Source: Oceanobacillus kimchii X50
GTDB taxonomy: Bacteria; Bacillota; Bacilli; Bacillales; Amphibacillaceae
Length of the DNA stretch: 64,000 bases
Assembly (NCBI RefSeq): GCF_000340475.1
Contig: NZ_CM001792.1
Location: 1,262,659-1,326,658 of the forward strand
Direction of reading: 5' to 3'
Shown here: positions 1 to 64,000 of the stretch, one piece after another
Layout: each line of letters opens with the position of its first letter
How positions within the stretch are numbered: position 1 is the stretch's first letter
Program-made: the position numbers and the translations under genes
The notes under the pieces: model-generated
Databases searched by the model: none
Told to the model about the DNA's origin: nothing
What the model saw: only the letters and a program-made list of their open reading frames with translations

Positions 1-237
1 ACGATGATCTTTTAAAACACAAATTCTTTCTAATTTGCCATAACCATCATCTGTATACCTTAAGCGACTTGCTGCAATAGCAGTATCATTCTCAAAGGCT
101 AAAAAATGAGTAGCAGTAGCATCATGCTCATCTAACTCTTCTTCAGCTGGTACTTCCTGTTCTTCTACAAATACAACCATTCGAATATGATATGCTTGTT
201 CCAATTCTTCTCTTGATTCTGCAATTTTAACTCTCAT
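1..237 (-). CDS. yjcF: GNAT family N-acetyltransferase, YjcF-like (partial)
   Basis: The N-terminal 79 codons are present; the gene runs off the left edge. I read it from the minus strand starting at ATG 237-235. It begins MRVKIAESREELEQAYHIR and contains VFVEEQEVP, the usual opening of YjcF-type GNAT proteins, which transfer an acetyl group from acetyl-CoA to an unknown substrate. The ribosome binding site GGAAAGG lies in the last codons of the upstream yjcG gene, 8 bases away, so the two are almost certainly co-transcribed. The acetyl-CoA motif A lies outside the window. The yjcF assignment rests mainly on the adjacent yjcG and yjcH. Confidence 0.8.
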   Translation of the reverse strand, partial: MRVKIAESREELEQAYHIRMVVFVEEQEVPAEEELDEHDATATHFLAFENDTAIAASRLRYTDDGYGKLERICVLKDHR

Positions 238-245
238 GCTGAAAA

Positions 246-758
246 TTAATCCTTTCCTAAAACGAATGTTTGGTACACTGTCCAAGATTCGTTGTCCAAT
301 TGATACAGTAGTTGAAAACGGTCAACGTAATCTTCCAAATTAAAACCTTCCATTTGTAATCTTCCTAAGATATCGGAAAACTCATCGTGCTCCAATTCTT
401 GAGCAATTGTGATATGCGGTACAAATGGATGCGTCTGATTATCATCAAATTTACCTTCATGTAATTTTGAATGCAAGTCATTAAGCTCTTGAATTGGTTC
501 TACTTTGAAATAAATGGTATTTGTTACTGGCTCAAATGTACTTACTTTATTAATTTGAATATGAAAAGGCTCTGTTTCTTTTGCAATCTTACGAAGTTCC
601 TCAACTGTTTCATTTAATGTTTCTTCGTCAGCTTCAAAAGATTCTTTTAATGTTAAGTGAGGTGGTATTAATGAATAACGTGGATCATATCGTTTTCTTA
701 AAGCGTTAGCTTGATCTTGGATTGATTTAGATGGAAATATTGCAATACCGTATTTCAT
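246..758 (-). CDS. yjcG: 2'-5' RNA ligase / 2H phosphoesterase family protein YjcG
   Basis: 170 residues. Two H-x-T/S-x type motifs of the 2H phosphoesterase superfamily are visible: HLTLKES near residue 34 and HITIAQE near residue 115, spaced as in this fold. The family hydrolyses or ligates 2',5' or cyclic phosphodiester bonds; the substrate of YjcG is not known. The start ATG follows AGGAGG at a good distance. It sits between yjcH and yjcF, as in Bacillus, and is probably part of one minus-strand transcript. A cytoplasmic enzyme is expected, as no signal peptide or membrane segment is seen. Confidence 0.88.
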   Translation of the reverse strand: MKYGIAIFPSKSIQDQANALRKRYDPRYSLIPPHLTLKESFEADEETLNETVEELRKIAKETEPFHIQINKVSTFEPVTNTIYFKVEPIQELNDLHSKLHEGKFDDNQTHPFVPHITIAQELEHDEFSDILGRLQMEGFNLEDYVDRFQLLYQLDNESWTVYQTFVLGKD

Positions 759-846
759 AATGTAACCTCCTATAGCAATTCGTTCTTTAATTAATAATCA
801 GAAATTGTTTTTTATAGTATAGCAAAAATATACGATAAATAGAAAC

Positions 847-1572
847 TTATTCAAATAAACTCGTTAATAATCGTTTCATGTCTTTTTGCCAATACTTCCA
901 GGTGTGTTCACCTTCATCTAGTTCATGGTAGAGGTAAGTAGCACCTTTTTCTTGCAAAATGTCATGAAGTCTGCGGTTTGGTGTTAAGAAATCAGCCCGG
1001 TTTCCATCTGTCATAGAAACATCTGTTTCAGCTGTACCAATAGTATGATATATATCGATAGTTGAAAGATTATCAATTTTATCAACTGCTTCCAGTACTG
1101 TATCATCTACATATGGAGACTGCATAGCGATTTTTCCAAACGTATTTGGGTACTGAATAGCAGTCATCAGTGCTAATGTGCCAGCTAGAGAGTCTCCAAT
1201 TAGACTACGTGATCTACCCATATGATAAGTAGGAATTATTGAATCTAATAAAGGTACTACTTCATGGACAAGAAACTTTATATAAGCTTTATTCTGTTCA
1301 CCAGAAGGATGATATTTTTTTCTTCGATCATATTTATCCTTGTAATGAATACCAACAAAAACTGTATTATTTATTTCTTTTGATTCATGTAATCGATCAC
1401 TTAAAGTCGCTACTCTACCCATTTGGAAATAATCATTCCCGTCTTGCATGATACAAATATCATATTTGTATAAGTCAGAAAATGATTCTGGCTGATAAAT
1501 TTGTATAGACATCGATTCATGTAGATAATCGCTATCCATTCTTTTTTCAATCATTTTCCCTTTTCTTCCCAC
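847..1572 (-). CDS. yjcH: Alpha/beta hydrolase, putative esterase YjcH
   Basis: An esterase D-type alpha/beta hydrolase. GDSLAG carries the probable nucleophile Ser and a late GEHTW supplies the probable catalytic His. The frame is open back to a TTG at 1632, but GTG at 1572-1570 is preceded by AGGTGG six bases away and gives 241 residues, close to the B. subtilis protein length as I recall it, so I prefer it. No signal peptide is seen, so it is likely cytoplasmic. The substrate is unknown. It is the first gene of the yjcH-yjcG-yjcF minus-strand group. Confidence 0.82.
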   Translation of the reverse strand: MGRKGKMIEKRMDSDYLHESMSIQIYQPESFSDLYKYDICIMQDGNDYFQMGRVATLSDRLHESKEINNTVFVGIHYKDKYDRRKKYHPSGEQNKAYIKFLVHEVVPLLDSIIPTYHMGRSRSLIGDSLAGTLALMTAIQYPNTFGKIAMQSPYVDDTVLEAVDKIDNLSTIDIYHTIGTAETDVSMTDGNRADFLTPNRRLHDILQEKGATYLYHELDEGEHTWKYWQKDMKRLLTSLFE

Positions 1573-1662
1573 AATTTCCACCTCTGCCTCAAGATTTTGT
1601 TTAGTATATCGATAGTCTATCACCGATGACAAATACTGTCACTTAGAATAAGGTAGAAGGTA

Positions 1663-3468
1663 TTAGCTATGTAGCTCATAGTAATACCCCTTTTGTTTCA
1701 TTAGACTATTGTGATTTCCTTTTTCAATGATTTTCCCATTCTTCATCATCATGATTATATCTGCTTCGCGGATGGTATTTAAACGATGCGCCACAACAAA
1801 ACTTGTTCTACCTTCCATAAGTCTTTTTAGAGCTTCTTGAATTTTAATCTCTGTGATTGTATCAATATTACTGGTTGCCTCATCCAAGATCAGAATCTTT
1901 GGCTCCGCCAGTAATGCTCTAGCTATAGTAAGTAATTGTTTCTGCCCTTGGCTTATGCCACTTCCATCCTGATCAAGAATCGTATCAAATCCTTTTGGTA
2001 AATGAGAAATAAATTCGTAAGCATTGGCGTTTTTTGCTGCTTTTTCAACTTCGTGGTCACTAGCAGTTAACTTTCCATATCGAATATTTTCTCTAATGGT
2101 TCCATGGAATAAGAATGCATCCTGTAATACAAAAGCCATATGACTTCGAAGGCTGGAACGCTTAATTTTCTTAATGTCCAAACCATCTAAAGTAATCAAT
2201 CCACTATCATAATTATAGAAGCGGGAGATAAGGTTTATAATTGTTGTCTTTCCTGCGCCAGTGTGTCCCACTAGAGCGATTGTTTCTCCTGGACTAGCTT
2301 CAAATGAAATGTTGTCTAATGTTTTAGTGTTTTCGTATCCGAATGAAACATTGCTAAACACGACATGACCATTGGTGTCATTTATAGTAATGGCATCTTT
2401 TTCATCTAATTCTTCTTGTGTTTCATCCATAACGTTAAATACACGCTCTGCACCAGCAATGGCTGATAACAACATATTAAATTGATTTGATAATTCATTA
2501 AGCGGACGAGTAAATTGTCTAGCATATTCTGTGAATATTACGATAGTACCAACGGTTACTAAGGAAGTATCTGAAACAATTACCAATATACCGCCTACTA
2601 AAGCAATTAAACCAAAGCTTAAGAAGTTTAACATATTCATTACTTTTGGAATAAAACCAGAAATAGTTAGAGCCCAGAAACCAGTATTTTTTAAAGCGTT
2701 ATTTCTTTTTTCGAATTGATTAGTAACGTAATTTTCTTGAGAATAGGTCTTCACCACGTGTTGTCCTGAAACAATTTCTTCTACATAACCATTTACTTCA
2801 CCAAGGTGCCTTTGTTGCAACTTATACAATGGACCTGTTCTCCTAGTTATCCAGCGCATCGCAAAATACATTACCGGAATGATTGACATTGCTACTACTG
2901 TAAGAATAGCGCTCAAATATAGCATGACAACCAATGTACCTATGAGAGTTAGTACGCTTGAAAAAATCTGAATAACGGATTGGTTTAAGGTATTGTTAAT
3001 GTTATCTATATCATTTGTTAAGCGACTCATCAATTCTCCGTGTTGGCGTTTATCAAAATAGGAAATTGGTAAGCGGTGAAATTGTTCAAACAAATTTTTT
3101 CGTAATGTATGAACTGTATTTTGAGCAATTCCAACCATCCAAAAATTTTGTAGAAACAAGGATACAGAATGAATGATATAAACGGCAATTAGAGCAAGTA
3201 ATAAATACCCGAGTCCGTTAGCTTCTTGTGTAATAATGAAGTTATCAATTGCTCTTCCTACTAAGAAAGGGCCAAGTAACGCAAATATTGAGCTAATTAG
3301 GACCATTAGTATAACGAGCGTAAGCATGCCTTTTTCTATTGCTATATATTGCCAAATTCGTTTAAGCGTCGCGCCCATATTTTTGGCTTTTTTTTGTTGA
3401 TCTGCATTTACACTCGATATATCAATTCTTTTATACTGAAAAGGTGCCTTTAAGGAACTATTTCGCAT
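1663..3468 (-). CDS. yfiC: ABC exporter half-transporter, catalytically canonical Walker B subunit (YfiC-like)
   Basis: A fused six-helix membrane domain and ATPase of 601 residues. From the chosen start, Walker A (GHTGAGKTT) is near residue 401, a modified signature (ISQGQ) near 505, Walker B with the catalytic Glu (ILILDE) near 525-530 and the switch His (VVAHR) near 551. The frame extends 27 codons further upstream, but ATG 3468 has a perfect AGGAGG six bases before it. The gene overlaps the upstream subunit gene by 11 bases, so translation is coupled. Heterodimeric exporters of this kind usually export drugs or lipids; the substrate cannot be read here. Confidence 0.85.
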   Translation of the reverse strand: MRNSSLKAPFQYKRIDISSVNADQQKKAKNMGATLKRIWQYIAIEKGMLTLVILMVLISSIFALLGPFLVGRAIDNFIITQEANGLGYLLLALIAVYIIHSVSLFLQNFWMVGIAQNTVHTLRKNLFEQFHRLPISYFDKRQHGELMSRLTNDIDNINNTLNQSVIQIFSSVLTLIGTLVVMLYLSAILTVVAMSIIPVMYFAMRWITRRTGPLYKLQQRHLGEVNGYVEEIVSGQHVVKTYSQENYVTNQFEKRNNALKNTGFWALTISGFIPKVMNMLNFLSFGLIALVGGILVIVSDTSLVTVGTIVIFTEYARQFTRPLNELSNQFNMLLSAIAGAERVFNVMDETQEELDEKDAITINDTNGHVVFSNVSFGYENTKTLDNISFEASPGETIALVGHTGAGKTTIINLISRFYNYDSGLITLDGLDIKKIKRSSLRSHMAFVLQDAFLFHGTIRENIRYGKLTASDHEVEKAAKNANAYEFISHLPKGFDTILDQDGSGISQGQKQLLTIARALLAEPKILILDEATSNIDTITEIKIQEALKRLMEGRTSFVVAHRLNTIREADIIMMMKNGKIIEKGNHNSLMKQKGYYYELHS

Positions 3469-5188
3469 GATGAGCCTCCTTTTCAAATTGTGATTCAGCA
3501 ATGGATTGGTATAGCTCTGATTTATGAAGCAACTGTGCATGAGTACCAATATCTAATACTGAACCGTAATCGAGTAATAAGATTCGATCAGACTTTTTTG
3601 CCGTCGATACTTTTTGGGTTATGATAAACACAGTACAATGATAACTCTCCAATGCTTGTAAAAATCGAGCTTCGGTTGCTAAGTCCAGAGCACTTGTACT
3701 GTCATCTAACATTAGAATTTTAGGTTTGCGAATTAAAGCTCGTGCGATCGAGATACGTTGTTTCTGACCACCCGAAAGATTTACCCCTTTTTGACCGACA
3801 CGTGTTTCATATTTTCCTTCTAATTGCATAATGGTGTCATGAATTTGAGCGTCTTTAGCAGCTTGAATTACATCATCCATCGTTGCTTCCCGTTTTCCCC
3901 AAGCGATGTTATCAAATATTGTTCCTGTAAATAATAATGGGCTCTGAGGCACATAACCAATGCTGTCACGTAAATTTGCAAAAGAATAATCATCTAATGG
4001 TAGATCATCAACATAAATGGTTCCTTTTGTCGGGTCATATAACCTCGGCATTAATTGAAATAATGACGTTTTTCCAGAACCAGTTGCTCCGATAATAGCC
4101 ATACTTTCTCCAGGATTAACGTTGAAAGAAATATCTTTTAACGAGGGTTGTTTTGCATTAGGATATGTAAATGAAACATGGTCATATGTTACTTTTCCGT
4201 ATTTGACCACTTCTTTATCATCTGATGAAGCTTGTTGTTCTTGTTCATTACGCAATGTTAACACTTCTTCGATACGATTTGCAGATGCTTTCGTTCGTGA
4301 AATCGCCATTATAATGAAAGAGAACATAGAAATTGCCATTGATACTCTTAGTGCATAATTTACCATCGTCACTACTTCACCGACATTAGCTTGACCCGCA
4401 ATAGTTTGTGCATTCCCAAACCATATAATGAAAATTAAGCTCACATTCATTACAAGTAGAAGTATAGGACCTGTGGATTCAATAATACGAAATGTTTTCT
4501 TGGTTGCATCAGCTAGCTCAGTATTCGCAATTCCAAATCTATCCTCTTCAAAGCCTCTGCGTGAAAATGCTTTAATTAATCGCATTCCAGCAAGGTTTTC
4601 CTGCATGACTCTATTTACGTTATCTACATTCCCTTGGACTTTCGTAAATAACTTACTCGTAATCTTCAAAACAAATAATAAGAAGATAACAAGCAGGGGA
4701 ACGGTTACTAAGAATATCGCTGCTAATTGTGCATTTACAATAAAAGCCATGATAACTCCACCAATTACAGTAAGTGGAGCTTTCGCCATAATACGTAATG
4801 CCATAAAAATCGTATTTTGAATTTGGCGGATGTCATTAGTGAATCTGGTTACTAAGGCAGATGTCGGATATTGATTTAAATTGGCGAAAGAGAAATCTTG
4901 AATCTTTTCAAACAGTTTTTGACGAATATCATATCCATATGCAAAACTGACATGGGAGGAAATAAAGGAATTAATGATTCCAGAAACAAGTGAAAGTAAA
5001 GCCAATCCAATCATGATACCGCCCCAAAAACCAATATTGCCTAAATCTTGGTTCTCAATGCCTTGGTTAATCATGAACCCTAAAAATAAAGGAAGCAGCA
5101 ATTCTACAGCTAACTCAACCAACATTAGTAGAAATGCTACAATAGAAGGAACTTTATAAGGTTTTATAAATGAAAAAACATTTCTCAA
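3458..5188 (-). CDS. yfiB: ABC exporter half-transporter, degenerate-site subunit (YfiB-like)
   Basis: 576 residues with six predicted N-terminal membrane helices and an ATPase domain. Walker A IGATGSGKTS is near residue 366 and the signature LSGGQ near 471. The Walker B stretch reads KILMLDDSTS, with Asp where the catalytic Glu normally sits (about 496). The switch region reads FIITQKVST, with Gln where His is expected (about 525). That combination marks the degenerate-site partner of a heterodimeric exporter such as BmrC/BmrD or LmrC/LmrD. Its partner overlaps its 3' end. It is first in the operon; the 560 bases upstream hold no gene before the tRNA. Confidence 0.87.
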   Translation of the reverse strand: MRNVFSFIKPYKVPSIVAFLLMLVELAVELLLPLFLGFMINQGIENQDLGNIGFWGGIMIGLALLSLVSGIINSFISSHVSFAYGYDIRQKLFEKIQDFSFANLNQYPTSALVTRFTNDIRQIQNTIFMALRIMAKAPLTVIGGVIMAFIVNAQLAAIFLVTVPLLVIFLLFVLKITSKLFTKVQGNVDNVNRVMQENLAGMRLIKAFSRRGFEEDRFGIANTELADATKKTFRIIESTGPILLLVMNVSLIFIIWFGNAQTIAGQANVGEVVTMVNYALRVSMAISMFSFIIMAISRTKASANRIEEVLTLRNEQEQQASSDDKEVVKYGKVTYDHVSFTYPNAKQPSLKDISFNVNPGESMAIIGATGSGKTSLFQLMPRLYDPTKGTIYVDDLPLDDYSFANLRDSIGYVPQSPLLFTGTIFDNIAWGKREATMDDVIQAAKDAQIHDTIMQLEGKYETRVGQKGVNLSGGQKQRISIARALIRKPKILMLDDSTSALDLATEARFLQALESYHCTVFIITQKVSTAKKSDRILLLDYGSVLDIGTHAQLLHKSELYQSIAESQFEKEAHHAK

Positions 5189-5703
5189 TAATTATCCACC
5201 TTCAATTTCAGATAAAAAACAATTTTTTACTATTATAAGACGATAAAGCTTTATTATCCAGTAATTTATTTCGGTATGCGAAATTTTTATAAATGATCTT
5301 GGATATTTTTAATATGATGATATAAGTTGAAATTAGAACAAAAAATAGAGTGCTTGCGAATAGATGAACACGTTCAAATATTTTATAAGCACTTTCTGTA
5401 TTTACCCAGAAAAAGACTTTTTCAATCCATTATATATTTTGATTCAAATTAGTGATAGGACTTGAGGTTACTGACAGTACTTGATTCGAAAAAATTCATC
5501 GGGACTTCGTCCTATGATAATGAAGATGAAATGTATTAAAAATTCTACTTTTTAGAAACACTTGATGAAAGTTGTATAAAAAAATAAAAGTTAGTATTTG
5601 TATATGGGAGAATTAAAGAATGTTAGTTATGAATAACACGAGAAATGTATTTGTACAGTAGTCAAAGGTGAAAGTGAACGAATAGGTGTGGAGAAACAAA
5701 TGC
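5189..5703. other. AT-rich intergenic region with no gene
   Basis: This separates the ABC exporter operon from the tRNA gene. I see only short ORFs without a convincing ribosome binding site, and no clear hairpin terminator. It probably carries the exporter promoter on the minus strand, but I cannot point to a good -35/-10 pair. Confidence 0.5.
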
Positions 5704-5732
5704 TTGTCATAGGTAGATAGAGCGGGTATAAT
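5704..5732 (+). promoter_or_regulatory. Sigma-A promoter of the tRNA-Val gene
   Basis: TTGTCA at 5704-5709 and a perfect TATAAT at 5727-5732 are separated by 17 bases and end 22 bases before the mature tRNA. This fits a housekeeping promoter for a stable RNA. Confidence 0.8.
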
Positions 5733-5754
5733 ATTTTGTAGTTACATATTTTAT

Positions 5755-5827
5755 GATTCCGTAGCTCAGCTGGGAGAGCGCCACCTTGACAGGGTGGAGG
5801 TCGTTGGTTCGAGCCCAATCGGAATCA
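5755..5827 (+). tRNA. tRNA-Val (anticodon GAC)
   Basis: A full cloverleaf can be drawn. The acceptor GATTCCG pairs with CGGAATC, the D arm is GCTCAGCTGGGAGAGC, the anticodon stem CCACC/GGTGG closes the loop TTGACAG (anticodon GAC, reading GUC and GUU), and the T arm contains GGTTCGAGCCC. The discriminator base is A and CCA is not encoded. The last 20 bases plus nine downstream form one of the two direct repeats bounding the island. Confidence 0.95.
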
Positions 5828-5836
5828 TCCTTAATA
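5808..5836 (+). repeat. attL-like direct repeat at the tRNA-Val 3' end
   Basis: These 29 bases, from the T loop to nine bases past the tRNA, recur at 17216-17244 with two mismatches. A repeat of a tRNA 3' end next to an integrase relic is the classical footprint of a tyrosine-recombinase element. Confidence 0.75.
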
Positions 5837-5848
5837 ACTATTGATATA

Positions 5849-5890
5849 AAAGGCTTTCTCTTCTTTATGAAGGAAAGCCTTTCTTCTTTG
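5849..5890 (+). terminator. Hairpin terminator downstream of tRNA-Val
   Basis: AAAGGCTTTC (5849-5858) pairs with GAAAGCCTTT (5873-5882), followed by TCTTCTTTG. It can end the tRNA transcript. Confidence 0.7.
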
Positions 5891-5939
5891 TATATCCAAA
5901 ATGCCGACATTTTGCCGACCAATTCCTATATTTTATTGG

Positions 5940-6036
5940 TTTTTGCTGTTTCCTAAAAGTGCATTATCTAGTTTCTGTTGCAATTTTATCTGCTTCTTCG
6001 ATAGCATGACCATAAAAATTCATAGTTGTTGAAATA
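5940..6036 (-). pseudogene. int: Tyrosine recombinase (phage integrase) C-terminal relic
   Basis: Read on the minus strand, the DNA encodes SDISTTMNFYGHAIEEADK and, after a one-base frameshift, a tail reading KLDNALLGN. This is the end of a Gram-positive phage integrase: STTMNxY carries the catalytic tyrosine, followed by the usual acidic helix. The rest of the gene is gone, and the YrhK-like gene now abuts the break. Its place beside the tRNA 3' end is where an island integrase is expected. It cannot be functional. Confidence 0.65.
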
Positions 6037-6315
6037 TCACTTCCTTCTGTAAATCCAAGTTTTTCTTAGTATTTTCAGTAAAGGTCGAATGGTTAGAGAT
6101 AGACTTCCTAATAAGTATGCAACATTTCCATAGAAGTCTGTAATAGCGAAAAAGTTTAATATGCTACCTGTAACGAAAAATATTCCTACTAATACATCTC
6201 CTATTAATTGTAAGAAATTATATTTTTCTTGAAAGTAAACTTCTAGTGATTGGCTATATATGCTAAAGTCTTGTTTATTTCCTTCTTTATAATTTTTTAT
6301 TCTTGGTATTTGCAT
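6037..6315 (-). CDS. YrhK-like small membrane protein
   Basis: 92 residues. Two hydrophobic helices follow a polar N-terminus: QLIGDVLVGIFFVTGSIL and a second segment before LTIRPLLKILRK. The pattern of two helices with a conserved RPLL-type end resembles YrhK family proteins (about 95 residues, function unknown). Its stop codon lies directly against the integrase relic, so its 3' end may have been trimmed by rearrangement. Confidence 0.55.
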   Translation of the reverse strand: MQIPRIKNYKEGNKQDFSIYSQSLEVYFQEKYNFLQLIGDVLVGIFFVTGSILNFFAITDFYGNVAYLLGSLSLTIRPLLKILRKTWIYRRK

Positions 6316-6552
6316 ATATGTAATCTTCTCCCAATTTTTGCTATATTAATTCCCTTAAAATTCAAATTTTTACTCTACCTCAAGAAGGAATCATTCTATA
6401 GTCATGAACAATTAAGTATGAATAATTAAAGATATTATGACGTACGAACTAATTTTAATTTTTTTAGTTTATTTGAAGAAAATAGTGGAATACATTTTAC
6501 ATAGAAAAGTTAGTTTCATAGCTTTTCTAAATAATTTAGGAGGTGGAGAGAC

Positions 6553-6738
6553 ATGGCTAACAATCAAACTTACAAAACAGGAGAAAAAGCACCGGAGAGC
6601 GGAACATTTAAAGTTAAAAGTTTAGTGAACGGCGGATCAACTAATCAAGATAATACTGAAATTAGAGTTGAAGAAGGCGAGCAATTTCCTCCTTCTCCAT
6701 CTAGTAATGAAGCTGCCAATTGGGTAAAAGTATCATAA
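6553..6738 (+). CDS. YjzC-like small protein
   Basis: 61 residues with the arrangement typical of YjzC-type proteins: TGEKAPESGTF near the N-terminus, a Gly-rich middle, EGEQFPPSPSS and a C-terminal Trp. The ATG follows GGAGGTGGAGAGAC, a very strong binding site. The family is soluble, short and uncharacterised. A terminator follows immediately, so it is a single-gene unit. Confidence 0.7.
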   Translation: MANNQTYKTGEKAPESGTFKVKSLVNGGSTNQDNTEIRVEEGEQFPPSPSSNEAANWVKVS

Positions 6739-6744
6739 AAAAGA

Positions 6745-6775
6745 AAAAGCCCTCCTATGGGGGGCTTAATTTCAA
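6745..6775 (+). terminator. Terminator between convergent small genes
   Basis: AAGCCCTCC TAT GGGGGGCTT forms a strong stem just after the YjzC-like gene and before the end of the convergent 82-residue gene; it may serve both. Confidence 0.7.
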
Positions 6776-7020
6776 ACTTTAAGTCTACGTAGTATTGCAC
6801 CAATCCCAAACAAAACTAATACCCTAAAACCACGATTAGCTACTTCACTTAAAAAACTATTCCATTGGAGTATTTGATTTACGTTTAGATGAGGATTAGC
6901 ATTCATAGAAGCAATATACCTATATGTGATATCACCAGTCGAATAAATTAGATATATAAAAGCAAAAATTGTAAAAATGTTCGCTATATTTATTAATCGC
7001 TTGTTTTTACTATTATCCAT
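6772..7020 (-). CDS. Small membrane protein of unknown function
   Basis: 82 residues. Two hydrophobic segments (IANIFTIFAFIYLIY and RGFRVLVLFGIGAIL) flank a polar loop, and the protein ends in a basic tail RRLKV. The ATG has GAGGAAAA upstream. I do not recognise a family. It lies in the tRNA-Val island and converges on the YjzC-like gene. Confidence 0.5.
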   Translation of the reverse strand: MDNSKNKRLINIANIFTIFAFIYLIYSTGDITYRYIASMNANPHLNVNQILQWNSFLSEVANRGFRVLVLFGIGAILRRLKV

Positions 7021-7213
7021 TATTTTTTCCTCTACATTTTCCCAAACTCATTTCATTTTAGCTCATTTTCTCTTATCACACAAATCCAAAGGGGAGCCTA
7101 CCCTATTAACTGAGTAGGTTATTCACCATAAGATCCCATAAGGTCTGTATTTTCTTCTAAGTTCTTCTTGGTTAATATTATTAAATGAATAGTATCATAT
7201 ACCTACGGCGTCT

Positions 7214-7247
7214 ATTTCTAATAAATCTATTTCATCCCACTCTTTTT
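7214..7247 (+). repeat. Direct repeat, copy 1 (left of the GNAT gene)
   Basis: ATTTCTAATAA, then a short variable part, then TTTCATCCCACTCTTTTT. The same arrangement recurs at 7924-7957, so the acetyltransferase gene is bracketed by the pair. Confidence 0.6.
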
Positions 7248-7303
7248 TGTGTTAACTTTTATGAAATGTAGTTGTATAATTACTGATAAGAGGAGTATAC
7301 ATA

Positions 7304-7867
7304 ATGGCATTAAGATTAGAAAAAATAACAAAAGATTTCAATGATATCAATAAACTTAAGAGATTATTTATAAAAGCATTTCCGAAGAATGAGAGGTTGC
7401 CACTTTGGTTTCTTTTAATGAAAGCTGACAAAGATTTTGTTGATTTTATAGGTTTTTATGATGAAGATGACTTTATTGGGTTTACTTATTTAATAACTAA
7501 TAAGGATTTGACATTTGTTTTGTATTTGGCAATTGATAGTAGTCAAAGATCAAAAGGGTATGGGGGAGCAGTACTTTCGAAGATTAAAGAACTGTATCCA
7601 AATAATCGTCTAATTCTCAATATAGAGGCTATCATTTCTAATTCTCAAAACTATGAACAAAGAGTAAAAAGAAAGAACTTTTATATAAAAAATGGGTACG
7701 TCAATTCTGGAATCATGTTAAAAGAAAACAAAGATTATTTTGAAATTATGATTAATCAAAATGAATTAATCGAGAAAGAGTACTCTGAATTAATTCAAAG
7801 ATATTCGGGTATATTCTTTATGTTTGTTAAGCCTAAGTTTATACCATATATAAATGATGAAAATTAA
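7304..7867 (+). CDS. GNAT family N-acetyltransferase
   Basis: 187 residues. LYLAIDSSQRSKGYGGAVL near residue 85 is the acetyl-CoA-binding motif A (Q/RxxGxG/A form), and FYIKNGYVNSG is the conserved late strand. The substrate is unknown. The ATG follows AGAGGAG. The gene stands alone in the island, bracketed by the 34-base direct repeats, which suggests that it arrived as a unit. Confidence 0.8.
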   Translation: MALRLEKITKDFNDINKLKRLFIKAFPKNERLPLWFLLMKADKDFVDFIGFYDEDDFIGFTYLITNKDLTFVLYLAIDSSQRSKGYGGAVLSKIKELYPNNRLILNIEAIISNSQNYEQRVKRKNFYIKNGYVNSGIMLKENKDYFEIMINQNELIEKEYSELIQRYSGIFFMFVKPKFIPYINDEN

Positions 7868-8219
7868 TATCCAAACTTTTTTGAAGCTCAACATATTATC
7901 AGAATAGTATTACAATATAATTAATTTCTAATAACCTTTTTCATCCCACTCTTTTTAGTAGGTCTTTTCTGTAACGAAATAATTAAATATGACATATCAA
8001 TAAAGTATAGGTTTACCCTACCTTAAAAAGTTCTTTAATATGTCACAATAGAATAACTATTGCATATATTGTGTTGTATGGCATAAACCTTTTTTATTAT
8101 TAAATTCAAAGTTTACTTTGCCCTGGCATATAAAGCTAGGGCTACATATGTTGTATATATTGCTAATTGTTGATGATACTATATACAAAAGAAGAAATAA
8201 CTTCCAAGTTAGTCCTTTT
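7868..8219. other. Gene-free stretch with repeat and inverted repeat
   Basis: It holds the second copy of the 34-base repeat (7924-7957) and an inverted repeat TTGTATATA (8151-8159) / TATATACAA (8180-8188) that could be an operator. No ORF with a believable start is present. It looks like decayed element DNA. Confidence 0.5.
7924..7957 (+). repeat. Direct repeat, copy 2 (right of the GNAT gene)
   Basis: Second copy of the repeat described at 7214-7247. Both outer blocks match exactly; the middle few bases differ. Confidence 0.6.
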
Positions 8220-8251
8220 ACTCCGCATATAAAACTTGTGGAGTTTTTTTA
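8220..8251 (+). terminator. Orphan terminator
   Basis: ACTCCGCA pairs with TGTGGAGT, followed by seven T residues. No intact gene lies upstream on this strand before the GNAT gene; it probably belonged to a lost gene. Confidence 0.6.
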
Positions 8252-8332
8252 TAACTAAAAATAAAAAATGATTAAGTATAATTTAGGTAATTTATAAAAC
8301 AATAGAAAAGAATTATTTTAACCTTTAAAAAT

Positions 8333-8497
8333 TTGCCTCAAACTATTTCTAATGCACTAAATAACCCTATGGCCCAACAAATGACTCAGCCTTTACAAAG
8401 CATGACTAACAATCAGAGCGGTCAACAATTGGCAGGTGCAGCTAAAAGTGGGACAAACAGTATGCAACAGCAACAAATGAATAATAACGCTCAATAA
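8333..8497 (+). CDS. Gln/Asn-rich short ORF, possible gene remnant
   Basis: An open frame from TTG 8333 encodes 54 residues rich in Gln, Asn, Ser and Met (PMAQQMTQPLQSM, SMQQQQMNNNAQ). There is no ribosome binding site before the TTG, and the frame is closed 10 codons further upstream. It reads like the C-terminal end of a larger, lost protein. No family is recognised. Confidence 0.3.
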   Translation: MPQTISNALNNPMAQQMTQPLQSMTNNQSGQQLAGAAKSGTNSMQQQQMNNNAQ

Positions 8498-8527
8498 CAT
8501 TTTAATGATTTTTTTAACTATAATTTT

Positions 8528-8677
8528 TTAGCAAATACTTTCAAATGGTGTTCTTCTGATTTCTAGCTTCAGTTTTTCCATTTCTAACTTTTTTTGGGCT
8601 GTCAACCAAAAATTGTATGTAGTTAGGATTGAAATTACTGAGGCTATTATTTTAGCTAAGCATTCCAATTTTTTCAT
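8528..8677 (-). CDS. 49-residue single-span membrane peptide next to a LexA box
   Basis: Too short for routine calling. ATG 8677 follows AAGGTG with a 4-base spacer. The product starts MKKLECLAK, has one hydrophobic helix (IIASVISILTTYNFWL), then a charged amphipathic tail (QKKLEMEKLKLEI). A LexA-like box at 8706-8719 lies 29 bases upstream. Single-span peptides under LexA control include cell-division inhibitors and type I toxins such as TisB; whether this is one is unknown. Confidence 0.5.
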   Translation of the reverse strand: MKKLECLAKIIASVISILTTYNFWLTAQKKLEMEKLKLEIRRTPFESIC

Positions 8678-8705
8678 GTACACCTTTTTATTTTTTGGTA
8701 TAATT

Positions 8706-8719
8706 AGAACAAACGTTTG
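8706..8719. promoter_or_regulatory. LexA (DinR)-like box
   Basis: AGAAC AAAC GTTTG differs from the CGAAC-N4-GTTCG consensus at one inner base and one outer base. TATAAT (8699-8704) precedes it on the plus strand, the same layout as at the two yolD genes. It lies between the 49-residue peptide gene and a leader-like repeat, so its target is uncertain. Confidence 0.6.
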
Positions 8720-8732
8720 TAATAAACATATA

Positions 8733-8807
8733 GATGTAAATAAAAAATCGGCCTAAAAGGCCGATTTAATTTTAAAGAAAAAGAAGATAACTTATATGAA
8801 TATATTA
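8733..8807 (+). repeat. Terminator-containing direct repeat, copy A
   Basis: Seventy-five bases recur at 16995-17070 with about six differences. The copy contains the perfect hairpin AAATCGGCC/GGCCGATTT and then a purine-rich run with AGAAGATAACTTATATGAA. Confidence 0.75.
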
Positions 8808-9036
8808 ATAAATAATAGAAAATACAGATTTTTCAAACGTTGAATAAGTTACTGAACTTGTAAATCAGATTCAGGAGTTAGGTTAAAAAAATTGTTAAAT
8901 ACGCAGAGTCACTACTTCCCAAAGATATCACAGCATCGAATTGTGATGTTTTTTTAAACCAGACAGAAGCCAATGTGCTTTCCCTATAAATAATCCTTTT
9001 CCACATTCCGTTATAGGAAGTTGGAGGGGGGAAAGC

Positions 9037-9291
9037 ATGGAAATAGCAGCAGTAAAAGATTATATTTTAGCTTCCTTATATCAAGGGAAGAATCCAGCTT
9101 TTGTTGATTTTGGTGTAGAAAAAGAAACGTTTGCGGAAGCAGCGGAAGGTTTAGTTGATGACGATTTAATAGAAGATATTACCTTTAACCCATCATGTTT
9201 ACAACATGATGGGTTGTTTGTATATGTACGTTTTTATGTCGAGACGTTAGGGGGACGAGTATGCCAGAAACCAAGGAGATGGAAGAAATAA
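9037..9291 (+). CDS. Hypothetical protein of the prophage remnant
   Basis: 84 residues from an ATG preceded by GGAGGGGGGAAAGC, an excellent start. The first 50 residues are acidic and well-formed (VKDYILASLYQGKNPAFVDF, LVDDDLIEDITF). The remaining 34 are unlike the first part, and the junction coincides with a perfect 13-bp inverted repeat at 9187-9215. The gene lies just before the XhlA-like and holin relics, where phage structural or lysis genes are expected. I do not recognise the family; the C-terminus may not be original. Confidence 0.5.
   Translation: MEIAAVKDYILASLYQGKNPAFVDFGVEKETFAEAAEGLVDDDLIEDITFNPSCLQHDGLFVYVRFYVETLGGRVCQKPRRWKK
9187..9220 (+). terminator. Perfect 13-bp hairpin inside an ORF
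   Basis: AACCCATCATGTT (9187-9199) and AACATGATGGGTT (9203-9215) are perfect complements around a 3-base loop, followed by GTTTG. It looks like a terminator, yet lies inside the open frame of the 84-residue gene. Confidence 0.6.
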
Positions 9292-9320
9292 AGGAGTTTA
9301 TAACGTCCGTACAGATGTAA
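9261..9320 (+). pseudogene. XhlA-like gene, frameshifted 5' part
   Basis: ATG 9261, behind AGGGGGACGAGT, opens MPETKEMEEIKEFITSVQM and stops. In the next frame the DNA continues as VRTDVKVYKVELNGK and then joins the 69-residue XhlA-like ORF. Reading across two frame changes restores a normal XhlA-type N-terminal coiled coil, so the gene appears broken by small indels. Confidence 0.5.
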
Positions 9321-9341
9321 AAGTTTACAAGGTTGAGTTAA

Positions 9342-9551
9342 ATGGAAAATAGATCAATTACGGATATGAAGAAAACCGCAGAGAAAATAAAAAAGAGTGC
9401 TGCAGATTATCGTTCCAAGGAGAACGAAAAAGATATCGAAACCATTCAAAATAATAATAGGCGGTTAATGATTGCCCTAATCACCATGATTGGGGCTTTT
9501 GTATTTCAAATTTTGTATTTCTTATTATCATTTGTATTGGAGCTTAATTGA
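9342..9551 (+). CDS. XhlA-like lysis-accessory protein, C-terminal part open
   Basis: 69 residues: a helical, charged segment (MKKTAEKIKKSAADYRSKE) and one C-terminal membrane span (LITMIGAFVFQILYFLLSF). That is the architecture of XhlA, the membrane partner of the XhlB holin in PBSX-type phages. The ATG has only a weak site (AAGGTTGAG). The true start is probably the frameshifted fragment at 9261. A holin relic follows 16 bases later, as expected of a lysis cassette. Confidence 0.5.
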   Translation: MENRSITDMKKTAEKIKKSAADYRSKENEKDIETIQNNNRRLMIALITMIGAFVFQILYFLLSFVLELN

Positions 9552-9567
9552 AAGGGGGGTGAAAAGT

Positions 9568-9686
9568 ATGGATAAAGCTACAACTATTCGTACTATTGCG
9601 CTTACTATTACTTAGGTTAATATGTTGTTTCCAACTATGGATTACAACCAATTCCAGTTGTGAGTGAAGATTACAAAATAGTCTAA
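9568..9686 (+). pseudogene. Phage holin relic
   Basis: ATG 9568, behind AAAGGGGGGTG, encodes MDKATTIRTIALTIT, then a TAG, then VNMLF. After one frame change it reads NYGLQPIPVVSEDYK. This matches the start of the class II phage holins of Bacillus phages, which normally read VNM(L/A)L..NYG..PIPV. A nonsense codon and a frameshift mean no function. The strong binding site survives. Confidence 0.65.
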
Positions 9687-9733
9687 CGAATTTCTAAATG
9701 AACTAAAGATATTGTCCTGTGTTCCGATATTTA

Positions 9734-9753
9734 AACTATAAGGGTGTATAGTT
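9734..9753. promoter_or_regulatory. Inverted repeat before the DUF4832 gene
   Basis: AACTATA (9734-9740) and TATAGTT (9747-9753) are perfect complements, ending 23 bases before the start codon. The position suits an operator or a short leader hairpin. Confidence 0.4.
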
Positions 9754-9776
9754 AAAAAAACTAAATGGAGGTTAAG

Positions 9777-11930
9777 ATGAAACAGAGTACAAAAATTGTG
9801 AAATATTTCTTAGTTCTTGCTTTACTAATTACTTTAGCGGTAACACCTACAAATCTAAAAGTAAATGCCGTCCCTTTAGAAACCAATACAGTAATCGATG
9901 ATTTTGAAAACTATACCTCAGATGATGAGTTAAGAACAGCCTATAAACTTTGGTCATCATCTGAAGGTAGTGGTGTCGATTGGTCTTTAAGCCAAAAACA
10001 TGCTCATGATGGGGCAAACTCTATGCGTATCGTCCCGATTAAGCCTTTAGATGATTGGGTATCCTTAGCTTACAATTTCCCTGCGCGTGACTGGACAGAT
10101 TCTGCTGGTATTTCATTTTGGATACATAACGATGCGGACGAGCCATTAGCATTTAACTTGGATGTTAAATCCGAATCAAAGACATATGGTCAAGAAGGAA
10201 CTTTTAAGGCGTCCCTAAAAGAAGAAGGCGATGCATCATGGGAAGAGCATACTTTTAGCAGTATGTTGTCTGTTCCAGGAAATTTCACTGGACTTGTCCG
10301 CATTTCTTGGGATCAATTTACACAGAAAGCGTGGCAATGTCTACAAAGTTGTGAAAATGAGCTTAACCTGGGTTTAGTCAGTGGGTTTGAATTAGGCTAT
10401 AGTCCACAGGCTAATTCGAAGAATGAAATTTATATAGATTCTATTGGTCTATGGGGTACTTCCGAAGGCGGTGCGGGAGGGATTTTAGCACCTGTATGGG
10501 CAACTCCTTCAAATACGTTTAATCTGAATTATACACCGGCACCAATAGATAACCCATTAAAAGGATTTTTACCCTTTAGTGAATCGGCATCATGGCGAAC
10601 TGACTATAATCAGATACCTTACAGTTTGGAGTATTTCTATATACCTTTGAAGTATATAATGACAAACTTTAATGAATACGATTGGAGCAAGCTAGAGGCT
10701 AAAATCGATGATATCGCCTCAAGAGGAAATCAGGCAATTTTTAGAGTATACCTCGATTATCCAAATAAGCCAACAGGAATCCCTTCGTTTTTGCTTGATC
10801 TCGGATTGGAGACAAGAGACTACTCTTACTATAGCAATGGGGGATCTAATGGTACGAGTATGGCACCTGATTATAATGATGAGAATCTAATAACCGCCTT
10901 GTCACATTTTATTGAAGCCCTTGGAGATAAATATGATGGTGACCCAAGGATTGGTTTTATTCAAGCTGGATTAATTGGATTTTGGGGTGAATGGCATACT
11001 TATCCGCAGAATGGTACAACTTCACTTGGAAGTTGGGACGGTGAACTAGCTGAACACGAAAATGGCCGTGCAACTGATTGGATGCCTAGCTTGGCCAATC
11101 AAGAAGCTATTATGCAAAAGTTTAATGATTCCTTCGATGAAACAAAAATACTGGCACGCTATCCTAGTGAATTTAATCGTGACCTGAGTATCGGCTATCA
11201 CGATGATTCTTTTGCTTTTCAGACTTTGCCTTCTAGTCTAGGAGGGGAAGACTGGCACTTTGTCGGGCGACTGGAAGAAAATCAAGTTATGAACAAATGG
11301 AAAAAAGAGCCAATCGGCGGAGAAATGCGTCCCGAAATTCAAATGGATATGTGGGATAACGATCCACCTCAATACTTAGGTGATCCAATTGAAGGGGCTC
11401 AAGGAGAAGATTATTATAAAAGCGTGGAGCTAACTCACGTTTCCTGGCTGAAAATTCAAAACGTTTTTCAAATACCATTAGAAGAGGATGCACTCGAACG
11501 AGCGCGTGAAGGTTCACGTCGTTTAGGTTATGAATATTTTGTACCGAATGCCTATATGAACGTGGCTAATGGTCACTTGCAAGCAGCGATGGAAATTCAA
11601 AATACAGGTGTAGCTCCTTTCTATTATGATTGGAAAGTGGAAATCGCAGCAAGAGATGAAAACGGAAAAATTGAAGAGTGGACGACAGATTGGGATATAT
11701 CATACATCTTACCGAAGGAGGACGGAACAGAAGAAAATAATGGGGTTCTGATGGAGTGGTCTGGTGACATTTCGCAACTAAGTGAAGGCAGCTATGATAT
11801 TTTAGTTAACGTTGTTAACCCTTTATCAAATATGAACTCGAATGCTAAGACATTCCGTTTCGCTAATGAGGAGCAGGAAGAGAACGGGTGGCTGAACATT
11901 GGCCAAATCGAGATAAATGTTTCCCGTTGA
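9777..11930 (+). CDS. Secreted DUF4874/DUF4832 protein with N-terminal carbohydrate-binding-like domain
   Basis: 717 residues from ATG 9777, which has GGAGG eight bases upstream; the frame also has an ATG four codons earlier. A signal peptide (KYFLVLALLITLAVTPTNL) precedes a beta-rich region (about 40-235: VIDDFENYTSDDEL, ISFWIHNDADEPL) that resembles jelly-roll sugar-binding domains. From about 260, NPLKGFLPF and RVYLDYPNKPTGIP begin a DUF4874-type barrel containing GFWGEWHTYPQN, followed by the DUF4832 part. The family is glycosidase-like but has no proven activity. It is the largest cargo gene of the island. Confidence 0.75.
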   Translation: MKQSTKIVKYFLVLALLITLAVTPTNLKVNAVPLETNTVIDDFENYTSDDELRTAYKLWSSSEGSGVDWSLSQKHAHDGANSMRIVPIKPLDDWVSLAYNFPARDWTDSAGISFWIHNDADEPLAFNLDVKSESKTYGQEGTFKASLKEEGDASWEEHTFSSMLSVPGNFTGLVRISWDQFTQKAWQCLQSCENELNLGLVSGFELGYSPQANSKNEIYIDSIGLWGTSEGGAGGILAPVWATPSNTFNLNYTPAPIDNPLKGFLPFSESASWRTDYNQIPYSLEYFYIPLKYIMTNFNEYDWSKLEAKIDDIASRGNQAIFRVYLDYPNKPTGIPSFLLDLGLETRDYSYYSNGGSNGTSMAPDYNDENLITALSHFIEALGDKYDGDPRIGFIQAGLIGFWGEWHTYPQNGTTSLGSWDGELAEHENGRATDWMPSLANQEAIMQKFNDSFDETKILARYPSEFNRDLSIGYHDDSFAFQTLPSSLGGEDWHFVGRLEENQVMNKWKKEPIGGEMRPEIQMDMWDNDPPQYLGDPIEGAQGEDYYKSVELTHVSWLKIQNVFQIPLEEDALERAREGSRRLGYEYFVPNAYMNVANGHLQAAMEIQNTGVAPFYYDWKVEIAARDENGKIEEWTTDWDISYILPKEDGTEENNGVLMEWSGDISQLSEGSYDILVNVVNPLSNMNSNAKTFRFANEEQEENGWLNIGQIEINVSR

Positions 11931-12060
11931 AAATTAGGAGAATTGTGTAACCGCGCTGCCATTCTTTTAATAACTACCGAGCGTGGACCTGGATGATAAT
12001 GTAATATAACTTCAAAAATTCGTTATGTAAAATACGACTTTTAACGAGGTGGTATTTTTA

Positions 12061-12135
12061 ATGGATAAACTTACATTAAAAAATCATGTTTACTTGGAAC
12101 ATTATTTTGGTATAACAAGAACACACGTTCTGTAA
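12061..12135 (+). CDS. 24-residue leader-like ORF across the LexA box
   Basis: ATG 12061 follows GAGGTGG and opens MDKLTLKNHVYLEHYFG, ending at TAA 12135. The LexA box and the yolD promoter lie within its 3' half. It may be the surviving start of a lost gene rather than a working peptide. Confidence 0.3.
   Translation: MDKLTLKNHVYLEHYFGITRTHVL
12089..12131 (+). promoter_or_regulatory. yolD promoter with LexA box (copy 1)
   Basis: TTTACT (12089-12094), a 16-base spacer and TATAAC (12111-12116) are followed by AGAAC ACAC GTTCT at 12118-12131. The box matches the inner bases of the Bacillus LexA consensus GAAC-N4-GTTC and covers the probable transcription start, so DNA damage should induce the gene. 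Confidence 0.75.
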
Positions 12136-12160
12136 GTGGAGTGAAGTATAAAAGGGTAGT

Positions 12161-12523
12161 GTGAATGATCGAGGTTCAATCAAATGGACTGCTATGATGA
12201 TGCCAGAACATATAGAAATGCTAAAGGATTTGAAGAAGGAGCAAGTTAAAGTGAAACCCATAATTGATGAGCAAAAACAAGAAGAAATAAATTTTCAATT
12301 AAAAATGGGATTTAAGGATAACTTGTTAGTGGAAATTAAATATTATGAGAATGGGCATTTCTTGACATTTAAGGGGTATATTCAAAAAATGAACTATGAG
12401 AATAAACTGATTGAAGTAACTGAGGAGATTTATGAAAGGGAATTTATGAGGATAAAATATGAGGATATATTGGATGTTTTTATTATATGGGGTTTTCTTT
12501 TTGAGCGGAATATTCTTCTTTAA
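12161..12523 (+). CDS. yolD: YolD-like family protein (copy 1)
   Basis: 120 residues from GTG 12161 behind AAAGGG. NDRGSIKWTAMMMPEH is the signature of YolD-like proteins, which usually precede an UvrX/DinB-type Y-family polymerase and are SOS genes. No polymerase follows here; the gene is an orphan. The last residues (FIIWGFLFERNILL) are hydrophobic and overlap the 3' end of the convergent membrane gene by 41 bases, so the C-terminus may be a post-deletion extension. The second copy at 15572 ends earlier. Confidence 0.8.
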   Translation: MNDRGSIKWTAMMMPEHIEMLKDLKKEQVKVKPIIDEQKQEEINFQLKMGFKDNLLVEIKYYENGHFLTFKGYIQKMNYENKLIEVTEEIYEREFMRIKYEDILDVFIIWGFLFERNILL

Positions 12524-12740
12524 TAGTGAGTGAAAGTATGAATCCTGACAAATTAGAAATGAATGCTGTCGCATACAGTATAGCAGAATACATATTATTA
12601 AATTTAATACCAATATATAATGCTAAGATTCCAAGAAAGAGGTAGCTTAATACATAATAAAATCGAAATCTTTTCTTCTTTGATAAGATAGTAATAATTA
12701 TAATTGTCAAAAGCAGTATAGAAAAAGTAATTAACTCCAT
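12483..12740 (-). CDS. Small membrane protein of unknown function
   Basis: 85 residues, three hydrophobic segments (ITFSILLLTIIIITIL, VLSYLFLGILALYIGI, AILYATAFISNLSGFIL) and a polar tail. ATG 12740 follows AAAGGAGTGG, a good site. No family is recognised. It converges on and slightly overlaps the yolD-like gene. Confidence 0.5.
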   Translation of the reverse strand: MELITFSILLLTIIIITILSKKKRFRFYYVLSYLFLGILALYIGIKFNNMYSAILYATAFISNLSGFILSLTIKEEYSAQKENPI

Positions 12741-13000
12741 TCAACCACTCCTTTATACTGCAATAATAACTTGATATTGATGAATCCACAATATGTATTA
12801 AACAATCTTAATCAGTTATTTACAATAACTAAAATTAAAGAAGTAGCTATAAAAATTCCTCTCATGAGTAATTAAGGTAGTCTGACTAGAGGTAACCAAC
12901 ACTGCATAGGTAATAATGATTAGTTATTCACTTGATACTATTTAAATGTTAGGTCAAATGGAATATAATACTAATAAGACTTGAATAGGGAGGGGATTTT

Positions 13001-14383
13001 TTGAAGTTGAAATGGTATTTGCAAACATGGTTTATTAGTTTATGCTTTACTTTATCAATTTTAATTGTACCACTGATTTTAGGAATCATTCTATTATTAT
13101 TACATTATAAAGAAGTGAAAAAACAAAGTGAATTTTTTAATAATGATGAAAGATACCAAGCTGCCAATTTAGAAAAAACAGTACAGAAATTAGAAAGAGA
13201 AATTGAAAAATTAGAAAAAGAAAAAGAGGATAAAACATTAAAATTTGACAAACAGATGGAAGATAGGAAGTCTGAATTAGAGGTGGTTAAAAAAGAAATT
13301 ATTGATTATGAAGAAGAAGTTGCTATGCAGTCATTCGGATTTCATGATTATAAATATGTATTTGGTAGTTCAGAACTTTATAAAGCAAAATTAAATGAGA
13401 TTCGACAAAAACAAAAAGATATGGTAAAAGATGATATCGCAACCGAGTCCAAAACGTGGACTGTAGATGGTAATAAGAGAAAAGGTGAGTCATTGCGAAA
13501 AGAAAACGTAAAACTTGTTCTAAGGGCATTTAATCAAGAGTGCGACACGGCAATTTCTAAAGTTAAATTTAATAATTTGGAAATAGTTAAAAAGCAAATA
13601 TTAAAAGCTTTTGAACAGTTAAATAAAAATAGTAAAAATAAAGGTGTAATGATAAAAGTTGAGTATTTGGATTTAAAATTTGAAGAGTTAATACTATTTC
13701 ATGAGCACCAAGTTAAAAAAGAAGAGGAAAGAGAAGAGCAGAGACAGATTAGAGAACAAATGCGTGAGGAGAAAAAGGTTCAAGACGAGATTAAAAAAGA
13801 GCGCAAAAAGCTAGAAAAAGATGAAAAACATTTTACTAATGCTTTTGAGAAGTATAAAAAGCAACTTGAAGAGGCAAATACAGAAATTCATATTGAAATT
13901 GAGAAAAAGATGGCAGAAATTAAATTGCAACTTGAAAAGATAAAAAAGGAAAAAGAAGTAGTTGATTATAGAGAGCAGAATGCAAGAGCGGGGTATGTGT
14001 ACATAATCTCAAATATTGGCTCTTTTGGTGAAAATATATACAAGATTGGTATGACTAGAAGGCTAGAACCTATGGAAAGAATTAATGAGTTGGGTAGTGC
14101 TTCAGTTCCTTTTAATTTTGATGTGCATGCAATGATATTTTCTGACGATGCCCCAGACCTAGAGAATAAACTTCATAAGGCTTTTATTAATAAGCAAGTA
14201 AATAAAGTTAACACTAGAAAAGAATTTTTTGATGTCACATTAGAAGAAATTGTTGAGGTAGTTGAGAACAATTTTGATAAAACTGTTGAATTTACGAAAA
14301 TTGCAGAGGCTGAAGACTATCGCAAATCGTTAAAGATATCTGAGGGGAAAATTGATGAGGGTACAAATGTAATAGCGTCTTAA
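13001..14383 (+). CDS. Membrane-anchored DUF4041 protein with C-terminal GIY-YIG (T5orf172/MUG113) domain
   Basis: 460 residues from TTG 13001 with AGGGAGGGG upstream. One membrane span near residues 10-35 is followed by a coiled coil, the DUF4041 core (about 95-230: MQSFGFHDYKYVFGSSE, TWTVDGNKRKGES, VLRAFNQECD), a second long coiled coil, and from about 325 a GIY-YIG-type domain (GYVYIISN, YKIGMTRRLEPMER, LENKLHKAF). The domain pair is common in prophages and mobile islands. A nuclease activity is plausible but unproven. A terminator follows, so it is a single-gene unit. Confidence 0.82.
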   Translation: MKLKWYLQTWFISLCFTLSILIVPLILGIILLLLHYKEVKKQSEFFNNDERYQAANLEKTVQKLEREIEKLEKEKEDKTLKFDKQMEDRKSELEVVKKEIIDYEEEVAMQSFGFHDYKYVFGSSELYKAKLNEIRQKQKDMVKDDIATESKTWTVDGNKRKGESLRKENVKLVLRAFNQECDTAISKVKFNNLEIVKKQILKAFEQLNKNSKNKGVMIKVEYLDLKFEELILFHEHQVKKEEEREEQRQIREQMREEKKVQDEIKKERKKLEKDEKHFTNAFEKYKKQLEEANTEIHIEIEKKMAEIKLQLEKIKKEKEVVDYREQNARAGYVYIISNIGSFGENIYKIGMTRRLEPMERINELGSASVPFNFDVHAMIFSDDAPDLENKLHKAFINKQVNKVNTRKEFFDVTLEEIVEVVENNFDKTVEFTKIAEAEDYRKSLKISEGKIDEGTNVIAS

Positions 14384-14392
14384 ATTATTGGT

Positions 14393-14420
14393 AAGCCCCC
14401 ACAAAAGTGAGGGCTTTTTT
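14393..14420 (+). terminator. Terminator of the DUF4041/GIY-YIG gene
   Basis: AAGCCCCCAC AAAA GTGAGGGCTT followed by a T run. Confidence 0.85.
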
Positions 14421-14569
14421 GTTTTATTTATTTCAGTCAATGATAACCTGCTAATTTTTTCTTGCTGTTCTTACAGAAAATACCGTCAACTGCATCCTAA
14501 AAAAACAATGAAGTATCTTGCGATAAATGAGCTCTATGGATATTTTATTTAAGGATTGTTTAATTATTT

Positions 14570-14605
14570 AGTGGTTCCTTTTTTACAAAGGAACCACTTC
14601 TTATA
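14570..14605 (+). terminator. Strong isolated hairpin
   Basis: AGTGGTTCCTTT pairs perfectly with AAAGGAACCACT around a 5-base loop; TCTTATATTG follows. It lies between genes and may end a lost transcript or serve the minus-strand 65-residue gene. Confidence 0.6.
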
Positions 14606-14642
14606 TTGTGAAGTCTTTTTCTGAGTACATGTAAATATATTT

Positions 14643-14840
14643 TTAAAGCTTTTTTAAGTATATTGTAAAACCGATACTTATGATAAAGTAATACACACCT
14701 AGAATACCCAAATTGTCAATTAAAGTTGTTGAAAATGGATTTCCGCTTACAAAGGTTTTCCAAAGTATAGAGACTAAGCTAAACATAATAGGAATGGATA
14801 AAAAGAATCCAATAAAATATATCTTTAAGTTAGAGTTCAT
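14643..14840 (-). CDS. Small two-span membrane protein
   Basis: 65 residues from ATG 14840, behind AGGTGAT; a GTG three codons earlier is too close to that site. Two hydrophobic segments (YFIGFFLSIPIMFSLVSIL and LGILGVYYFIISIGFTIYL) flank a loop, with a KKL end. No family is recognised. Confidence 0.5.
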   Translation of the reverse strand: MNSNLKIYFIGFFLSIPIMFSLVSILWKTFVSGNPFSTTLIDNLGILGVYYFIISIGFTIYLKKL

Positions 14841-15130
14841 AATTATCACCTATCTAATAGTATTTATATTTATCTAATACACTTGGCAGAGTAATATGCG
14901 AAAGATGCTGTTAAGATCTAAACTTTCAAAGCATCAACCGCCATGCAAGATTTCTAACTAGCCATAAGAATGATTTCTCCATTATAGGAAGATAGTTTCT
15001 CGTTCACTATTATTTTTTCTAATTGACAAAAATTTTCACTATCTCAAATCTCTATACATAAAAACTAATAAACTTTTAAACCACTTACTTTCAAAATGCT
15101 TCTTTCCCCAAAAAATAGCTAAGGGGAGTT

Positions 15131-15217
15131 TTATTTTTTATTCTTTTTCTTTGAATCGAATAAACCAAATGCAACTGCAACAGCTATAACAATACCAACC
15201 CAACTACCAATACTCAT
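15131..15217 (-). CDS. 28-residue single-span membrane peptide
   Basis: ATG 15217 follows AGAGAGG. The product is MSIGSWVGIVIAVAVAFGL followed by FDSKKKNKK: one hydrophobic span and a short Lys-rich tail. Size and shape resemble type I toxin peptides or small membrane regulators. It lies 22 bases after the relic of a small basic protein, on the same strand. Confidence 0.5.
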   Translation of the reverse strand: MSIGSWVGIVIAVAVAFGLFDSKKKNKK

Positions 15218-15239
15218 AACTAACCTCTCTTTCTAGTAT

Positions 15240-15385
15240 TCGTTTTTTAGTGAATTTACTTAAAAATCTTTCTGCAGCACGTCCAGTAATTCGTCTGCCA
15301 ATTCGCTTACCTACTTTCCTTTCTTCACAGCCTCAACATCATTTCAAATACGTAAAAACTTGTATATGTTTGATTTTAAAACCAT
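15240..15385 (-). pseudogene. Relic of a small basic protein gene (copy inside the island)
   Basis: ATG 15385, behind AGAGGATATT, opens MVLKSNIYKFLRI and stops. In the next frame comes NDVEAVKKGK, and after a further frame change VGKRIGRRITGRAAERFL. A closely related relic lies at 18140-18263, so two copies of the same small Arg/Lys-rich gene have decayed here. Confidence 0.5.
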
Positions 15386-15509
15386 AATATCCTCTTATAT
15401 TTTCTTTTCTAATTTAACTTCATTCCTTATATGTTGATTTATTTCCTATTCTAATGAGTTGTTCACATAGGAGCAAGCGAATTTTAACAGGATTTCCACT
15501 TTTTTCGTG

Positions 15510-15552
15510 TTTACACTTGTTATTATATTGATATAATGAGAACAAACGTTCG
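15510..15552 (+). promoter_or_regulatory. yolD promoter with LexA box (copy 2)
   Basis: TTTACA (15510-15515), 16 bases, TATAAT (15532-15537), then AGAAC AAAC GTTCG at 15539-15552. The box lies just past the -10 element, in the same layout as at 12118. Confidence 0.8.
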
Positions 15553-15571
15553 TTAAAAGGAGAACAGGAAC

Positions 15572-15910
15572 ATGAGTATTAATGACAGAGGTAAAATAAA
15601 ATGGACATCTATGATGATGCCTGAACATACCGAGATGTTAAATCAATTAAAAGTAAAACAAAACAGAAAGAAGAAGCCTATACTTGATGAACAACAATTA
15701 GAAGAAAACGGATTTCAATTAATGATGGCACATAAGGACAATCTTTTAATAAATATAAAGTACTATAACAATTATGATTACCATAATACCAAAGGTTACA
15801 TTGATAAGATCAATTACCAAGATCAATATATTACTGTGGTTGAAAAGGTAGGCTTAGAGCATGAATTAAAAATAAATTTTAATGCGATTTTAAAAGTTAC
15901 TATTCTATAG
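15572..15910 (+). CDS. yolD: YolD-like family protein (copy 2)
   Basis: 112 residues from ATG 15572, behind AAAAGGAGAACAGG. It begins MSINDRGKIKWTSMMMPEH and is a clear paralogue of the 12161 gene. YolD-like proteins usually sit with a Y-family polymerase; none follows. The LexA box directly upstream implies SOS induction. A weak hairpin with stems GGCCTTATTC and GAATGCC follows the stop. Confidence 0.85.
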   Translation: MSINDRGKIKWTSMMMPEHTEMLNQLKVKQNRKKKPILDEQQLEENGFQLMMAHKDNLLINIKYYNNYDYHNTKGYIDKINYQDQYITVVEKVGLEHELKINFNAILKVTIL

Positions 15911-16056
15911 AAAAGGCCTTATTCTCGAAGAATGCCTAGTTTCGGCTAGGTTATACATCGATTTATTTGACTTTACTGATTAATTGCACTACGTTGATAA
16001 TGAGTTATTAAGGATAATATAAGGTTTTGAAGAGTACCAATAGGGATGGTGACAAA

Positions 16057-16899
16057 ATGACGTATGATTATGATGGAAATGGTGGATTGCTATGGAAGAT
16101 AGTAAATGGTGAGACAACTCTGTATGTACAAGGGATTATTCATGTAGGGCATGAGGATTTCTATCCACTTGCAAATGCAACTGAAGAGGCATATGATAGT
16201 GCAAATGTAATCCTTCCTGAAATTAATGTAGTAGAACCTGAAGTCAATGCAGAAGAAATCAATAATTTGGCGTTATTTAGTGAAGGTATGAATTTGGATA
16301 AAGTGTTGTCACCGAAGTCTTTAAAAAAACTTTCAAGTATTTTAGAAGCGCAGGAGTTATCTCTAGAGAACTTTAATAAATACCAACCTTGGTATATAGA
16401 AAGTATACTAGGGGCATTCATCAGGGAGAAAAGCGATTTAAGACCTGAGTATGGTGTTGATTTATATTTCCTTAAACGAGCCTTAGAAGATGGTAAAGAA
16501 ATTATTGAATTAGAAACAGTAGAAGATCAATATAATGTTTTTAGTAGCTACAATTTAGATACACAAGTCAAAATGTTAGAACATACGATAGAAACATTTG
16601 AACAACAAGCTGATTGGATTAACCAATTAGGATATAGCTGGGTACACAGTAATAGTAGTAGCAGTAAGGAAGAGCTAATTAATATTGTAACGAATGATCT
16701 TAATCGTGCTGATGATGAATATCACAAAGAAATGAATGACATTCGTAATATTAATATGGTAAACAAACTAGATGAAATACTACAGAGTGATAGTGGAAAG
16801 ACCTACTTTGTAATAGTCGGTTCTGGACATACTGTAATTGACCCAAGTTTTCCAAGTATACTTATAGAAAAAGGATATAATGTTAAAAGTATCTATTAA
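16057..16899 (+). CDS. TraB/GumN family protein lacking a signal peptide
   Basis: 280 residues from ATG 16057, behind GATGGTGAC; an in-frame TTG lies 30 bases earlier. Family motifs are present in order: VQGIIHVGHEDFYPL, LPEINV, RPEYGVDLYFLKRA, ELETVEDQ and the late GSGHTVIDP. These His/Glu residues form the predicted metal-dependent hydrolase site of TraB/GumN/TIKI proteins. Firmicute relatives that I recall are lipoproteins; here the frame starts at the mature domain, so the export signal seems missing. Substrate unknown. Confidence 0.75.
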   Translation: MTYDYDGNGGLLWKIVNGETTLYVQGIIHVGHEDFYPLANATEEAYDSANVILPEINVVEPEVNAEEINNLALFSEGMNLDKVLSPKSLKKLSSILEAQELSLENFNKYQPWYIESILGAFIREKSDLRPEYGVDLYFLKRALEDGKEIIELETVEDQYNVFSSYNLDTQVKMLEHTIETFEQQADWINQLGYSWVHSNSSSSKEELINIVTNDLNRADDEYHKEMNDIRNINMVNKLDEILQSDSGKTYFVIVGSGHTVIDPSFPSILIEKGYNVKSIY

Positions 16900-16950
16900 C
16901 ACGATGAAATAGATTAGAAGATATGATACTTAAATATAATTTTGGTGAGC

Positions 16951-16975
16951 CACTTGAATAAGAGTGGCTAAAAAA
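16951..16975. terminator. Hairpin after the TraB/GumN gene
   Basis: AGCCACT pairs with AGTGGCT around an 8-base loop. The plus side is followed by A-rich sequence, so termination is weaker on that strand. Confidence 0.45.
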
Positions 16976-16994
16976 TGTTCAAATTGAATCTATT

Positions 16995-17070
16995 GATGTA
17001 AATTAAAAAATCGCCCTAAATGGCCAATTTAATTTTAAAGAAAAAGAAGATAACTTATATGAACATATTA
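16995..17070 (+). repeat. Terminator-containing direct repeat, copy B
   Basis: Second copy of the repeat at 8733-8807. The stem is degraded in this copy (ATCGCCC against GGCCAAT) while the purine-rich tail is almost identical. Confidence 0.75.
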
Positions 17071-17215
17071 CCTACAGTCATAGAATTAATAGATAATAAT
17101 AAGATAATATAACTACTGCAGTAAGAATAATGGCCTTTACTCTTTTTTAGCATAAGTTACTATAATTGTTAATTATTTATTACAATATCAGTCCCATTAC
17201 TACGATTGTCCACTC

Positions 17216-17274
17216 TTCGAGTCCAATCGGGATCATCCTTAATATCAAGTGTTTTAGACTCTTGGTATTTTTAA
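17216..17274 (+). repeat. attR-like tRNA-Val 3' end remnant with terminator
   Basis: 17216-17244 matches the tRNA-Val 3' end and flank with two mismatches, enough to have lost perfect T-stem pairing. Directly after it, AATATCAAG and CTTGGTATT form a stem followed by a T run (17240-17274), as expected if this were the original tRNA terminator. No functional tRNA can be made here. Confidence 0.7.
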
Positions 17275-17663
17275 TTTGTCTAATGGAAAGGTTATGGAAT
17301 TTACACCAAAAGTGGATAGTGAAAATAATAAATAATACTCCTTAGCTATATTTGGGGCTAAGGGGGTTTAAAGGGGTAATCTGCAATATACTGATTACAT
17401 TCTCAATTACCGGATATGCAAAAAGCACCTGCAAAAAAATTCTTTAATTTTTCAACACTACTTATAAACACTACTTACTTGTAGATTGTTTTCTAATGTC
17501 AAGAAGATGATTAGTTATCAGGTCCTTTTTAACTCATAAAAATTTTTATAATGGCATTAATAAGTGATTCATGTAAATTAAAATAAGGTGTAAGAAGTCG
17601 AATCAGCAAAGGAATAAAAATTGCCACGCTATCGCCAATTAAATATACAGAAAAAAAAATAGA
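17275..17663. other. Gene-free region right of the island end
   Basis: AT-rich. One hairpin CCTTAGC/GCTAAGG lies near 17340-17370. I see no ORF with a start signal. Confidence 0.5.
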
Positions 17664-17695
17664 GGTAGCAATTGCTACCCCCATTTTTTAGTCCA
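17664..17695. terminator. Terminator overlapping the acetyltransferase stop
   Basis: GGTAGC AATT GCTACC (17664-17679), with T-rich sequence on one side and A-rich on the other. It ends the minus-strand acetyltransferase. Confidence 0.65.
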
Positions 17696-18109
17696 CTCCA
17701 TTAAATACTCTTGTTTATTGGTTTGTTCATCTTTTAATTCTTTCTTTATAATGAAACCGTTCTTTTCGTAAAAACGTACTGCCGATAAATTTTCTTTATA
17801 TACTTTCAACTGAATTTTATTTCTTTGTTTTTTTTCAAAGTTCAATAACTCTTTCCCGGCACCATTATTTTGATATGCTACGTCGATAAAAAGCGCTGCT
17901 AAATAGTCATCTACCATCGAAATAAATCCTACAATTTTATTTTGATTAGTTATAACATGCGTTTCCGACATCGGAATATATTTTTCCTTCATCTCTTCAA
18001 TTCGTGATTTCCAATAAACAGAATCAATAAAGTCGTGTGCTTGTAATGAACCTTTGTACCAAATGTCAATCAAAATATCAATATCATTATCGTTATACGC
18101 TCTTATCAT
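17675..18109 (-). CDS. GNAT family N-acetyltransferase, YjaB-like
   Basis: 144 residues. ALFIDVAYQNNGAGKELL near residue 90 is the acetyl-CoA motif (QNNGAG), and NLSAVRFYEKNGF is the late catalytic strand. The opening MIRAYNDNDIDILIDIWYKG matches the YjaB/YiiD subgroup as I recall it. Substrate unknown. It lies just outside the island boundary. The ATG follows AGAGGG. Confidence 0.82.
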   Translation of the reverse strand: MIRAYNDNDIDILIDIWYKGSLQAHDFIDSVYWKSRIEEMKEKYIPMSETHVITNQNKIVGFISMVDDYLAALFIDVAYQNNGAGKELLNFEKKQRNKIQLKVYKENLSAVRFYEKNGFIIKKELKDEQTNKQEYLMEWTKKWG

Positions 18110-18139
18110 AATGTCCCTCTTTTCCGTATGCCTGATACT

Positions 18140-18263
18140 TCATAATTTGGCCATGGCACATCCAGTAATGTGTCCGACAATTTGCTTGCCTACTTTTCCT
18201 TTCTTACAGCATCAACATCGTTCAAATTCTAAACATTTTGTATATCTTTGATTTTAAACTCAT
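18140..18263 (-). pseudogene. Relic of a small basic protein gene (copy outside the island)
   Basis: ATG 18263, behind AGAGGGGC, opens MSLKSKIYKMFRI and stops; shifted frames continue NDVDAV and KKGKVGKQIVGHITGCA. It is the counterpart of the relic at 15240-15385. Both share the early stop at the same point, so they derive from a common already-broken copy or that codon was the real end. Confidence 0.5.
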
Positions 18264-18376
18264 AATGCCCCTCTTATAATAAATCATTAATCCAATTTAA
18301 TTTAAATTCTATGAAGAGAATGATTGGTTATTGTTACTGTTCCAAAGAGAGCTGATGTTTTATAAAATAACGGAAT

Positions 18377-18733
18377 TCAAGAAGTTAATTCATAGCTTTC
18401 TTCAATTAGCCCCTTAATATCATCTAAATTTTCTGTGTAATCCAAAACAATACTTACCCAGTTATTTTTATCCATGTGATATGCAGGAAAAACATTTTCT
18501 AATTCTCTTAATGATCCTATCATTTCTTTTCTTACTTTGACATTTAATACATTAATTTTTTTATTGGCATTAATTCCTAATTTATCTTCAGTGATATCCA
18601 TAATTAGGCCAAACCATTTTCCGCTATCCTTATGTCTTAAAGCGGCAAAATTTGAATATTTTTCTCAAGGATAATCTGGTTCAACTTTATACTTATTTTG
18701 TGTATATTTGAAAACATCTTCTCTACTTATCAT
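18377..18733 (-). pseudogene. MmcQ/YjbR family gene with an in-frame UGA
   Basis: From ATG 18733, behind TGGAGGGA, the frame encodes MISREDVFKYTQNKYKVEPD then YP, a TGA at 18667-18665, and continues in the same frame as EKYSNFAALRHKDSGKW to 18377, about 118 residues, the normal family length. YjbR proteins have a tryptophan in this PW position, so a TGG to TGA change is the simplest reading. The 74-residue C-terminal frame from 18601 alone would lack the first strands of this DNA-binding-like fold. There are no other lesions, so the mutation looks recent. Confidence 0.75.
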
Positions 18734-19097
18734 TTTATTAAATCCCTCCAATGAAATTATTCCTATTATCAATTCTTTCTAAACTTAAGGGATATTTATC
18801 TATGGCATAGGTATACAAATTAATTTTAGTACAATCTGTGTTTTCACTTAATCATCATCTTTTTGATATCAATGATTTTATTTTCTCAATAAAATAAATG
18901 AAAGAGCAGCACTTTGATATGCTGAATATTAAACGCTGGAATATGAATAATGCAGTTAAACTATAATGACAATAAACAGATATTTTTAATCATTTGCTTC
19001 GGGAAGTTTAACTCATTATAAAACATTAGATTATTGCCATTTGTGACGAGATAATTAATAATTTTGATGAACAATTTAATGAAAGGGGGAAACATTC
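18734..19097. other. Gene-free intergenic region
   Basis: AT-rich. I see only very short frames such as one near 18900 (MKEQHFDMLNIKRWN) without a ribosome binding site. Confidence 0.45.
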
Positions 19098-19394
19098 TTG
19101 AACAAAAAAATTATTCATATCGTTAACATTACGTTAGGTGTTATTATCTTTGGAGGAATAGGTATATTTCTTGCATGGTTATATTTAACCTTTGAGACAA
19201 CAGATGTTATTCCTATCAATCTCCCGATAATGATTGTTCTCTTTATTTTATGGTTAACTTTTTATATACTTCAGCTTAGATACCCAACAATAAAACTATT
19301 TCTCTTTTTCTTCATAATAGAAATTTTACTACTTACATTTATTTATATTCAATTATCAGGTCAAGTTAGTTTTGAAATCTTCGGGAATAACTAA
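19098..19394 (+). CDS. Small three-span membrane protein
   Basis: 98 residues from TTG 19098 behind GAAAGGGGGAAA. Three hydrophobic segments are seen (IVNITLGVIIFGGIGIFLAW, LPIMIVLFILWLTFYIL, LFLFFFIIEILLLTFIYI). No family is recognised. Confidence 0.5.
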   Translation: MNKKIIHIVNITLGVIIFGGIGIFLAWLYLTFETTDVIPINLPIMIVLFILWLTFYILQLRYPTIKLFLFFFIIEILLLTFIYIQLSGQVSFEIFGNN

Positions 19395-19489
19395 ATAATA
19401 TCAACAGAAACATGTAAGATGAGATAACTGTCATATTCTAATAGGTTATATCCAATATGGATAAAACATCAAATTTTTCAATTGATTTA

Positions 19490-19523
19490 TAAAAAGCAGA
19501 GAACACCCACAGATATTCTCTGC
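19490..19523 (-). terminator. Terminator of the peptidoglycan-binding gene
   Basis: GCAGAGAA and TTCTCTGC form the stem; on the minus strand it is followed by TTTTTATAAATC. Confidence 0.75.
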
Positions 19524-19532
19524 TGCACTATC

Positions 19533-20141
19533 TTATTTACTCATCGGTTCCGATAAGATAACTTCTCCATCACTGTATACATTATAGAAGCCTACCGTTC
19601 CAGTACCTCCATCTTCAATCATGGATTTACTAGATGCTTTTAGGTTGTAAAAAGTTCTTCCTTCTTTATCTACATACAGTTCACCATTACTGCTGAAAAT
19701 TAGGTCGTCATTGTTTAATTCTTCTTCAGCTAGAAAAATCGCGTAATCAACAGTAAACATATCTTGACGCTCTTCAGCTAATAAGGTTGTCCAAGCCTCT
19801 TCACCAACAATTCCATCAATCATTAGTTCATGTTCTTTTTGAAAATTCATTACTTGTTGTTCAGTCTTGCTACCAAATATTCCATCGACATCTGTCTCAA
19901 ATCCGAAATGATTTAACTTCACTTGTACTAATTCTACCTCTAATCCTACACTATCTACTTTGAGTGTGGGTTGATGCTCGGGTGCAATGTCCAAGATTGG
20001 TTCAAGCTTTTCAGGTACCTCAGAATTAGACTGCTCCGTTTGCGATGCTGGATGGTCATTAGAGGCCTCTACTTGTTGAAAGTAAAGTGGTGTAAACGTC
20101 AAAGCAACAGCTGGCACAATCGTTAACCATTTCTTTTTCAT
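19533..20141 (-). CDS. Secreted peptidoglycan-binding (PG_binding_1) protein
   Basis: 202 residues from ATG 20141 behind AAAGGAGGATC; the frame runs 29 codons further upstream without a good start. A signal peptide (MKKKWLTIVPAVALTFTPL) ends near VEAS. A PG_binding_1 domain spans about residues 65-125 (VELVQVKLNHFGFETDVDG, FGSKTEQQVMNFQKEH, DGIVGEEAWTTL). The remaining 75 residues are an unrecognised beta-rich domain. No catalytic domain is seen, so it probably binds the wall rather than cutting it. Confidence 0.8.
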   Translation of the reverse strand: MKKKWLTIVPAVALTFTPLYFQQVEASNDHPASQTEQSNSEVPEKLEPILDIAPEHQPTLKVDSVGLEVELVQVKLNHFGFETDVDGIFGSKTEQQVMNFQKEHELMIDGIVGEEAWTTLLAEERQDMFTVDYAIFLAEEELNNDDLIFSSNGELYVDKEGRTFYNLKASSKSMIEDGGTGTVGFYNVYSDGEVILSEPMSK

Positions 20142-20461
20142 TATGATAGATCCTCCTTTAATTATTTGGTGCATTACTTCAGTTCCACCTCCAAATAAAT
20201 TTAAACAATTTTTTAAATCTACAGGCAAAGTATATAAATAAGAAAAACGCTAATATACGATGTATAGAAGCGGTTTTTTAATGCTTGCTTCTTTAGTGAT
20301 CGGTTTATAAACTGACGGTATTTATGACTATTATAGTATTAATTAACCAAGGGGATATTAAAATATCATGCCAAATAATGGTTTGATTGTATAACGGGTC
20401 GGGTATTAAATAAGATGCCTATACATAAAAAAAAGAAAAGTAATAAAGAAGAGGTGTATGG

Positions 20462-21952
20462 ATGAAAAGTGTTACGAGTGTTTTTTGGTATTCATTAGCA
20501 TTGTGTATTATCGTAGTCCTGTGGGGGTCTTATGCTCCAAGCAATCTAGAAGGATTTACGTCAGACGTTACAACATTTATATCGGATACCTTTGGTTGGT
20601 ATTATTTAATAATAGTCATGCTAATGTTGATATTTTGTGTCTATCTTATATTTTCTAAATATGGAAAAATTAAATTAGGCAAAGAGAATGACAAACCTGA
20701 ATTTAGTTTATTGTCTTGGTTTGCTATGTTATTTAGTGCTGGAATGGGGATGGGTTTAGTATTTTGGACTACTGCAGAACCTATTTCACATGCATTTACT
20801 AGTTCTCCTGGTGCAGAACTAGGATCCGAACAAGCGATTAACGATGGATTAAAGTATTCTTTCTTTCATTGGGGAATACATGCGTGGGCAGTTTATGGAA
20901 TTGTAGCATTAGTTTTAGCATATTTTAAATTTTATAAAGACACTCCAGGGTTAATAAGTGCGACATTGGTTCCATTATTCGGTAGAAATAGTATGCAAGG
21001 ACCGGCTGGGAAAATTATTGATACTCTAGCAGTCTTTGCTACAGTTGTCGGTGTTGCAGCAACCCTTGGATTCGGTTCTGCACAAATTAACGGGGGATTA
21101 TCTTATTTATTTGGTACTCCGAGTACTTTTTGGATGCAGTTACTAATATTAGTGATTGCGACCATTCTATTTATTTGTTCTGCATGGTCAGGAATCGGTC
21201 GAGGGATAAAGTATTTAAGTAATATTAATATGGGGCTTGCATTTGTACTTTTACTCATGTTATTTCTAATCGGTCCTACGCTATATATCCTTAATATGTT
21301 TACACACACATTAGGAAGTTATGTATCTGATTTCTTTGATATGAGCTTAAGATTAGCTCCTCAAGATGGTGATCAAAGAACTTGGATTAATAATTGGACG
21401 GTATTTTATTGGGCATGGTGGATATCTTGGTCACCATTTGTTGGAATTTTTATTGCGCGTATTTCAAAAGGAAGAACAATTAAAGAATTTATGCTTGGGG
21501 TGTTATTAGTCCCATCGATTGTATGTTTTATTTTCTTCGCAGTATTTGGAGTCTCTGCACTAAACTTAGAACAGAATGGCATTGCTGAAATATCAAAATT
21601 TGCATTAGAAACATCTACGTTTGGTGTATTAAATGAATATCCATTAGGTATGATAATGTCTATCATCACTTTATTTGTTGTAGCGATATTCTTTATTACA
21701 TCAGCAGATTCAGCGACTTTCGTTCTCGGTATGTTAAGTACTGGAGGAACGATTAACCCACAAAACTCTGTTAAAATTATGTGGGGTCTTATGCAATCTG
21801 CAGTTGCAGCGATAATAGTATATTTTGGTGGTACACAAGGTCTGCAAAACATGTTAATTATTGCTGCTCTTCCATTCTCTGTGGTAATTATTCTGATGTG
21901 TGTTTCATTCTTTAAATCTGCTCGTAGGGATCAACGTCATTGGAGGAAGTAA
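20462..21952 (+). CDS. BCCT family betaine/choline/carnitine transporter
   Basis: 496 residues with twelve predicted membrane helices. The ion-binding loop FSAGMGMGLVFWTTAEP near residue 92 and the family signature WAWWISWSPFVGIFIARIS near residue 320 are clear. GMGMG rather than GMGIG suggests sodium coupling, as in OpuD/BetP. It imports compatible solutes for osmoprotection. ATG 20462 follows AAGAGGTG. It is a single-gene unit with its own terminator; specificity cannot be read. Confidence 0.9.
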   Translation: MKSVTSVFWYSLALCIIVVLWGSYAPSNLEGFTSDVTTFISDTFGWYYLIIVMLMLIFCVYLIFSKYGKIKLGKENDKPEFSLLSWFAMLFSAGMGMGLVFWTTAEPISHAFTSSPGAELGSEQAINDGLKYSFFHWGIHAWAVYGIVALVLAYFKFYKDTPGLISATLVPLFGRNSMQGPAGKIIDTLAVFATVVGVAATLGFGSAQINGGLSYLFGTPSTFWMQLLILVIATILFICSAWSGIGRGIKYLSNINMGLAFVLLLMLFLIGPTLYILNMFTHTLGSYVSDFFDMSLRLAPQDGDQRTWINNWTVFYWAWWISWSPFVGIFIARISKGRTIKEFMLGVLLVPSIVCFIFFAVFGVSALNLEQNGIAEISKFALETSTFGVLNEYPLGMIMSIITLFVVAIFFITSADSATFVLGMLSTGGTINPQNSVKIMWGLMQSAVAAIIVYFGGTQGLQNMLIIAALPFSVVIILMCVSFFKSARRDQRHWRK

Positions 21953-21957
21953 AAAAT

Positions 21958-22003
21958 AAGTATAGTGATTTTCATACAATGAAGATCACTATACTTATTT
22001 TTT
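21958..22003. terminator. Bidirectional terminator between BCCT and oxidase genes
   Basis: AAGTATAGTGAT and ATCACTATACTT form a 12-bp stem followed by ATTTTTT. Genes converge here. Confidence 0.85.
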
Positions 22004-22054
22004 CTTTATAGCTTATTTCATAATAATTTCTATACATCGTAGGTTTGATATTAT

Positions 22055-23413
22055 TTAATCTATAAATATCTTTCCTGGATTAAGGATACCAGCAGGATCA
22101 AATAATTGCTTTATATTACGCATAATAGATAGGGAATTGCCGTGTTCTAGATCTTGAAACTTTTGCTTGCCAATTCCCACACCGTGTTCCCCTGTACACG
22201 TGCCACCAACCTCTATCGCACGGATTGCTAATGCTTCATTGACGGATTCAGCTAATTGTTTCTGACCATCAATCAGAGGGTCAAATAAAATTAAAGTATG
22301 GAAGTTTCCATCACCGACATGACCCCATACGCCGCCTTTCAACCCACTATCATCAATTAACTCTCTCGCATAGGTTATTAGTTCAGGTAAATCTCTAATA
22401 GGAACACATACATCTGCTCCTACTTCATCCATTCCGTTTATAGATTGAAAAGAATAGGATAGGTCATATCTTGCTTTCCAAAGTTCTTGTTGTTCAGCAG
22501 GATCTAATGCTACAGCCCAATTTTCACAACTTAAATCATTTAGAATAGATTGAGCAAGCTCTACTTCAGCTTCCACTGCTCGCTTTGCACCTGCAAACTC
22601 AAAGAAAAGCGAAGGGCGTACCGGGAATCTATATCCATTTTGGCGATTAACTTCAGCAACACTTGCTGCGTCCATTAATTCTATGCGCTTTAATGGGATA
22701 CCACTTAATAATAATTGCTGACTGGCTGTAGCACATTCATTAATGGTTTCGAATGTACATCTTGCCATAATTGTATGTTCGGGAATAGGGTGAAGCTTTA
22801 ATGTTACTTCTGTTATTATTCCTAAAGTACCTTCTGATCCTGCAAAAAGATTTGTTATTAAATACCCGGAAGAAGATTTTTTTGCTTTTGAAGCTGTATG
22901 AATAATCGTTCCATCAGCCATCACTACTTCTAAATCTACCAATTGATCTTTCATTGCTCCATAACGAACTGCGGTAGTTCCACTTGCGTTAGTTGCTACC
23001 ATTCCACCAATGGTAGCGTCTACGCCTGGATCTACCGGGAATTGTAGACCGGCTGAGTTAATATAATCATTAAGTCGAAACCGTGTAATACCCGGCTGGA
23101 CAGTAACAGTCATATTTTCAGGTGAAAATTCCACAACCTTATCCATTTGTTCAAAGTTAATAGATATTCCTTTATTTACAGGAATGGAAGAGCCTTCAAG
23201 TCCTGATCCTGTTCCAAAGGGAGTCACTGGAATCTGATTATTTCTTGCGATTTCAAGTATGGCTTGTACTTCTTCTTTGGATGTTGGAAAACAAACAACA
23301 TCTGGTTCTACCGCTTTATGTGGAGATTCATCATACCCATGGCGGAATAAGATGCTTTCATTTTGTGAGACATTATCAATTCCTAATTTTTCTATAAGTT
23401 GTTCTATATACAT
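22055..23413 (-). CDS. glcD: FAD-binding oxidoreductase, GlcD/D-lactate dehydrogenase type
   Basis: 452 residues. The FAD_binding_4 domain (about 40-180) shows PVTPFGTGSGLEGSS and DPGVDATIGGMVATNASG; the FAD-oxidase_C domain has VWGHVGDGNFHTLI and GTCTGEHGVGIGKQKF. These proteins oxidise 2-hydroxy acids such as glycolate or D-lactate. No GlcF/GlcE partner is next to it, so glycolate oxidase is less sure than a D-lactate-type activity. The start follows GAGGTG. A strong terminator separates it from the upstream YjiH gene, only 82 bases away. Confidence 0.82.
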   Translation of the reverse strand: MYIEQLIEKLGIDNVSQNESILFRHGYDESPHKAVEPDVVCFPTSKEEVQAILEIARNNQIPVTPFGTGSGLEGSSIPVNKGISINFEQMDKVVEFSPENMTVTVQPGITRFRLNDYINSAGLQFPVDPGVDATIGGMVATNASGTTAVRYGAMKDQLVDLEVVMADGTIIHTASKAKKSSSGYLITNLFAGSEGTLGIITEVTLKLHPIPEHTIMARCTFETINECATASQQLLLSGIPLKRIELMDAASVAEVNRQNGYRFPVRPSLFFEFAGAKRAVEAEVELAQSILNDLSCENWAVALDPAEQQELWKARYDLSYSFQSINGMDEVGADVCVPIRDLPELITYARELIDDSGLKGGVWGHVGDGNFHTLILFDPLIDGQKQLAESVNEALAIRAIEVGGTCTGEHGVGIGKQKFQDLEHGNSLSIMRNIKQLFDPAGILNPGKIFID

Positions 23414-23442
23414 TGCTGTTCACCTCATAAGAATAAAAATAA

Positions 23443-23470
23443 CTAGGAGCGATTTGGAAATCGCTCCTAG
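23443..23470 (-). terminator. Terminator between the YjiH-like and glcD-like genes
   Basis: CTAGGAGCGATT and AATCGCTCCTAG form a perfect 12-bp stem with a 4-base loop, followed on the minus strand by TTATTTTTATT. Confidence 0.85.
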
Positions 23471-23495
23471 ATGAAGACGATATTATACTTTAAAT

Positions 23496-24872
23496 CTAGT
23501 AAATCATATGAGCAATTAACACTATAATCGGTAATGAAATAATCGTTCTTTGTAAAAAAATAACAAATAAATGCCATGCTTTCACAGGAATTTTAGAAAT
23601 AAGTAATAGTGTACCCATTTCTGTTAAATAGATAATCTGCACAAGTGAAAGAGCTCCTATTACAAATCTAGTAATTTCAGCTTCAATGCCAGATGCTAGT
23701 ACAGCTGGCAAGAACATATCAATGAAACCAATTATTGTAGCAGGTGCTGCCGCAGCTGCCTCTGGTAGTTGCATCAGTTCGAGTAAAGGAACAATCGGTT
23801 GAGAAATCACTTGGAAAAATGAAGTGAATTCTGCAACCATAAGCGCAAGTGTACCAATTGCCATTACTTGAGGAAGCAAAACAAATGCGATTCCTAAAAA
23901 TATTTCGTTTCCTTGTTTTAATTGATCTTTAAATGATCCGGCACTTTTTGCACGCTTTACAGCTTGTAGTAATCCCCATTTAAACTTATTCATATTTTCA
24001 GGAACATCTTCTTGAAAATGATTTTCTGTATAGTATCTATTAGGAATTTTAGAAATTGGCGGTATTCTCGGTATAATCATCGCACTTACCACACCTGCAA
24101 TAACGATGGTTAGATAAAACACAGGGAACATGTGGTCCACATTTAACATTCCGGCAATTACTAGACAGAAGGGAAGCGAAACAGTTGAAAAACATGTTGC
24201 GATTGCTGCAGCTTCTCTTCCAGTATAAAATCCATTTTCATATTGTTCACGAGTAATAACGACACCGACGTTTACATTTCCTATCCAGGAAGCTAATAAG
24301 TCGATTGCCGAACGTCCAGGTAATGTAAATAATGGTTTTATAACATTTCTTAAGATAGATCCTATAAATTCCATTACTCCAAAATTAATTAAATAAGGCA
24401 TCAAGAACGAAGCAACAAAGAACCATACAATTAAGCTTGTTAATAATCCGAACATAACTTGGCCAGTTAGCTCAGAATAGATTCCTTCAATTCCAACATT
24501 ATAAAAGGTCATGATCGCGAATATTGTTCCAAGCACACGAAGCGTTGTCCAAAATATTGAGACGTCGAAAAGAGATTTAAACAACGCAGATTTTTCAATA
24601 AAAGCAGGCTTGAAAATTGCTTGTACCACAGTAAATAATGTGGAGATCACCATAATATACGTAACGATAGCTGGTAACCATGCGGTTAAAGCATCGATGA
24701 TCAATTCTGTAATAATGCCTAATGGTATATTGAATGTTTCACCATCAAAAATTGGAAATAGGAAAATGAATACTCCAAATAAGGAAGGGAGTAAAAATTT
24801 CATTAGACCATTTTTATCTATTTTTTCGGCTTGTGGTGTATTGCCTGATAAATTTTCTGCTTGATTGCTCAT
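23496..24872 (-). CDS. YjiH-type membrane protein with nucleoside-recognition (Gate) domain
   Basis: 458 residues, about ten membrane helices. The segment LPGRSAIDLLASWIGNVNVG near residue 190 is characteristic of Gate/nucleoside-recognition proteins of the YjiH group. Transport of a small metabolite is likely but the substrate is unknown. It follows the aminotransferase gene by 13 bases, so the two form an operon; together they suggest uptake and transamination of an omega-amino acid, which is inference. Confidence 0.75.
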   Translation of the reverse strand: MSNQAENLSGNTPQAEKIDKNGLMKFLLPSLFGVFIFLFPIFDGETFNIPLGIITELIIDALTAWLPAIVTYIMVISTLFTVVQAIFKPAFIEKSALFKSLFDVSIFWTTLRVLGTIFAIMTFYNVGIEGIYSELTGQVMFGLLTSLIVWFFVASFLMPYLINFGVMEFIGSILRNVIKPLFTLPGRSAIDLLASWIGNVNVGVVITREQYENGFYTGREAAAIATCFSTVSLPFCLVIAGMLNVDHMFPVFYLTIVIAGVVSAMIIPRIPPISKIPNRYYTENHFQEDVPENMNKFKWGLLQAVKRAKSAGSFKDQLKQGNEIFLGIAFVLLPQVMAIGTLALMVAEFTSFFQVISQPIVPLLELMQLPEAAAAAPATIIGFIDMFLPAVLASGIEAEITRFVIGALSLVQIIYLTEMGTLLLISKIPVKAWHLFVIFLQRTIISLPIIVLIAHMIY

Positions 24873-24885
24873 TTCAGCACGTCCT

Positions 24886-26190
24886 TTATATTTGTGCTAG
24901 AACTTTGTCTAGTACATCGATTCCTTGATCAATTTGTTTCTTGTTAATGGTTAAAGGTGGAATCATACGGATGACTTCCCCAGCATTTCCACATAGATAG
25001 AATAAAACTCCTTCATCTAAACAACCGTTTAAAGCTTCCATTACAGCATCACCGTCTGGTTTACCAGTCGGAGGGTCTCTCAGTTCTATCCCTAACATTA
25101 GGCCAATTCCACGTACTTCGTGGACAATCTCATATTTTTCTTTTAGATTGTTAAGCTTTGTTAATGCATAATCTCCCATTGTCTTGGCATTGTTAAGGAG
25201 TTTTTCTTCTTTCATTACGGAAAGAGAAGCGCGTGCTGCTGCACAGGCAATCGGGTTACCACCAAAAGTTGTTCCATGTGAACCTAATGGCCATTGATCC
25301 ATTAGTTCTTTGGATGCAACAGTGGCACTTAATGGCATTCCTGCTGCGATTCCTTTTGCAATGGCCATAATGTCAGGTGTAACACTAAAAGTTTGTGCAG
25401 CAAACCAATCGCCGGTACGACCAAATCCAGTCTGAACTTCGTCAAAAATTAATAAAATTCCATGACGATCACAGATCTCACGTACTTTTTGTAACCAAGA
25501 TTTAGGAGGGATGATATAGCCGCCTTCTCCCATAATTGGCTCTAATATCATACATGCCACTTCTTCAGGGTCTACCTGATGTTTGAAAAGGGATTCTGCA
25601 TCCTTCTCTAACTTCTCTGCAAAGAATATTTCTGGGTCTTGTCCTTCTGGTAAGTATTCTGGAAGAGCATATGGTAATTGATAGGTTAACCAAGATGGTT
25701 GTTGATACTTACGATATTTACTTTTTGAGGTAGAAACACTCAATGAACCAATCGAACGACCATGGAAGTTCCCCGTAAATGAAATGACATATGGACGTTT
25801 CGTCACATGCTTAGCTAACTTTAATCCACCTTCAATTGCTTCTGTACCACTATTAGCAAAGAAGAAATTATCTAGTTTTGGAGGCATAATTTCTTGAAGT
25901 TCTTGTGCTAATTTCAAGATAGATTCATAGATAATAACGCCTGATGGTCCGTGTACAAGATGATCTGCACTATCTTTTATCGCTTGTACTACTTTAGGAT
26001 GACGATGTCCGACATTTTCTACTGCAATTCCAGAAGTGAAATCTAAATACTCTTTTCCATCCGTTCCGTAGTAGTAACAACCTTCTGCTTTAATAACAGG
26101 TAGATTCGGGTGATCTTTTGCCATGCTAGGTGCTAAGAAATTTCCGATTGAGTTTACAAGTTCTTGCCAATGTTGATCTGATTTATTCAT
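24886..26190 (-). CDS. Class III aminotransferase (4-aminobutyrate-type)
   Basis: 434 residues from ATG 26190 behind AAAGGAGC; the frame continues 21 codons upstream without a site. The PLP-binding features are clear: [45 protein letters not shown], and the Schiff-base lysine in [15 protein letters not shown] near residue 285. The product resembles GABA and omega-amino-acid aminotransferases; the exact donor is not readable. It leads the operon with the YjiH-like membrane protein. Confidence 0.85.
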
Positions 26191-26415
26191 AGAAAAAAGC
26201 TCCTTTATTGTCATGAAAGTATAATAATTGTATAAATATAAATTTGATTGCATAAAAATTATATAATAAATTTGTCGATTTATGAAGGGGGAATTTTTAA
26301 TTTTTATAGTAAAAAACTATTGGTATTATATTCCTGCGTGTTTGTTGTGTAATTTACTTAGTAATTAGACTTTTCAGTTAATTAATTTATAACCTAAGAA
26401 TTGGAGGTTATTTAA

Positions 26416-26496
26416 TTGGAAAGAGTAGATGTTGTTTACGAATTAATACAGGATAAAATCTCATATATTTCAAGGGTAGTGAGGAAATGTATATAA
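26416..26496 (+). pseudogene. Start fragment of a NUDIX-like gene
   Basis: TTG 26416 behind TTGGAGGTT encodes MERVDVVYELIQDKISYIS and stops after 26 codons. The opening matches the first strand of NUDIX hydrolases (VDVVYALI); everything after is missing. The intact start signal with no body suggests a deletion. Confidence 0.35.
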
Positions 26497-26548
26497 TCAT
26501 CATTAATTAATGTGCATATTATAAAAAATTGTAGATAGGGGTTGTACA

Positions 26549-26722
26549 ATGGGTCCTTTGTTGCCAACAATTGTATGGATTGTATATTATATCTTCTTTC
26601 TTATTCTATTAATTGTTAGTATGTATAATATGAAAAGAGATTTTATAAGAGTACAATCATCGCAAAATTTATTGTTAATTCCGTTATTGCTTATCATTAG
26701 CTTATTTTATTCAGAGGTGTAA
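26549..26722 (+). CDS. 57-residue membrane peptide
   Basis: ATG 26549 behind ATAGGGG. Two hydrophobic segments (LPTIVWIVYYIFFLILLIVS and LLLIPLLLIISLF) are joined by a basic loop (MKRDFIRVQSS). The stop TAA directly abuts the next ATG, so it is the first gene of a three-gene run of tiny membrane proteins. Confidence 0.45.
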   Translation: MGPLLPTIVWIVYYIFFLILLIVSMYNMKRDFIRVQSSQNLLLIPLLLIISLFYSEV

Positions 26723-26881
26723 ATGAAATCGAATATTTATGGCTGCAACTCGTTTGATTTATTTGCTATAGCTATTGCAGTAATTTATATCTACTTTCTA
26801 TTTTTTCGTTTCTTCTATTTATTAATCTATTTAGACGAAGATGAAAGATATACAAATTTTGAAGTATGGAGTGTTATGTAA
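26723..26881 (+). CDS. 52-residue membrane peptide
   Basis: ATG 26723 begins in the base after the previous stop, with AGAGGTG in the last codons of that gene. One long hydrophobic stretch (LFAIAIAVIYIYFLFF) is followed by an acidic tail (LDEDERYTNFEVW). Its end overlaps the next ORF by about 40 bases. Confidence 0.4.
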   Translation: MKSNIYGCNSFDLFAIAIAVIYIYFLFFRFFYLLIYLDEDERYTNFEVWSVM

Positions 26882-27137
26882 CTTGGAACATGTATTAAAA
26901 CAAAAATGGATTATACTTTCAATGATTAGTTTTATTATAAGTTTAATATTATGGCTGCCTAATTTTATCGACGAATATGGATATGGTTATTGGTTATGGA
27001 CATTCTTGATAGGTCCAATTGGTATCGTACTTGGATATATAGGTAGGAGTAAGTTAGCTGTCGTGTTGAATATTCTTATAACCTTTAGTTTTTTTATCTT
27101 TATGTTTATTGGGTTTTTATGGGAAAGTATTTATTAA
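26841..27137 (+). CDS. 98-residue membrane protein
   Basis: Hydrophobic segments WIILSMISFIISLILWLP, WLWTFLIGPIGIVLGYIG and AVVLNILITFSFFIFMFIG give three spans. The chosen ATG has a weak site (GACGAAG); the true start may lie some codons further in. Function unknown; probably translationally linked to the two preceding peptides. Confidence 0.5.
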   Translation: MKDIQILKYGVLCNLEHVLKQKWIILSMISFIISLILWLPNFIDEYGYGYWLWTFLIGPIGIVLGYIGRSKLAVVLNILITFSFFIFMFIGFLWESIY

Positions 27138-27696
27138 GTTAGATTTAATGATTTAGTTGATTATATGAGAAAATGTCTGAAAAAAGAAGTAACACAGATA
27201 GAGGGGGTATTTTTTGAAATTTTATCAAAGGTGGGAAGGGAAGCCTGTGTGTGTTACTCATTATTATTCCCCTTAAAATAATACTAAACAAATACCGTAT
27301 ACTTAGTTAAATTAAGAGATACCGGCAACTCAGACATAGCCAGACAGCCACATCAATGAAGCATGTAGGAATCAGTTCTAGAAAGATTTTAAAGAAAAAC
27401 GGGTTCAATAAATTAAGATTCATGACGTTAAGGATGGTTATGATAAAGGAGCATCTTTTCGAGTGTTTGAGTGTTCGCTATAGATTTAACCGAATATCGT
27501 GAGTTGAGAATAATTAAAAGCGAAATTCTTAAAGTTTTATCAGACTAGTATTATGATACTATTTTACCTTGAATAAATTTTAGATTAATATTAATATTTA
27601 ATAAATTATGTATTATGGTAATCTATTTTTGAACAATGTTTTTCACGTAATTTAATAACCTTTTTGTTAAAAAGGGGAAATAGCTTAAAGTAAGAA
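27138..27696. other. Decayed region with a possible integrase trace
   Basis: No intact gene. Around 27370-27460, reading across frame changes gives KILKKNGFNKLRF followed by HD- and R-like codons, which resembles the box II region of tyrosine recombinases (RFHDLRH). The similarity is short and broken. Confidence 0.3.
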
Positions 27697-27710
27697 TGAA
27701 TGCGCTATCA
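27697..27710 (+). promoter_or_regulatory. cre-like site (CcpA) before the arabinanase gene
   Basis: TGAATGCGCTATCA fits the catabolite-responsive element TGNAANCGNWNNCA with one mismatch and lies 30 bases before the ATG, where CcpA binding would block expression in glucose. Confidence 0.5.
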
Positions 27711-27740
27711 AAAAGGAAAAGGTGAAAGGAGAAAAAAACT

Positions 27741-30572
27741 ATGCTTACTTTCTTAAAAAGAGTGTCAGTATTTGGTGTTTTATTGATCTGCCTCGCACCT
27801 ATAACCGTATTAGGCAATGAGCAAACACATCCCGAATCTATAGCTTTTGATCGGGCTTCTGTACATGATCCATCGATAATTAAAGCGAAAGATGGAACGT
27901 ACTATGTGTTTGGTTCACTTATAGCGGTTGCTAAATCAAATGATTTAAGTAACTGGAATTCTATAGTGGACAGTGAATATCAAACTCCTGAAAATAACCC
28001 TATCTATGGTGACTTATCTGCTAATCTAGCAGAATCATTTGAATGGGCTGGGGAAGATGATGCGGATAGTACAGGAGGCTTTGCTGTATGGGCTCCAGAT
28101 ATATTCTGGAACAAAGACTATGTCTGGGAAGATGGTTCAACCGGTGCTTATATGCTGTATTATAGCGTTTCTTCTACTTATATCCGCTCGGCTATTGGTA
28201 TAGCGGTATCAAAAGATATAGAAGGTCACTATGAATATTCGGACACGATTATGTACTCTGGTTTTACGAACAACGAAAGTTATGATGATAATAGTGATGT
28301 GAATAAACATTGGGAAAATACAAATATCTCTAATCTTATAGATGAGGGGATTATTGGTGATGTAAATCCAGATTGGTTTACCGAAGAAAGCAATTTCAAC
28401 AACGCTCTTTATACGAATGCGATCGACGCCAATATTCTCTATGATGAGAATGGTGACTTGTTTATGACTTACGGATCTTGGTCAGGTGGTACTTTTATTT
28501 TAGAATTGGATAAAGTAACAGGTACACCGATTTACCCAGGGGAAGATGGAGAAACTTCTGATGGTAGAATGATTGATCGATATTTTGGTACAAAAATTGC
28601 TGGTGGATTTGGAAGATCTGGTGAAGGAACCTATGCAGTCTATGATAAAGAAACAGGTTATTATTATCTCTACATTACATATGGTGGACTAGCCTCTGAT
28701 GGTGGTTATCAAATGCGCCAATTCCGATCAGAAAATATTGAAGGTCCTTATGTAGATGCTGCTGGAAATGAAGCAGTATTTCCTGATAGCTTTGATATTG
28801 GTGTAGGTAATTTTCCTGGTAATGATGATCATAAAGAAATTGGTAATAAAATGATGGGAAACTTTCTGTTTAAGAGAGACTACGGTGAAGAAGGTGCAGG
28901 AATAGGGACAGGATATATGGCGCCGGGGCATAATTCATATTTAATCGATGAGAAACTTGGAAAAGAGTTCATTGTGACACATACTCGATTTCCTCAGGAA
29001 GGAGAAATGCATCAGGTTCGTGTGCACCAAATGTTTAAAAATAGTGATGATTGGCCAGTACCGGCACCATATCACTATGCAGGAGAAGGGATTGAAGCGG
29101 TAGCGGAACCTGATGTAATTGGTAACTATAAATTTGTGAACCATGGTAAAGAAATTACCGGTGAGTTAACCGAATCAACATGGGTTAAATTAAATGATGA
29201 CCATTCTATTTCTGGAGCTGTATCAGGGACATGGGAACTCTATGATGATTACCGTGTGGAGTTAACAGTGGAGGATAAAAAATACGATGGTGTGTTCATT
29301 CGTCAGTATGATCCTACATCTGAAAAATGGGTGATGACATTTAGTGCGATGTCAAATGAAGGTGTAGTAGTCTGGGGAAGTCGTACAGAAACTAGAGATG
29401 ATCAAGAAATTGTAGATAGCATAAAACAAGAATTAAGTGAAAGCCTACCTGAACGTGCCATTTCCGACTTAGACTTACCGACCTTGGGAACACAAGGGGC
29501 AGAAATTTCATGGGAATCCTCCCATCCAGAAGTTATTTCACCAGAAGGCGATGTTAATCGGCCACCCTTTGAATCCGATGATGCGAGGGTTGAATTGACA
29601 GCAATAATTACATTAGGAGAAGTAACGGAAACGCTCACTCTAACCATAACTGTACCTGCACGTGAACAAGGTGGATTGACAGCGTATTATGATTTTAGTG
29701 ATGGTTTTTCAGATCGTTCCGGAAATCACGAGGATGCTACTATCACTGGGGATCGGATAAATAATACAGGTGGAGAGATTACTTTTGCGGATGGTATTGT
29801 TGGTCAGGCAGCCAAATTTAATGGTCAATCTGGATTAAAGCTGGCTGATGGTTTAATTGCTAGTAATCAATATTCTATATCGTTATGGATGAAACCTGAG
29901 GAGATAACTGAATTTACTACTACATTTTTTGGGACTAGAACAGAAAATAATTGGATAAGCCTTGTACCAAACGCTCAGAATGTCACCAAAGTATGGGCGC
30001 ATAATGGAGATGACTGGTACGATGCGACATCAGATTCCATTATTCCAACAGGAGAATGGACACATTTCGCGTTTACTGTTGATGAAGGAAAAGCAACTGT
30101 ATATATTAATGGAGAAGAAAAGTTTTCCAATGATAATTTTCCGAATATCTTTACAACAGAAGATGCTCAATTTAGTTTAGGTGTTAACTTTTGGGATACA
30201 CCATTTAAAGGATTAATGGATGAAGTTCGTGTTTATGATGGTTTCGTACTTGCAGTCGAAGAAGTGCATTCACTGTACGAAAATCCTGCATTAGAAGAAG
30301 AGAATGATACGCCAGGAAATGAAGATGAAACTGACGACGGAACAGACGGTGATGGTTCCAAAGAAGGAGAAAAGGGAAACGATGTTGAAGACCCGAAGTC
30401 TAACGTTGATAAGGCGGGGGACGATGGTAATGTATCAGATAATGAAAAGCAAGGAGGAACACTACCGGAGACTGCAACCAACAGATATAATTGGCTATTA
30501 TTGGGACTGGTATTATCCACAATTGGTGGTAGTGTATTATTACTTAAGAAGAGGAGCAACACTATTAATTAA
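27741..30572 (+). CDS. LPXTG-anchored GH43 endo-arabinanase with LamG domain
   Basis: 943 residues. A signal peptide (MLTFLKRVSVFGVLLICLA) precedes a GH43 five-bladed propeller (about 30-430) whose base Asp is in SVHDPSIIK; AVWAPDIFWN and LFMTYGSWSGG are further family landmarks. A GH43 C-terminal beta domain (about 440-550), a short Ig-like domain (about 555-640), a LamG-like fold (about 645-845), an acidic linker, LPETA, a membrane helix and KKR follow. It should cut arabinan at the cell surface after sortase anchoring. LPETA differs from canonical LPXTG at the last position. No sortase is in the window. Confidence 0.85.
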   Translation: MLTFLKRVSVFGVLLICLAPITVLGNEQTHPESIAFDRASVHDPSIIKAKDGTYYVFGSLIAVAKSNDLSNWNSIVDSEYQTPENNPIYGDLSANLAESFEWAGEDDADSTGGFAVWAPDIFWNKDYVWEDGSTGAYMLYYSVSSTYIRSAIGIAVSKDIEGHYEYSDTIMYSGFTNNESYDDNSDVNKHWENTNISNLIDEGIIGDVNPDWFTEESNFNNALYTNAIDANILYDENGDLFMTYGSWSGGTFILELDKVTGTPIYPGEDGETSDGRMIDRYFGTKIAGGFGRSGEGTYAVYDKETGYYYLYITYGGLASDGGYQMRQFRSENIEGPYVDAAGNEAVFPDSFDIGVGNFPGNDDHKEIGNKMMGNFLFKRDYGEEGAGIGTGYMAPGHNSYLIDEKLGKEFIVTHTRFPQEGEMHQVRVHQMFKNSDDWPVPAPYHYAGEGIEAVAEPDVIGNYKFVNHGKEITGELTESTWVKLNDDHSISGAVSGTWELYDDYRVELTVEDKKYDGVFIRQYDPTSEKWVMTFSAMSNEGVVVWGSRTETRDDQEIVDSIKQELSESLPERAISDLDLPTLGTQGAEISWESSHPEVISPEGDVNRPPFESDDARVELTAIITLGEVTETLTLTITVPAREQGGLTAYYDFSDGFSDRSGNHEDATITGDRINNTGGEITFADGIVGQAAKFNGQSGLKLADGLIASNQYSISLWMKPEEITEFTTTFFGTRTENNWISLVPNAQNVTKVWAHNGDDWYDATSDSIIPTGEWTHFAFTVDEGKATVYINGEEKFSNDNFPNIFTTEDAQFSLGVNFWDTPFKGLMDEVRVYDGFVLAVEEVHSLYENPALEEENDTPGNEDETDDGTDGDGSKEGEKGNDVEDPKSNVDKAGDDGNVSDNEKQGGTLPETATNRYNWLLLGLVLSTIGGSVLLLKKRSNTIN

Positions 30573-30663
30573 GGAATTTTAATTATACTTTAAAATGGAA
30601 CTTATCAGATAAAAACTGACCATTAAAAATAAGTAAAAAAGTGAGCTCGATAAGAGGTGTTAT

Positions 30664-31089
30664 ATGAAGTTTGATGAACTTTCAGTAGGACAGGTTTTTA
30701 CAACAAAATCACTAAAGGTTTCGAAAGAAGATATAACTAAATTTGCAAGTGAATTTGATCCGCAATATATGCACTTAGATGAAAAGAAAGCAAAAGAAGG
30801 AATGTTTAATGGTATCATAGCTTCTGGAATGCATACACTTGCGCTGTCTTTCAAACTATGGGTGGAAGAAGAAGTGTACGGTCAAGATATAATTGCTGGG
30901 TTACAAATGAACAATATTAAATTTATAAAACCTGTATTCCCAAATGATAAATTATATGCTGTAGTAGAGATTACGGAATTGAGAGTCTTAAAAAAGAAAC
31001 AAGGTATTCTAACAGTATTGTTAAAGACATTTAATGAGGACGGAGAAAAAGTCTTGCAAGGAGAATTGTCCGCTCTGATGAGGCTATAA
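30664..31089 (+). CDS. MaoC-type hotdog dehydratase
   Basis: 141 residues, single hotdog fold. FASEFDPQYMHLDEKKA and the following MFNGIIASGMHT carry the hydratase 2 motif with its Asp and His. MaoC proteins hydrate or dehydrate acyl-CoA or acyl-ACP; the substrate is unknown. It precedes the amidohydrolase gene by 31 bases and may be co-transcribed. ATG follows AAGAGGTG. Confidence 0.82.
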   Translation: MKFDELSVGQVFTTKSLKVSKEDITKFASEFDPQYMHLDEKKAKEGMFNGIIASGMHTLALSFKLWVEEEVYGQDIIAGLQMNNIKFIKPVFPNDKLYAVVEITELRVLKKKQGILTVLLKTFNEDGEKVLQGELSALMRL

Positions 31090-31120
31090 TTTTCATGTGA
31101 TTTTTGAGGAGTTTTCGAAA

Positions 31121-32332
31121 ATGAGAGATTCAACGTGGTTACGAAATGTAAGAGTAGAGAATGATTATTTGGAGAAAGAAGGATTTACATATGGTAGTAA
31201 ATCTGAAACAGTTGATATAGAGATTAAAAATGGGAAAATAAGCGATATTATAGCTCATCAAAATTTCCGCCCAGATGGGAATAATGAGATAGATGGAAAA
31301 AATTATCTTATTTTACCGACATTAAGAGAAATGCATTGTCATTTGGATAAAAGTAAGCTCGGTGTTCCTTGGAAACCGATTACTCCGGCAAATAATATTG
31401 TAGAACGGTTTACGAGTGAAATAGATGAATTAGATAATCTAACTCTTTCTTTAAAAGATAGAGCGAAAAACCTAATTGAAACGGAGATTTCTAATGGGGT
31501 TACATTTTTCCGATCACATATTGATGTTCATCCGAAAGTAGGGCAGCGATATCTTGAAGGCGTATTAGAAACCTTAGAAGAATACCAAGGACAGCTAGAT
31601 TACGAACTTGTCGCATTTCCACAGCACGGTATGCTTCGTTCAAATGCATATGATGATGTGAAAAAAGCATTGGAATCCGGAGTGCAAATCATTGGTGGTG
31701 TGGACCCCTCTTCATTAGATGGTGACCTAGAAAGGTCGTTGAGTCAGACATTCGAGCTTGCAATACAATTCAATGTTCCTATTGATATTCATGTACATGA
31801 TCGGGGGGAGCACGGAACAGAAACAGTTAAAAAATTAATAGAGTATACAAAGCAAAGTAATTGGCAGGGAAAAGTGGCAATTAGTCATGCCTTTGGATTG
31901 AATGACTTTGTGGGAGAAGAAAGGGAAATGGTATTTAGTGAATTAGCAGAACTTGGTATTTCTGTTATATCTAGTGTTCCAATTAATGGGAGGATTCCTC
32001 CATTAGAAGAATTAAGAACAGCAGGTGTTAACGTGAATTTAGGATGTGATAATGTTTATGATTCTTGGTCGCCTTTTGGTACTGGAAATATCTTAGAAAA
32101 ATTAAATCGTTATGCTGAAATTCATCGTTTAATGACTCAGGAAGCGCTAACGGACTCTTTAGCTCTTATAACTGGAAAACCACTTAATTTAGAGAAAGGG
32201 AAAACATGGCTAAAAAAAGATATGGATGCGAGTTTCCTATTAGTAGATAGTTCATCAGCAGCAGAATTTGTGGCAAGACAAAGTCCAGTTAAATTTAGTT
32301 TCTATAAAGGGACAGTTGTGCATAGTTTGTAA
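31121..32332 (+). CDS. Amidohydrolase, cytosine deaminase-like
   Basis: 403 residues from ATG 31121 behind GAGGAG; the frame is open eight codons further. Metal ligands of the amidohydrolase barrel are visible: EMHCHLDKS (HxH), IDIHVHDRGEHGTET, ISHAFGL and GCDNVYDSW with the terminal Asp. The HCHLDKS form is typical of the CodA-like deaminases and related triazine hydrolases. The exact ring substrate is not readable. Probably a cytoplasmic zinc or iron enzyme. Confidence 0.82.
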   Translation: MRDSTWLRNVRVENDYLEKEGFTYGSKSETVDIEIKNGKISDIIAHQNFRPDGNNEIDGKNYLILPTLREMHCHLDKSKLGVPWKPITPANNIVERFTSEIDELDNLTLSLKDRAKNLIETEISNGVTFFRSHIDVHPKVGQRYLEGVLETLEEYQGQLDYELVAFPQHGMLRSNAYDDVKKALESGVQIIGGVDPSSLDGDLERSLSQTFELAIQFNVPIDIHVHDRGEHGTETVKKLIEYTKQSNWQGKVAISHAFGLNDFVGEEREMVFSELAELGISVISSVPINGRIPPLEELRTAGVNVNLGCDNVYDSWSPFGTGNILEKLNRYAEIHRLMTQEALTDSLALITGKPLNLEKGKTWLKKDMDASFLLVDSSSAAEFVARQSPVKFSFYKGTVVHSL

Positions 32333-32352
32333 TGATTAAGAGGAGCAAAGAA

Positions 32353-32490
32353 ATGGATGGAGGGAAGGAACAGCTTATTATATTGAAAGATATAACAATA
32401 ATATCGGATAGTTTAAATATTGATATTTGGCTTAAAGGTGGTTGGGCTATAGACTTTCTGTTAAAAAAAATTACTACGAAAGATTATTGA
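32353..32490 (+). pseudogene. Start fragment of an aminoglycoside-type nucleotidyltransferase
   Basis: ATG 32353 behind AAGAGGAGC encodes 45 residues ending in LNIDIWLKGGWAIDFLLKK. The WLxGGWAIDFL motif is the first active-site region of LinB/ANT-type antibiotic nucleotidyltransferases. The following metal-binding strand and everything beyond are missing. Its stop codon overlaps the ribosome binding site of the metallopeptidase gene. Confidence 0.6.
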
Positions 32491-32501
32491 GGTGTGATTT
32501 T

Positions 32502-33347
32502 TTGAAATTAATTGATACGGTACCTTACTTTTTAAATAACTATGAATCGTCCATCTCCTTTCTAAAAAAATATTATAGTCAATACTCTACTAGTTTTGAA
32601 GAATATTTTGCCTATCATTGCAAAGGTACAGAAGAAAGACATCTTCAGTCCATACGTAAATATCCTTCATCTTTACCAGTTATTACGGAAGTTCATCGAA
32701 ATATTAAGCCAGTTATTAAAAAGGTTACAGAGAAATATAAAGTGGTTTATGACATAGAATTTCCTAATAATGTTAATTTAATTGTTGGTGGATTTAGCTC
32801 AAATGCATTTACACATAGGCAAGTTATTCCTGACGTTACTTTTTCACTTGAAAAACTTTCACCGAATCCGGATCATTTACATGTAATCGTGGCACATGAA
32901 TTTGGACATGCTGCACATAACATTTTGACAGACACTACAGATGTCAATTGGAATCAGATGAGATGGGAGAATGCACTCCTTTCGTTGTATCGTGAAGGAG
33001 CGGCGACTTATTTTTCCAAAAGAATTGTCCCAAATCTTAACTCTTCTATCTACTTTTCTTATAATGACGAAGGAGAAGAATGGATGGAGTTTTGCAAAAA
33101 GGACGAAAAGAAAATAATAGCTGCTTTTCTAGATGATTACAGTAAACTGTCATCTGAAGATATGTATAAAGAGTGGTTTTCAATTAATGGTGGAACTCAT
33201 TTTGGCTTCAATCGTCTTGCCTACTATATAGGATACATCTTCTTTGAAACACAAGTTAATGAATGGGGAGAAATGAATGCCATTTTAGCATGGAAAAACT
33301 CAGATTTTATAGAAACGATTCATTCATGGCTGCAAAGTAATGGTTAA
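32502..33347 (+). CDS. Putative zinc metallopeptidase (HExxH)
   Basis: 281 residues from TTG 32502 behind GAGGTG; the frame is open 20 codons further but without a site. VIVAHEFGHAAHN near residue 150 is a gluzincin-type zinc site, and LYREGAATYFSKR about 35 residues on supplies the third ligand Glu. NVNLIVGGFSSNAFT is a typical strand before it. This is the arrangement of DUF2268-like peptidases. No signal peptide, so an intracellular role is likely. Confidence 0.7.
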   Translation: MKLIDTVPYFLNNYESSISFLKKYYSQYSTSFEEYFAYHCKGTEERHLQSIRKYPSSLPVITEVHRNIKPVIKKVTEKYKVVYDIEFPNNVNLIVGGFSSNAFTHRQVIPDVTFSLEKLSPNPDHLHVIVAHEFGHAAHNILTDTTDVNWNQMRWENALLSLYREGAATYFSKRIVPNLNSSIYFSYNDEGEEWMEFCKKDEKKIIAAFLDDYSKLSSEDMYKEWFSINGGTHFGFNRLAYYIGYIFFETQVNEWGEMNAILAWKNSDFIETIHSWLQSNG

Positions 33348-33365
33348 TAGAGAGGAAGGTTTTAT

Positions 33366-33950
33366 TTGAAAATTAGAGAATACGAAGCTAAAGATGAAGT
33401 TGGTTGGGTACGTTGCAGAGTACTGGCTTTTCTAGATACTGCATACTACGATAACATCGTACCACATAAAGAAAAGTATGATAATCCCTCGATTGAGTTA
33501 ATAGCAGAAATAGATAATGAAATTGTTGGATTAATAGACGTGGAATATGAACAACAAGAAAGAACAGTTTGTTCGCGAGGAAGTGGGTTAGGAGGAATGA
33601 TTTGGCATATAGCTGTTCATCCTGACTATCAGCGAATGAAGATTGGAACGGCTTTGCTTGCAGAAGCAGAGGAACGTGCTAGAAGAGTAGGATTGAATCG
33701 ATTAGAAGCTTGGACGAGAGACGATCTGTCCGTCAATATTTGGTATGAAACACAACAGTTTTTAAAAGTTGATAGTTATTTACATGTGTATATGGAGGGA
33801 GACGAGATAAAAGAAACTTTATCAAGTAAAATTCCTCATATTTTTCCTATCAAGGTATTCGCGCACTATGTTGGAAATAAGCACGAAGAAGTGAAAAATA
33901 AGTATAGACGTATACATGAATGTAATTGCTATGAGAAACGATTAGATTAG
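33366..33950 (+). CDS. GNAT family N-acetyltransferase
   Basis: 194 residues from TTG 33366 behind GAGGAAGG. WHIAVHPDYQRMKIGTALL near residue 85 is the acetyl-CoA motif, followed by LNRLEAWTRDD and NIWYETQQF. Substrate unknown. It follows the metallopeptidase gene by 18 bases, so the two are probably one transcript. Confidence 0.82.
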   Translation: MKIREYEAKDEVGWVRCRVLAFLDTAYYDNIVPHKEKYDNPSIELIAEIDNEIVGLIDVEYEQQERTVCSRGSGLGGMIWHIAVHPDYQRMKIGTALLAEAEERARRVGLNRLEAWTRDDLSVNIWYETQQFLKVDSYLHVYMEGDEIKETLSSKIPHIFPIKVFAHYVGNKHEEVKNKYRRIHECNCYEKRLD

Positions 33951-33986
33951 TTTGTTATGATGCATGATAGGGAGGGGAAAAGTTTT

Positions 33987-34736
33987 ATGAGTAAAATAGG
34001 CTTACAGTTATATACTTTAAGAGAAGCTGCTACCAGTAATTTCCATAATTTATTGATAGATGTTGGGGCAATTGGATATGAAGGGGTTCAGTTCGCAGGT
34101 TTTTATGATACTCCCGCTGAGAAGGTGAATTCAACTTTAGTAAGATCAGAAATGATTCCAGCAGGTGCGCATGTTCCCATTGATCAACTTCAAGAAAATC
34201 TTGATAGCGTTAAACAATTCCACGAATCTATCAATAATTCATTAATTATCTGTCCCTATCTTCCAGAAGAAATGAGACAGACTAAAGAGGACTATCTTAA
34301 GAGCGCTGAACTTTTTAATCAAATTGGAAAGAAACTGAAAGATTCAGGGTTTCAGTTTGCCTATCATAATCACGCATTTGAATTTGAGGAAATGGAAAAT
34401 GAAACCGGTTTTTCATTGTTGTTTGGAAATACGGATTCAGAATTGGTAAAGATGGAACTAGACTGTTATTGGGCCACTTACGCAAAATATGATCCTATAA
34501 AAATTATTAACAAATATAAGGATCGTTGCATATCACTTCATATAAAAGATATTAAGTTAGAGAATGGAGAAAAAGTGTCTACGGAGATTGGAAATGGTAC
34601 GCTTGACGTTCGTTCTCTCATCCAAACAGGGATAAAGAACAATGTAGAATGGTTTATTGTAGAACAAGAACATTTTACGGGAGACCCGTTAAAGAGTGCC
34701 GAAAAAAATTTAAGCGCTTTAAAAGATATGTTATAA
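33987..34736 (+). CDS. Sugar phosphate isomerase/epimerase family (AP_endonuc_2 fold)
   Basis: 249 residues from ATG 33987 behind AGGGAGGGG. The TIM barrel shows SKIGLQLYTLRE, GYEGVQFAGFYD, FAYHNHAFEFEE, VKMELDCYWATYAKYDP and SLHIKDIK, the metal-binding His, Glu and Asp of the xylose-isomerase-like family. It probably isomerises a sugar or inositol derivative. Its position among polysaccharide genes fits carbohydrate catabolism. Confidence 0.82.
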   Translation: MSKIGLQLYTLREAATSNFHNLLIDVGAIGYEGVQFAGFYDTPAEKVNSTLVRSEMIPAGAHVPIDQLQENLDSVKQFHESINNSLIICPYLPEEMRQTKEDYLKSAELFNQIGKKLKDSGFQFAYHNHAFEFEEMENETGFSLLFGNTDSELVKMELDCYWATYAKYDPIKIINKYKDRCISLHIKDIKLENGEKVSTEIGNGTLDVRSLIQTGIKNNVEWFIVEQEHFTGDPLKSAEKNLSALKDML

Positions 34737-34801
34737 GAGACTTAGTAAACATACTCTAATTAAATGTAAAAAACCATCTCACTAAAAATGTTCAGAACTT
34801 A

Positions 34802-35077
34802 TTGACATTTAGAATGGCTGTGGTAAGCTAATTGAAATACAATATGTGCAATGAAGAGGAGTAGTAAGGATTACTTGTTTATTAAGAGAACTGTCGGCTG
34901 GTGCAAGACAGTAAATGAGTTCCTGAACTCGCCTTGGAGCTTTAAGATTAACAAATAAATCTTAACGGGTTGCGCCGTTACACGTGTAGAGTGAGTTCGT
35001 TATCAATGAACTAACAAGAGTGGTAACGCGTAGGTAAAGCCTGTCGTCTCTTAGAGATGATGGGCTTTTTTTAGTTC
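34802..35077 (+). promoter_or_regulatory. T-box leader upstream of two acetyltransferase genes
   Basis: TTGACA (34802-34807) with an extended -10 TGGTAAGCT starts the leader. Stem I features AGGAGTAGTAA, then AGAGA and ACTGTC/GACAGT around GGCTGGTGCAA. The 14-base T-box core lies near 35013-35030 (AAGAGTGGTAACGCG), followed by the terminator AAAGCCTGTC / GATGGGCTTT with a T run (35036-35072). Uncharged tRNA binding would favour readthrough into the GNAT genes. The specifier codon lies near TTCCTGAAC (34920-34928); I cannot decide between UUC, UCC and CCU by eye. Confidence 0.85.
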
Positions 35078-35097
35078 TATAATAAGGAGGAGATTCA

Positions 35098-35634
35098 ATG
35101 AGGGTTAGGAAGGCTTTGTTAGAAGATGTTCGAGGAATTGCAATCGTTCATGTAGATAGCTGGAAGGACACTTACAAGGGTATTATTCCAGATAGTTATT
35201 TAGAAAAGTTGACCTATCAACAACGAGAACAAATATGGGAATCGAATATTTCAGAAGATAAAAGTATTATATTGGTGGCGGAAAATGAACAAGGAAAAAT
35301 TATTGGATTTGCCAGTGGAGGAAAAAGGTCGACCAATACTTATGAAAATGCTGGTGATTTAACTTCTTTATATTTGCTAGAAACCTATCAAGGGACAGGG
35401 ATTGGAAAACAGTTACTTCGAGAGGTGTTATTACATCTTGAAGAATTAGGATATCGTAAAGTGTTTGTAGAAGTGCTTGAGGATAATCGAACGCGTTACT
35501 TTTATGAATATTATGGGGCAACATTAATTTCTTCATCCTCAATTACAATCGGAGGTAAAGTATTATCTTTACTGATATATGAATGGAATCATGTGAGTGA
35601 TGTACTTCATTCACTAAGTGGTGAGGAGGAATAA
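35098..35634 (+). CDS. T-box-controlled GNAT N-acetyltransferase
   Basis: 178 residues. SLYLLETYQGTGIGKQLL near residue 90 is the acetyl-CoA motif and RYFYEYYGATLIS is the late strand. The opening VRKALLEDVRGIAIVHVDSW is typical of small-molecule or antibiotic-type acetyltransferases. ATG 35098 follows AAGGAGGAG right after the T-box terminator, so expression depends on the charging of a specific tRNA. That points to acetylation of an aminoacyl compound or synthetase inhibitor, which is inference. Confidence 0.82.
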   Translation: MRVRKALLEDVRGIAIVHVDSWKDTYKGIIPDSYLEKLTYQQREQIWESNISEDKSIILVAENEQGKIIGFASGGKRSTNTYENAGDLTSLYLLETYQGTGIGKQLLREVLLHLEELGYRKVFVEVLEDNRTRYFYEYYGATLISSSSITIGGKVLSLLIYEWNHVSDVLHSLSGEEE

Positions 35635-35637
35635 AAA

Positions 35638-36195
35638 TTGATAAAGGTACAGTTAGTTATTCCAGACATTAGATATGCAGCTACATTATCAAAGCAATCA
35701 TCAGATCCAAGGATTAGAGACACGTTAGGATTAACAAAAGCACAGTCTTCTGTTCAAGGAACGATCGATTTTATTCATTTTGTAATAGAAGCAGAAAGAC
35801 AAGGAAACTTATGTTCAAGAATTATTCTCAATGAGATTGACGAACCAATAGGTGTTATTACACTGAAAGAAATAGATGAAAAGAATAGTACGAGTGAAAT
35901 TGGAACATGGTTAGGAGTAGAGCATTGGGGAAAAGGGTATAACGAGCTAGCGAAAAATGAAATTCTTTATCATGCTTTTGAAAATATGAAATTAGAAAGA
36001 GTATTTGCAGGGGCGAAGAAAACAAATATACGGTCTCAGAAATCTCAAGAGAAACTCCCCTATATAAAAATAGACGAAGGAGTAAATTTTCCAGAGCAAC
36101 ATGCTAAGATGGAGAGTGAAGCAAGAGAACCGTGTATTTTAAATGTAATTGAAAGAAATTGTTTTTTAGATTGGCATAAGAAGAATATACTCTAA
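35638..36195 (+). CDS. RimJ/RimL-type GNAT N-acetyltransferase
   Basis: 185 residues from TTG 35638, with GAGGAGGA in the last codons of the previous gene and only three bases between them. EIGTWLGVEHWGKGYNELA near residue 90 is the acetyl-CoA motif of the Acetyltransf_3 group. RimL relatives acetylate alpha-amino groups, including aminoacyl-nucleotide antibiotics in the MccE subgroup. It shares the T-box with the preceding gene. Confidence 0.82.
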   Translation: MIKVQLVIPDIRYAATLSKQSSDPRIRDTLGLTKAQSSVQGTIDFIHFVIEAERQGNLCSRIILNEIDEPIGVITLKEIDEKNSTSEIGTWLGVEHWGKGYNELAKNEILYHAFENMKLERVFAGAKKTNIRSQKSQEKLPYIKIDEGVNFPEQHAKMESEAREPCILNVIERNCFLDWHKKNIL

Positions 36196-36334
36196 TACCA
36201 TCTTTTTTCTGAATCTTCTATGTATAATAGTATTAGATCAATGATGAGGAGGATTTACTTTGTTCGTAACGGATTAACTACTCAAATTTCAATAAAAGGA
36301 AGGTGATTCATTAACTTTAAATAGAGGTGTTAAA

Positions 36335-37458
36335 TTGAATAAATGGCTGATTAATACCGATTTTGCAAAGTTGTGGCTCCACAGTATATCCAATATATTA
36401 AGCAATCGTTTTCGAGAACTGATATTACCGATAATTGTACTCGGTCTTTCTGGTTCGCCGCTGTTAACATCTTTTGTACTTTTATCTCAACGAATTAGTT
36501 CCATACTCTTTTCAATTCCTCTAGGTACATGGGTTGAAAAAAGGAATCTGGTGCTAATTTCAACTATATGTAACCTGATATATGCCATGTTATTATTTCT
36601 ATTAGCATGTTTGATCACTATTGAAGACTCTAGTTTGGGCATCATTGGAATCATACTTTTCCTTATGGGGTTTGTAGAACTGATGTTGCGTATTACATTG
36701 GCAGCAATGGTCCCCAAAATTGTTAGTAGGGACCGATTATTAAGTGCAAATAATTTATTAGAGGCTGCTGATGCTATCGTTACATTTATTGGTCCTGCAC
36801 TAGGTGGGGTGATTTTAGCTACATATGGACCGAGCATTACTTTAGTTATTTGTGGAATTTTAATTCTTTTTTGTATGATTATTATTTCTTTAGTGAAATA
36901 TCGTAATGAAAATATCAACCAAAAAGTTATTATGAATAGAAAAGAGAAGCTCAAAAACTTTATAAACGAAGCTAGAGAAGGTGTCGATTATCTTTATGCG
37001 AATGATTCACAGATCGTTTCCACTATTTCTGCTGTCGTACTTGGATTTACAACTGTATTTATAGAGCTGACGATTATTATACATGCAAAAACAGCACTTC
37101 ATTTTACGGAAACTTCAATAGGTATATTGCTTTCGTGCGCGGGAATAGGGAATATTATAGGTGTACTAATCATGCCAAGATTTAAAAGAATCAATTGGTT
37201 GTACCTATTAAGTAGTCTGCTGATGATTTCATCGTTAGGAATATTATTATTAACTTCAGTGCAATCATTGTACTTAGTGGAGTTGCTACAATTATGGGTA
37301 CGCTTTTATCAGGTTTAATTTCAGAATGGGATTCTAACTTAGCCTTAATTTTAGGATTTATTGTTTTGTTATTGTGCGGGATATTCATTTTAAAATATAA
37401 ACAACAAGGCGTTACGATGAACAAAATTCAACCAATCTATCATAGAGTTAAAGAGTGA
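36335..37458 (+). pseudogene. MFS transporter, frameshifted and internally deleted
   Basis: TTG 36335 behind AGAGGTG opens a normal major facilitator (MNKWLINTDFAKLWLHS, GTWVEKRN between helices 2 and 3, and eight to nine spans). The frame closes at 37318. In another frame the DNA continues VATIMGTLLSGLISEWDSN and a final helix to TGA 37458. Between LLLTSVQSLYLV and this part about two helices are missing, so a deletion has shifted the frame. The 327-residue product would be truncated and is unlikely to work. Confidence 0.75.
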
Positions 37459-37536
37459 GTCAATTGATTTTCTAACTGCCCTGGATAGTTACACTTAGTT
37501 GTACAGATTAGTTAAGGTCAGTTTAAAGAACAAATT

Positions 37537-37615
37537 GTCCAGTTACACCTTTACAATAAACACCCCAAAAGTTAGATTTTCACTCTAACTTTTGGGGTGC
37601 ACTACATAACTGGAC
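37537..37615. terminator. Nested palindrome between convergent genes
   Basis: Inner arms CACCCCAAAAGTTAGA (37561-37576) and TCTAACTTTTGGGGTG (37584-37599) are perfect; outer arms GTCCAGTTA (37537-37545) and TAACTGGAC (37607-37615) are also perfect. T-rich sequence follows the outer right arm. It can end both the MFS and the pectate lyase transcripts. The inner arms resemble IS3-family terminal repeats, so it may be a solo IS scar. Confidence 0.65.
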
Positions 37616-37628
37616 CTTTTTTGTATCC

Positions 37629-38636
37629 TTAAGGCTGAACTATTCCAACACCCGCAAACTGAGAAACCATTGCTTTGACATCTTGTACAGGAGTTAAATT
37701 GTAATTATAGGATACAGTGTAAGTGGTTGTTGAAGTAGTTGGCTGACTTCCTGTGCTATTTATATACAAGTTGTTGGAAACATTCCAATAGCCAGGTTCG
37801 TCGCTGTACCAATAACCTAAAGGATCCTTAGAATTTTCGAAGACATTATTTTCTACAAGCAATTCTGCACCCATCCGTGCATTAATACCGGTATCAATGA
37901 TCCCTTCGAAATAATTATTGTAAAGGTGCCCTTCTCCATAACGGAAAGCAGGAACACGTGAATTCAAATTTTGAAAATGGTTATGATGGAAAGTGATGTT
38001 ACGATCTCCATCATCACTATCGGAAGAGCCCATTAACATCGCTTTCCAGCTGTCATGGACATAGTTCCAGGAGAAGGTAATATTATGTGCATTTTTCTTT
38101 ACATCAAATAACCCGTCATAATAATCTTTGTCCACATTTAAATCTGCATATAGCTCATTATGGTCTACCCAGATATTATTAGATGGTCCTTCAATACTAA
38201 TAGCGTCTTTATCACCAGCTCTTACTTCGTGAATTGTGAGATTTCGAATGATCACATTATCTGCCCGCCATACTTTAATGCCGATACCGTCAAATTCGCC
38301 ATTCGTTCCAACTCCAACAATCGATACATCGGAAACATCTTTGATATTGATTTTACTATCCGAAGTATTATCAGGTGTGATCGTTCCATCTACATAAATT
38401 TTTAATGGAGTGTTATCGTCTTTATCCTTTAAGGCTTGAATGATTTGGTCACCAGTGGAAACAGTTACAGTATCTCCTCCTTCACCGCCGGTTGTGCCAC
38501 CATCAAATGTAGCAAACCCGGTCATACTGAAATCAGGAGTACTCGCAGAGACAGACTGAAAAGACAAACCTAAAGACAATATAACAATAAGACTTAATAA
38601 AAAGATTTTTACATTTTTTCTAATCAATTCTTCCAC
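37629..38636 (-). CDS. Secreted pectate lyase, polysaccharide lyase family 1
   Basis: 335 residues. The signal peptide [16 protein letters not shown] ends near SVSA. The parallel beta-helix shows [45 protein letters not shown] and [19 protein letters not shown]; the Asp residues bind calcium and the Arg of RVPAFR is the catalytic base in PL1. It splits polygalacturonate outside the cell. The start is GTG 38636 or TTG 38627; the latter is better spaced from AAAGGGTG. A cre-like site lies upstream. Confidence 0.9.
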
Positions 38637-38721
38637 ACCCTTTTAAGATTTTATATTTAGTCTGCTTATCCACAAAGTCCTACATCATCCCTCCTTTTTA
38701 AAATAATATCTAAACCTTATC

Positions 38722-38736
38722 ACGAAAACGCTTACT
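38722..38736 (-). promoter_or_regulatory. cre-like site before the pectate lyase gene
   Basis: On the minus strand AGTAAGCGTTTTCGT is one or two bases from the CcpA consensus TGTAANCGNTTNCA, about 90 bases ahead of the start codon. Confidence 0.55.
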
Positions 38737-38759
38737 TAAAAATAATCATTTATTCATAT

Positions 38760-39038
38760 ATTAAACATTCTGGTTAGTTTATACTAAATAAAATCCAATA
38801 AATACAGACTATATTTACTATAAAAAATAGCTAATTACCTCGTTTTTTAAAATTTATTATTTGTTATAGAAAGTATATTTTTAGAGAATCTAATACAATG
38901 ATTATAGATTTTGTCTTTGATTAATATTTTTTTTCACAGTAATTTACTAATTATAAAAATGAGAGAATAAATTAACTCTGGACACAGTCTCATTGGGTTT
39001 TACACCCGCTATTTTAATTGGCCAATAAGAGAGAAAAA
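38760..39038. other. AT-rich gene-free region
   Basis: I see no gene, hairpin or repeat here beyond AT-rich promoter-like sequence. Confidence 0.45.
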
Positions 39039-39227
39039 TTAAAAGAATCGTTGATTACGGTCATTGAAGAAGTCGTTATTCAAGAAGTATTTAAAATAAT
39101 ATTGACCATCTGTACTAAGTAATGCTACTGCATTAGTGGATGATTTGTAAGTTACACCTGTAAAATCAGTAATTTCTTCACCTTTAACATTTGTCCCCCT
39201 TTGACAACGCGGTGGCTGAAGCGACAT
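39039..39227 (-). CDS. Short ORF, possible gene remnant
   Basis: 62 residues; the C-terminal 50 (KGEEITDFTGVTYKSSTNAV, STDGQYYFKYFLNND) read like a real beta-rich domain, the first 12 do not. The ATG has no ribosome binding site. Probably the tail of a broken gene; no family recognised. Confidence 0.25.
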   Translation of the reverse strand: MSLQPPRCQRGTNVKGEEITDFTGVTYKSSTNAVALLSTDGQYYFKYFLNNDFFNDRNQRFF

Positions 39228-39370
39228 TCAAAAAGATCAAAACAGAATTTGTATATATACAGTTAAGATAGTAAGAAACATACTAGGTATTTTTCAAAGA
39301 AAAAATAAGCATTGGTATGTCAACACTAAAATGGACAAAAAATTATAGGGGTAGATGAGATGTTTAAATT

Positions 39371-39495
39371 TCACTTTAAATAACCTAGCGTTCCATGAAT
39401 TCGAATGTTATTACACCAATGAAAATAATCATTAAGTTCAAGAACAAGATGTTCAAGAGAAGTGAAATGAGCTCCGTCCATAGTAGTATGCTTCA
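39371..39495 (-). mobile_element. IS3-family transposase C-terminal relic
   Basis: The minus strand encodes DGAHFTSLEHLVLELND, then YFHWCNNIRIHGTLGYLK and a stop. The NxxRxHxxLGYL end of the IS3 OrfB integrase core is unmistakable. Downstream sequence to about 39310 (GTTGACATACCAATG on the minus strand) looks like the element end. No complete transposase remains. Confidence 0.7.
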
Positions 39496-39557
39496 GTTAT
39501 TAATATAAGTTTACAAGCCCTCATTTTATCTGTCCGATTTAGTGTAGCTTATCCAAA

Positions 39558-39782
39558 GGTACCTCATAGGCGAGATGAGTGCCCGGAATTAGAGGGTGCA
39601 GGAAAGTATGGTAACTCATAGGCGAGATGAACGCCCAGAATCAGAAGGAATAGAGAAATAAGGTACCTCATAAGCGAGATGAGTGCCCGAAATCAGAAGG
39701 GTCAAAGCAGAATGGTAGCTAATAGACAAGATGAGCGCCCGGAATTAGACGTTACATGGAAATCTGGTAGCTCATTGATTGG
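39558..39782 (+). repeat. Four 52-bp tandem repeats plus a partial fifth
   Basis: Units start at 39558, 39610, 39662 and 39714, with a partial one at 39766. Each begins GGTANCTCATAGGCGAGATG followed by a conserved GCCCGGAAT-like block and about 14 variable bases. CTCAT and ATGAG in each unit can pair around a 7-base loop. Not a CRISPR array: the conserved part is longer than the variable part and the spacing has no unique spacers. Confidence 0.85.
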
Positions 39783-39810
39783 TAGGGTGATAATCCGTTT
39801 GCTTAAGTAA

Positions 39811-39846
39811 AAGAACTACCTTCCGCTTCAAAGGAAGGTAGTTCCA
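39811..39846 (-). terminator. Terminator of the CynX-type MFS gene
   Basis: GAACTACCTTCC and GGAAGGTAGTTC form a 12-bp stem; on the minus strand TTTTACTTAAG follows. Confidence 0.8.
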
Positions 39847-39854
39847 TTCATTAT

Positions 39855-41066
39855 TTATTCAAATTTAATCTTTTCGTTTTTCCCCGCGATGGTTCCGAGT
39901 ATTGCTATACATAAAGCAACAATCATTAAAATAACCAAAGGAATAGTCCATCCATTGGTCCATTCTGAGATGAAACCAAGTAGTAATGGTCCAAGTGCAG
40001 CGACCATATAGCCGACCGATTGTGCCATACTTGATAGTTGTGAAGATTGAGCCACTGTTTCTGTACGAAGAACAAAAAACATCATCGCTAAACTAAATGC
40101 TGTCCCGGCACCGACTCCAGTTAACAATAAGAAAGCTATAATTAAGTTAGTTGATGATGTAAATGTTATTCCAAACAGTCCACTAAAAAATAGAAGTCCT
40201 GCGATACATCCAATTATTCGTTGATCATTCATTTTCCCTGCAATGATTGGCGCGACAAATGTCGTTGGAATAATTCCCATCTGTAAAATTGCAATAAACC
40301 AACCTGCGTCACTTTCAGAAAATCCTTTTGCTAATAAGATATCTGGAAGCCAAGTAAACAGACTATACGGAATGAATGATTGAAAACCCATAAAGAATGT
40401 TACTGCCCAAGCTATTTTCGACTTGAATAATGCAGTAGGAGGTTGGCTCTTTACATCTACAAACACCTTTTTCCGTGATGAACGAATCATGGGTAGTCGT
40501 AATAATAATATAATTACGGCAATCAAGGAAATGACGCTCCATACTTGCATTGCGTTGCGCCAATCCAATGAAGGAAAGGAAGTAATAGGGACAGATATTC
40601 CTGAAGCCAGCGCTCCAAATAAATTCATGGTTACAGAATAAATACCAGTCATAAGTCCGATACGATATGGGAAGCTTGATTTGATTAGTCCTGGCATTAG
40701 TACATTTCCCACCGATATTGCTATCCCCAGAAGCAGTGTGCCGAATAGCAACATGGATATATCACCAATTGATCGAATATATATACCTATGGATAATACT
40801 ACCATTGCCATTAATAACGTAATTTCCATTCCTAGTTTTCTAGATAGAGTAGGAACAAATGAAGAAAAAATTCCAAATGCTATTAAAGGTAATGTGTTAA
40901 TTAAACCGATCATGGCATTTGTTACCTCTAATTCATTTCTAAATATTGGAATTAATGGGCCAACGGAAGTGATGGGGGACCGTAGTGTTGAAGCTATGAA
41001 AAGAATCGCTAAAATTAATAGAAATGTATAATAACGCTGTTTTGTCGAATTTGAAATACGTTGCAT
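39855..41066 (-). CDS. CynX/NimT family MFS transporter
   Basis: 403 residues, twelve predicted spans. LRSPITSVGPLIPIF near residue 27 is the hallmark of the CynX/NimT (cyanate/nitroimidazole) group, which also includes YycB-type proteins. The frame and length are complete. The substrate is unknown. The ATG follows AAGGAG. It is a single-gene unit. Confidence 0.85.
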   Translation of the reverse strand: MQRISNSTKQRYYTFLLILAILFIASTLRSPITSVGPLIPIFRNELEVTNAMIGLINTLPLIAFGIFSSFVPTLSRKLGMEITLLMAMVVLSIGIYIRSIGDISMLLFGTLLLGIAISVGNVLMPGLIKSSFPYRIGLMTGIYSVTMNLFGALASGISVPITSFPSLDWRNAMQVWSVISLIAVIILLLRLPMIRSSRKKVFVDVKSQPPTALFKSKIAWAVTFFMGFQSFIPYSLFTWLPDILLAKGFSESDAGWFIAILQMGIIPTTFVAPIIAGKMNDQRIIGCIAGLLFFSGLFGITFTSSTNLIIAFLLLTGVGAGTAFSLAMMFFVLRTETVAQSSQLSSMAQSVGYMVAALGPLLLGFISEWTNGWTIPLVILMIVALCIAILGTIAGKNEKIKFE

Positions 41067-41265
41067 GGTGTTTCTCCTTATGATTAATCTTCGTTAGCTA
41101 ATATATCAAAGGTTAATTATACATAAATTGATCATAAGGAGAAAGATAATAATTATTGATTATTTATTCTGAGTTTTAAAGGATTTAATCCAAAAGGTAA
41201 CCAAACACATATTACAACTTATGGTAAGTATGGGGCAATGACTAACATGATGATAGAAATTGATA

Positions 41266-41514
41266 TTAAAAAAGTACTAACTGTTTTTGAAAATTTAAAT
41301 TTTTATCACTTTTATAAAATCCAGAGAATTGTAATTTGTTCCGATATAATACAAAAATAGAAATAATGATACCAATACCAGCAATTAATCCTCCATAATA
41401 ATTATCTAATTGAATACCGATGGATGAATAGATAAACATAATAGCTTTATTGAAAATAAATCCCAATAGACCAAAAATTATGAGTATCCGGATGATTTCT
41501 AAAGTGAATTTCAT
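41266..41514 (-). CDS. Small membrane protein of unknown function
   Basis: 82 residues; spans IIRILIIFGLLGFIFN and YYGGLIAGIGIIISIFVLY with a short loop and a polar tail. ATG 41514 follows TAAGGAGAG. No family recognised. Confidence 0.55.
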   Translation of the reverse strand: MKFTLEIIRILIIFGLLGFIFNKAIMFIYSSIGIQLDNYYGGLIAGIGIIISIFVLYRNKLQFSGFYKSDKNLNFQKQLVLF

Positions 41515-41633
41515 TTTCGGCTCTCCTTAAATAGCTATAAAGTTCTACAATAATCTAAATTGAGTATTTATTAAAATTTTGCGTCTATTATAAATAAATC
41601 TACGTCTATTTAATAAAAGGGGGAAAACTAGCA

Positions 41634-41933
41634 ATGGCACTATTGAATCTAGCAAGTGTAATATTAGGGATAATAGCATTAATTCTTCCCGTTATCAATC
41701 TATTATCCACACATAAACATAAATTGAAAAAAATTATTCTAATGTTAGTAAGTCTAAGTGCATGTTCTATTGCAATATGTTTTCAGTTATTTTATCAGCA
41801 TCACCTCGTGAAAATTCAGGATTGGTCAGCTTTAATGGATGTTTCAGGTAGCACAGTTTTGATATCTGCAATACTATTGGCTTTAACGGTTACTTTAAAT
41901 ATTTCTTCCATTTTTGGGATGAGGGAGTCATGA
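41634..41933 (+). CDS. Three-span membrane protein, coupled to the HAD phosphatase
   Basis: 99 residues from ATG 41634 behind AAAAGGGGG. Three hydrophobic segments (NLASVILGIIALILPVINLL, IILMLVSLSACSIAICFQLF, VLISAILLALTVTLNIS). Its stop TGA overlaps the next ATG (ATGA), so it is translated together with the HAD enzyme. No family recognised. Confidence 0.6.
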   Translation: MALLNLASVILGIIALILPVINLLSTHKHKLKKIILMLVSLSACSIAICFQLFYQHHLVKIQDWSALMDVSGSTVLISAILLALTVTLNISSIFGMRES

Positions 41934-42469
41934 TAAACAAAAAGCTTGAAGCAGTGTTTTTAGATAGGGATGGAACCATTGGTGGAGATGATAAGGTACA
42001 TTATCCAGATGACTTTAAGTTGTTTACGAATTCGAAAAAGAATATAGATTATCTTAAACAATTTGTTCAAGTGTTTTCATTTACCAATCAACCAGGTATT
42101 TCATTGGGAGAGGCGAGTAAAGAAGATTTCTATAAAGAATTAATGGGATTTGGTTTTGATGATGTATTTCTATGTCCACATCATCATAAAGAAGGCTGTA
42201 AATGCCGAAAACCTAGTACTGGTATGTTAAAAGAAGCTACTTATAAATATCAGTTAAATTTAAATAACTGTGTTGTAATTGGCGATAGATGGAGTGATAT
42301 GGTAGCAGCTTCCAAAACAAATTCAGTAAAGATATTAGTAAAAACAGGGGCAGGAATGTCAACGCTTCATGACCATTTTGAAAAACTAAAAGAAATTGAA
42401 CTTGATTTTGTTGCAGAGAATCTTACAGAAGCAGTAAACTGGATTAGTAATCGATATCACCTATCATAG
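41930..42469 (+). CDS. HAD-IIIA phosphatase, GmhB/histidinol-phosphatase type
   Basis: 179 residues. Motif I FLDRDGTIGG has the nucleophile and acid Asp; FTNQPGIS is motif II; CPHHHKEGCKCRKPSTGML is the zinc loop and Lys of the GmhB/HisB-N group; IGDRWSDM is motif III. Such enzymes remove phosphate from heptose bisphosphate or histidinol phosphate; the partner pathways are not next to it, so the substrate is open. Start ATG overlaps the preceding stop. Confidence 0.85.
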   Translation: MINKKLEAVFLDRDGTIGGDDKVHYPDDFKLFTNSKKNIDYLKQFVQVFSFTNQPGISLGEASKEDFYKELMGFGFDDVFLCPHHHKEGCKCRKPSTGMLKEATYKYQLNLNNCVVIGDRWSDMVAASKTNSVKILVKTGAGMSTLHDHFEKLKEIELDFVAENLTEAVNWISNRYHLS

Positions 42470-42571
42470 AAAAATGAATGAAACAAATCAATTTATGATA
42501 TATAGATTGCAGAATTAAATCGCAGTAGACAAATCGGATTAATGAGTTTATAATTAAGTTTATAAAAATAT

Positions 42572-42670
42572 ACTTATCAAGAGAGGTGGAGGGACTGGCC
42601 CGTTGAAACCTCAGCAACAGAGTGCATCTGTCTGTGCTAAATCCTGCAAGCATTAGCTTGAAAGATAAGT
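42572..42670 (+). promoter_or_regulatory. SAM-I riboswitch (S-box)
   Basis: P1 arms ACTTATC and GATAAGT close the aptamer. AGAGAGGTGGAGGGACTGGC, CGTTGAAACCTCAGCAAC, GTGCTAAATCCTGCAAGC and the end AGCTTGAAAGATAAG match the S-box consensus closely. Downstream, AAAGATAAG (42661-42669) can pair with CTTATCTTT (42702-42710), while CTCTTCT (42697-42703) can pair with AGAAGAG (42728-42734) next to the ribosome binding site. These are exclusive, so SAM should block translation. No T-run terminator is present. Confidence 0.92.
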
Positions 42671-42746
42671 TGAGGTTATCGTAATATACAAATTCTCTCT
42701 TCTTATCTTTGCCATGATCATACTTATAGAAGAGGAGGATTTAAAT

Positions 42747-42947
42747 ATGGCTTTCTGGAATGAAGATGAATCAGAAAGAAGAAAAAACGAATTAATTGAG
42801 AAATTAATTGCATCTAATCATTTTAAAAAAGGGAACAAACATCTTTATGAGCTTACTACCGCAGAGTTAGAATACGAATACTTTAAGCTTCAATTTAATG
42901 ATCACCCACATGCTGGTAAAAGTGCCATTCATTGGGAGAATTTTTAA
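42747..42947 (+). CDS. Fbp-like small protein under SAM riboswitch control
   Basis: 66 residues from ATG 42747 behind GAGGAGG; the frame is open eleven codons earlier. RRKNELIEKLIASNHFKKGN, LYELTTAELEYEY resembles the Fur-regulated basic protein FbpA of Bacillus (ELIxKLI..GVFKK..LYELTLxELExEY). FbpA-like proteins act with small RNAs in iron sparing. Control by SAM instead of iron would be unusual. A clear terminator follows. Confidence 0.65.
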   Translation: MAFWNEDESERRKNELIEKLIASNHFKKGNKHLYELTTAELEYEYFKLQFNDHPHAGKSAIHWENF

Positions 42948-42970
42948 CTTTATATTTTGATACAAACTTT

Positions 42971-42996
42971 ATCCTCGCATTTGCGAGGTTTTTTTA
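42971..42996 (+). terminator. Terminator of the Fbp-like gene
   Basis: CCTCGC ATTT GCGAGG followed by seven T residues. Confidence 0.9.
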
Positions 42997-43036
42997 TTCC
43001 ATTTTTACATCAAATGTATTACTCATAGCAAATTAC

Positions 43037-43384
43037 TTAATTATCAATTACTTTTACATAGATAGTGTCTATTCCGACTGGCGGACCAATCTCTCTGACT
43101 TCTCCAGTAAATCCGACTTCAACTTTATCACTTACTTCAAAAGTAATTTCTTCTTCTACAGATAAATCAACAGTTACTTGATTTCCAGAATTTAAAATTG
43201 ACCCTTTAGTTACTTTAACAATAGCAATATCATTGTTTATCGTCTGTATATTTCCAATAAGGCTATCCTGAGTTTTAAATTTGGCATTTCGAATGTTATT
43301 AATAGAAGTGCTATCACAAGAACTGGAAAATACTAACATAAATATTATACTGATGTAATTTATCATTATTCTAAAAATCTTCAT
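43037..43384 (-). CDS. Small lipoprotein
   Basis: 115 residues from ATG 43384 behind AGGGGTG. A hydrophobic start (MINYISIIFMLVF) ends in SSSC, a permissible lipobox. The remainder is beta-rich (IQTINNDIAIVKVTKGSI, VDLSVEEEITFEV) and resembles small DUF3221-type OB-like lipoproteins. Function unknown. Confidence 0.55.
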   Translation of the reverse strand: MKIFRIMINYISIIFMLVFSSSCDSTSINNIRNAKFKTQDSLIGNIQTINNDIAIVKVTKGSILNSGNQVTVDLSVEEEITFEVSDKVEVGFTGEVREIGPPVGIDTIYVKVIDN

Positions 43385-43492
43385 ATACAATCACACCCCT
43401 AATTGATATTATATATTATTAAATGAATGAGAATTATGTATTTTTCTGAATTGAATGATAAAATGGAGTGTAGTCTGTTGGAGGTGACTGGT

Positions 43493-44011
43493 ATGCAAAT
43501 AAACTTTAAATCAATACATAGTGAAGAGGATGTTAACTTAATTTCCACATTATATAGTAAAGTTTGGAGACAAGATTCTGAAGGGATATTCCAACGAATA
43601 AAGAAACATATGGACTATGATGGTTTTCAAGGGCATATGATTCTATCGGAAGAAAATAAGTTAATTGGTTTTGCTTATGGTTATTTTTCATTGAAAGGTC
43701 AATATTACCATGATCTTATTGCTAATCATCTGAATCAACAGGAGTATCAAGATTGGTTCTCCAACTGCTATGAAGTTGTTGAAATAATCGTGGACTCATA
43801 TTATCGAAAGTTAGGATATGGAAGAGAATTATTAGACAGTCTGTTAAAAGGTGCCAAAACAACTACAGCAATTTTGACAACACAACAAGATAATATGACT
43901 GCTATACAATTTTATAAGAACCAGCATTGGGAACTAGTAAAAGAGCAATTTTATCCAAATGAAGATGGAAAAGCATTTGTGATTTTCGGTAAGAGACTAA
44001 AAAGACAGTAA
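43493..44011 (+). CDS. GNAT family N-acetyltransferase
   Basis: 172 residues from ATG 43493 behind GGAGGTGAC; the frame is open 22 codons earlier. EIIVDSYYRKLGYGRELL near residue 100 is the acetyl-CoA motif, and MTAIQFYKNQHWE the late strand. First gene of a tight three-gene run with a methyltransferase and a HIT protein (gaps of 13 and 27 bases). Confidence 0.82.
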   Translation: MQINFKSIHSEEDVNLISTLYSKVWRQDSEGIFQRIKKHMDYDGFQGHMILSEENKLIGFAYGYFSLKGQYYHDLIANHLNQQEYQDWFSNCYEVVEIIVDSYYRKLGYGRELLDSLLKGAKTTTAILTTQQDNMTAIQFYKNQHWELVKEQFYPNEDGKAFVIFGKRLKRQ

Positions 44012-44024
44012 AGCGAGGTAATAT

Positions 44025-44744
44025 ATGATTCCGCTAGTTTATGATCAATTAAATAGGTTTGGTGAAGACGATACATTTTTTCTTTCCCTATTAAAAGAGA
44101 TAAAAGGGAAAAATCTAGCTGATCTAGGTTGTGGAACAGGAAGGCTCACCTTACATTTTGCTAAAGCAGGATTTGATATAACCGCAATCGATCCAAATAA
44201 AGAAGCAATTGAGCTTGCTAAGACGAAACAAACATCCAATCAAGTTGAATGGATTATTGGAGATAGTGGGGATCTAAAGACAAACACATATGATGTGGTG
44301 ATTATGACTGCAAATGTTGCGCAAGTGTTTCTTACAGATGTGGATTGGGAGCAAGTAACAAGTGATGTTTTTCGTTCATTGAAAGAAGGCGGTTCTTTCA
44401 TATTTGATACACGTAATCCAAAGGCTGAAGTGTGGAAAAAATGGATGGCAGATAAAACACCCGATGTTGCAACACATCCTAAGACAGGAGAAGAATTAGA
44501 AATTTGGACCGAATACGATGGAATGGACGAAAAACAAATATTTACGTTCTATGAAACTGTAAAAAGTGTTAAGTCTGGAGAGGTTATCCAACGTGAAAAA
44601 CTGCAATTGCGATTTCGTAATCAAAAAGAAGTAAAGGTTGCCTTAGAAAAATCAGGATTTTCTGATGTTAAATGTTATGGAGATTGGGAATTAAAAGAGG
44701 CAAGTGAAGAATCATCATCATTTATCTTCTATGGTACAAAATAA
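44025..44744 (+). CDS. Class I SAM-dependent methyltransferase
   Basis: 239 residues. Motif I LADLGCGTGRLTLHFA, motif II FDITAIDPNKEAI and the post-I IIGDSGDL are clear. The C-terminal half (IFTFYETVKSV, KLQLRFRN) is of the small-molecule methyltransferase kind. Substrate unknown. ATG follows CGAGG. Middle gene of the GNAT-methyltransferase-HIT run. Confidence 0.85.
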   Translation: MIPLVYDQLNRFGEDDTFFLSLLKEIKGKNLADLGCGTGRLTLHFAKAGFDITAIDPNKEAIELAKTKQTSNQVEWIIGDSGDLKTNTYDVVIMTANVAQVFLTDVDWEQVTSDVFRSLKEGGSFIFDTRNPKAEVWKKWMADKTPDVATHPKTGEELEIWTEYDGMDEKQIFTFYETVKSVKSGEVIQREKLQLRFRNQKEVKVALEKSGFSDVKCYGDWELKEASEESSSFIFYGTK

Positions 44745-44771
44745 TGATCAGAAAATATGGAGGGGGAGTAT

Positions 44772-45101
44772 ATGATGGAAGATTTTTATTGTGATGAAGT
44801 TTTAAGTGGTAATACGTTAGTGGAGAAGGTCGTGGAAACAGAAAATGTATTAGCGTACCATCATACAAATCCATATTGGCCCACTCATATAGTTGCCATC
44901 CCGAAAGTTCATATTGACTCTCTTCTTTCTTTGGAAGAAAAAGATAATGATTTATTATTGGAGTTGTTTTTTGTAATCAAGCAGGTTGCAACTATGGTAA
45001 AGGAAGAAGATGGCGCGTGTCGTGTCATTACAAACCTAGGTAATTATCAAGATTCAAAACACCTTCATTGGCATATAATATCTGGAAAGAAATTTAGATA
45101 A
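44772..45101 (+). CDS. HIT family nucleotide hydrolase
   Basis: 109 residues from ATG 44772 behind GGAGGGGG. HLHWHIISGKKFR near the end is the histidine-triad motif (HxHxH); YWPTHIVAIPKVH is the matching N-terminal strand. HIT enzymes cleave AMP or similar groups from nucleotide conjugates. Last gene of the run; a terminator follows. Confidence 0.85.
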   Translation: MMEDFYCDEVLSGNTLVEKVVETENVLAYHHTNPYWPTHIVAIPKVHIDSLLSLEEKDNDLLLELFFVIKQVATMVKEEDGACRVITNLGNYQDSKHLHWHIISGKKFR

Positions 45102-45123
45102 TAATTGTTTAGTTTAAAAAAAA

Positions 45124-45150
45124 CGAAAGTCTCAGGTAGAGACTTTTTTT
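45124..45150 (+). terminator. Terminator of the GNAT-methyltransferase-HIT operon
   Basis: AAAGTCTC and GAGACTTT form the stem, followed by a T run. Confidence 0.85.
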
Positions 45151-45169
45151 ATTTTATTTAAAAATTATC

Positions 45170-45234
45170 TTGACGGTCATATAACTGCTATGTATAATTT
45201 AAATCGTAATCATTACGAGTCGTAACTGTTACGA
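45170..45234 (+). promoter_or_regulatory. Sigma-A promoter with two Zur boxes
   Basis: TTGACG (45170-45175), 17 bases, TATAAT (45193-45198). Just downstream lie two perfect 7-1-7 palindromes, TCGTAATCATTACGA (45204-45218) and TCGTAACTGTTACGA (45220-45234), each matching the Bacillus Zur consensus. Zinc-loaded Zur should shut off the zinT gene. Confidence 0.92.
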
Positions 45235-45256
45235 TTTAATAAAGGAGAGAATCATT

Positions 45257-46258
45257 ATGAGAAAAATATGGGGAAAGAGATTTAGTGTTCTATTACTAAG
45301 TCTACTATTTATAATGGGCTGTCAATCAGCAGATGATAATTCCGAAGAAGGAGCAAATGCTGAAGAAGAAAATGATCATAATCATGAGGTAGAGATTGGA
45401 GATGCACCAGAAAAAGTAAATATTAATGGAGTATCTGATCATTATCATACAGGTGATTTAATCAAATTAACTGCAGAGCTTGAAGAAGATAGTGAATTTG
45501 ATCATTGGCATTGGTACATAAGAGATTCATCCAGTGATGAATGGGAAGCAGTACCAGAATTAGATGATACGAAATTTTTTGGTGATGCGGAAACTGATGG
45601 ACAACAAATTATAGCAGTATTGTTTAATGATAATCATGAACCTTATGCTCAATCAGAAGTTATAGAAGTTGTAATAGATGATCACGGGCATGGACATAGT
45701 CATGCGCATGATGAAGAATCTGAACAAATTTATAATGGTTATTTTGAAGATGAACAAGTAGAAGATCGTACTTTAGGAGACTGGGAAGGCGATTGGCAAT
45801 CTGTATATCCATTACATCAAAATGGTACACTAGATGAAGTCTATGCACACAAAGCTGAAGAAAGTGATGACATGACAGAAGAAGAATACAAGGATTATTA
45901 TGAAACTGGTTATGTAACTGACGTAAATAGAATTGTCATTAATGGTAATGAAGTAACTTTCTTTGAGGGAGAAGAAGAACAAACTGGTGAGTACCAATAT
46001 GATGGGTATGAAATTTTAAATTATGAAGCAGGAAATCGAGGAGTAAGATTTATATTTAAACTAGATGAAGAGTCTGAAGGCTTACCAACTTATATTCAAT
46101 TTAGCGATCATTCAATATTCCCAACTGATTCTGGACATTTCCACCTTTATTGGGGGGATGACAGACAAGCGTTGTTAGAAGAAGTCGAACACTGGCCAAC
46201 ATACTATCCATCTGAAATGAGTGAAGAAGATATCGTTCATGAGATGATCGCACACTAA
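45257..46258 (+). CDS. zinT: ZinT-domain zinc-binding lipoprotein
   Basis: 333 residues from ATG 45257 behind AAAGGAGAG. A lipoprotein signal (LLLSLLFIMGCQS) precedes an acidic, His-rich linker, an Ig-like region (VNINGVSDHYHTGDLIKLT, about 50-135), a His cluster (DDHGHGHSHAHDEE near 150) and a ZinT domain (about 160-333: LGDWEGDWQSVYPLHQNG, FSDHSIFPTDSGHFHLYWG). The ZinT domain resembles the C-terminus of AdcA. It should bind zinc at the membrane surface in zinc starvation. The N-terminal Ig-like part is an unusual addition. Confidence 0.9.
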   Translation: MRKIWGKRFSVLLLSLLFIMGCQSADDNSEEGANAEEENDHNHEVEIGDAPEKVNINGVSDHYHTGDLIKLTAELEEDSEFDHWHWYIRDSSSDEWEAVPELDDTKFFGDAETDGQQIIAVLFNDNHEPYAQSEVIEVVIDDHGHGHSHAHDEESEQIYNGYFEDEQVEDRTLGDWEGDWQSVYPLHQNGTLDEVYAHKAEESDDMTEEEYKDYYETGYVTDVNRIVINGNEVTFFEGEEEQTGEYQYDGYEILNYEAGNRGVRFIFKLDEESEGLPTYIQFSDHSIFPTDSGHFHLYWGDDRQALLEEVEHWPTYYPSEMSEEDIVHEMIAH

Positions 46259-46275
46259 TATATTTGCAAGCAAGT

Positions 46276-46308
46276 AGAGAATCCGATATTAATTGGGTTC
46301 TCTTTTTT
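46276..46308 (+). terminator. Terminator of zinT
   Basis: AGAGAATCC and GGGTTCTCT form the stem, then TTTTTT. Confidence 0.75.
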
Positions 46309-46655
46309 AATCAATTTCATATTAAATGGTGATCAGTTTAATTTTCTTTGCAGACGGCAGCTTTTTAGCAGGCACGGCTTTAACTAACTAGGTTAAAGAA
46401 AACCACTTTTCCTACTGGATTTTCAAGCTCTTTTTTTCTGACCACGAGTCGTCGTCTTCCAATACAATCAAAGCCAAGTATTTCCTATAATCCATACTAA
46501 ATTTATTCATATGAAAATATAAAAGGAAAATAGGATATGAATATAGAAATAATACTTAGTACCGATTAACAACAAACAGATCTCTTTAATTTTATTAAGT
46601 AAAACTTAGGATATTCTGCTTGTAACAAACGGGATAAATATAAGGAGTAATTGGA
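46309..46655. other. Gene-free region
   Basis: A moderately GC-richer patch near 46350-46470 (CGGCAGC, GGCACGGC, ACGAGTCGTCGTC) looks unlike its flanks and may be a scar of inserted DNA. No ORF with a start signal. Confidence 0.4.
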
Positions 46656-47282
46656 ATGAAAATCTCTAAAAATGTTGGTATAACAAGTTGGATTCTTACT
46701 TGTATGTATTTTGTAATTGAACCTTTTTTTGTGATGTCTTCCATCGCTCCGTATAATTTGATGGATCATGCAATGAGTGATTTGGGAGTTACGAGTTGTG
46801 GCGAATATACCTATCCTTTAGCAGCTTATGATATTTGCTCTCCTTATCATTTTTGGATGAATATATTATTTATTGTTAACGGGATTACATTTTCAATAGG
46901 GATACTATATCTTTCTCAACAGCTAGAACAAAATAAAAAGAATCGGATAGGTACTATTTGTTTATTGTTATTAGCATTAGGAAATATTGTTTCTGGATTT
47001 ATTCCTGCAGATGTAAATTTATTCTGGCATTCTATTTTTGCACAGTTAGGAATGGTAACTTTTTTAATTGGGTTATGGTTATTTGGAAAATTATTAGTCA
47101 GAGGGAAATGGTGGACTTATTGCATATTGGTTTCTCTCATCATTTTAGTAGTTTTTATTGTGCTACTTATCTTTATCTCTTTACCAGCAGGACTACTTCA
47201 ACGTATGTTTTATGGTGTTACATTTCTGTGGGGTACTGTCTTAGCAGTTATTTTAGCTAATAATAAAGGTGCGTATAGGTGA
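46656..47282 (+). CDS. DUF998 membrane protein
   Basis: 208 residues, six predicted spans. MDHAMSDLGVTSCGEYTYP near residue 36 is the DUF998 landmark (SxLG near helix 1). Function unknown in this family. ATG follows AAGGAG. Confidence 0.8.
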   Translation: MKISKNVGITSWILTCMYFVIEPFFVMSSIAPYNLMDHAMSDLGVTSCGEYTYPLAAYDICSPYHFWMNILFIVNGITFSIGILYLSQQLEQNKKNRIGTICLLLLALGNIVSGFIPADVNLFWHSIFAQLGMVTFLIGLWLFGKLLVRGKWWTYCILVSLIILVVFIVLLIFISLPAGLLQRMFYGVTFLWGTVLAVILANNKGAYR

Positions 47283-47434
47283 ATATTTAAAGGAAAGATG
47301 TTTTACTTAAATTTTGAAAGGTGTGATAGCAATGAACCAGATTTCAGTTAAAAAGGTGATTGAAAAGTAGTTTGATTCTTTTAATCTTCTTTTCAATCGT
47401 TGGTAGTATAAATTTTAATGAAAAGAGGATTCAC

Positions 47435-47968
47435 ATGTATAAAGATCGAGAGTTGACAATACGGCCAATTAAAGAAAAAGATTTGAAACGTCTATGGGAA
47501 TTAATTTACAAAGAAGATAAACCCGAGTGGAAGCAATGGGATGCTCCATACTTCTCCCATAAAAGTATTTCTTATGAACGTTTCTTGAAAGAATCTGACT
47601 CATGGATTGATACTAAATCTAGATGGGTAATTTGTGTAGATAATGATGTATATGGTACAGTTTCTTACTATTATGAAGATGAACAAAAGAATTGGCTAGA
47701 GATGGGGATTATCTTTTATGAAGGCAATAATTGGGGTAAAGGCTATGGAACAAGAGCTTTAAAGTTATGGATAAACCATCTATTTGATCAATTGCCTGTA
47801 GTTAGAGTAGGTTTGACTACATGGTCTGGAAATAAGAGGATGATTCGTGTTGCTGAAAAGTTAGGAATGATGATGGAAGGAAAAATACGTAAAGTCCGTT
47901 ATTATAATGGAGAGTATTACGACTCTATACGTATGGGGATTTTACGGGAAGAGTGGAATTATAAATAA
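47435..47968 (+). CDS. GNAT family N-acetyltransferase, RimJ/RimL type
   Basis: 177 residues from ATG 47435 behind AGAGGA; the frame upstream encodes an unrelated hydrophobic stretch. GIIFYEGNNWGKGYGTRAL near residue 92 is the acetyl-CoA motif; VGLTTWSGNKRMIRVAEKLG is typical of the Acetyltransf_3 group. Substrate unknown. Confidence 0.82.
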   Translation: MYKDRELTIRPIKEKDLKRLWELIYKEDKPEWKQWDAPYFSHKSISYERFLKESDSWIDTKSRWVICVDNDVYGTVSYYYEDEQKNWLEMGIIFYEGNNWGKGYGTRALKLWINHLFDQLPVVRVGLTTWSGNKRMIRVAEKLGMMMEGKIRKVRYYNGEYYDSIRMGILREEWNYK

Positions 47969-47971
47969 TAT

Positions 47972-48010
47972 TAAAGAGGAGACTCTATTCCGAAGAGTCT
48001 CCTCTTTTGT
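47972..48010. terminator. Bidirectional terminator
   Basis: AAGAGGAGACTC (47974-47985) and GAGTCTCCTCTT (47995-48006) form a 12-bp stem between convergent genes. Confidence 0.85.
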
Positions 48011-48015
48011 AAAAC

Positions 48016-49203
48016 CTATTTATCAGTAGCAATAGAGAATAATGATTTATCTTCTATCTTATGCGTTATTATCATCAATAGCATACCGAATAATATCATT
48101 CCAGCTGCAACAAATGTGATTTGTGAAAAAGAAAAACCAGAATTTAATAGTAAACTTCCTAATGTTGCACCAATAGAATTTGCCAGATTAAAAACGGAAG
48201 CGGCAATGGTACCAGATAGAGCTGGTGCTTCTGTAGCAGCTAGAATAATTTTTGAGTTTAGAATTGGAGTGGTTCCGAATGTTCCTGCTCCAAATAGAAA
48301 ACATGCAACATAAGCAAGAAATGGTACAGATAATAAAAATGTAAATAAAAATAGCACTGCACCAAGTATTGCTAAGGTAACGATTAAACGTTCGGTTAAC
48401 TTTGAAGGATGAATTCTTCCCGAGACAAAATTGCCAATAACGGCTCCTAGCCCAAATAAAAACAGCCCGATTGTGACACCTGTCACGCCAAAACCAGCAA
48501 TTTCTCTTAACATAGGTTCTTTAAACGTATATGCAGTGAAAACACCAGAAAAACCAAAGACAATAACCGCAATGATCATTAGTATATTTTTATTTTTTAA
48601 TACGGTTAATTCTTTTCTAAGTTTCGGTTGTTCTGCTGGCCTAATGTTCGGAGTAACTAAAAGTAAACCAATTAAAGTAATCGCACCTAATAAGGCTATA
48701 ATCCAAAAAACAAGTCTCCAATCAAAAAAACCACCAACAAACGATCCGAATGGAACACCAAGCATAACAGCAATAGTTAACCCACCTTGAACAGCAGCTA
48801 TGGCACTAGTTCTTTTTTCTGGTTTAGAAATTTCAACAGCAAGACTCATGGTTAAACCAAAGAAAGGTGCATGCATCGTTGCTGACAGCAATCTTGATAA
48901 TAGAAGCACTTCAAAATTTGGAGCTAGTGCTGCAACGATATTACTTATAATAAATATAGATATTAATCCAATTAATAAGGGTTTAGGTGAGTACTTTACT
49001 GTAACCATCCGTAAGATAGGTCCGAATACAGCAACGCTAATAGCATAAACACTTAATAAAAGTCCTGTAGTAGATACTGGTACATCCAGGTCTGTAGCGA
49101 ATTGTGTTAGTAATCCAGTAACAACATATTCTGTCATTCCTATCGCGAATGTACCAATCATAAAGATAGCTAGAATAGTATTTCGAGAAAATTTCATTGG
49201 CAT
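48016..49203 (-). CDS. MFS efflux transporter, AraJ/PbuE type
   Basis: 395 residues, twelve predicted spans. FMIGTFAIGMTEYVVTGLL at the start, LLSRLLSATMHAPFFG and the RTSAIAAVQGGLTIAVMLG stretch are typical of the DHA1 subgroup with AraJ and PbuE, which export sugars, purines or drugs. The ATG follows GAGGTGAGA. Substrate unknown. Confidence 0.85.
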   Translation of the reverse strand: MPMKFSRNTILAIFMIGTFAIGMTEYVVTGLLTQFATDLDVPVSTTGLLLSVYAISVAVFGPILRMVTVKYSPKPLLIGLISIFIISNIVAALAPNFEVLLLSRLLSATMHAPFFGLTMSLAVEISKPEKRTSAIAAVQGGLTIAVMLGVPFGSFVGGFFDWRLVFWIIALLGAITLIGLLLVTPNIRPAEQPKLRKELTVLKNKNILMIIAVIVFGFSGVFTAYTFKEPMLREIAGFGVTGVTIGLFLFGLGAVIGNFVSGRIHPSKLTERLIVTLAILGAVLFLFTFLLSVPFLAYVACFLFGAGTFGTTPILNSKIILAATEAPALSGTIAASVFNLANSIGATLGSLLLNSGFSFSQITFVAAGMILFGMLLMIITHKIEDKSLFSIATDK

Positions 49204-49383
49204 ATCATCTCACCTCTTTGTTAAAAAAATACATAGTGAATATGATATGACAGAAGCTACCTGATGTCTAGAGTAAAAATAATTATAGAAAAAATTACTT
49301 CATTTGCCTCTTTGACTTCAATAAAAAAAGGAGTAGAATATACTAAGTTAATGAAATGAAATTACATAATGAAGGTGAGATAC

Positions 49384-50616
49384 ATGAAAGAAAAATTAAA
49401 AGCATATCGATTTCCTATTATTTTACTGGCATCAATCATTATTGGGAGTATTATAGGGATTTTATTTGGTGAAGAAGCTACTATTATTAAACCACTTGGG
49501 GATTTATTTATTAATTTGTTATTTATGATTGTTATACCTTTAGTTTTCTTTACCATATCATCAGCGATTGCTGGTATGGATAGTATGAAACGTCTTGGGA
49601 AGATTTTGGGCTCTATGATTACGGTTTTTGTTGTTACAGGAATAATTGCATCTGTATTTATGTTAGTTGCTACTGTTATTTTTGAACCGGGTTCTGGTGT
49701 AAATATTCCCTTGGATACACCAGAAAATGTGGAAGAACAAAGCTTATCGGAACAATTGGTTAATACGTTTACAGTACCAGATTTTGTTGATTTATTTTCC
49801 CGAGACAATATGTTAGCACTAATTGTTTTTTCTGTATTGATTGGTGTAGCGACTGGTTTAACTGGGGAGAAGGGTAGACCATTCGCTACATTTCTAACTA
49901 GTGCTTCTGAAGTGTTTATGAAAATCATAAAACTCGTGATGTACTATGCCCCAATTGGTCTTGGAGCGTACTTTGCAGCACTTGTTGGAGAATTTGGAGC
50001 GGAATTAATTGGGGATTATGCGAAAGCAATTATCATTTATTACCCAGTTTCCGTATTATATTTTGCAATTGGCTTTACCTTATATGCATTTCTTGCTGGT
50101 GGTAAGAAGGGAGTTACTCGTTTTTGGAAAAATATCTTAGCTCCGGCAGCAACTTCACTTGGTACTGGAAGTAGTATCGCTGCTTTACCTGTAAACTTAC
50201 AAGCGGCTAAACGTATTGGTGTTCCAAAGGATGTTCGTGAAACGGTACTTCCTTTAGGGGCAACGATTCATATGGATGGATCGTGTTTATCTGCAATGCT
50301 TAAAATTGCATTTGTCTTTGGCGTATTCAATATGGATTTCTCGGGATTTGATACTTTCCTAACTGCTATTGGAATATGCTTGTTGTCTGGAATTGTGATG
50401 AGTGGAATTCCAGGTGGCGGATTTATGGGAGAAATGATGATAATCACACTGTATGGTTTACCAATGGAAGCATTACCAATCATAACTGCCATTGGAGTAG
50501 TGGTTGATCCGCCTGCAACGATGGTTAATGTTACTGGTGATACCGTATCAAGTATGTTAGTAACCAGACAAATTGAAGGAAAAGATTGGATGGAGAAGAG
50601 TGAAAATTTGACCTAG
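49384..50616 (+). CDS. Dicarboxylate/amino acid:cation symporter (GltP/DctA family)
   Basis: 410 residues from ATG 49384 behind AAGGTGAG. SLGTGSSIAALPVNLQAA near residue 260 is the first re-entrant hairpin, GATIHMDGSCLSAMLK the NMDGT-like unwound helix with Met-Asp-Gly, and PGGGFMGEMM the second hairpin. It imports glutamate, aspartate or dicarboxylates with sodium or protons. NMDG is HMDG here, with His for Asn. Single-gene unit. Confidence 0.88.
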   Translation: MKEKLKAYRFPIILLASIIIGSIIGILFGEEATIIKPLGDLFINLLFMIVIPLVFFTISSAIAGMDSMKRLGKILGSMITVFVVTGIIASVFMLVATVIFEPGSGVNIPLDTPENVEEQSLSEQLVNTFTVPDFVDLFSRDNMLALIVFSVLIGVATGLTGEKGRPFATFLTSASEVFMKIIKLVMYYAPIGLGAYFAALVGEFGAELIGDYAKAIIIYYPVSVLYFAIGFTLYAFLAGGKKGVTRFWKNILAPAATSLGTGSSIAALPVNLQAAKRIGVPKDVRETVLPLGATIHMDGSCLSAMLKIAFVFGVFNMDFSGFDTFLTAIGICLLSGIVMSGIPGGGFMGEMMIITLYGLPMEALPIITAIGVVVDPPATMVNVTGDTVSSMLVTRQIEGKDWMEKSENLT

Positions 50617-50725
50617 ACTTTTAAGGGTCCTTGCTAAATAAACGGAGTAAAAAAGTATCTTTACATTATATTCCATTATTGGTAAGCTTGGGTTGTTAGT
50701 AAATGACATTTAAATAGAATTTTTT

Positions 50726-50822
50726 TCACACTAGGGGAGCTATGGTAAATAGCTGAGATGAACATTGGATTGTTTAGACCCTTTATACTCGAACAGGATA
50801 ATGCCTGCGTGAGGAAGTGTGG
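50726..50822 (+). promoter_or_regulatory. TPP riboswitch (THI-box)
   Basis: CACACTAGGGGAGCT, AGCTGAGATGAA, GACCCTT, CGAACAGGATAATGCCTGCG and GAGGAAGTGTG match the THI-box with P1 arms CACACT/AGTGTG. It is followed by an intrinsic terminator, so thiamine pyrophosphate should stop transcription. Confidence 0.92.
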
Positions 50823-50842
50823 TCAATAGGCATAAGTATATT

Positions 50843-50876
50843 GACTACATTCTCTCATGATGAATGTGGTCTTTTT
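50843..50876 (+). terminator. Expression-platform terminator of the TPP riboswitch
   Basis: GACTACATTC and GAATGTGGTC form the stem, followed by CTTTTTG. Confidence 0.85.
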
Positions 50877-51140
50877 GTTTGTTTCAAAGAGGTTGTTCAA
50901 AGAGTCTGGTGAAAATAACACAGATCAGGGGGGAACTTCTGCTAAGATCGCCCACGTCCTGTGGACAACGCAGAAATCACCACATCCTGTGGAAGCTCGT
51001 TGGCTTGCTTTAGTTCCTCACGTATTAACTGCATACGTTCCGGTACTCAAAGCTAAGCCGCCTCGATCTTCTCGGTCCTTTTCATCCACCCTTTTAAACC
51101 CACACTTAAAGTGAAAAAGTTCGCTAAGGAGGAAAAATCT
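50877..51140. other. GC-richer non-coding segment before lipM
   Basis: About half G+C, unlike its flanks. It holds two similar blocks, CCACGTCCTGTGGAC and CCACATCCTGTGGAA, 29 bases apart, both with CCAC/GTGG dyads. An 85-codon frame is open but has no sensible composition. It looks like an inserted repeat element or old insertion between the riboswitch and lipM. Confidence 0.55.
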
Positions 51141-51962
51141 TTGCGAGAAAAATGGGCGTTCGTAGAAAACACTCCACAAGATGCAGCGATTAATATGGCA
51201 CTAGACGAAGCTTTGTTGCATTGGCATCAAAAAGGTGAAATTCCACCAACTTTGCGATTTTATCGATGGAATGAACCGACACTCTCTATAGGATATTTTC
51301 AGAAAGTAGATGGTAAAATTGATCTTGAAGGTATTAAAAAGCATCAATGTCAATTGGTAAGAAGAATGACCGGTGGAAGTGCTGTCCTGCATGATGATGA
51401 ATTGACATACAGTATTGTCATTTCAGAAAGGCATGAGAGAGTTGCATCATCTATTCGTCAAGCATATTACGATTTATCAAAAGGTATATTAAGAGCCTAT
51501 CAATTGCTGGGGATTGAAGTAGATTATGCACATGAGCCAATCTCTAAAAATCGAAGCACGATTTGTTTTGAGCAACCCGCATTTTATGAATTGCTTGCAA
51601 ATGGAAAGAAAATTTCAGGGAACGCACAAATAAGGAAAAAAGGAATACTACTTCAACATGGATCAATCCCTATATCTATGAATGTGGAGATGCTATTTGA
51701 TTTATTACAATTTCCAACAGATCAAATAAAAAAAAGAAAGAGACAAGGATTTTATGAAAGAGCGACTACTATTAATAAGGAGTTAGGAGAAAAGCAATCC
51801 TATAAAGTGGTAAGAGATGCTTTTCAACAAGGTTTTTCAGAAATTTTAAATATCGAATTAGAGCCAATAACGTTGACAGAAGAACAGTGGAAAGAAGTGT
51901 ATCAGATTGCCGAAGCTAAATATTCGAAGAGTAATATAAAAGGAGCTGTTTCACATGTCTAA
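51141..51962 (+). CDS. lipM: Octanoyltransferase LipM
   Basis: 273 residues from TTG 51141 behind AAGGAGG; the frame is open ten codons earlier. The BPL_LplA_LipB fold shows [37 protein letters not shown] and the Cys nucleophile in [19 protein letters not shown], which separates LipM from ATP-dependent lipoate ligases; the Lys follows in GKKISGNAQ. LipM moves octanoyl groups from ACP to GcvH in Firmicutes. Its 3' end overlaps lipA by 8 bases. Confidence 0.9.
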
Positions 51963-52899
51963 TCAACAAACTCATGTACGAAAGCCAGATTGGTTAAAAA
52001 CAAGAATTAATACAAACAAATCTTATCGAAACTTAAAAAAGCTGATGCGTGATAATCGGTTAAATACAGTTTGTGAAGAGGCACGCTGTCCAAACTTACA
52101 TGAATGCTGGAGCGAAAGAAAAACAGCTACATTTATGATTTTAGGAGATACGTGTACAAGGGGATGCCGATTCTGTGCAGTAAAAACAGGGCTGCCGAAT
52201 GAGCTGGATTGGGGAGAACCAGAACGTGTGGCTGATTCTGTCACCGTAATGGGTTTAAAACATGTGGTAGTAACAGCAGTCGCTCGAGATGATTTGAATG
52301 ATGGCGGTGCAGCAGTATTTGCAGAAACTGTCCGAGCTATTCGTAGAAAAAATCCAGGTTGTACTATTGAAATTTTGCCTTCTGATATGAAAGGAGATTA
52401 TGAAAGTCTCCATACATTAATGGATAGTGGACCAGATATTTTTAATCATAATATTGAGACCGTTCGAAGACTTACCAAGAGGGTGCGAGCTAGGGCTACG
52501 TATGACCGTTCATTAGAGTTACTCCGACGTGTAAAAGAAATAGCTCCAAAAACACCAACAAAATCTAGTATAATGGTTGGTCTAGGAGAAGAAAAAGAAG
52601 AGATTATTCAAGCAATGGATGATTTATTAAATCATAATGTGGATATTGTTACACTTGGCCAATATTTACAGCCAACGAAAAAACATCTAGAGGTAGTGCG
52701 TTACTATCACCCAGATGAATTTGAAGAACTGAAAAATATTGCCTTAGAAAAAGGCTTTTCCCATTGTGAAGCTGGTCCACTAGTTCGTTCCTCATACCAT
52801 GCGGATGAACAAGTATCTAACGCAGCAGCTCAACGAAGAATTAAATATATGAAAGGTGTAGAGAAGCAAGAAAACACTCAACTGGATTTTAATTTCTGA
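51955..52899 (+). CDS. lipA: Lipoyl synthase LipA
   Basis: 314 residues. [12 protein letters not shown] holds the auxiliary 4Fe-4S cysteines near residues 40-51 and CTRGCRFC the radical-SAM cluster near 66-73; the C-terminal RSSYHADE carries the extra Ser ligand. It inserts sulfur at C6 and C8 of octanoyl groups. The ATG lies inside the end of lipM with AAAGGAGC upstream, so the two enzymes of lipoate synthesis are translationally coupled. Confidence 0.96.
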
Positions 52900-53131
52900 G
52901 TACCATAAGTAGGGCATAGACAAAGTAAAACGGGTTGCTCAAAAGAAGAATGATAATAAGATTTAGCGGTAGAAATATACTTTATGTGGGGTGAAAGTCT
53001 ACCAGGTGTTATGAGCAATCAGAATCTCACCAGTCACTAGTTAGATAAGCGGAGTATATCTCTGGTTTAAACTAATCATTCGAATTTATCTTTTGAGTAA
53101 ACCCTTTTGTCTTAACCTATTATTAAATAGA
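52900..53131. other. Gene-free intergenic region
   Basis: Contains GGTTGCTCA near 52933 and the related TGAGCAATC near 53010 as a long-range inverted pair. No ORF and no clear terminator for lipA. Confidence 0.4.
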
Positions 53132-53740
53132 CTATTTATTACGAAGCCGATATAGTTTGGAAACGCTATTCATTATCCATTTTGGAATTTTAGTAGGAAA
53201 ATAAGTTCGATGATAGTATTTTTCATATCCATTTTTTAAATCTTGCCATTGAGTGCATTGTTTTTCCTGAGAAAAACGAGCAACATCAATAATTTTAATC
53301 GTACCTTCTTTTGTGACAATCAAATTGTGTAAATGAATATCGGATGGATTTAAACCAACGTCCCTTGCATATTGTAATCCATTGTCAACTTGGTGTACAT
53401 AGTCTGATTTTAATAAAATTCCTTCCGCCAAGCATTCAAAAAAAGTTTTTCCCTCAATCAAATCCATTACCAAATAGTTGGGTCCAGACTCATAAATGGT
53501 TGGATAATAACTACTGCCTTTTAGTTTTTCATAGTTATTTTTTTCTTGAATAGCTGTTTTTTCAAAAGGTGGATAAAATATTTTAATGACTCTATGCTCT
53601 CCGTTCACTTTAAATACAACAGCACTTCTTCCCGTCCCATAAACCTGCAAATCAGGGTGATGTTTCAGTACTTTTACTTGATTATTTTTATTTGAAAATG
53701 AAACGGTAGAGACATAGAAGTTGTATTGAGATGAATTCAT
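53132..53740 (-). CDS. Protein kinase-like protein (YrzF-type)
   Basis: 202 residues. VYGTGRSAVVFKV is a glycine-loop-like start, VIKIFYP supplies the Lys, YLVMDLIEGKTF the hinge, and PSDIHLHNLIV the catalytic loop with Asp and Asn. The DFG position reads IIDVARF, so Asp is kept and Phe-Gly changed. It is a short eukaryote-like or ABC1-like kinase as in YrzF. It follows a 40-codon gene by two bases, and both lie behind a yybP-ykoY riboswitch. Confidence 0.78.
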   Translation of the reverse strand: MNSSQYNFYVSTVSFSNKNNQVKVLKHHPDLQVYGTGRSAVVFKVNGEHRVIKIFYPPFEKTAIQEKNNYEKLKGSSYYPTIYESGPNYLVMDLIEGKTFFECLAEGILLKSDYVHQVDNGLQYARDVGLNPSDIHLHNLIVTKEGTIKIIDVARFSQEKQCTQWQDLKNGYEKYYHRTYFPTKIPKWIMNSVSKLYRLRNK

Positions 53741-53742
53741 TA

Positions 53743-53865
53743 TTATTTAAACTTACCTTTCCTTTTTGCTAGTTTCTTCTTAATTAATGGTAGAGCGTGT
53801 TTCTGAGCTTGTTTCATTCCTTCTTTTACCACTTTTGATTTTAATAATTTTGTGAGTTTAGACAT
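53743..53865 (-). CDS. 40-residue basic peptide behind the Mn riboswitch
   Basis: Below usual length limits. ATG 53865 follows a perfect AAAAGGAGGT. The product starts MSKLTKLLKSKVVKEGMKQA and ends KKKLAKRKGKFK, about 40% Lys/Arg with no acidic patch except one Glu, so it is a cationic amphipathic helix. It is first after the riboswitch and two bases ahead of the kinase gene. Function unknown; possible kinase ligand, RNA-binding or membrane-active peptide. Confidence 0.65.
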   Translation of the reverse strand: MSKLTKLLKSKVVKEGMKQAQKHALPLIKKKLAKRKGKFK

Positions 53866-53901
53866 ATAATTACCTCCTTTTAAAAGTGTGGCAATAAGTC
53901 C

Positions 53902-54026
53902 ATAAAAAGAGACCTTTGCCCACTAAATTGAGCAAAGGTCTCGCAAGCAACTTAATAAAAAGTTGCCAGCAGTGCCGAGGATTCCTCCTGTAATGACGAC
54001 AGCTGCTATTATGCTACTCCCCTTTG
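53902..54026 (-). promoter_or_regulatory. yybP-ykoY (manganese) riboswitch with terminator
   Basis: On the minus strand: AAAGGGGAGTAGCATAATAG, GTCGTCATTACAGGAGG, CTCGGCACTGCTGGCAAC, then TTGCTTGCGAGACCTTTGC. GAGACCTTTGC pairs with GCAAAGGTCTC, followed by TTTTT, giving the standard terminator. The opening GGGGAGTAGC and the CGAGACCTTTGC end are hallmarks of yybP-ykoY. In this class manganese promotes readthrough. Confidence 0.85.
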
Positions 54027-54053
54027 GGATTAATTTAAATGATATTTGAATAT

Positions 54054-54082
54054 ATTATATAAGCTTGTTTTTTTATAAGCAA
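54054..54082 (-). promoter_or_regulatory. Sigma-A promoter of the Mn riboswitch operon
   Basis: Minus strand TTGCTT (54082-54077), 17 bases, perfect TATAAT (54059-54054), about 28 bases before the riboswitch. Confidence 0.75.
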
Positions 54083-54318
54083 GCATTTAGCATCATATAA
54101 TGTAAAACTCGAATCTCATTCTTAGAATATTTGGCAGTATGTGTTTGGATAAATTATACTATTCACAAGAAAGTATTCATATGACTAATAATATTATAAT
54201 TACTAAAAGCCTTTTACGAGATACATCTAACTATGATAGGTGTTGATTTACTGTGGGCTATGGTTACGAGAAAAAAGAGTTAACAAAAATACACGGATGA
54301 ATGAAAGGAGAGAAATGA
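54083..54318. other. Divergent intergenic region
   Basis: Between the riboswitch promoter and the DUF4064 gene. AT-rich; no further gene or repeat recognised. Confidence 0.4.
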
Positions 54319-54711
54319 GTGAATCGATCTATTGAAAAGATTTTGAGTACAATTGCAGTTTGTGTCGATGCAGGATTTGTAATTTTTCTTGGGATTTTTG
54401 CACTTATAATTAATGTGAATCTAAGAGAGGGTACATCTGCTGTCCCTCATGGAGATTTACCTATAATCTTTTCTATTTTTCTACATCTATTATGGCTTCC
54501 GGCAGTTATGTATTTAATTAGTTTTATATTGGGATTAATAGGTGTTCTAAAATTGAAAGTAAATAGTAAGTTATCCGGTATATTGTTTATTTCAGCTAGC
54601 TGTATAACAGGTATGTTTATTTTTACAGGATTTGGTATTCATACTTTACTGTATATCGTTGCAGCAATTATGTGTTTTGTTAGAAAACCGAAAGATAAAA
54701 TTGCAGTATAA
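54319..54711 (+). CDS. DUF4064 membrane protein
   Basis: 130 residues from GTG 54319 behind GAAAGGAGAG. Four spans (STIAVCVDAGFVIFLGIFAL, IIFSIFLHLLWLPAVMYLIS, FILGLIGVLKL, GIHTLLYIVAAIMCFV) and the opening RSIEKILSTIA are like DUF4064 proteins. Function unknown. Confidence 0.65.
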   Translation: MNRSIEKILSTIAVCVDAGFVIFLGIFALIINVNLREGTSAVPHGDLPIIFSIFLHLLWLPAVMYLISFILGLIGVLKLKVNSKLSGILFISASCITGMFIFTGFGIHTLLYIVAAIMCFVRKPKDKIAV

Positions 54712-54733
54712 TATAGGTTGAGGAGATGTAATA

Positions 54734-54769
54734 ATGAGACAAATAATTGCTTTGGGTGGTGCTATATGA
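54734..54769 (+). pseudogene. Start fragment of a peptidase E-like gene
   Basis: ATG 54734 behind AGGAGATG encodes MRQIIALGGAI and stops. RQIIALGGGGF is the normal start of PepE-type dipeptidases (S51). Only the first strand is left. Confidence 0.45.
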
Positions 54770-54809
54770 ATCTACAACAACTGAAATCAACTGCTAGCAA
54801 GAATGAGGT

Positions 54810-55622
54810 TTAGTTTAATTCATCACTCGGCATCGATACATTTTTAGAATTTAATACTTTCCAAGAAATGATGGTCGTACTATCTTTGACCTCTTTTGAT
54901 TGTAAGGTTTCTAACATAGAAAGAATTATTTCTGTATCCTGCTGTGCAGATTCTGAAAACAAATTAAAAATTCTTTCCGGGTGTGCAAAGGGTGCATGAG
55001 GACATTCTATCAAGCCATCTGTACAGAGAAAGATATGGTTTTCTCCTTTTCTTAGTTCTCGAACGCCAGTGCTATAACAAGGGACTTCTTGATTAAATGT
55101 GTTCATTTGTCCAATCCATTCAAAAAACTGTCTTTGATTCAATTGAAATTGTCCTAATCGAATTAAATCAGGATGGAAGTAGTATAATAGACAGTCTCCC
55201 ACTGAAAACCACCAAATGTATTTTTCCTTTCTCAAGACGATTAAACAGGATGATTCACCCTTAATGTTTTTGCAGTCAGTTAGGAAAGTGTTGGAATTAA
55301 AAATATGAAGTAATTTTTCTTTTATTAATTGAAAACTTTGCTGAACTGGTAATTCCATAATCCTTAAAAAATCGAATCTTGCTTCCATTATATAATGGGT
55401 GATAAGTTTAGCACTATCATCACTGCTATGTGCATCCAGGAGCATGATGAATTCCCAATTTTGTTCAAGGCTCCACCATATTAAACAACCATCTTCATTT
55501 TTATTTTGACCGGTGTTAGAATTTCCTCCAAGCCGACCTAAGTTTATATGTTTATATTGAACTACGCTTGGTTCATCTATAAAAGTTTGAGCACTACCAA
55601 CCCAACTAATACAATTATTCAT
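54810..55622 (-). CDS. PP2C-type protein phosphatase
   Basis: 270 residues. NTGQNKNEDGCLI (motif 1 with Asp), MLLDAHSSDDS (motif 2, DG replaced by DA), FSVGDCLLYYF and IFLCTDGLIE supply the metal-binding Asp residues. PP2C enzymes remove phosphate from Ser/Thr with two Mn or Mg ions. Its start overlaps the HIT gene end by 8 bases. It may oppose the kinase-like protein encoded 1 kb away. Confidence 0.8.
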   Translation of the reverse strand: MNNCISWVGSAQTFIDEPSVVQYKHINLGRLGGNSNTGQNKNEDGCLIWWSLEQNWEFIMLLDAHSSDDSAKLITHYIMEARFDFLRIMELPVQQSFQLIKEKLLHIFNSNTFLTDCKNIKGESSCLIVLRKEKYIWWFSVGDCLLYYFHPDLIRLGQFQLNQRQFFEWIGQMNTFNQEVPCYSTGVRELRKGENHIFLCTDGLIECPHAPFAHPERIFNLFSESAQQDTEIILSMLETLQSKEVKDSTTIISWKVLNSKNVSMPSDELN

Positions 55623-56073
55623 AAGTAGAATTCTCCAAATACGATTTTAAGCGATTACAGATTTCCAGTATTTCTTGGGTATTGCCTCTTGGAGCTTCTG
55701 GCCAATCTTGTACACCGCTAGGTCCCCAAAATTTCTTTGGTGTATGAAGATAACGAGGAATAATATGTATGTGTAAATGAGGAACATTATCACCAGAAAC
55801 AATTGCATAAACATGTTCCGCATTCTCGCACTCCATTAAAGCTTTGCTAACAGAAGCAATTATTAATCCAAAAGCTTTTGATTCTTCTACATTCATATTT
55901 CCTAAAGTTGGAATATGCCTCTTCAAATCTATCATTATATATCCTAGGTAACTTTGCTGATTATTGTTATCGATATGTCCTACATAAACATAATTATTTT
56001 CATATATTTTAAATTTAGATGCAGAAATGTCGCTTTTGTGTTTTTGGCAAATAAAGCAATCTTTTTCGATCAT
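55615..56073 (-). CDS. HIT family protein
   Basis: 152 residues. CFICQKHKS near the start could bind zinc, and VPHLHIHIIPRYLHTP near residue 110 is the histidine triad. SYLGYIMIDLKRHIPTL is the matching strand. It probably hydrolyses dinucleotide or nucleotide conjugates. It leads a two-gene unit with the PP2C gene; ATG follows AAGGAGGAG. Confidence 0.82.
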   Translation of the reverse strand: MIEKDCFICQKHKSDISASKFKIYENNYVYVGHIDNNNQQSYLGYIMIDLKRHIPTLGNMNVEESKAFGLIIASVSKALMECENAEHVYAIVSGDNVPHLHIHIIPRYLHTPKKFWGPSGVQDWPEAPRGNTQEILEICNRLKSYLENSTYE

Positions 56074-56314
56074 ATTGTATCTCCTCCTTAAGTAATTTTT
56101 ATGATTATATAATAAAAATACTGATAAGGAAATAATAATTCGAAATTATTTGTCAAAATAAAAATCTAATACTTATGTTCGTGTTAAATGAAAGAAATAA
56201 TATAGGAAGTAGGGGATCTATAATTGAGAGATAATTATAACTTTGAAAAAGATAATTAGGTGTAATAATTATGACGAATAGAGATTTAGAAAAGCATCAA
56301 ATGGATGGTATTAT

Positions 56315-56569
56315 TTAGAGAGATTTGTCGAACATACGTAAACATGAAAAGTAAGCATTCCGAGAGAATGCTTTACTTTTCATGTTTACGTTGACTTTGT
56401 GATCGTCTTTTGATTTGGTCTTTTTCTTCTCATCTTTTAATTCGATTTTTAAGTCTTCCATTGGGACGTCATCGGCAAATTTTTGGTTTTCAAATTCATC
56501 TAGAGCAGTACGGTTTTCTATATTCCTTTTTGATTTTTCGTCTTTGCGTTCATTATTATTGTCCACCAT
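56315..56569 (-). CDS. Small charged protein, possibly frameshifted near its end
   Basis: 84 residues; the first 58 are very polar (NNNERKDEKSKRNIENR, FADDVPMEDLKIELKDEKKK), unlike the last 26, which are encoded by the 56337-56390 inverted repeat. A one-base slip in the poly-A stretch near 56430 would give the end KRRSQSQRKHEK and a stop inside the repeat, more in keeping with the rest. ATG follows AGAGGTGG. No family recognised. Confidence 0.5.
   Translation of the reverse strand: MVDNNNERKDEKSKRNIENRTALDEFENQKFADDVPMEDLKIELKDEKKKTKSKDDHKVNVNMKSKAFSRNAYFSCLRMFDKSL
56337..56390. repeat. 24-bp inverted repeat
   Basis: CGTAAACATGAAAAGTAAGC (56337-56356) plus ATTC matches the opposite arm at 56366-56390 with a single extra base, around a 5-base loop. 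There is no T run on the minus strand after it, so it is not a classical terminator for the small charged gene. Confidence 0.8.
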
Positions 56570-56590
56570 TGTTTACCACCTCTTACAAAT

Positions 56591-56800
56591 ATATTCCCTT
56601 TTTTATGTAGGTAGAAACATAGATTTATAAATAAAATGTATATAGAGCACACTAGGTTTTACGGAATATGATTCTGAAGAGAATTTTAAATCAATTTCTT
56701 ATTTCATCAATTCGAAAGTATCTCCTAAATTTGTATTTATAAATTTTTAACGAACTCTTCTTTTATACTTAATATCTCTATACTAAAATAAAAATATGTT
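56591..56800. other. Gene-free region before the XRE promoter
   Basis: AT-rich; I see no gene or hairpin. Confidence 0.4.
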
Positions 56801-56801
56801 T

Positions 56802-56837
56802 AAGTGTGTTGACAATTTGTCAACACACTTGTATATT
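56802..56837 (+). promoter_or_regulatory. Promoter inside a perfect 14-bp palindrome
   Basis: AAGTGTGTTGACAA (56802-56815), one base, TTGTCAACACACTT (56817-56830). The left arm contains the -35 TTGACA (56809-56814); TATATT (56832-56837) follows after 17 bases. A dimeric repressor bound here would block RNA polymerase; the XRE protein just downstream is the obvious candidate. Confidence 0.85.
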
Positions 56838-56870
56838 AAGCAATGAAATTATATTAGGTAGGAGAATACA

Positions 56871-57500
56871 ATGAGTGATAAATATTTAACTGGAGAACGA
56901 TTGAGATATATATTAGACAAAGAAGGCATGTCAATGAGGCAACTTGCAAAAAGCTCAAACATTAATGTATCTACTATTTCTAGAATTATAAATGGCAGAC
57001 GAAAGCCAACATTATCACATTTACAAAGATTATCCGAAGTTCTTCATACCTCTGTTCAAGATTTATTGGGAGAAGAGAAGGTATCTTTGTATGAAAAAGA
57101 AAATATCGCATTACAAGAATCATTTTATACCGTTCAGTCTACATTGGGACAAGTAGGTAATACGCATGATTTATCGATACAAGAAATCGACAAGGAATTA
57201 AAAAAGTACATACAATTTGTGCAAACAGAAGAGGGAGAATCTACTGTATTAGCAAACTACAAAGACAAGCGCTCCAAATTAGGAGATTTTAGTGGTCCGT
57301 ATTTGCAACGATTAGAAGAAATGTTTTTGCGATTTTCTTCTAAGAAAGGGACCACAAAGCAATTAATTCTTATGGGAAGTGCGCTATTATATTTTATATT
57401 TACAGTGGATGTCATACCAGATTATTTATTTCCTATTGGATTTATCGATGATGCTATTGCTATTAATCTAGTAATGGGAATGCTTGAAAAAACACAATAA
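56871..57500 (+). CDS. XRE family regulator fused to a DUF1232 membrane domain
   Basis: 209 residues. Helix-turn-helix at about 10-65 (MSMRQLAKSSNINVSTISRI, GRRKPTLSHLQRL), a linker helix, and a DUF1232 (YkvA-type) hydrophobic domain at about 165-205 (YFIFTVDVIPDYLFPIGFID). A repressor tethered to the membrane is suggested. The palindrome around its own promoter implies autoregulation. The two SEDS genes follow 43 and 23 bases apart and are probably in the same transcript. Confidence 0.82.
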   Translation: MSDKYLTGERLRYILDKEGMSMRQLAKSSNINVSTISRIINGRRKPTLSHLQRLSEVLHTSVQDLLGEEKVSLYEKENIALQESFYTVQSTLGQVGNTHDLSIQEIDKELKKYIQFVQTEEGESTVLANYKDKRSKLGDFSGPYLQRLEEMFLRFSSKKGTTKQLILMGSALLYFIFTVDVIPDYLFPIGFIDDAIAINLVMGMLEKTQ

Positions 57501-57543
57501 TGTGAGGTGGGGTTAAAAGATGTAATGTAAGTGAGGGATTTTT

Positions 57544-58704
57544 ATGCAAAAAAAGAATATATCTATTGATTACGGCATCGTTATTATCTTATTCTTGTTT
57601 TTCGTTATAAGTCTGATTGCTGTTTATAGTGGTTCGGGTCAATATGCACAAACAGAACCATTTTTTTTCGTGTTAAGACAAGTAGTATGGTATGTAGTAG
57701 GAATCTTAGTTATGATAGGTGCAGCTTATTTTGACTATGAGTTGTTAGAACGATGGGCGTTACCGTTATACCTAAGTGGAATATTTTTATTAGTGCTTGT
57801 TCACTTTTTTGGTACTACGAAAAATGGATCCCAACGCTGGATTCACTTAGGTGTGTTTGATTTACAACCATCAGAATTTGTAAAGATATTCTTAATATTA
57901 TACTTAGCAGTTCTATTAAAAAAGTATGGTAAATCTCAGTTAGATTTAAAAGCAAGCCTTGTTTTAACAGGAAAAATACTTTTGGTGACGATGGTACCGT
58001 TTGTTTTCGTTTTTGTACAACCTGATTTAGGTTCATCACTAATTATTTTAGTAATTGCTTTAACGTTAATCATCGTTTCTCATATTTCCTATAAAGTAAT
58101 TCTTATGCTTATTACTGCATTCGGGGCATGTTTGGCATTCCTTGTATTTACATTTACATATTTAAATAATGTATTCGAAAAACTTCTTAAACCTCATCAA
58201 TTGGAAAGGATATATGGCTGGCTTAATCCCGGTGAGTACGCCTCTAATTTTGGATATCAGCTCTACCAAGCAAGAATGGGTATTGGTTCGGGTCAATTAA
58301 CAGGGAATGGGTTTAATCAAGGTCAACAAGTGCAGCAAGGCAAGATTCCAGAGGCACATACAGACTTTATATTCGCCGTAATTGGAGAAGAATTTGGATT
58401 TTTAGGTGCAAGTATTTTAGTACTTCTATACTTTTTGCTTATTTACCGAATTATACGAGTAGCATTTCAATCAGAAACATTTTTTGGGGTTTATATATGT
58501 GTAGGTGTGGTTGCTTTGATTGCCTTTCAAGTATTTCAAAACATTGGAATGACGATAGGGGTGATGCCAATTACCGGAATAACATTGCCCTTGGTTAGTT
58601 ATGGCGGTAGTGCATTATTAACGAACATGTTGGCAATAGGGATTGTTTTTAGTGTTCAAATTAGATCATCGAAAGAGTATCTATTTAGAGAGAAGGCACT
58701 GTAA
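57544..58704 (+). CDS. SEDS family peptidoglycan polymerase (RodA/FtsW-like), copy 1
   Basis: 386 residues, ten predicted spans. NGSQRWIHLGVFDLQPSEFV near residue 95 and PEAHTDFIFAVIGEEFG near 275 (catalytic Asp) are SEDS hallmarks; PITGITLPLVSYGGSALL is the C-terminal signature. SEDS proteins polymerise glycan strands from lipid II with a class B PBP. No PBP is adjacent. ATG follows GTGAGGG. Confidence 0.88.
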   Translation: MQKKNISIDYGIVIILFLFFVISLIAVYSGSGQYAQTEPFFFVLRQVVWYVVGILVMIGAAYFDYELLERWALPLYLSGIFLLVLVHFFGTTKNGSQRWIHLGVFDLQPSEFVKIFLILYLAVLLKKYGKSQLDLKASLVLTGKILLVTMVPFVFVFVQPDLGSSLIILVIALTLIIVSHISYKVILMLITAFGACLAFLVFTFTYLNNVFEKLLKPHQLERIYGWLNPGEYASNFGYQLYQARMGIGSGQLTGNGFNQGQQVQQGKIPEAHTDFIFAVIGEEFGFLGASILVLLYFLLIYRIIRVAFQSETFFGVYICVGVVALIAFQVFQNIGMTIGVMPITGITLPLVSYGGSALLTNMLAIGIVFSVQIRSSKEYLFREKAL

Positions 58705-58727
58705 TTCTTAAAAGGAAGGGTGATGAT

Positions 58728-59849
58728 ATGATTAGAGATAAACTAAAAAGAATGGACTATTCATTAATCATTATCCCTATGGTATTAGCAATTTTCGGAA
58801 TTATTATGGTGTATAGCGCAAGCTTTCCTTTTGCGTATGTACACTATGATAATTCAACTTTTTTTGTTCAAAGACAAATTCTATGGTTTCTAATCGGTCT
58901 AGTGTTTTTTGTATTCGCTACGCTTATCCCTATACATGTATACGGAAGATTAAGTCCAATTTTTGTACTGCTGTCTATCATATTATTAATTCTTGTATTA
59001 CTTCCTGGAGTTGGAGTAGAAAGGAATAATTCGCAACGGTGGATACAACTTGGTTTCTTTCTATTTCAACCAACTGAAGCAATTAAGATATTTATGATTA
59101 TATATTTTGCTTACATTTTTGCAAGAAAACAGTCATACATAGAAAAATTTCATAAAGGATTATTACCGCCGTTAATCATCTTACTAGTAGTATTCTTACT
59201 AATATTATCACAACCAGATTTAGGTACAGCAGCATTAATTTTACTCTCTTGTGGAATTATTGTTACTTGTTCAGGGGCAAGGTGGAGCCATCTATTGTTT
59301 TTAATCAGCACCGCAGTTGTCGGGCTTATTTATTTTGCATATTCTTCCCCATATCGTTTGGATCGATTAACGTCATTCCGCAATCCCTTTGACAATTTTG
59401 CTGGAGACGGTTATCAGTTGGTAAATTCTCTTACTGCAATTGGAAGTGGGGGATTGACTGGAAATGGGTTAGGGGCCAGCATTCAAAAGTTAGGTTTCTT
59501 ACCAGAATCACACACGGACTTTATTATGGCCATTACCATTGAGGAATTAGGTTTACTAGGATTATTTATAGTTATTATAGCATACATGTTTATTCTAGTT
59601 CGGGGAATACAAATTTCGAGAAAACTTACTGAATCATTTCATCAATTTCTGGCAATAGGTATTACTTTTCAACTAATGATACAAATCATGTTTAATTTAG
59701 GAGCTGTTTCAGGCCTATTACCAATAACCGGTATAACACTTCCATTAATTAGTTATGGGGGATCTTCATTATTATTTACAATGATATCAATTGGAATATT
59801 AGTGAATCTATCTTCCTATGCAGAGGAGCAAACGGAAGAAAAAATTTAA
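58728..59849 (+). CDS. SEDS family peptidoglycan polymerase (RodA/FtsW-like), copy 2
   Basis: 373 residues, ten predicted spans. NNSQRWIQLGFFLFQPTEAI, PESHTDFIMAITIEELG with the catalytic Asp, and PITGITLPLISYGGSSLL are present, so the copy looks active. It lies 23 bases after copy 1 and begins with AAGGAAGGGTG. The two share the same layout but have diverged, so the duplication is old. Confidence 0.88.
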   Translation: MIRDKLKRMDYSLIIIPMVLAIFGIIMVYSASFPFAYVHYDNSTFFVQRQILWFLIGLVFFVFATLIPIHVYGRLSPIFVLLSIILLILVLLPGVGVERNNSQRWIQLGFFLFQPTEAIKIFMIIYFAYIFARKQSYIEKFHKGLLPPLIILLVVFLLILSQPDLGTAALILLSCGIIVTCSGARWSHLLFLISTAVVGLIYFAYSSPYRLDRLTSFRNPFDNFAGDGYQLVNSLTAIGSGGLTGNGLGASIQKLGFLPESHTDFIMAITIEELGLLGLFIVIIAYMFILVRGIQISRKLTESFHQFLAIGITFQLMIQIMFNLGAVSGLLPITGITLPLISYGGSSLLFTMISIGILVNLSSYAEEQTEEKI

Positions 59850-59886
59850 AGATGGCAGGGAAAACTTCTTCTTCCTTGCCATCTTT
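59848..59886 (+). terminator. Terminator of the XRE-SEDS operon
   Basis: AAAGATGGCAGGGAA and TTCCTTGCCATCTTT form a stem with one mismatch, followed by ATTTATTT. Confidence 0.8.
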
Positions 59887-59914
59887 ATTTATTTCATTAT
59901 GCATAGTAGAATTT

Positions 59915-60253
59915 CTATGCAGATGGTGTATTTTCGTATGTTATGGTTAATCGCTGTTCTTTCATATCTTCTACTTGCTCATTGAAATTAGTTACGACAC
60001 GGTTGATTTTATAATTTAAAGTAAGGCCAATAGATACGTCATGTAACTGTAGAAGACGAGACTCACTTTGCAGAGAATCTACAATTTTTCCTTTTTGATC
60101 TTCTCCAACAATAACGTCTCCAATAAGTTTATAAAATTGATCATCTTGTTCTTGTATGTTATTCACATGTTTTCGTAATGTATCTTTTTTATATGAAAAA
60201 TCTTCACTACTAAGTATACTCTCTGTAACAGTGATAGAGTGTAACTCACTCAT
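59915..60253 (-). CDS. Small helical partner of the DUF6792 gene
   Basis: 112 residues, largely helical and charged (KKDTLRKHVNNIQEQ, NFNEQVEDMKEQRL), without a signal peptide. It starts two bases after the DUF6792 stop with GGAGGATTTAATT, so they are co-translated. Size and position recall small helper proteins of type VII secreted effectors. No family recognised with confidence. Confidence 0.55.
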   Translation of the reverse strand: MSELHSITVTESILSSEDFSYKKDTLRKHVNNIQEQDDQFYKLIGDVIVGEDQKGKIVDSLQSESRLLQLHDVSIGLTLNYKINRVVTNFNEQVEDMKEQRLTITYENTPSA

Positions 60254-60255
60254 AA

Positions 60256-62130
60256 TTAAATCCTCCCGATTAAGTTAAACATATCAGAAACATGATCCTC
60301 TGCTTCAAATAAATCTTCAATAGACGTTCGGTACGTCTCAATATGTTTTTTCCCTTTTTCCACGGATTGTCGCATGTAGCTAATCTCCTCATCAAGATCA
60401 GCTTGTTCTAAAGGAAGAAATTCTTCATGGACATTAATTTGACGGACAGTCTTATTTAAGCGTGGAAAGTAAATGTGTTTTCTTAGTAAATCTCTATATA
60501 GACCAGGACTAGCTTCCATTTCATTTATCTTGGCCATAACTTTTTGTTTTTCTTCATTAAATGCGTTTTGAATTTCATCAGTCACTGCTTTTTCGAGGTT
60601 ATTAATCATGGTGGATTTCTCTTCAAGAAGGGGAAAGCATTGTTGATACATTCGTAGTGCCGCAGATATATTAATTTGTATGTTTCCTCCTTTACTGGAG
60701 GTTAATACCATATCTCTTCCTAGATAAGATTTATTTCTGCCATCACCACTTAATGATGAAAGCATTTCTATCAGACTATGACTATCTGTAATTGCTTCTA
60801 AGTTGTGTAGAATATTACTATCCTGAATATTTTTGACGATTTCTGTGAATTTTTTCCCGTGTTGCATGATTTTTAAAATGGTACCAGAGTCTGCGCCCAA
60901 TGTAGCAAATGGGTTATTCAAATCTCGTACACTTATATTTCTCTCTATTAATTCTTGAATCTCATTTAGTTCGTGCTGCAAATTACCGAACTCGGTGATT
61001 AATGTATCTTGTTGGTTCTTGGTAATATAACCAGCCTCATAGAGCCTTCCGAAAATTAATTCTGAGTTATCTGTTATGATTTTAATCTTTTCGTTTAATA
61101 CCGGAACATTGTCGTTTAAGTTACGGATGACAGTATCTACTTCAGTAGGACTCGTAATATACCATTTGAAATAGTCCATACCACCACTCTTATCTTCAAA
61201 TAATGAAGGGTTAACTCCAAGTAATTTCTCAATACCAGCATTCATTCCACCTTGCTCTGCTGCTATCGTGTAATCTATGGCCATTTCTTGAAAACTAACT
61301 ATGATATCGTCGGGAATATCATCAACTATTTCACGTAAACCAGGAAGGGAAGGATTCGTATTAATATACTGAACGTCTCCTAATGTGAGAAAACCACGTA
61401 TACCACTCACAGCGTACAGTGGGTCATCTTCAGAGATAAATTGCGTTATATTTTGTTCTTTGTCACTGTAGTAATCTTTCGCAAAATCGTGAAGTTCTTG
61501 AGGTGTGATGTCGTAGATGTCGTAAATTCCTTCTATGGAAAAAGCTTCTTCAAGAGATACTTGAAAATGTATGTCTAGTCTATATAATTGATAATAATTT
61601 GTCTGTGCTCCGTTAATACTAAAGACTTCATCAAAAGTGTTAAATACTAAATGAGCAGTTGTGTTATTATTATGTGCTAATGAATGTGCGAGTCCTATTG
61701 TATTAGTGTTATTATCTATTTCAAATTCAGTATAAGCATCGTTGGTAAAGTTATTAGTGGCAATTGCTTGATCACTTGATTGTCCTGCAAACATTGCTTT
61801 TAAATTATATTCCCAGTCTTGTATATCTTGAGTGCCTTGAGAAATTACATATACTTCTTCTGTTTCTCCTTTATTAATATAAATAGCAGTACCGTCATAA
61901 CCTGATTGTTGAACTTCTAGATCATTTGACTCGGATGAGTGAAATATCTTCAAGTCTTCATCGAGTAGTTTTCCAGTTTCTTCTAAAAAAATTTTCTTTA
62001 CCTCAATTTCAAAATTATTTTTGGCTTTTTCTAAAGGTATATTTTGTAGTGCTTTAGGAGAAAAATGCTTATATTCTAAGTCTATAATTCTTGTTTTAAT
62101 TTCAGGGGTATTAAATAAATTTGGATTCAT
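60256..62130 (-). CDS. DUF6792 lipase-like protein, possible secreted effector
   Basis: 624 residues from ATG 62130; a GTG three codons earlier overlaps the upstream gene. Residues 1-300 form an alpha/beta hydrolase-like domain: YDGTAIYINKGE, VYVISQGTQDIQDWEYNLKA and the lipase elbow AHSLAHNNN (Ser in AHSLA, first Gly replaced by Ala). The C-terminal half is coiled coil (NDNVPVLNEKIKIITDNSEL, MRQSVEKGKKHIETYRTS). There is no signal peptide, so a type VII route is possible. Two paralogous lipoproteins lie upstream, as if providing protection. Confidence 0.65.
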   Translation of the reverse strand: MNPNLFNTPEIKTRIIDLEYKHFSPKALQNIPLEKAKNNFEIEVKKIFLEETGKLLDEDLKIFHSSESNDLEVQQSGYDGTAIYINKGETEEVYVISQGTQDIQDWEYNLKAMFAGQSSDQAIATNNFTNDAYTEFEIDNNTNTIGLAHSLAHNNNTTAHLVFNTFDEVFSINGAQTNYYQLYRLDIHFQVSLEEAFSIEGIYDIYDITPQELHDFAKDYYSDKEQNITQFISEDDPLYAVSGIRGFLTLGDVQYINTNPSLPGLREIVDDIPDDIIVSFQEMAIDYTIAAEQGGMNAGIEKLLGVNPSLFEDKSGGMDYFKWYITSPTEVDTVIRNLNDNVPVLNEKIKIITDNSELIFGRLYEAGYITKNQQDTLITEFGNLQHELNEIQELIERNISVRDLNNPFATLGADSGTILKIMQHGKKFTEIVKNIQDSNILHNLEAITDSHSLIEMLSSLSGDGRNKSYLGRDMVLTSSKGGNIQINISAALRMYQQCFPLLEEKSTMINNLEKAVTDEIQNAFNEEKQKVMAKINEMEASPGLYRDLLRKHIYFPRLNKTVRQINVHEEFLPLEQADLDEEISYMRQSVEKGKKHIETYRTSIEDLFEAEDHVSDMFNLIGRI

Positions 62131-62135
62131 ATAAG

Positions 62136-62798
62136 TCACTCACTTTTATAATCTTCAAATTTTATCGATTTAAATTGTTCAATGATACTATTTTTATGGT
62201 TATTTATCTTGACTTCGCAATTATTATCGTTCAATTCATTAGTACATTTTACGGTGGAGGTTATTTGAATTTGTTGATTATCATTCCATAATAATGAAAC
62301 TAGCATTACCCTCTTATCGTTTATTTTATACTCCGCGACATCATATGTTTTTGAATTACTATCAATATTTTTAAATTCTAGGTCATAATCCGCACTCTGC
62401 GAGAGTTGCTTCTTACTACTATCTGGACTAGAGATAGCATTAAAGTAGTTGAATGTATGACTTATAAATATATCATTAATTGCTTCTCTATAACCTATAA
62501 CTAGTGTTTCACTACGGTTATCTGGACCAACGATATGACTTTTTTCGTCTATAAGCATCTTCTCTGGAAAGTCCATCGTAAAACTTTTTGACTTGGAAAA
62601 GAAAGGGTAGAATCCTTCACGCACAGGCTCTATGGATTGTATAAATTCACGGGTGAATTCATCTTGAAGAGCTGGAACATCGGCTAAATCTTCAGCTTTC
62701 ATTTCAGAAGGAGACGTATTTTCTTCTTTATCATTATTCATACCACAACCTCCTAGGATAAATAAGACAATTAATAATATCCACATATATTTTTTCAT
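62136..62798 (-). CDS. Lipoprotein paralogue B beside the DUF6792 gene
   Basis: 220 residues from ATG 62798 behind TTGGAGG. Lipoprotein signal WILLIVLFILGGCG. The body (FTREFIQSIEPVREGFYPF, SKSFTMDFPEKM, VGPDNRSETLVI) is closely similar to the next gene, so this is a tandem duplication. It ends about five bases before the DUF6792 start. Lipoproteins beside a putative effector often act as immunity proteins; this is inference. Confidence 0.7.
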   Translation of the reverse strand: MKKYMWILLIVLFILGGCGMNNDKEENTSPSEMKAEDLADVPALQDEFTREFIQSIEPVREGFYPFFSKSKSFTMDFPEKMLIDEKSHIVGPDNRSETLVIGYREAINDIFISHTFNYFNAISSPDSSKKQLSQSADYDLEFKNIDSNSKTYDVAEYKINDKRVMLVSLLWNDNQQIQITSTVKCTNELNDNNCEVKINNHKNSIIEQFKSIKFEDYKSE

Positions 62799-62837
62799 GA
62801 GGCATACCTCCAACATAGGTCTTAATCTTCATCGTAT

Positions 62838-62892
62838 ATAAGTATATAGATTATATACCCGGAATCAACAAAAATAAGTAAAAATTATGAAA
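62838..62892 (-). repeat. Duplicated promoter region, copy 1
   Basis: The segment with TATAAGTATATAGATTATAT and CCCGGAATCAAC recurs upstream of the other lipoprotein gene at 63659-63714 with only a few changes, so the duplication includes the promoter. Confidence 0.75.
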
Positions 62893-62945
62893 ATAATACA
62901 AATGTCGTAAGTATTATTGACTAAAAGAGGTGAAAGTGAAATGAA

Positions 62946-63629
62946 TTAATTTAAGTTTGTTTTAAAATCATTTACTTTCATATTAATTACATCTATGGTT
63001 TTTAATATTTCAATAATATTATCTTTTTCTTTGCTTACATGTTCTTTACATTGATTCGCTTCAGTACAGGTGAAACTTACGTTAAGGTGGATTTGGCCAT
63101 ATTCGTTCCAAATTAATGCTGCTATAGAATAAAGTTTTTCATTAAACTTGTAGTCTGCAATGGATAAATTGGTTTCATTATTTGTTTTTATATCTTCAAA
63201 ATTTAAATCTCTGCCGTGGCTAAGTGAAATTGTATTTTTACTGTTTTCTTCGACAGGCTCTCCTCTATAATAGTGTAAAATATAATTTGGATATACTTCT
63301 AAATTTCTATTAGAAGATCCCCAAGTAATAGTTTCGCTTCTATTGTCCGGACCAACTATATGACTTTCAATATTTACAATCATGTCCTGTGGAAAATCCA
63401 TCGTAAAACTCTTTGACTTGGATACGAAAGGGTAGAAGCCTTCACGAACGGGTTCGATGGATTGTATAAACTCACGGGTGAATTTATCTTGAAGGGCTGG
63501 AACATCGGGTAAGTCTTCAGCATTTATGTCAGAAGGGAGTAAATTTTCTTTTTCATCATCATTCGTTCCGCAGCCTGCTATCATAATTAATATTGCTAAA
63601 AGTAACCAAAGTATTTTTTCAAGAAGCAT
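62946..63629 (-). CDS. Lipoprotein paralogue A
   Basis: 227 residues. Lipoprotein signal ILWLLLAILIMIAGCG; the body (DKFTREFIQSIEPVREGFYP, SKSFTMDFPQDM, VGPDNRSETITW) parallels paralogue B, then diverges. ATG 63629 lies only one base after GGAGG; in paralogue B the equivalent start is 7 bases later but here that TTG is out of frame. The start has therefore shifted and expression may be weak. Two cysteines near the end (FTCTEANQCKEH) match those of paralogue B. Confidence 0.65.
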   Translation of the reverse strand: MLLEKILWLLLAILIMIAGCGTNDDEKENLLPSDINAEDLPDVPALQDKFTREFIQSIEPVREGFYPFVSKSKSFTMDFPQDMIVNIESHIVGPDNRSETITWGSSNRNLEVYPNYILHYYRGEPVEENSKNTISLSHGRDLNFEDIKTNNETNLSIADYKFNEKLYSIAALIWNEYGQIHLNVSFTCTEANQCKEHVSKEKDNIIEILKTIDVINMKVNDFKTNLN

Positions 63630-63658
63630 TCCTCCAACATAACTTATCGTCTTCACCA

Positions 63659-63714
63659 CATATAAGTATATAGATTATATACCCGGAATCAACGAAAATA
63701 AGTAAAAATTATGA
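63659..63714 (-). repeat. Duplicated promoter region, copy 2
   Basis: Second copy of the segment at 62838-62892. Confidence 0.75.
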
Positions 63715-63758
63715 AAACAAAAAAATACAGATATCACATCTGTATTTTCTACAAACAA

Positions 63759-64000
63759 CTATTCTTTTTCTATTTTTGCATCTGTAATAATTGGATATGC
63801 CATTCTATCAATGCCTTCAAAAGTTCCAGTTACCTGAACATTATCATCTTCTGTCCATTCTTCAATTGAATCAATAACAATAACATAAATATCACCTTCT
63901 GCATCTTCAATGTGAATATGGTTACTTTCTTTCAAAGTAAATGCTTCATGTTGTACGTCTTCACTATCTGAGCTTTTCATTACATGTGTTTGTTGGTCTT
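63759..64000 (-). CDS. C-terminal part of an uncharacterised protein (partial)
   Basis: The frame is open through the right window edge (codons before the internal ATG 63980 encode DQQTHV). The visible 80 residues form a small beta-rich, acidic domain (HIHIEDAEGDIYVIVIDSIE, VQVTGTFEGIDRMAYPI), OB-fold-like and reminiscent of single-domain lipoprotein ends. No stronger call is possible. Confidence 0.5.
   Translation of the reverse strand, partial: DQQTHVMKSSDSEDVQHEAFTLKESNHIHIEDAEGDIYVIVIDSIEEWTEDDNVQVTGTFEGIDRMAYPIITDAKIEKE

Follow-up and report, generated by a model that had tools for sequence, protein, structure and literature searches.

Riboswitches of the yybP-ykoY class respond to manganese and are described mainly as switches of exporter and other Mn-homeostasis genes (PMC7266159, PMC9495176). 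What, then, might one do in front of a gene for a 40-residue basic peptide and a gene for a kinase-like protein? This question is raised by a locus of Oceanobacillus kimchii X50 within the 64,000-nucleotide stretch analysed here (the window; positions 1262659-1326658 of the 3.83 Mb chromosome NZ_CM001792.1). An earlier note, made from the letters of this DNA, had proposed that riboswitch, terminator, peptide and kinase form one unit, and every piece could be located within 53132-54082 of the window, running along the minus strand in the order promoter, aptamer, overlapping terminator, Shine-Dalgarno sequence, 40-aa ORF and 202-aa ORF:

54077..54082, minus strand: -35 element TTGCTT, read from the sequence; TTGC is invariant in 11 of 11 aligned leaders
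54054..54059, minus strand: -10 element TATAAT after a 17-nt spacer, read from the sequence; invariant in 11 of 11 aligned leaders
53932..54028, minus strand: aptamer of the yybP-ykoY Mn2+ class (RF00080) in a form without P2, from Rfam match, covariation and local model
53994, minus strand: L3 adenosine (UCAUUAC), matched by eye to A41 of L. lactis (UCA41AUUC), which contacts Mn
53904..53942, minus strand: intrinsic terminator, with a stem of 14 pairs at 53942-53909 plus a T run
53873..53879, minus strand: Shine-Dalgarno sequence AAGGAGG of the peptide, 7 nt before its ATG at 53865
53743..53865, minus strand: basic peptide ORF, 40 aa with 15 K/R and 1 D/E; conserved ORF, dN/dS
53132..53740, minus strand: kinase-like ORF, 202 aa; Pkinase match, catalytic residues, fold
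54810..55622, minus strand: PP2C-family phosphatase (Pfam match, 65.3 bits), a neighbour outside the conserved unit

A consensus promoter scan returned 22 promoter-like sites against 17.9 expected and did not list TTGCTT-17-TATAAT, so that support for the promoter comes from its conservation. The kinase ORF begins where the peptide ORF ends (TAATAATG in the window; in 9/11 aligned leaders TAATG, a one-base overlap), so that translation of the kinase is probably coupled to that of the peptide. Elsewhere in the window (50723-52899, plus strand), lipoate genes are preceded by a TPP riboswitch scoring 78.4 bits and a Bacillaceae-1 RNA scoring 63.9 bits; these genes are a lipoate-ligase-like gene (51111-51962) and an ORF that reads as lipA by eye (51955-52899), without any longer ORF between these RNAs and the lipoate genes on the plus strand. 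It would be unusual for a thiamine switch to precede genes of lipoate metabolism.

The aptamer and its switch

The Rfam model RF00080 matches the leader at 54034-53945 with 26.3 bits (E 2.6e-5 over 631 nt, 3.8e-5 genome-wide), below the gathering threshold of 45 bits. The best match in the genome, the leader of a gene whose protein is TerC by Pfam (164.1 bits), likewise falls under this cut-off at 27.6 bits, and among the 94 of 159 family genomes that have a match it is passed in 12; the sub-cut-off score is not special to the window site. Assignment to the Mn riboswitch class, as the earlier note had it, is borne out by covariation in 61 distinct aptamers, all upstream of kinase relatives. 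These were picked partly by GGGGAGTA, TCGTCA and AGACC, so that selection accounts in part for the constancy of just these letters, and the helices are unselected; the secondary structure was hand-written from the Rfam alignment, and the alignment of the 61 was not fitted to it. Helices P1, P3 and P4 covary, with 97.8% of cells paired and changes on both sides in 13 of 27 pairs. Cells changed on both sides number 131, where shuffles give 27.7 (sd 6.1) and slid-partner controls no more than 17; the number of further pair types in the 61 aptamers is not above shuffles, 70 of 500 of which reach the observed count. A local model built from the 61 gives the window site, itself in the training set, 91 bits. 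Searched against the genome at E up to 0.1, with 150 of 1165 candidates scored, it finds two sites, the window aptamer and the TerC leader (82.7 bits), the latter from outside the training set. The leader as a whole folds at -55.2 kcal/mol (z -5.7; 0/200 shuffles as good).

Loop L1 (GGGGAGUA) and the UCA of L3, with its putative Mn-contacting adenosine, are invariant in 61/61 aptamers (letters partly selected), and L1 and the L3 core UCGUCA of the window aptamer are identical in the TerC leader. An adenosine that contacts Mn2+ is known from the L. lactis (UCA41AUUC) and X. oryzae riboswitches (PMC6754395); by eye, A53994 appears to correspond to L. lactis A41. Helix P2 and the four-way junction of the crystal structures are absent, AUAAU standing at the place of P2. 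This absence is not decisive against the Mn class, because the TerC leader and several further family leaders also lack P2 and because a three-way-junction member, which binds Ca2+ as well, is described for Streptococcus (PMC9495176); that the genome's TerC leader and others of the family share the trait also led us to reject a new aptamer type. A separate feature is an extra nucleotide in lower P3 near L3 (54002-54003, alignment columns 30-31), present in all 19 riboswitch-peptide-kinase aptamers and filled in only 1 (L235) of the other 42; it may tune affinity.

The 3' strand of P1 (CCUUUG, 53938-53933) sits inside the 5' arm of the terminator, making P1 and terminator mutually exclusive; a terminator scan gave 2 terminator-like sites against 1.3 expected. 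An overlap of the same kind in L. lactis makes a Mn-ON switch (PMC11087558). The window riboswitch shares with this terminating L. lactis form L1, L3, the adenosine matching the Mn contact and the overlap of the P1 3' strand with the terminator, but it differs in lacking P2, in the extra conserved P3 nucleotide and in having a peptide and a kinase, not an exporter, as targets. From the class and the overlap together we infer that Mn2+ is very probably the ligand and that it turns expression on. At low Mn2+ the leader RNA would fold the terminator and transcription would stop; at high Mn2+ the ion would clamp L1 to L3 and hold P1 closed, no terminator would form, and RNA polymerase would read through into the genes for the Lys-rich 40-residue peptide and the small kinase, the peptide probably working with the kinase as partner, activator or substrate.

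The peptide and the kinase-like protein

The tiny Lys-rich gene with its AAGGAGG that the earlier note had picked out is present and recurs as MSKLTKLLKSKMVKEGIKQAQKHALPVIKKELAKRKGSFKK-like sequences. Among 13 sequences (six of the 19 units were missed by the pattern, and the 78 pairs are not independent), dN/dS is 0.22 in frame, where the two other frames give 0.74 and 1.59; a one-base difference of genome G073 was kept in the set and can only raise the ratio. In the same 13 sequences, third codon positions vary in 34 of 39 cases, compared with 20 first and 15 second positions, and all 13, the window's included, carry a GGAG core upstream. By these comparisons the peptide is under protein-level selection. 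Of 159 family genomes, a peptide profile matches 10 with E no higher than 3e-20, exactly the 10 that have riboswitch and close kinase (63% identity or more), and gives 2 weak matches elsewhere. Among the 397 genomes of the order, 38 have a match at E 0.01, and a riboswitch lies upstream in 18/18 genomes with a profile E below 3e-7. The peptide HMM found nothing in 10546 shuffled ORFs versus 81 matches in real ORFs, a figure that includes training sequences and duplicate loci. The window peptide matched no Pfam family (E up to 1) and no NCBIfam family. Weaker basic-peptide relatives at L083, L084, L108, L109 and L110, where the stretch read holds neither riboswitch nor kinase, are perhaps members of a wider small-protein family.

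Ser10 of the peptide is invariant in 11 sequences and absent from the relatives in L090, L091 and L103, which weakens it as a phosphosite. An amphipathic helix is not supported, the hydrophobic moment being no better than that of shuffles (a fraction of 0.157 reach the value). A frame of 113-125 aa running through the aptamer into the peptide (L069, L071, L072) was rejected as coding because loop lengths differ and the frame is closed in L068 and L070.

The kinase-like protein is a divergent member of the protein kinase superfamily, matching Pkinase (PF00069) with 23.6 bits and E 4.1e-5 and not reaching the gathering cut-off of 31.7. Residues K53, E66, D134, N139 and D152, whose catalytic roles were assigned by eye, are identical in 116/116 relatives, as are the loop residues G37, S39 and A40 and R155 of the DVAR motif. 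The altered DFG noticed earlier was indeed seen, as DVA with its Asp invariant in 116/116; to judge by these alignments, the alteration runs through the whole family, leaves the catalytic residues in place and gives no sign of a dead kinase, and an active enzyme appears likely. Among solved structures the best sequence matches are Ser/Thr protein kinases (9ymt, E 1.7e-4; 4eqm, E 1.8e-4). A structure model built from three sequences only (pLDDT 68.5, moderate) gave, among the 50 Foldseek matches listed, a best E of 2.2e-6 and TM scores by query length of 0.40-0.53; all 50 are kinases, most of them CK2 and two Rio2. The catalytic segment reads PSDIHLHN, weak sub-cut-off matches to ABC1, Kdo kinase and RfaY were found, and the homologue at L112 matches RIO1 above the cut-off (26.2 versus 22 bits). 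With small Ser/Thr kinases such as B. subtilis YrzF, the protein has the kinase fold and the catalytic residues in common, while its length of about 200 aa, its GxGRSAxxF loop and its IIDVARF in place of DFG set it apart. PADLOC matches to anti-phage defence proteins (PD-T4-6, mad6, MkoA) were put down to general resemblance among kinases. The relatives on plasmids, 28 records with less than 60% identity throughout, are distant, and the closest named relative found, in a search that gave two loci, is that of Oceanobacillus sp. J11TS1 at 70% identity. We know of no substrate for this kinase family.

Conservation of the order and its partners

The order riboswitch-peptide-kinase, whose conservation had been put forward as a check, is kept in 19 genomes of three families: 10 family genomes, J11TS1 and eight genomes of two other families (f3 six, f35 two). 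It is seen in L005 and L007-L016, among others. A 33-nt riboswitch core occurs in 6 of 397 genomes, with none for the reversed control among the matches listed, and the five genomes that carry it besides the window's all have the order. At L015 (1480-2223, minus strand) a difference of one base within an A run, which may be a sequencing error, merges peptide and kinase into a single open frame of 247 aa.

The link between riboswitch and kinase reaches further. A same-strand upstream riboswitch is found at 47 of 100 kinase loci, in 12 families by search-table labels; the 100 are L006 plus 30, 29 and 40 loci from searches, with one kinase present twice (L026, L247), and they favour closer relatives (30 of 79 matches of one search and 70 of 120 of another, L007 being in both). 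Most of the 47 also supplied sequences to the 61-aptamer model. Since the other 53 loci lack a same-strand upstream riboswitch, even in a set weighted towards close relatives, the kinase has a life without it. On a tree of 116 kinases the riboswitch label, taken from a signature scan (60/116) and, at three further loci, assigned by eye, undergoes 10 changes under parsimony. In family f47 the link is looser, because the distance from riboswitch to kinase reaches 0.75-1.2 kb with other ORFs between. At five loci of genus g36 (L028 at 2929-3500 on the plus strand, L034, L029, L031 and L036) a riboswitch lies on the opposite strand; in L028 and L034 it runs divergently from the kinase and leads to an ORF, which in L028 matches Spo0M. 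The changed L3 (GTCGACA) of this Spo0M leader in L028 and L034 was considered as an altered-ligand variant and dropped, the adenosine still being at the sensing place.

Peptide and kinase are separable, because many riboswitch-linked kinases come without such a peptide and because 12 genomes have riboswitch, peptide and a DUF6376 gene but no kinase within the stretch covered. Among 31 peptide-profile loci seven are without riboswitch, and five of those seven also lack the kinase. In favour of the two belonging together, the kinase at L112 and L113, where a scan with the local model found no riboswitch, is followed directly by the peptide, their ORFs 3 nt apart or overlapping.

DUF6376 is a recurrent third member. 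Peptide, DUF6376 gene and kinase stand behind the riboswitch in 12 genomes (one of f3, eleven of f11), for example at L096, L103-L107 and L111. By eye its proteins have a lipobox; in several families they are encoded in one operon with the kinase, and they occur in 137 of the 397 genomes; 24 of 69 scanned loci have a same-strand upstream riboswitch. Among the control genomes B. subtilis gave a match to the domain, and the 13 others gave none. The B. subtilis lipoprotein is presumably YybP, namesake of the riboswitch, so that if this identity is right the window unit is a relative of the founding yybP operon minus the lipoprotein: related operons run riboswitch, this peptide family, DUF6376 and kinase, whereas the window genome holds no DUF6376 match at E up to 0.01.

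A different small basic protein can take the same position. In two other lineages, f47 and the f29 genus g74, an FbpB-family peptide is encoded after a Mn riboswitch and ahead of this kinase. Such loci were recognised by eye in six cases (L200, L202, L203, L216, L213, L224), and the two tested score 42.6 and 57.2 bits for PF13040 (cut-off 25); a small basic protein before the kinase may thus be the theme more than the window peptide's sequence. These loci link a family named for Fur and iron to Mn riboswitch control, and at L216 an ORF of the Spo0M family follows.

The PP2C phosphatase, which the earlier note had drawn into the circuit, is a real member of its family (65.3 bits, 55622-54810). 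As a conserved partner it was rejected: among 11 loci (the window genome, 9 family genomes and J11TS1) the window's own is the one with a PP2C protein beside the unit, with the caveat that most of these loci are short, spanning about 1.5 kb from the kinase, and a farther copy would be missed. An opposite-strand DUF4064 gene lies between the PP2C gene and the unit and is kept in one further genome (L008). Elsewhere in the family, 26 of 30 riboswitch loci viewed have a TerC-like or P-type-ATPase-like ORF downstream, by eye; among these TerC proteins the Pfam check covered the window genome's one. A Mn riboswitch also precedes a Na/Ca exchanger family protein (L044, 404-1450, minus strand) and a DUF5392 protein (L059, 1660-2109, plus strand).

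What the operon may do

We favour, with some reserve, a Mn2+-ON operon that makes a basic peptide and an active kinase acting together. Sequence comparison shows the covarying riboswitch, the kept gene order, the selection on the peptide and the intact catalytic residues; it gives good support to the regulatory side of this reading, and the signalling side is a hypothesis. A functional link of the two seems rather probable, and it is a reasonable expectation that the operon has a role in the response to excess Mn. Two known small proteins invite comparison. E. coli MntS, of about 40 residues, is regulated by MntR, takes part in Mn balance and acts at low Mn; the window peptide has a similar size and a link to Mn, but its expression would be expected at high Mn, and the likeness, drawn by description, is a loose analogy. 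FbpB (PF13040) is Fur-regulated and is a proposed small-protein effector acting on RNA. It has in common with the window peptide that it is a small basic protein of a metal regulon with, elsewhere, a place between Mn riboswitch and kinase; the window peptide itself does not match PF13040.

These comparisons lend themselves to an explanation that we consider unlikely, namely that the peptide is an independent effector sharing only its promoter with the kinase and acting on RNA or a transporter in the manner of FbpB or MntS. The FbpB-family peptides at the same place in f47 and g74, the strong basicity of the window peptide (15 K/R to 1 D/E in 40) and the riboswitch-peptide-DUF6376 loci without kinase speak for it, but Pfam gives no match for the window peptide, kinase and peptide stay paired at L112 and L113 in the absence of the riboswitch, and the two are one open frame in L015, if that is not a sequencing error. 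That FbpB itself binds RNA is unproven (PMC8464778). We are also doubtful that the kinase phosphorylates a small molecule or lipid, not proteins, and serves, with DUF6376, TerC and the peptide, in the metalation of the envelope or of exoenzymes under excess Mn. The lipobox of the DUF6376 proteins and their shared operons with the kinase would fit such a role, as would PSDIHLHN, which recalls atypical kinases, the weak ABC1, Kdo kinase and RfaY matches and the RIO1 match of the L112 homologue; TerC proteins metalate exported enzymes in B. subtilis (PMC10550928). The best solved matches are nevertheless Ser/Thr protein kinases, and the listed fold matches are kinases throughout, mostly CK2 with two Rio2.

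That the aptamer mainly senses another divalent ion such as Ca2+ strikes us as improbable. Some yybP variants have probably changed ligand (PMC7266159), the Streptococcus three-way-junction member also binds Ca2+ (PMC9495176), and the window form lacks P2 and has the conserved extra P3 nucleotide. Against this stand L1, the L3 core and the putative Mn-contacting adenosine, invariant in all 61 aptamers and identical in the TerC leader. Finally, the riboswitch might have stayed behind after the loss of an exporter with the downstream genes as bystanders, a relic that the earlier note had named as its refuting case, with the peptide frame unconserved. The class does usually precede transporters, as in the 26 of 30 loci above, but the core hardly varies, the order holds from one family to another, linkage of kinase and riboswitch extends over 12 families and the peptide is under selection (dN/dS 0.22); we rejected the relic and give it next to no credence.

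The riboswitch class is known; it is the conserved set of targets that is unusual, and in titles, abstract openings and passages of the literature on yybP-ykoY, YrzF, DUF6376 and Mn riboswitches we found no report of the riboswitch-peptide-kinase unit, although earlier surveys may list the genes. The Mn2+-ON operon favoured here would place an unclassified small-protein family in a pathway, with excess Mn2+ as its condition, and would give a role to this kinase family. We offer only tentatively the wider possibility of a phospho-signalling system that responds to Mn under the control of the founding branch of this riboswitch class and is made up of an order-wide kinase family, interchangeable riboswitch-controlled small basic proteins (the window peptide here, FbpB-type ones elsewhere) and the DUF6376 lipoprotein. 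To our knowledge, no metal riboswitch feeds a phosphorylation pathway. With the kinase as its recurring target across 12 families, a metal riboswitch would be linked to signalling and, if this is true, Mn sensed by a riboswitch would be turned into phosphorylation, so that in these bacteria Mn may govern a signalling module in addition to export pumps.
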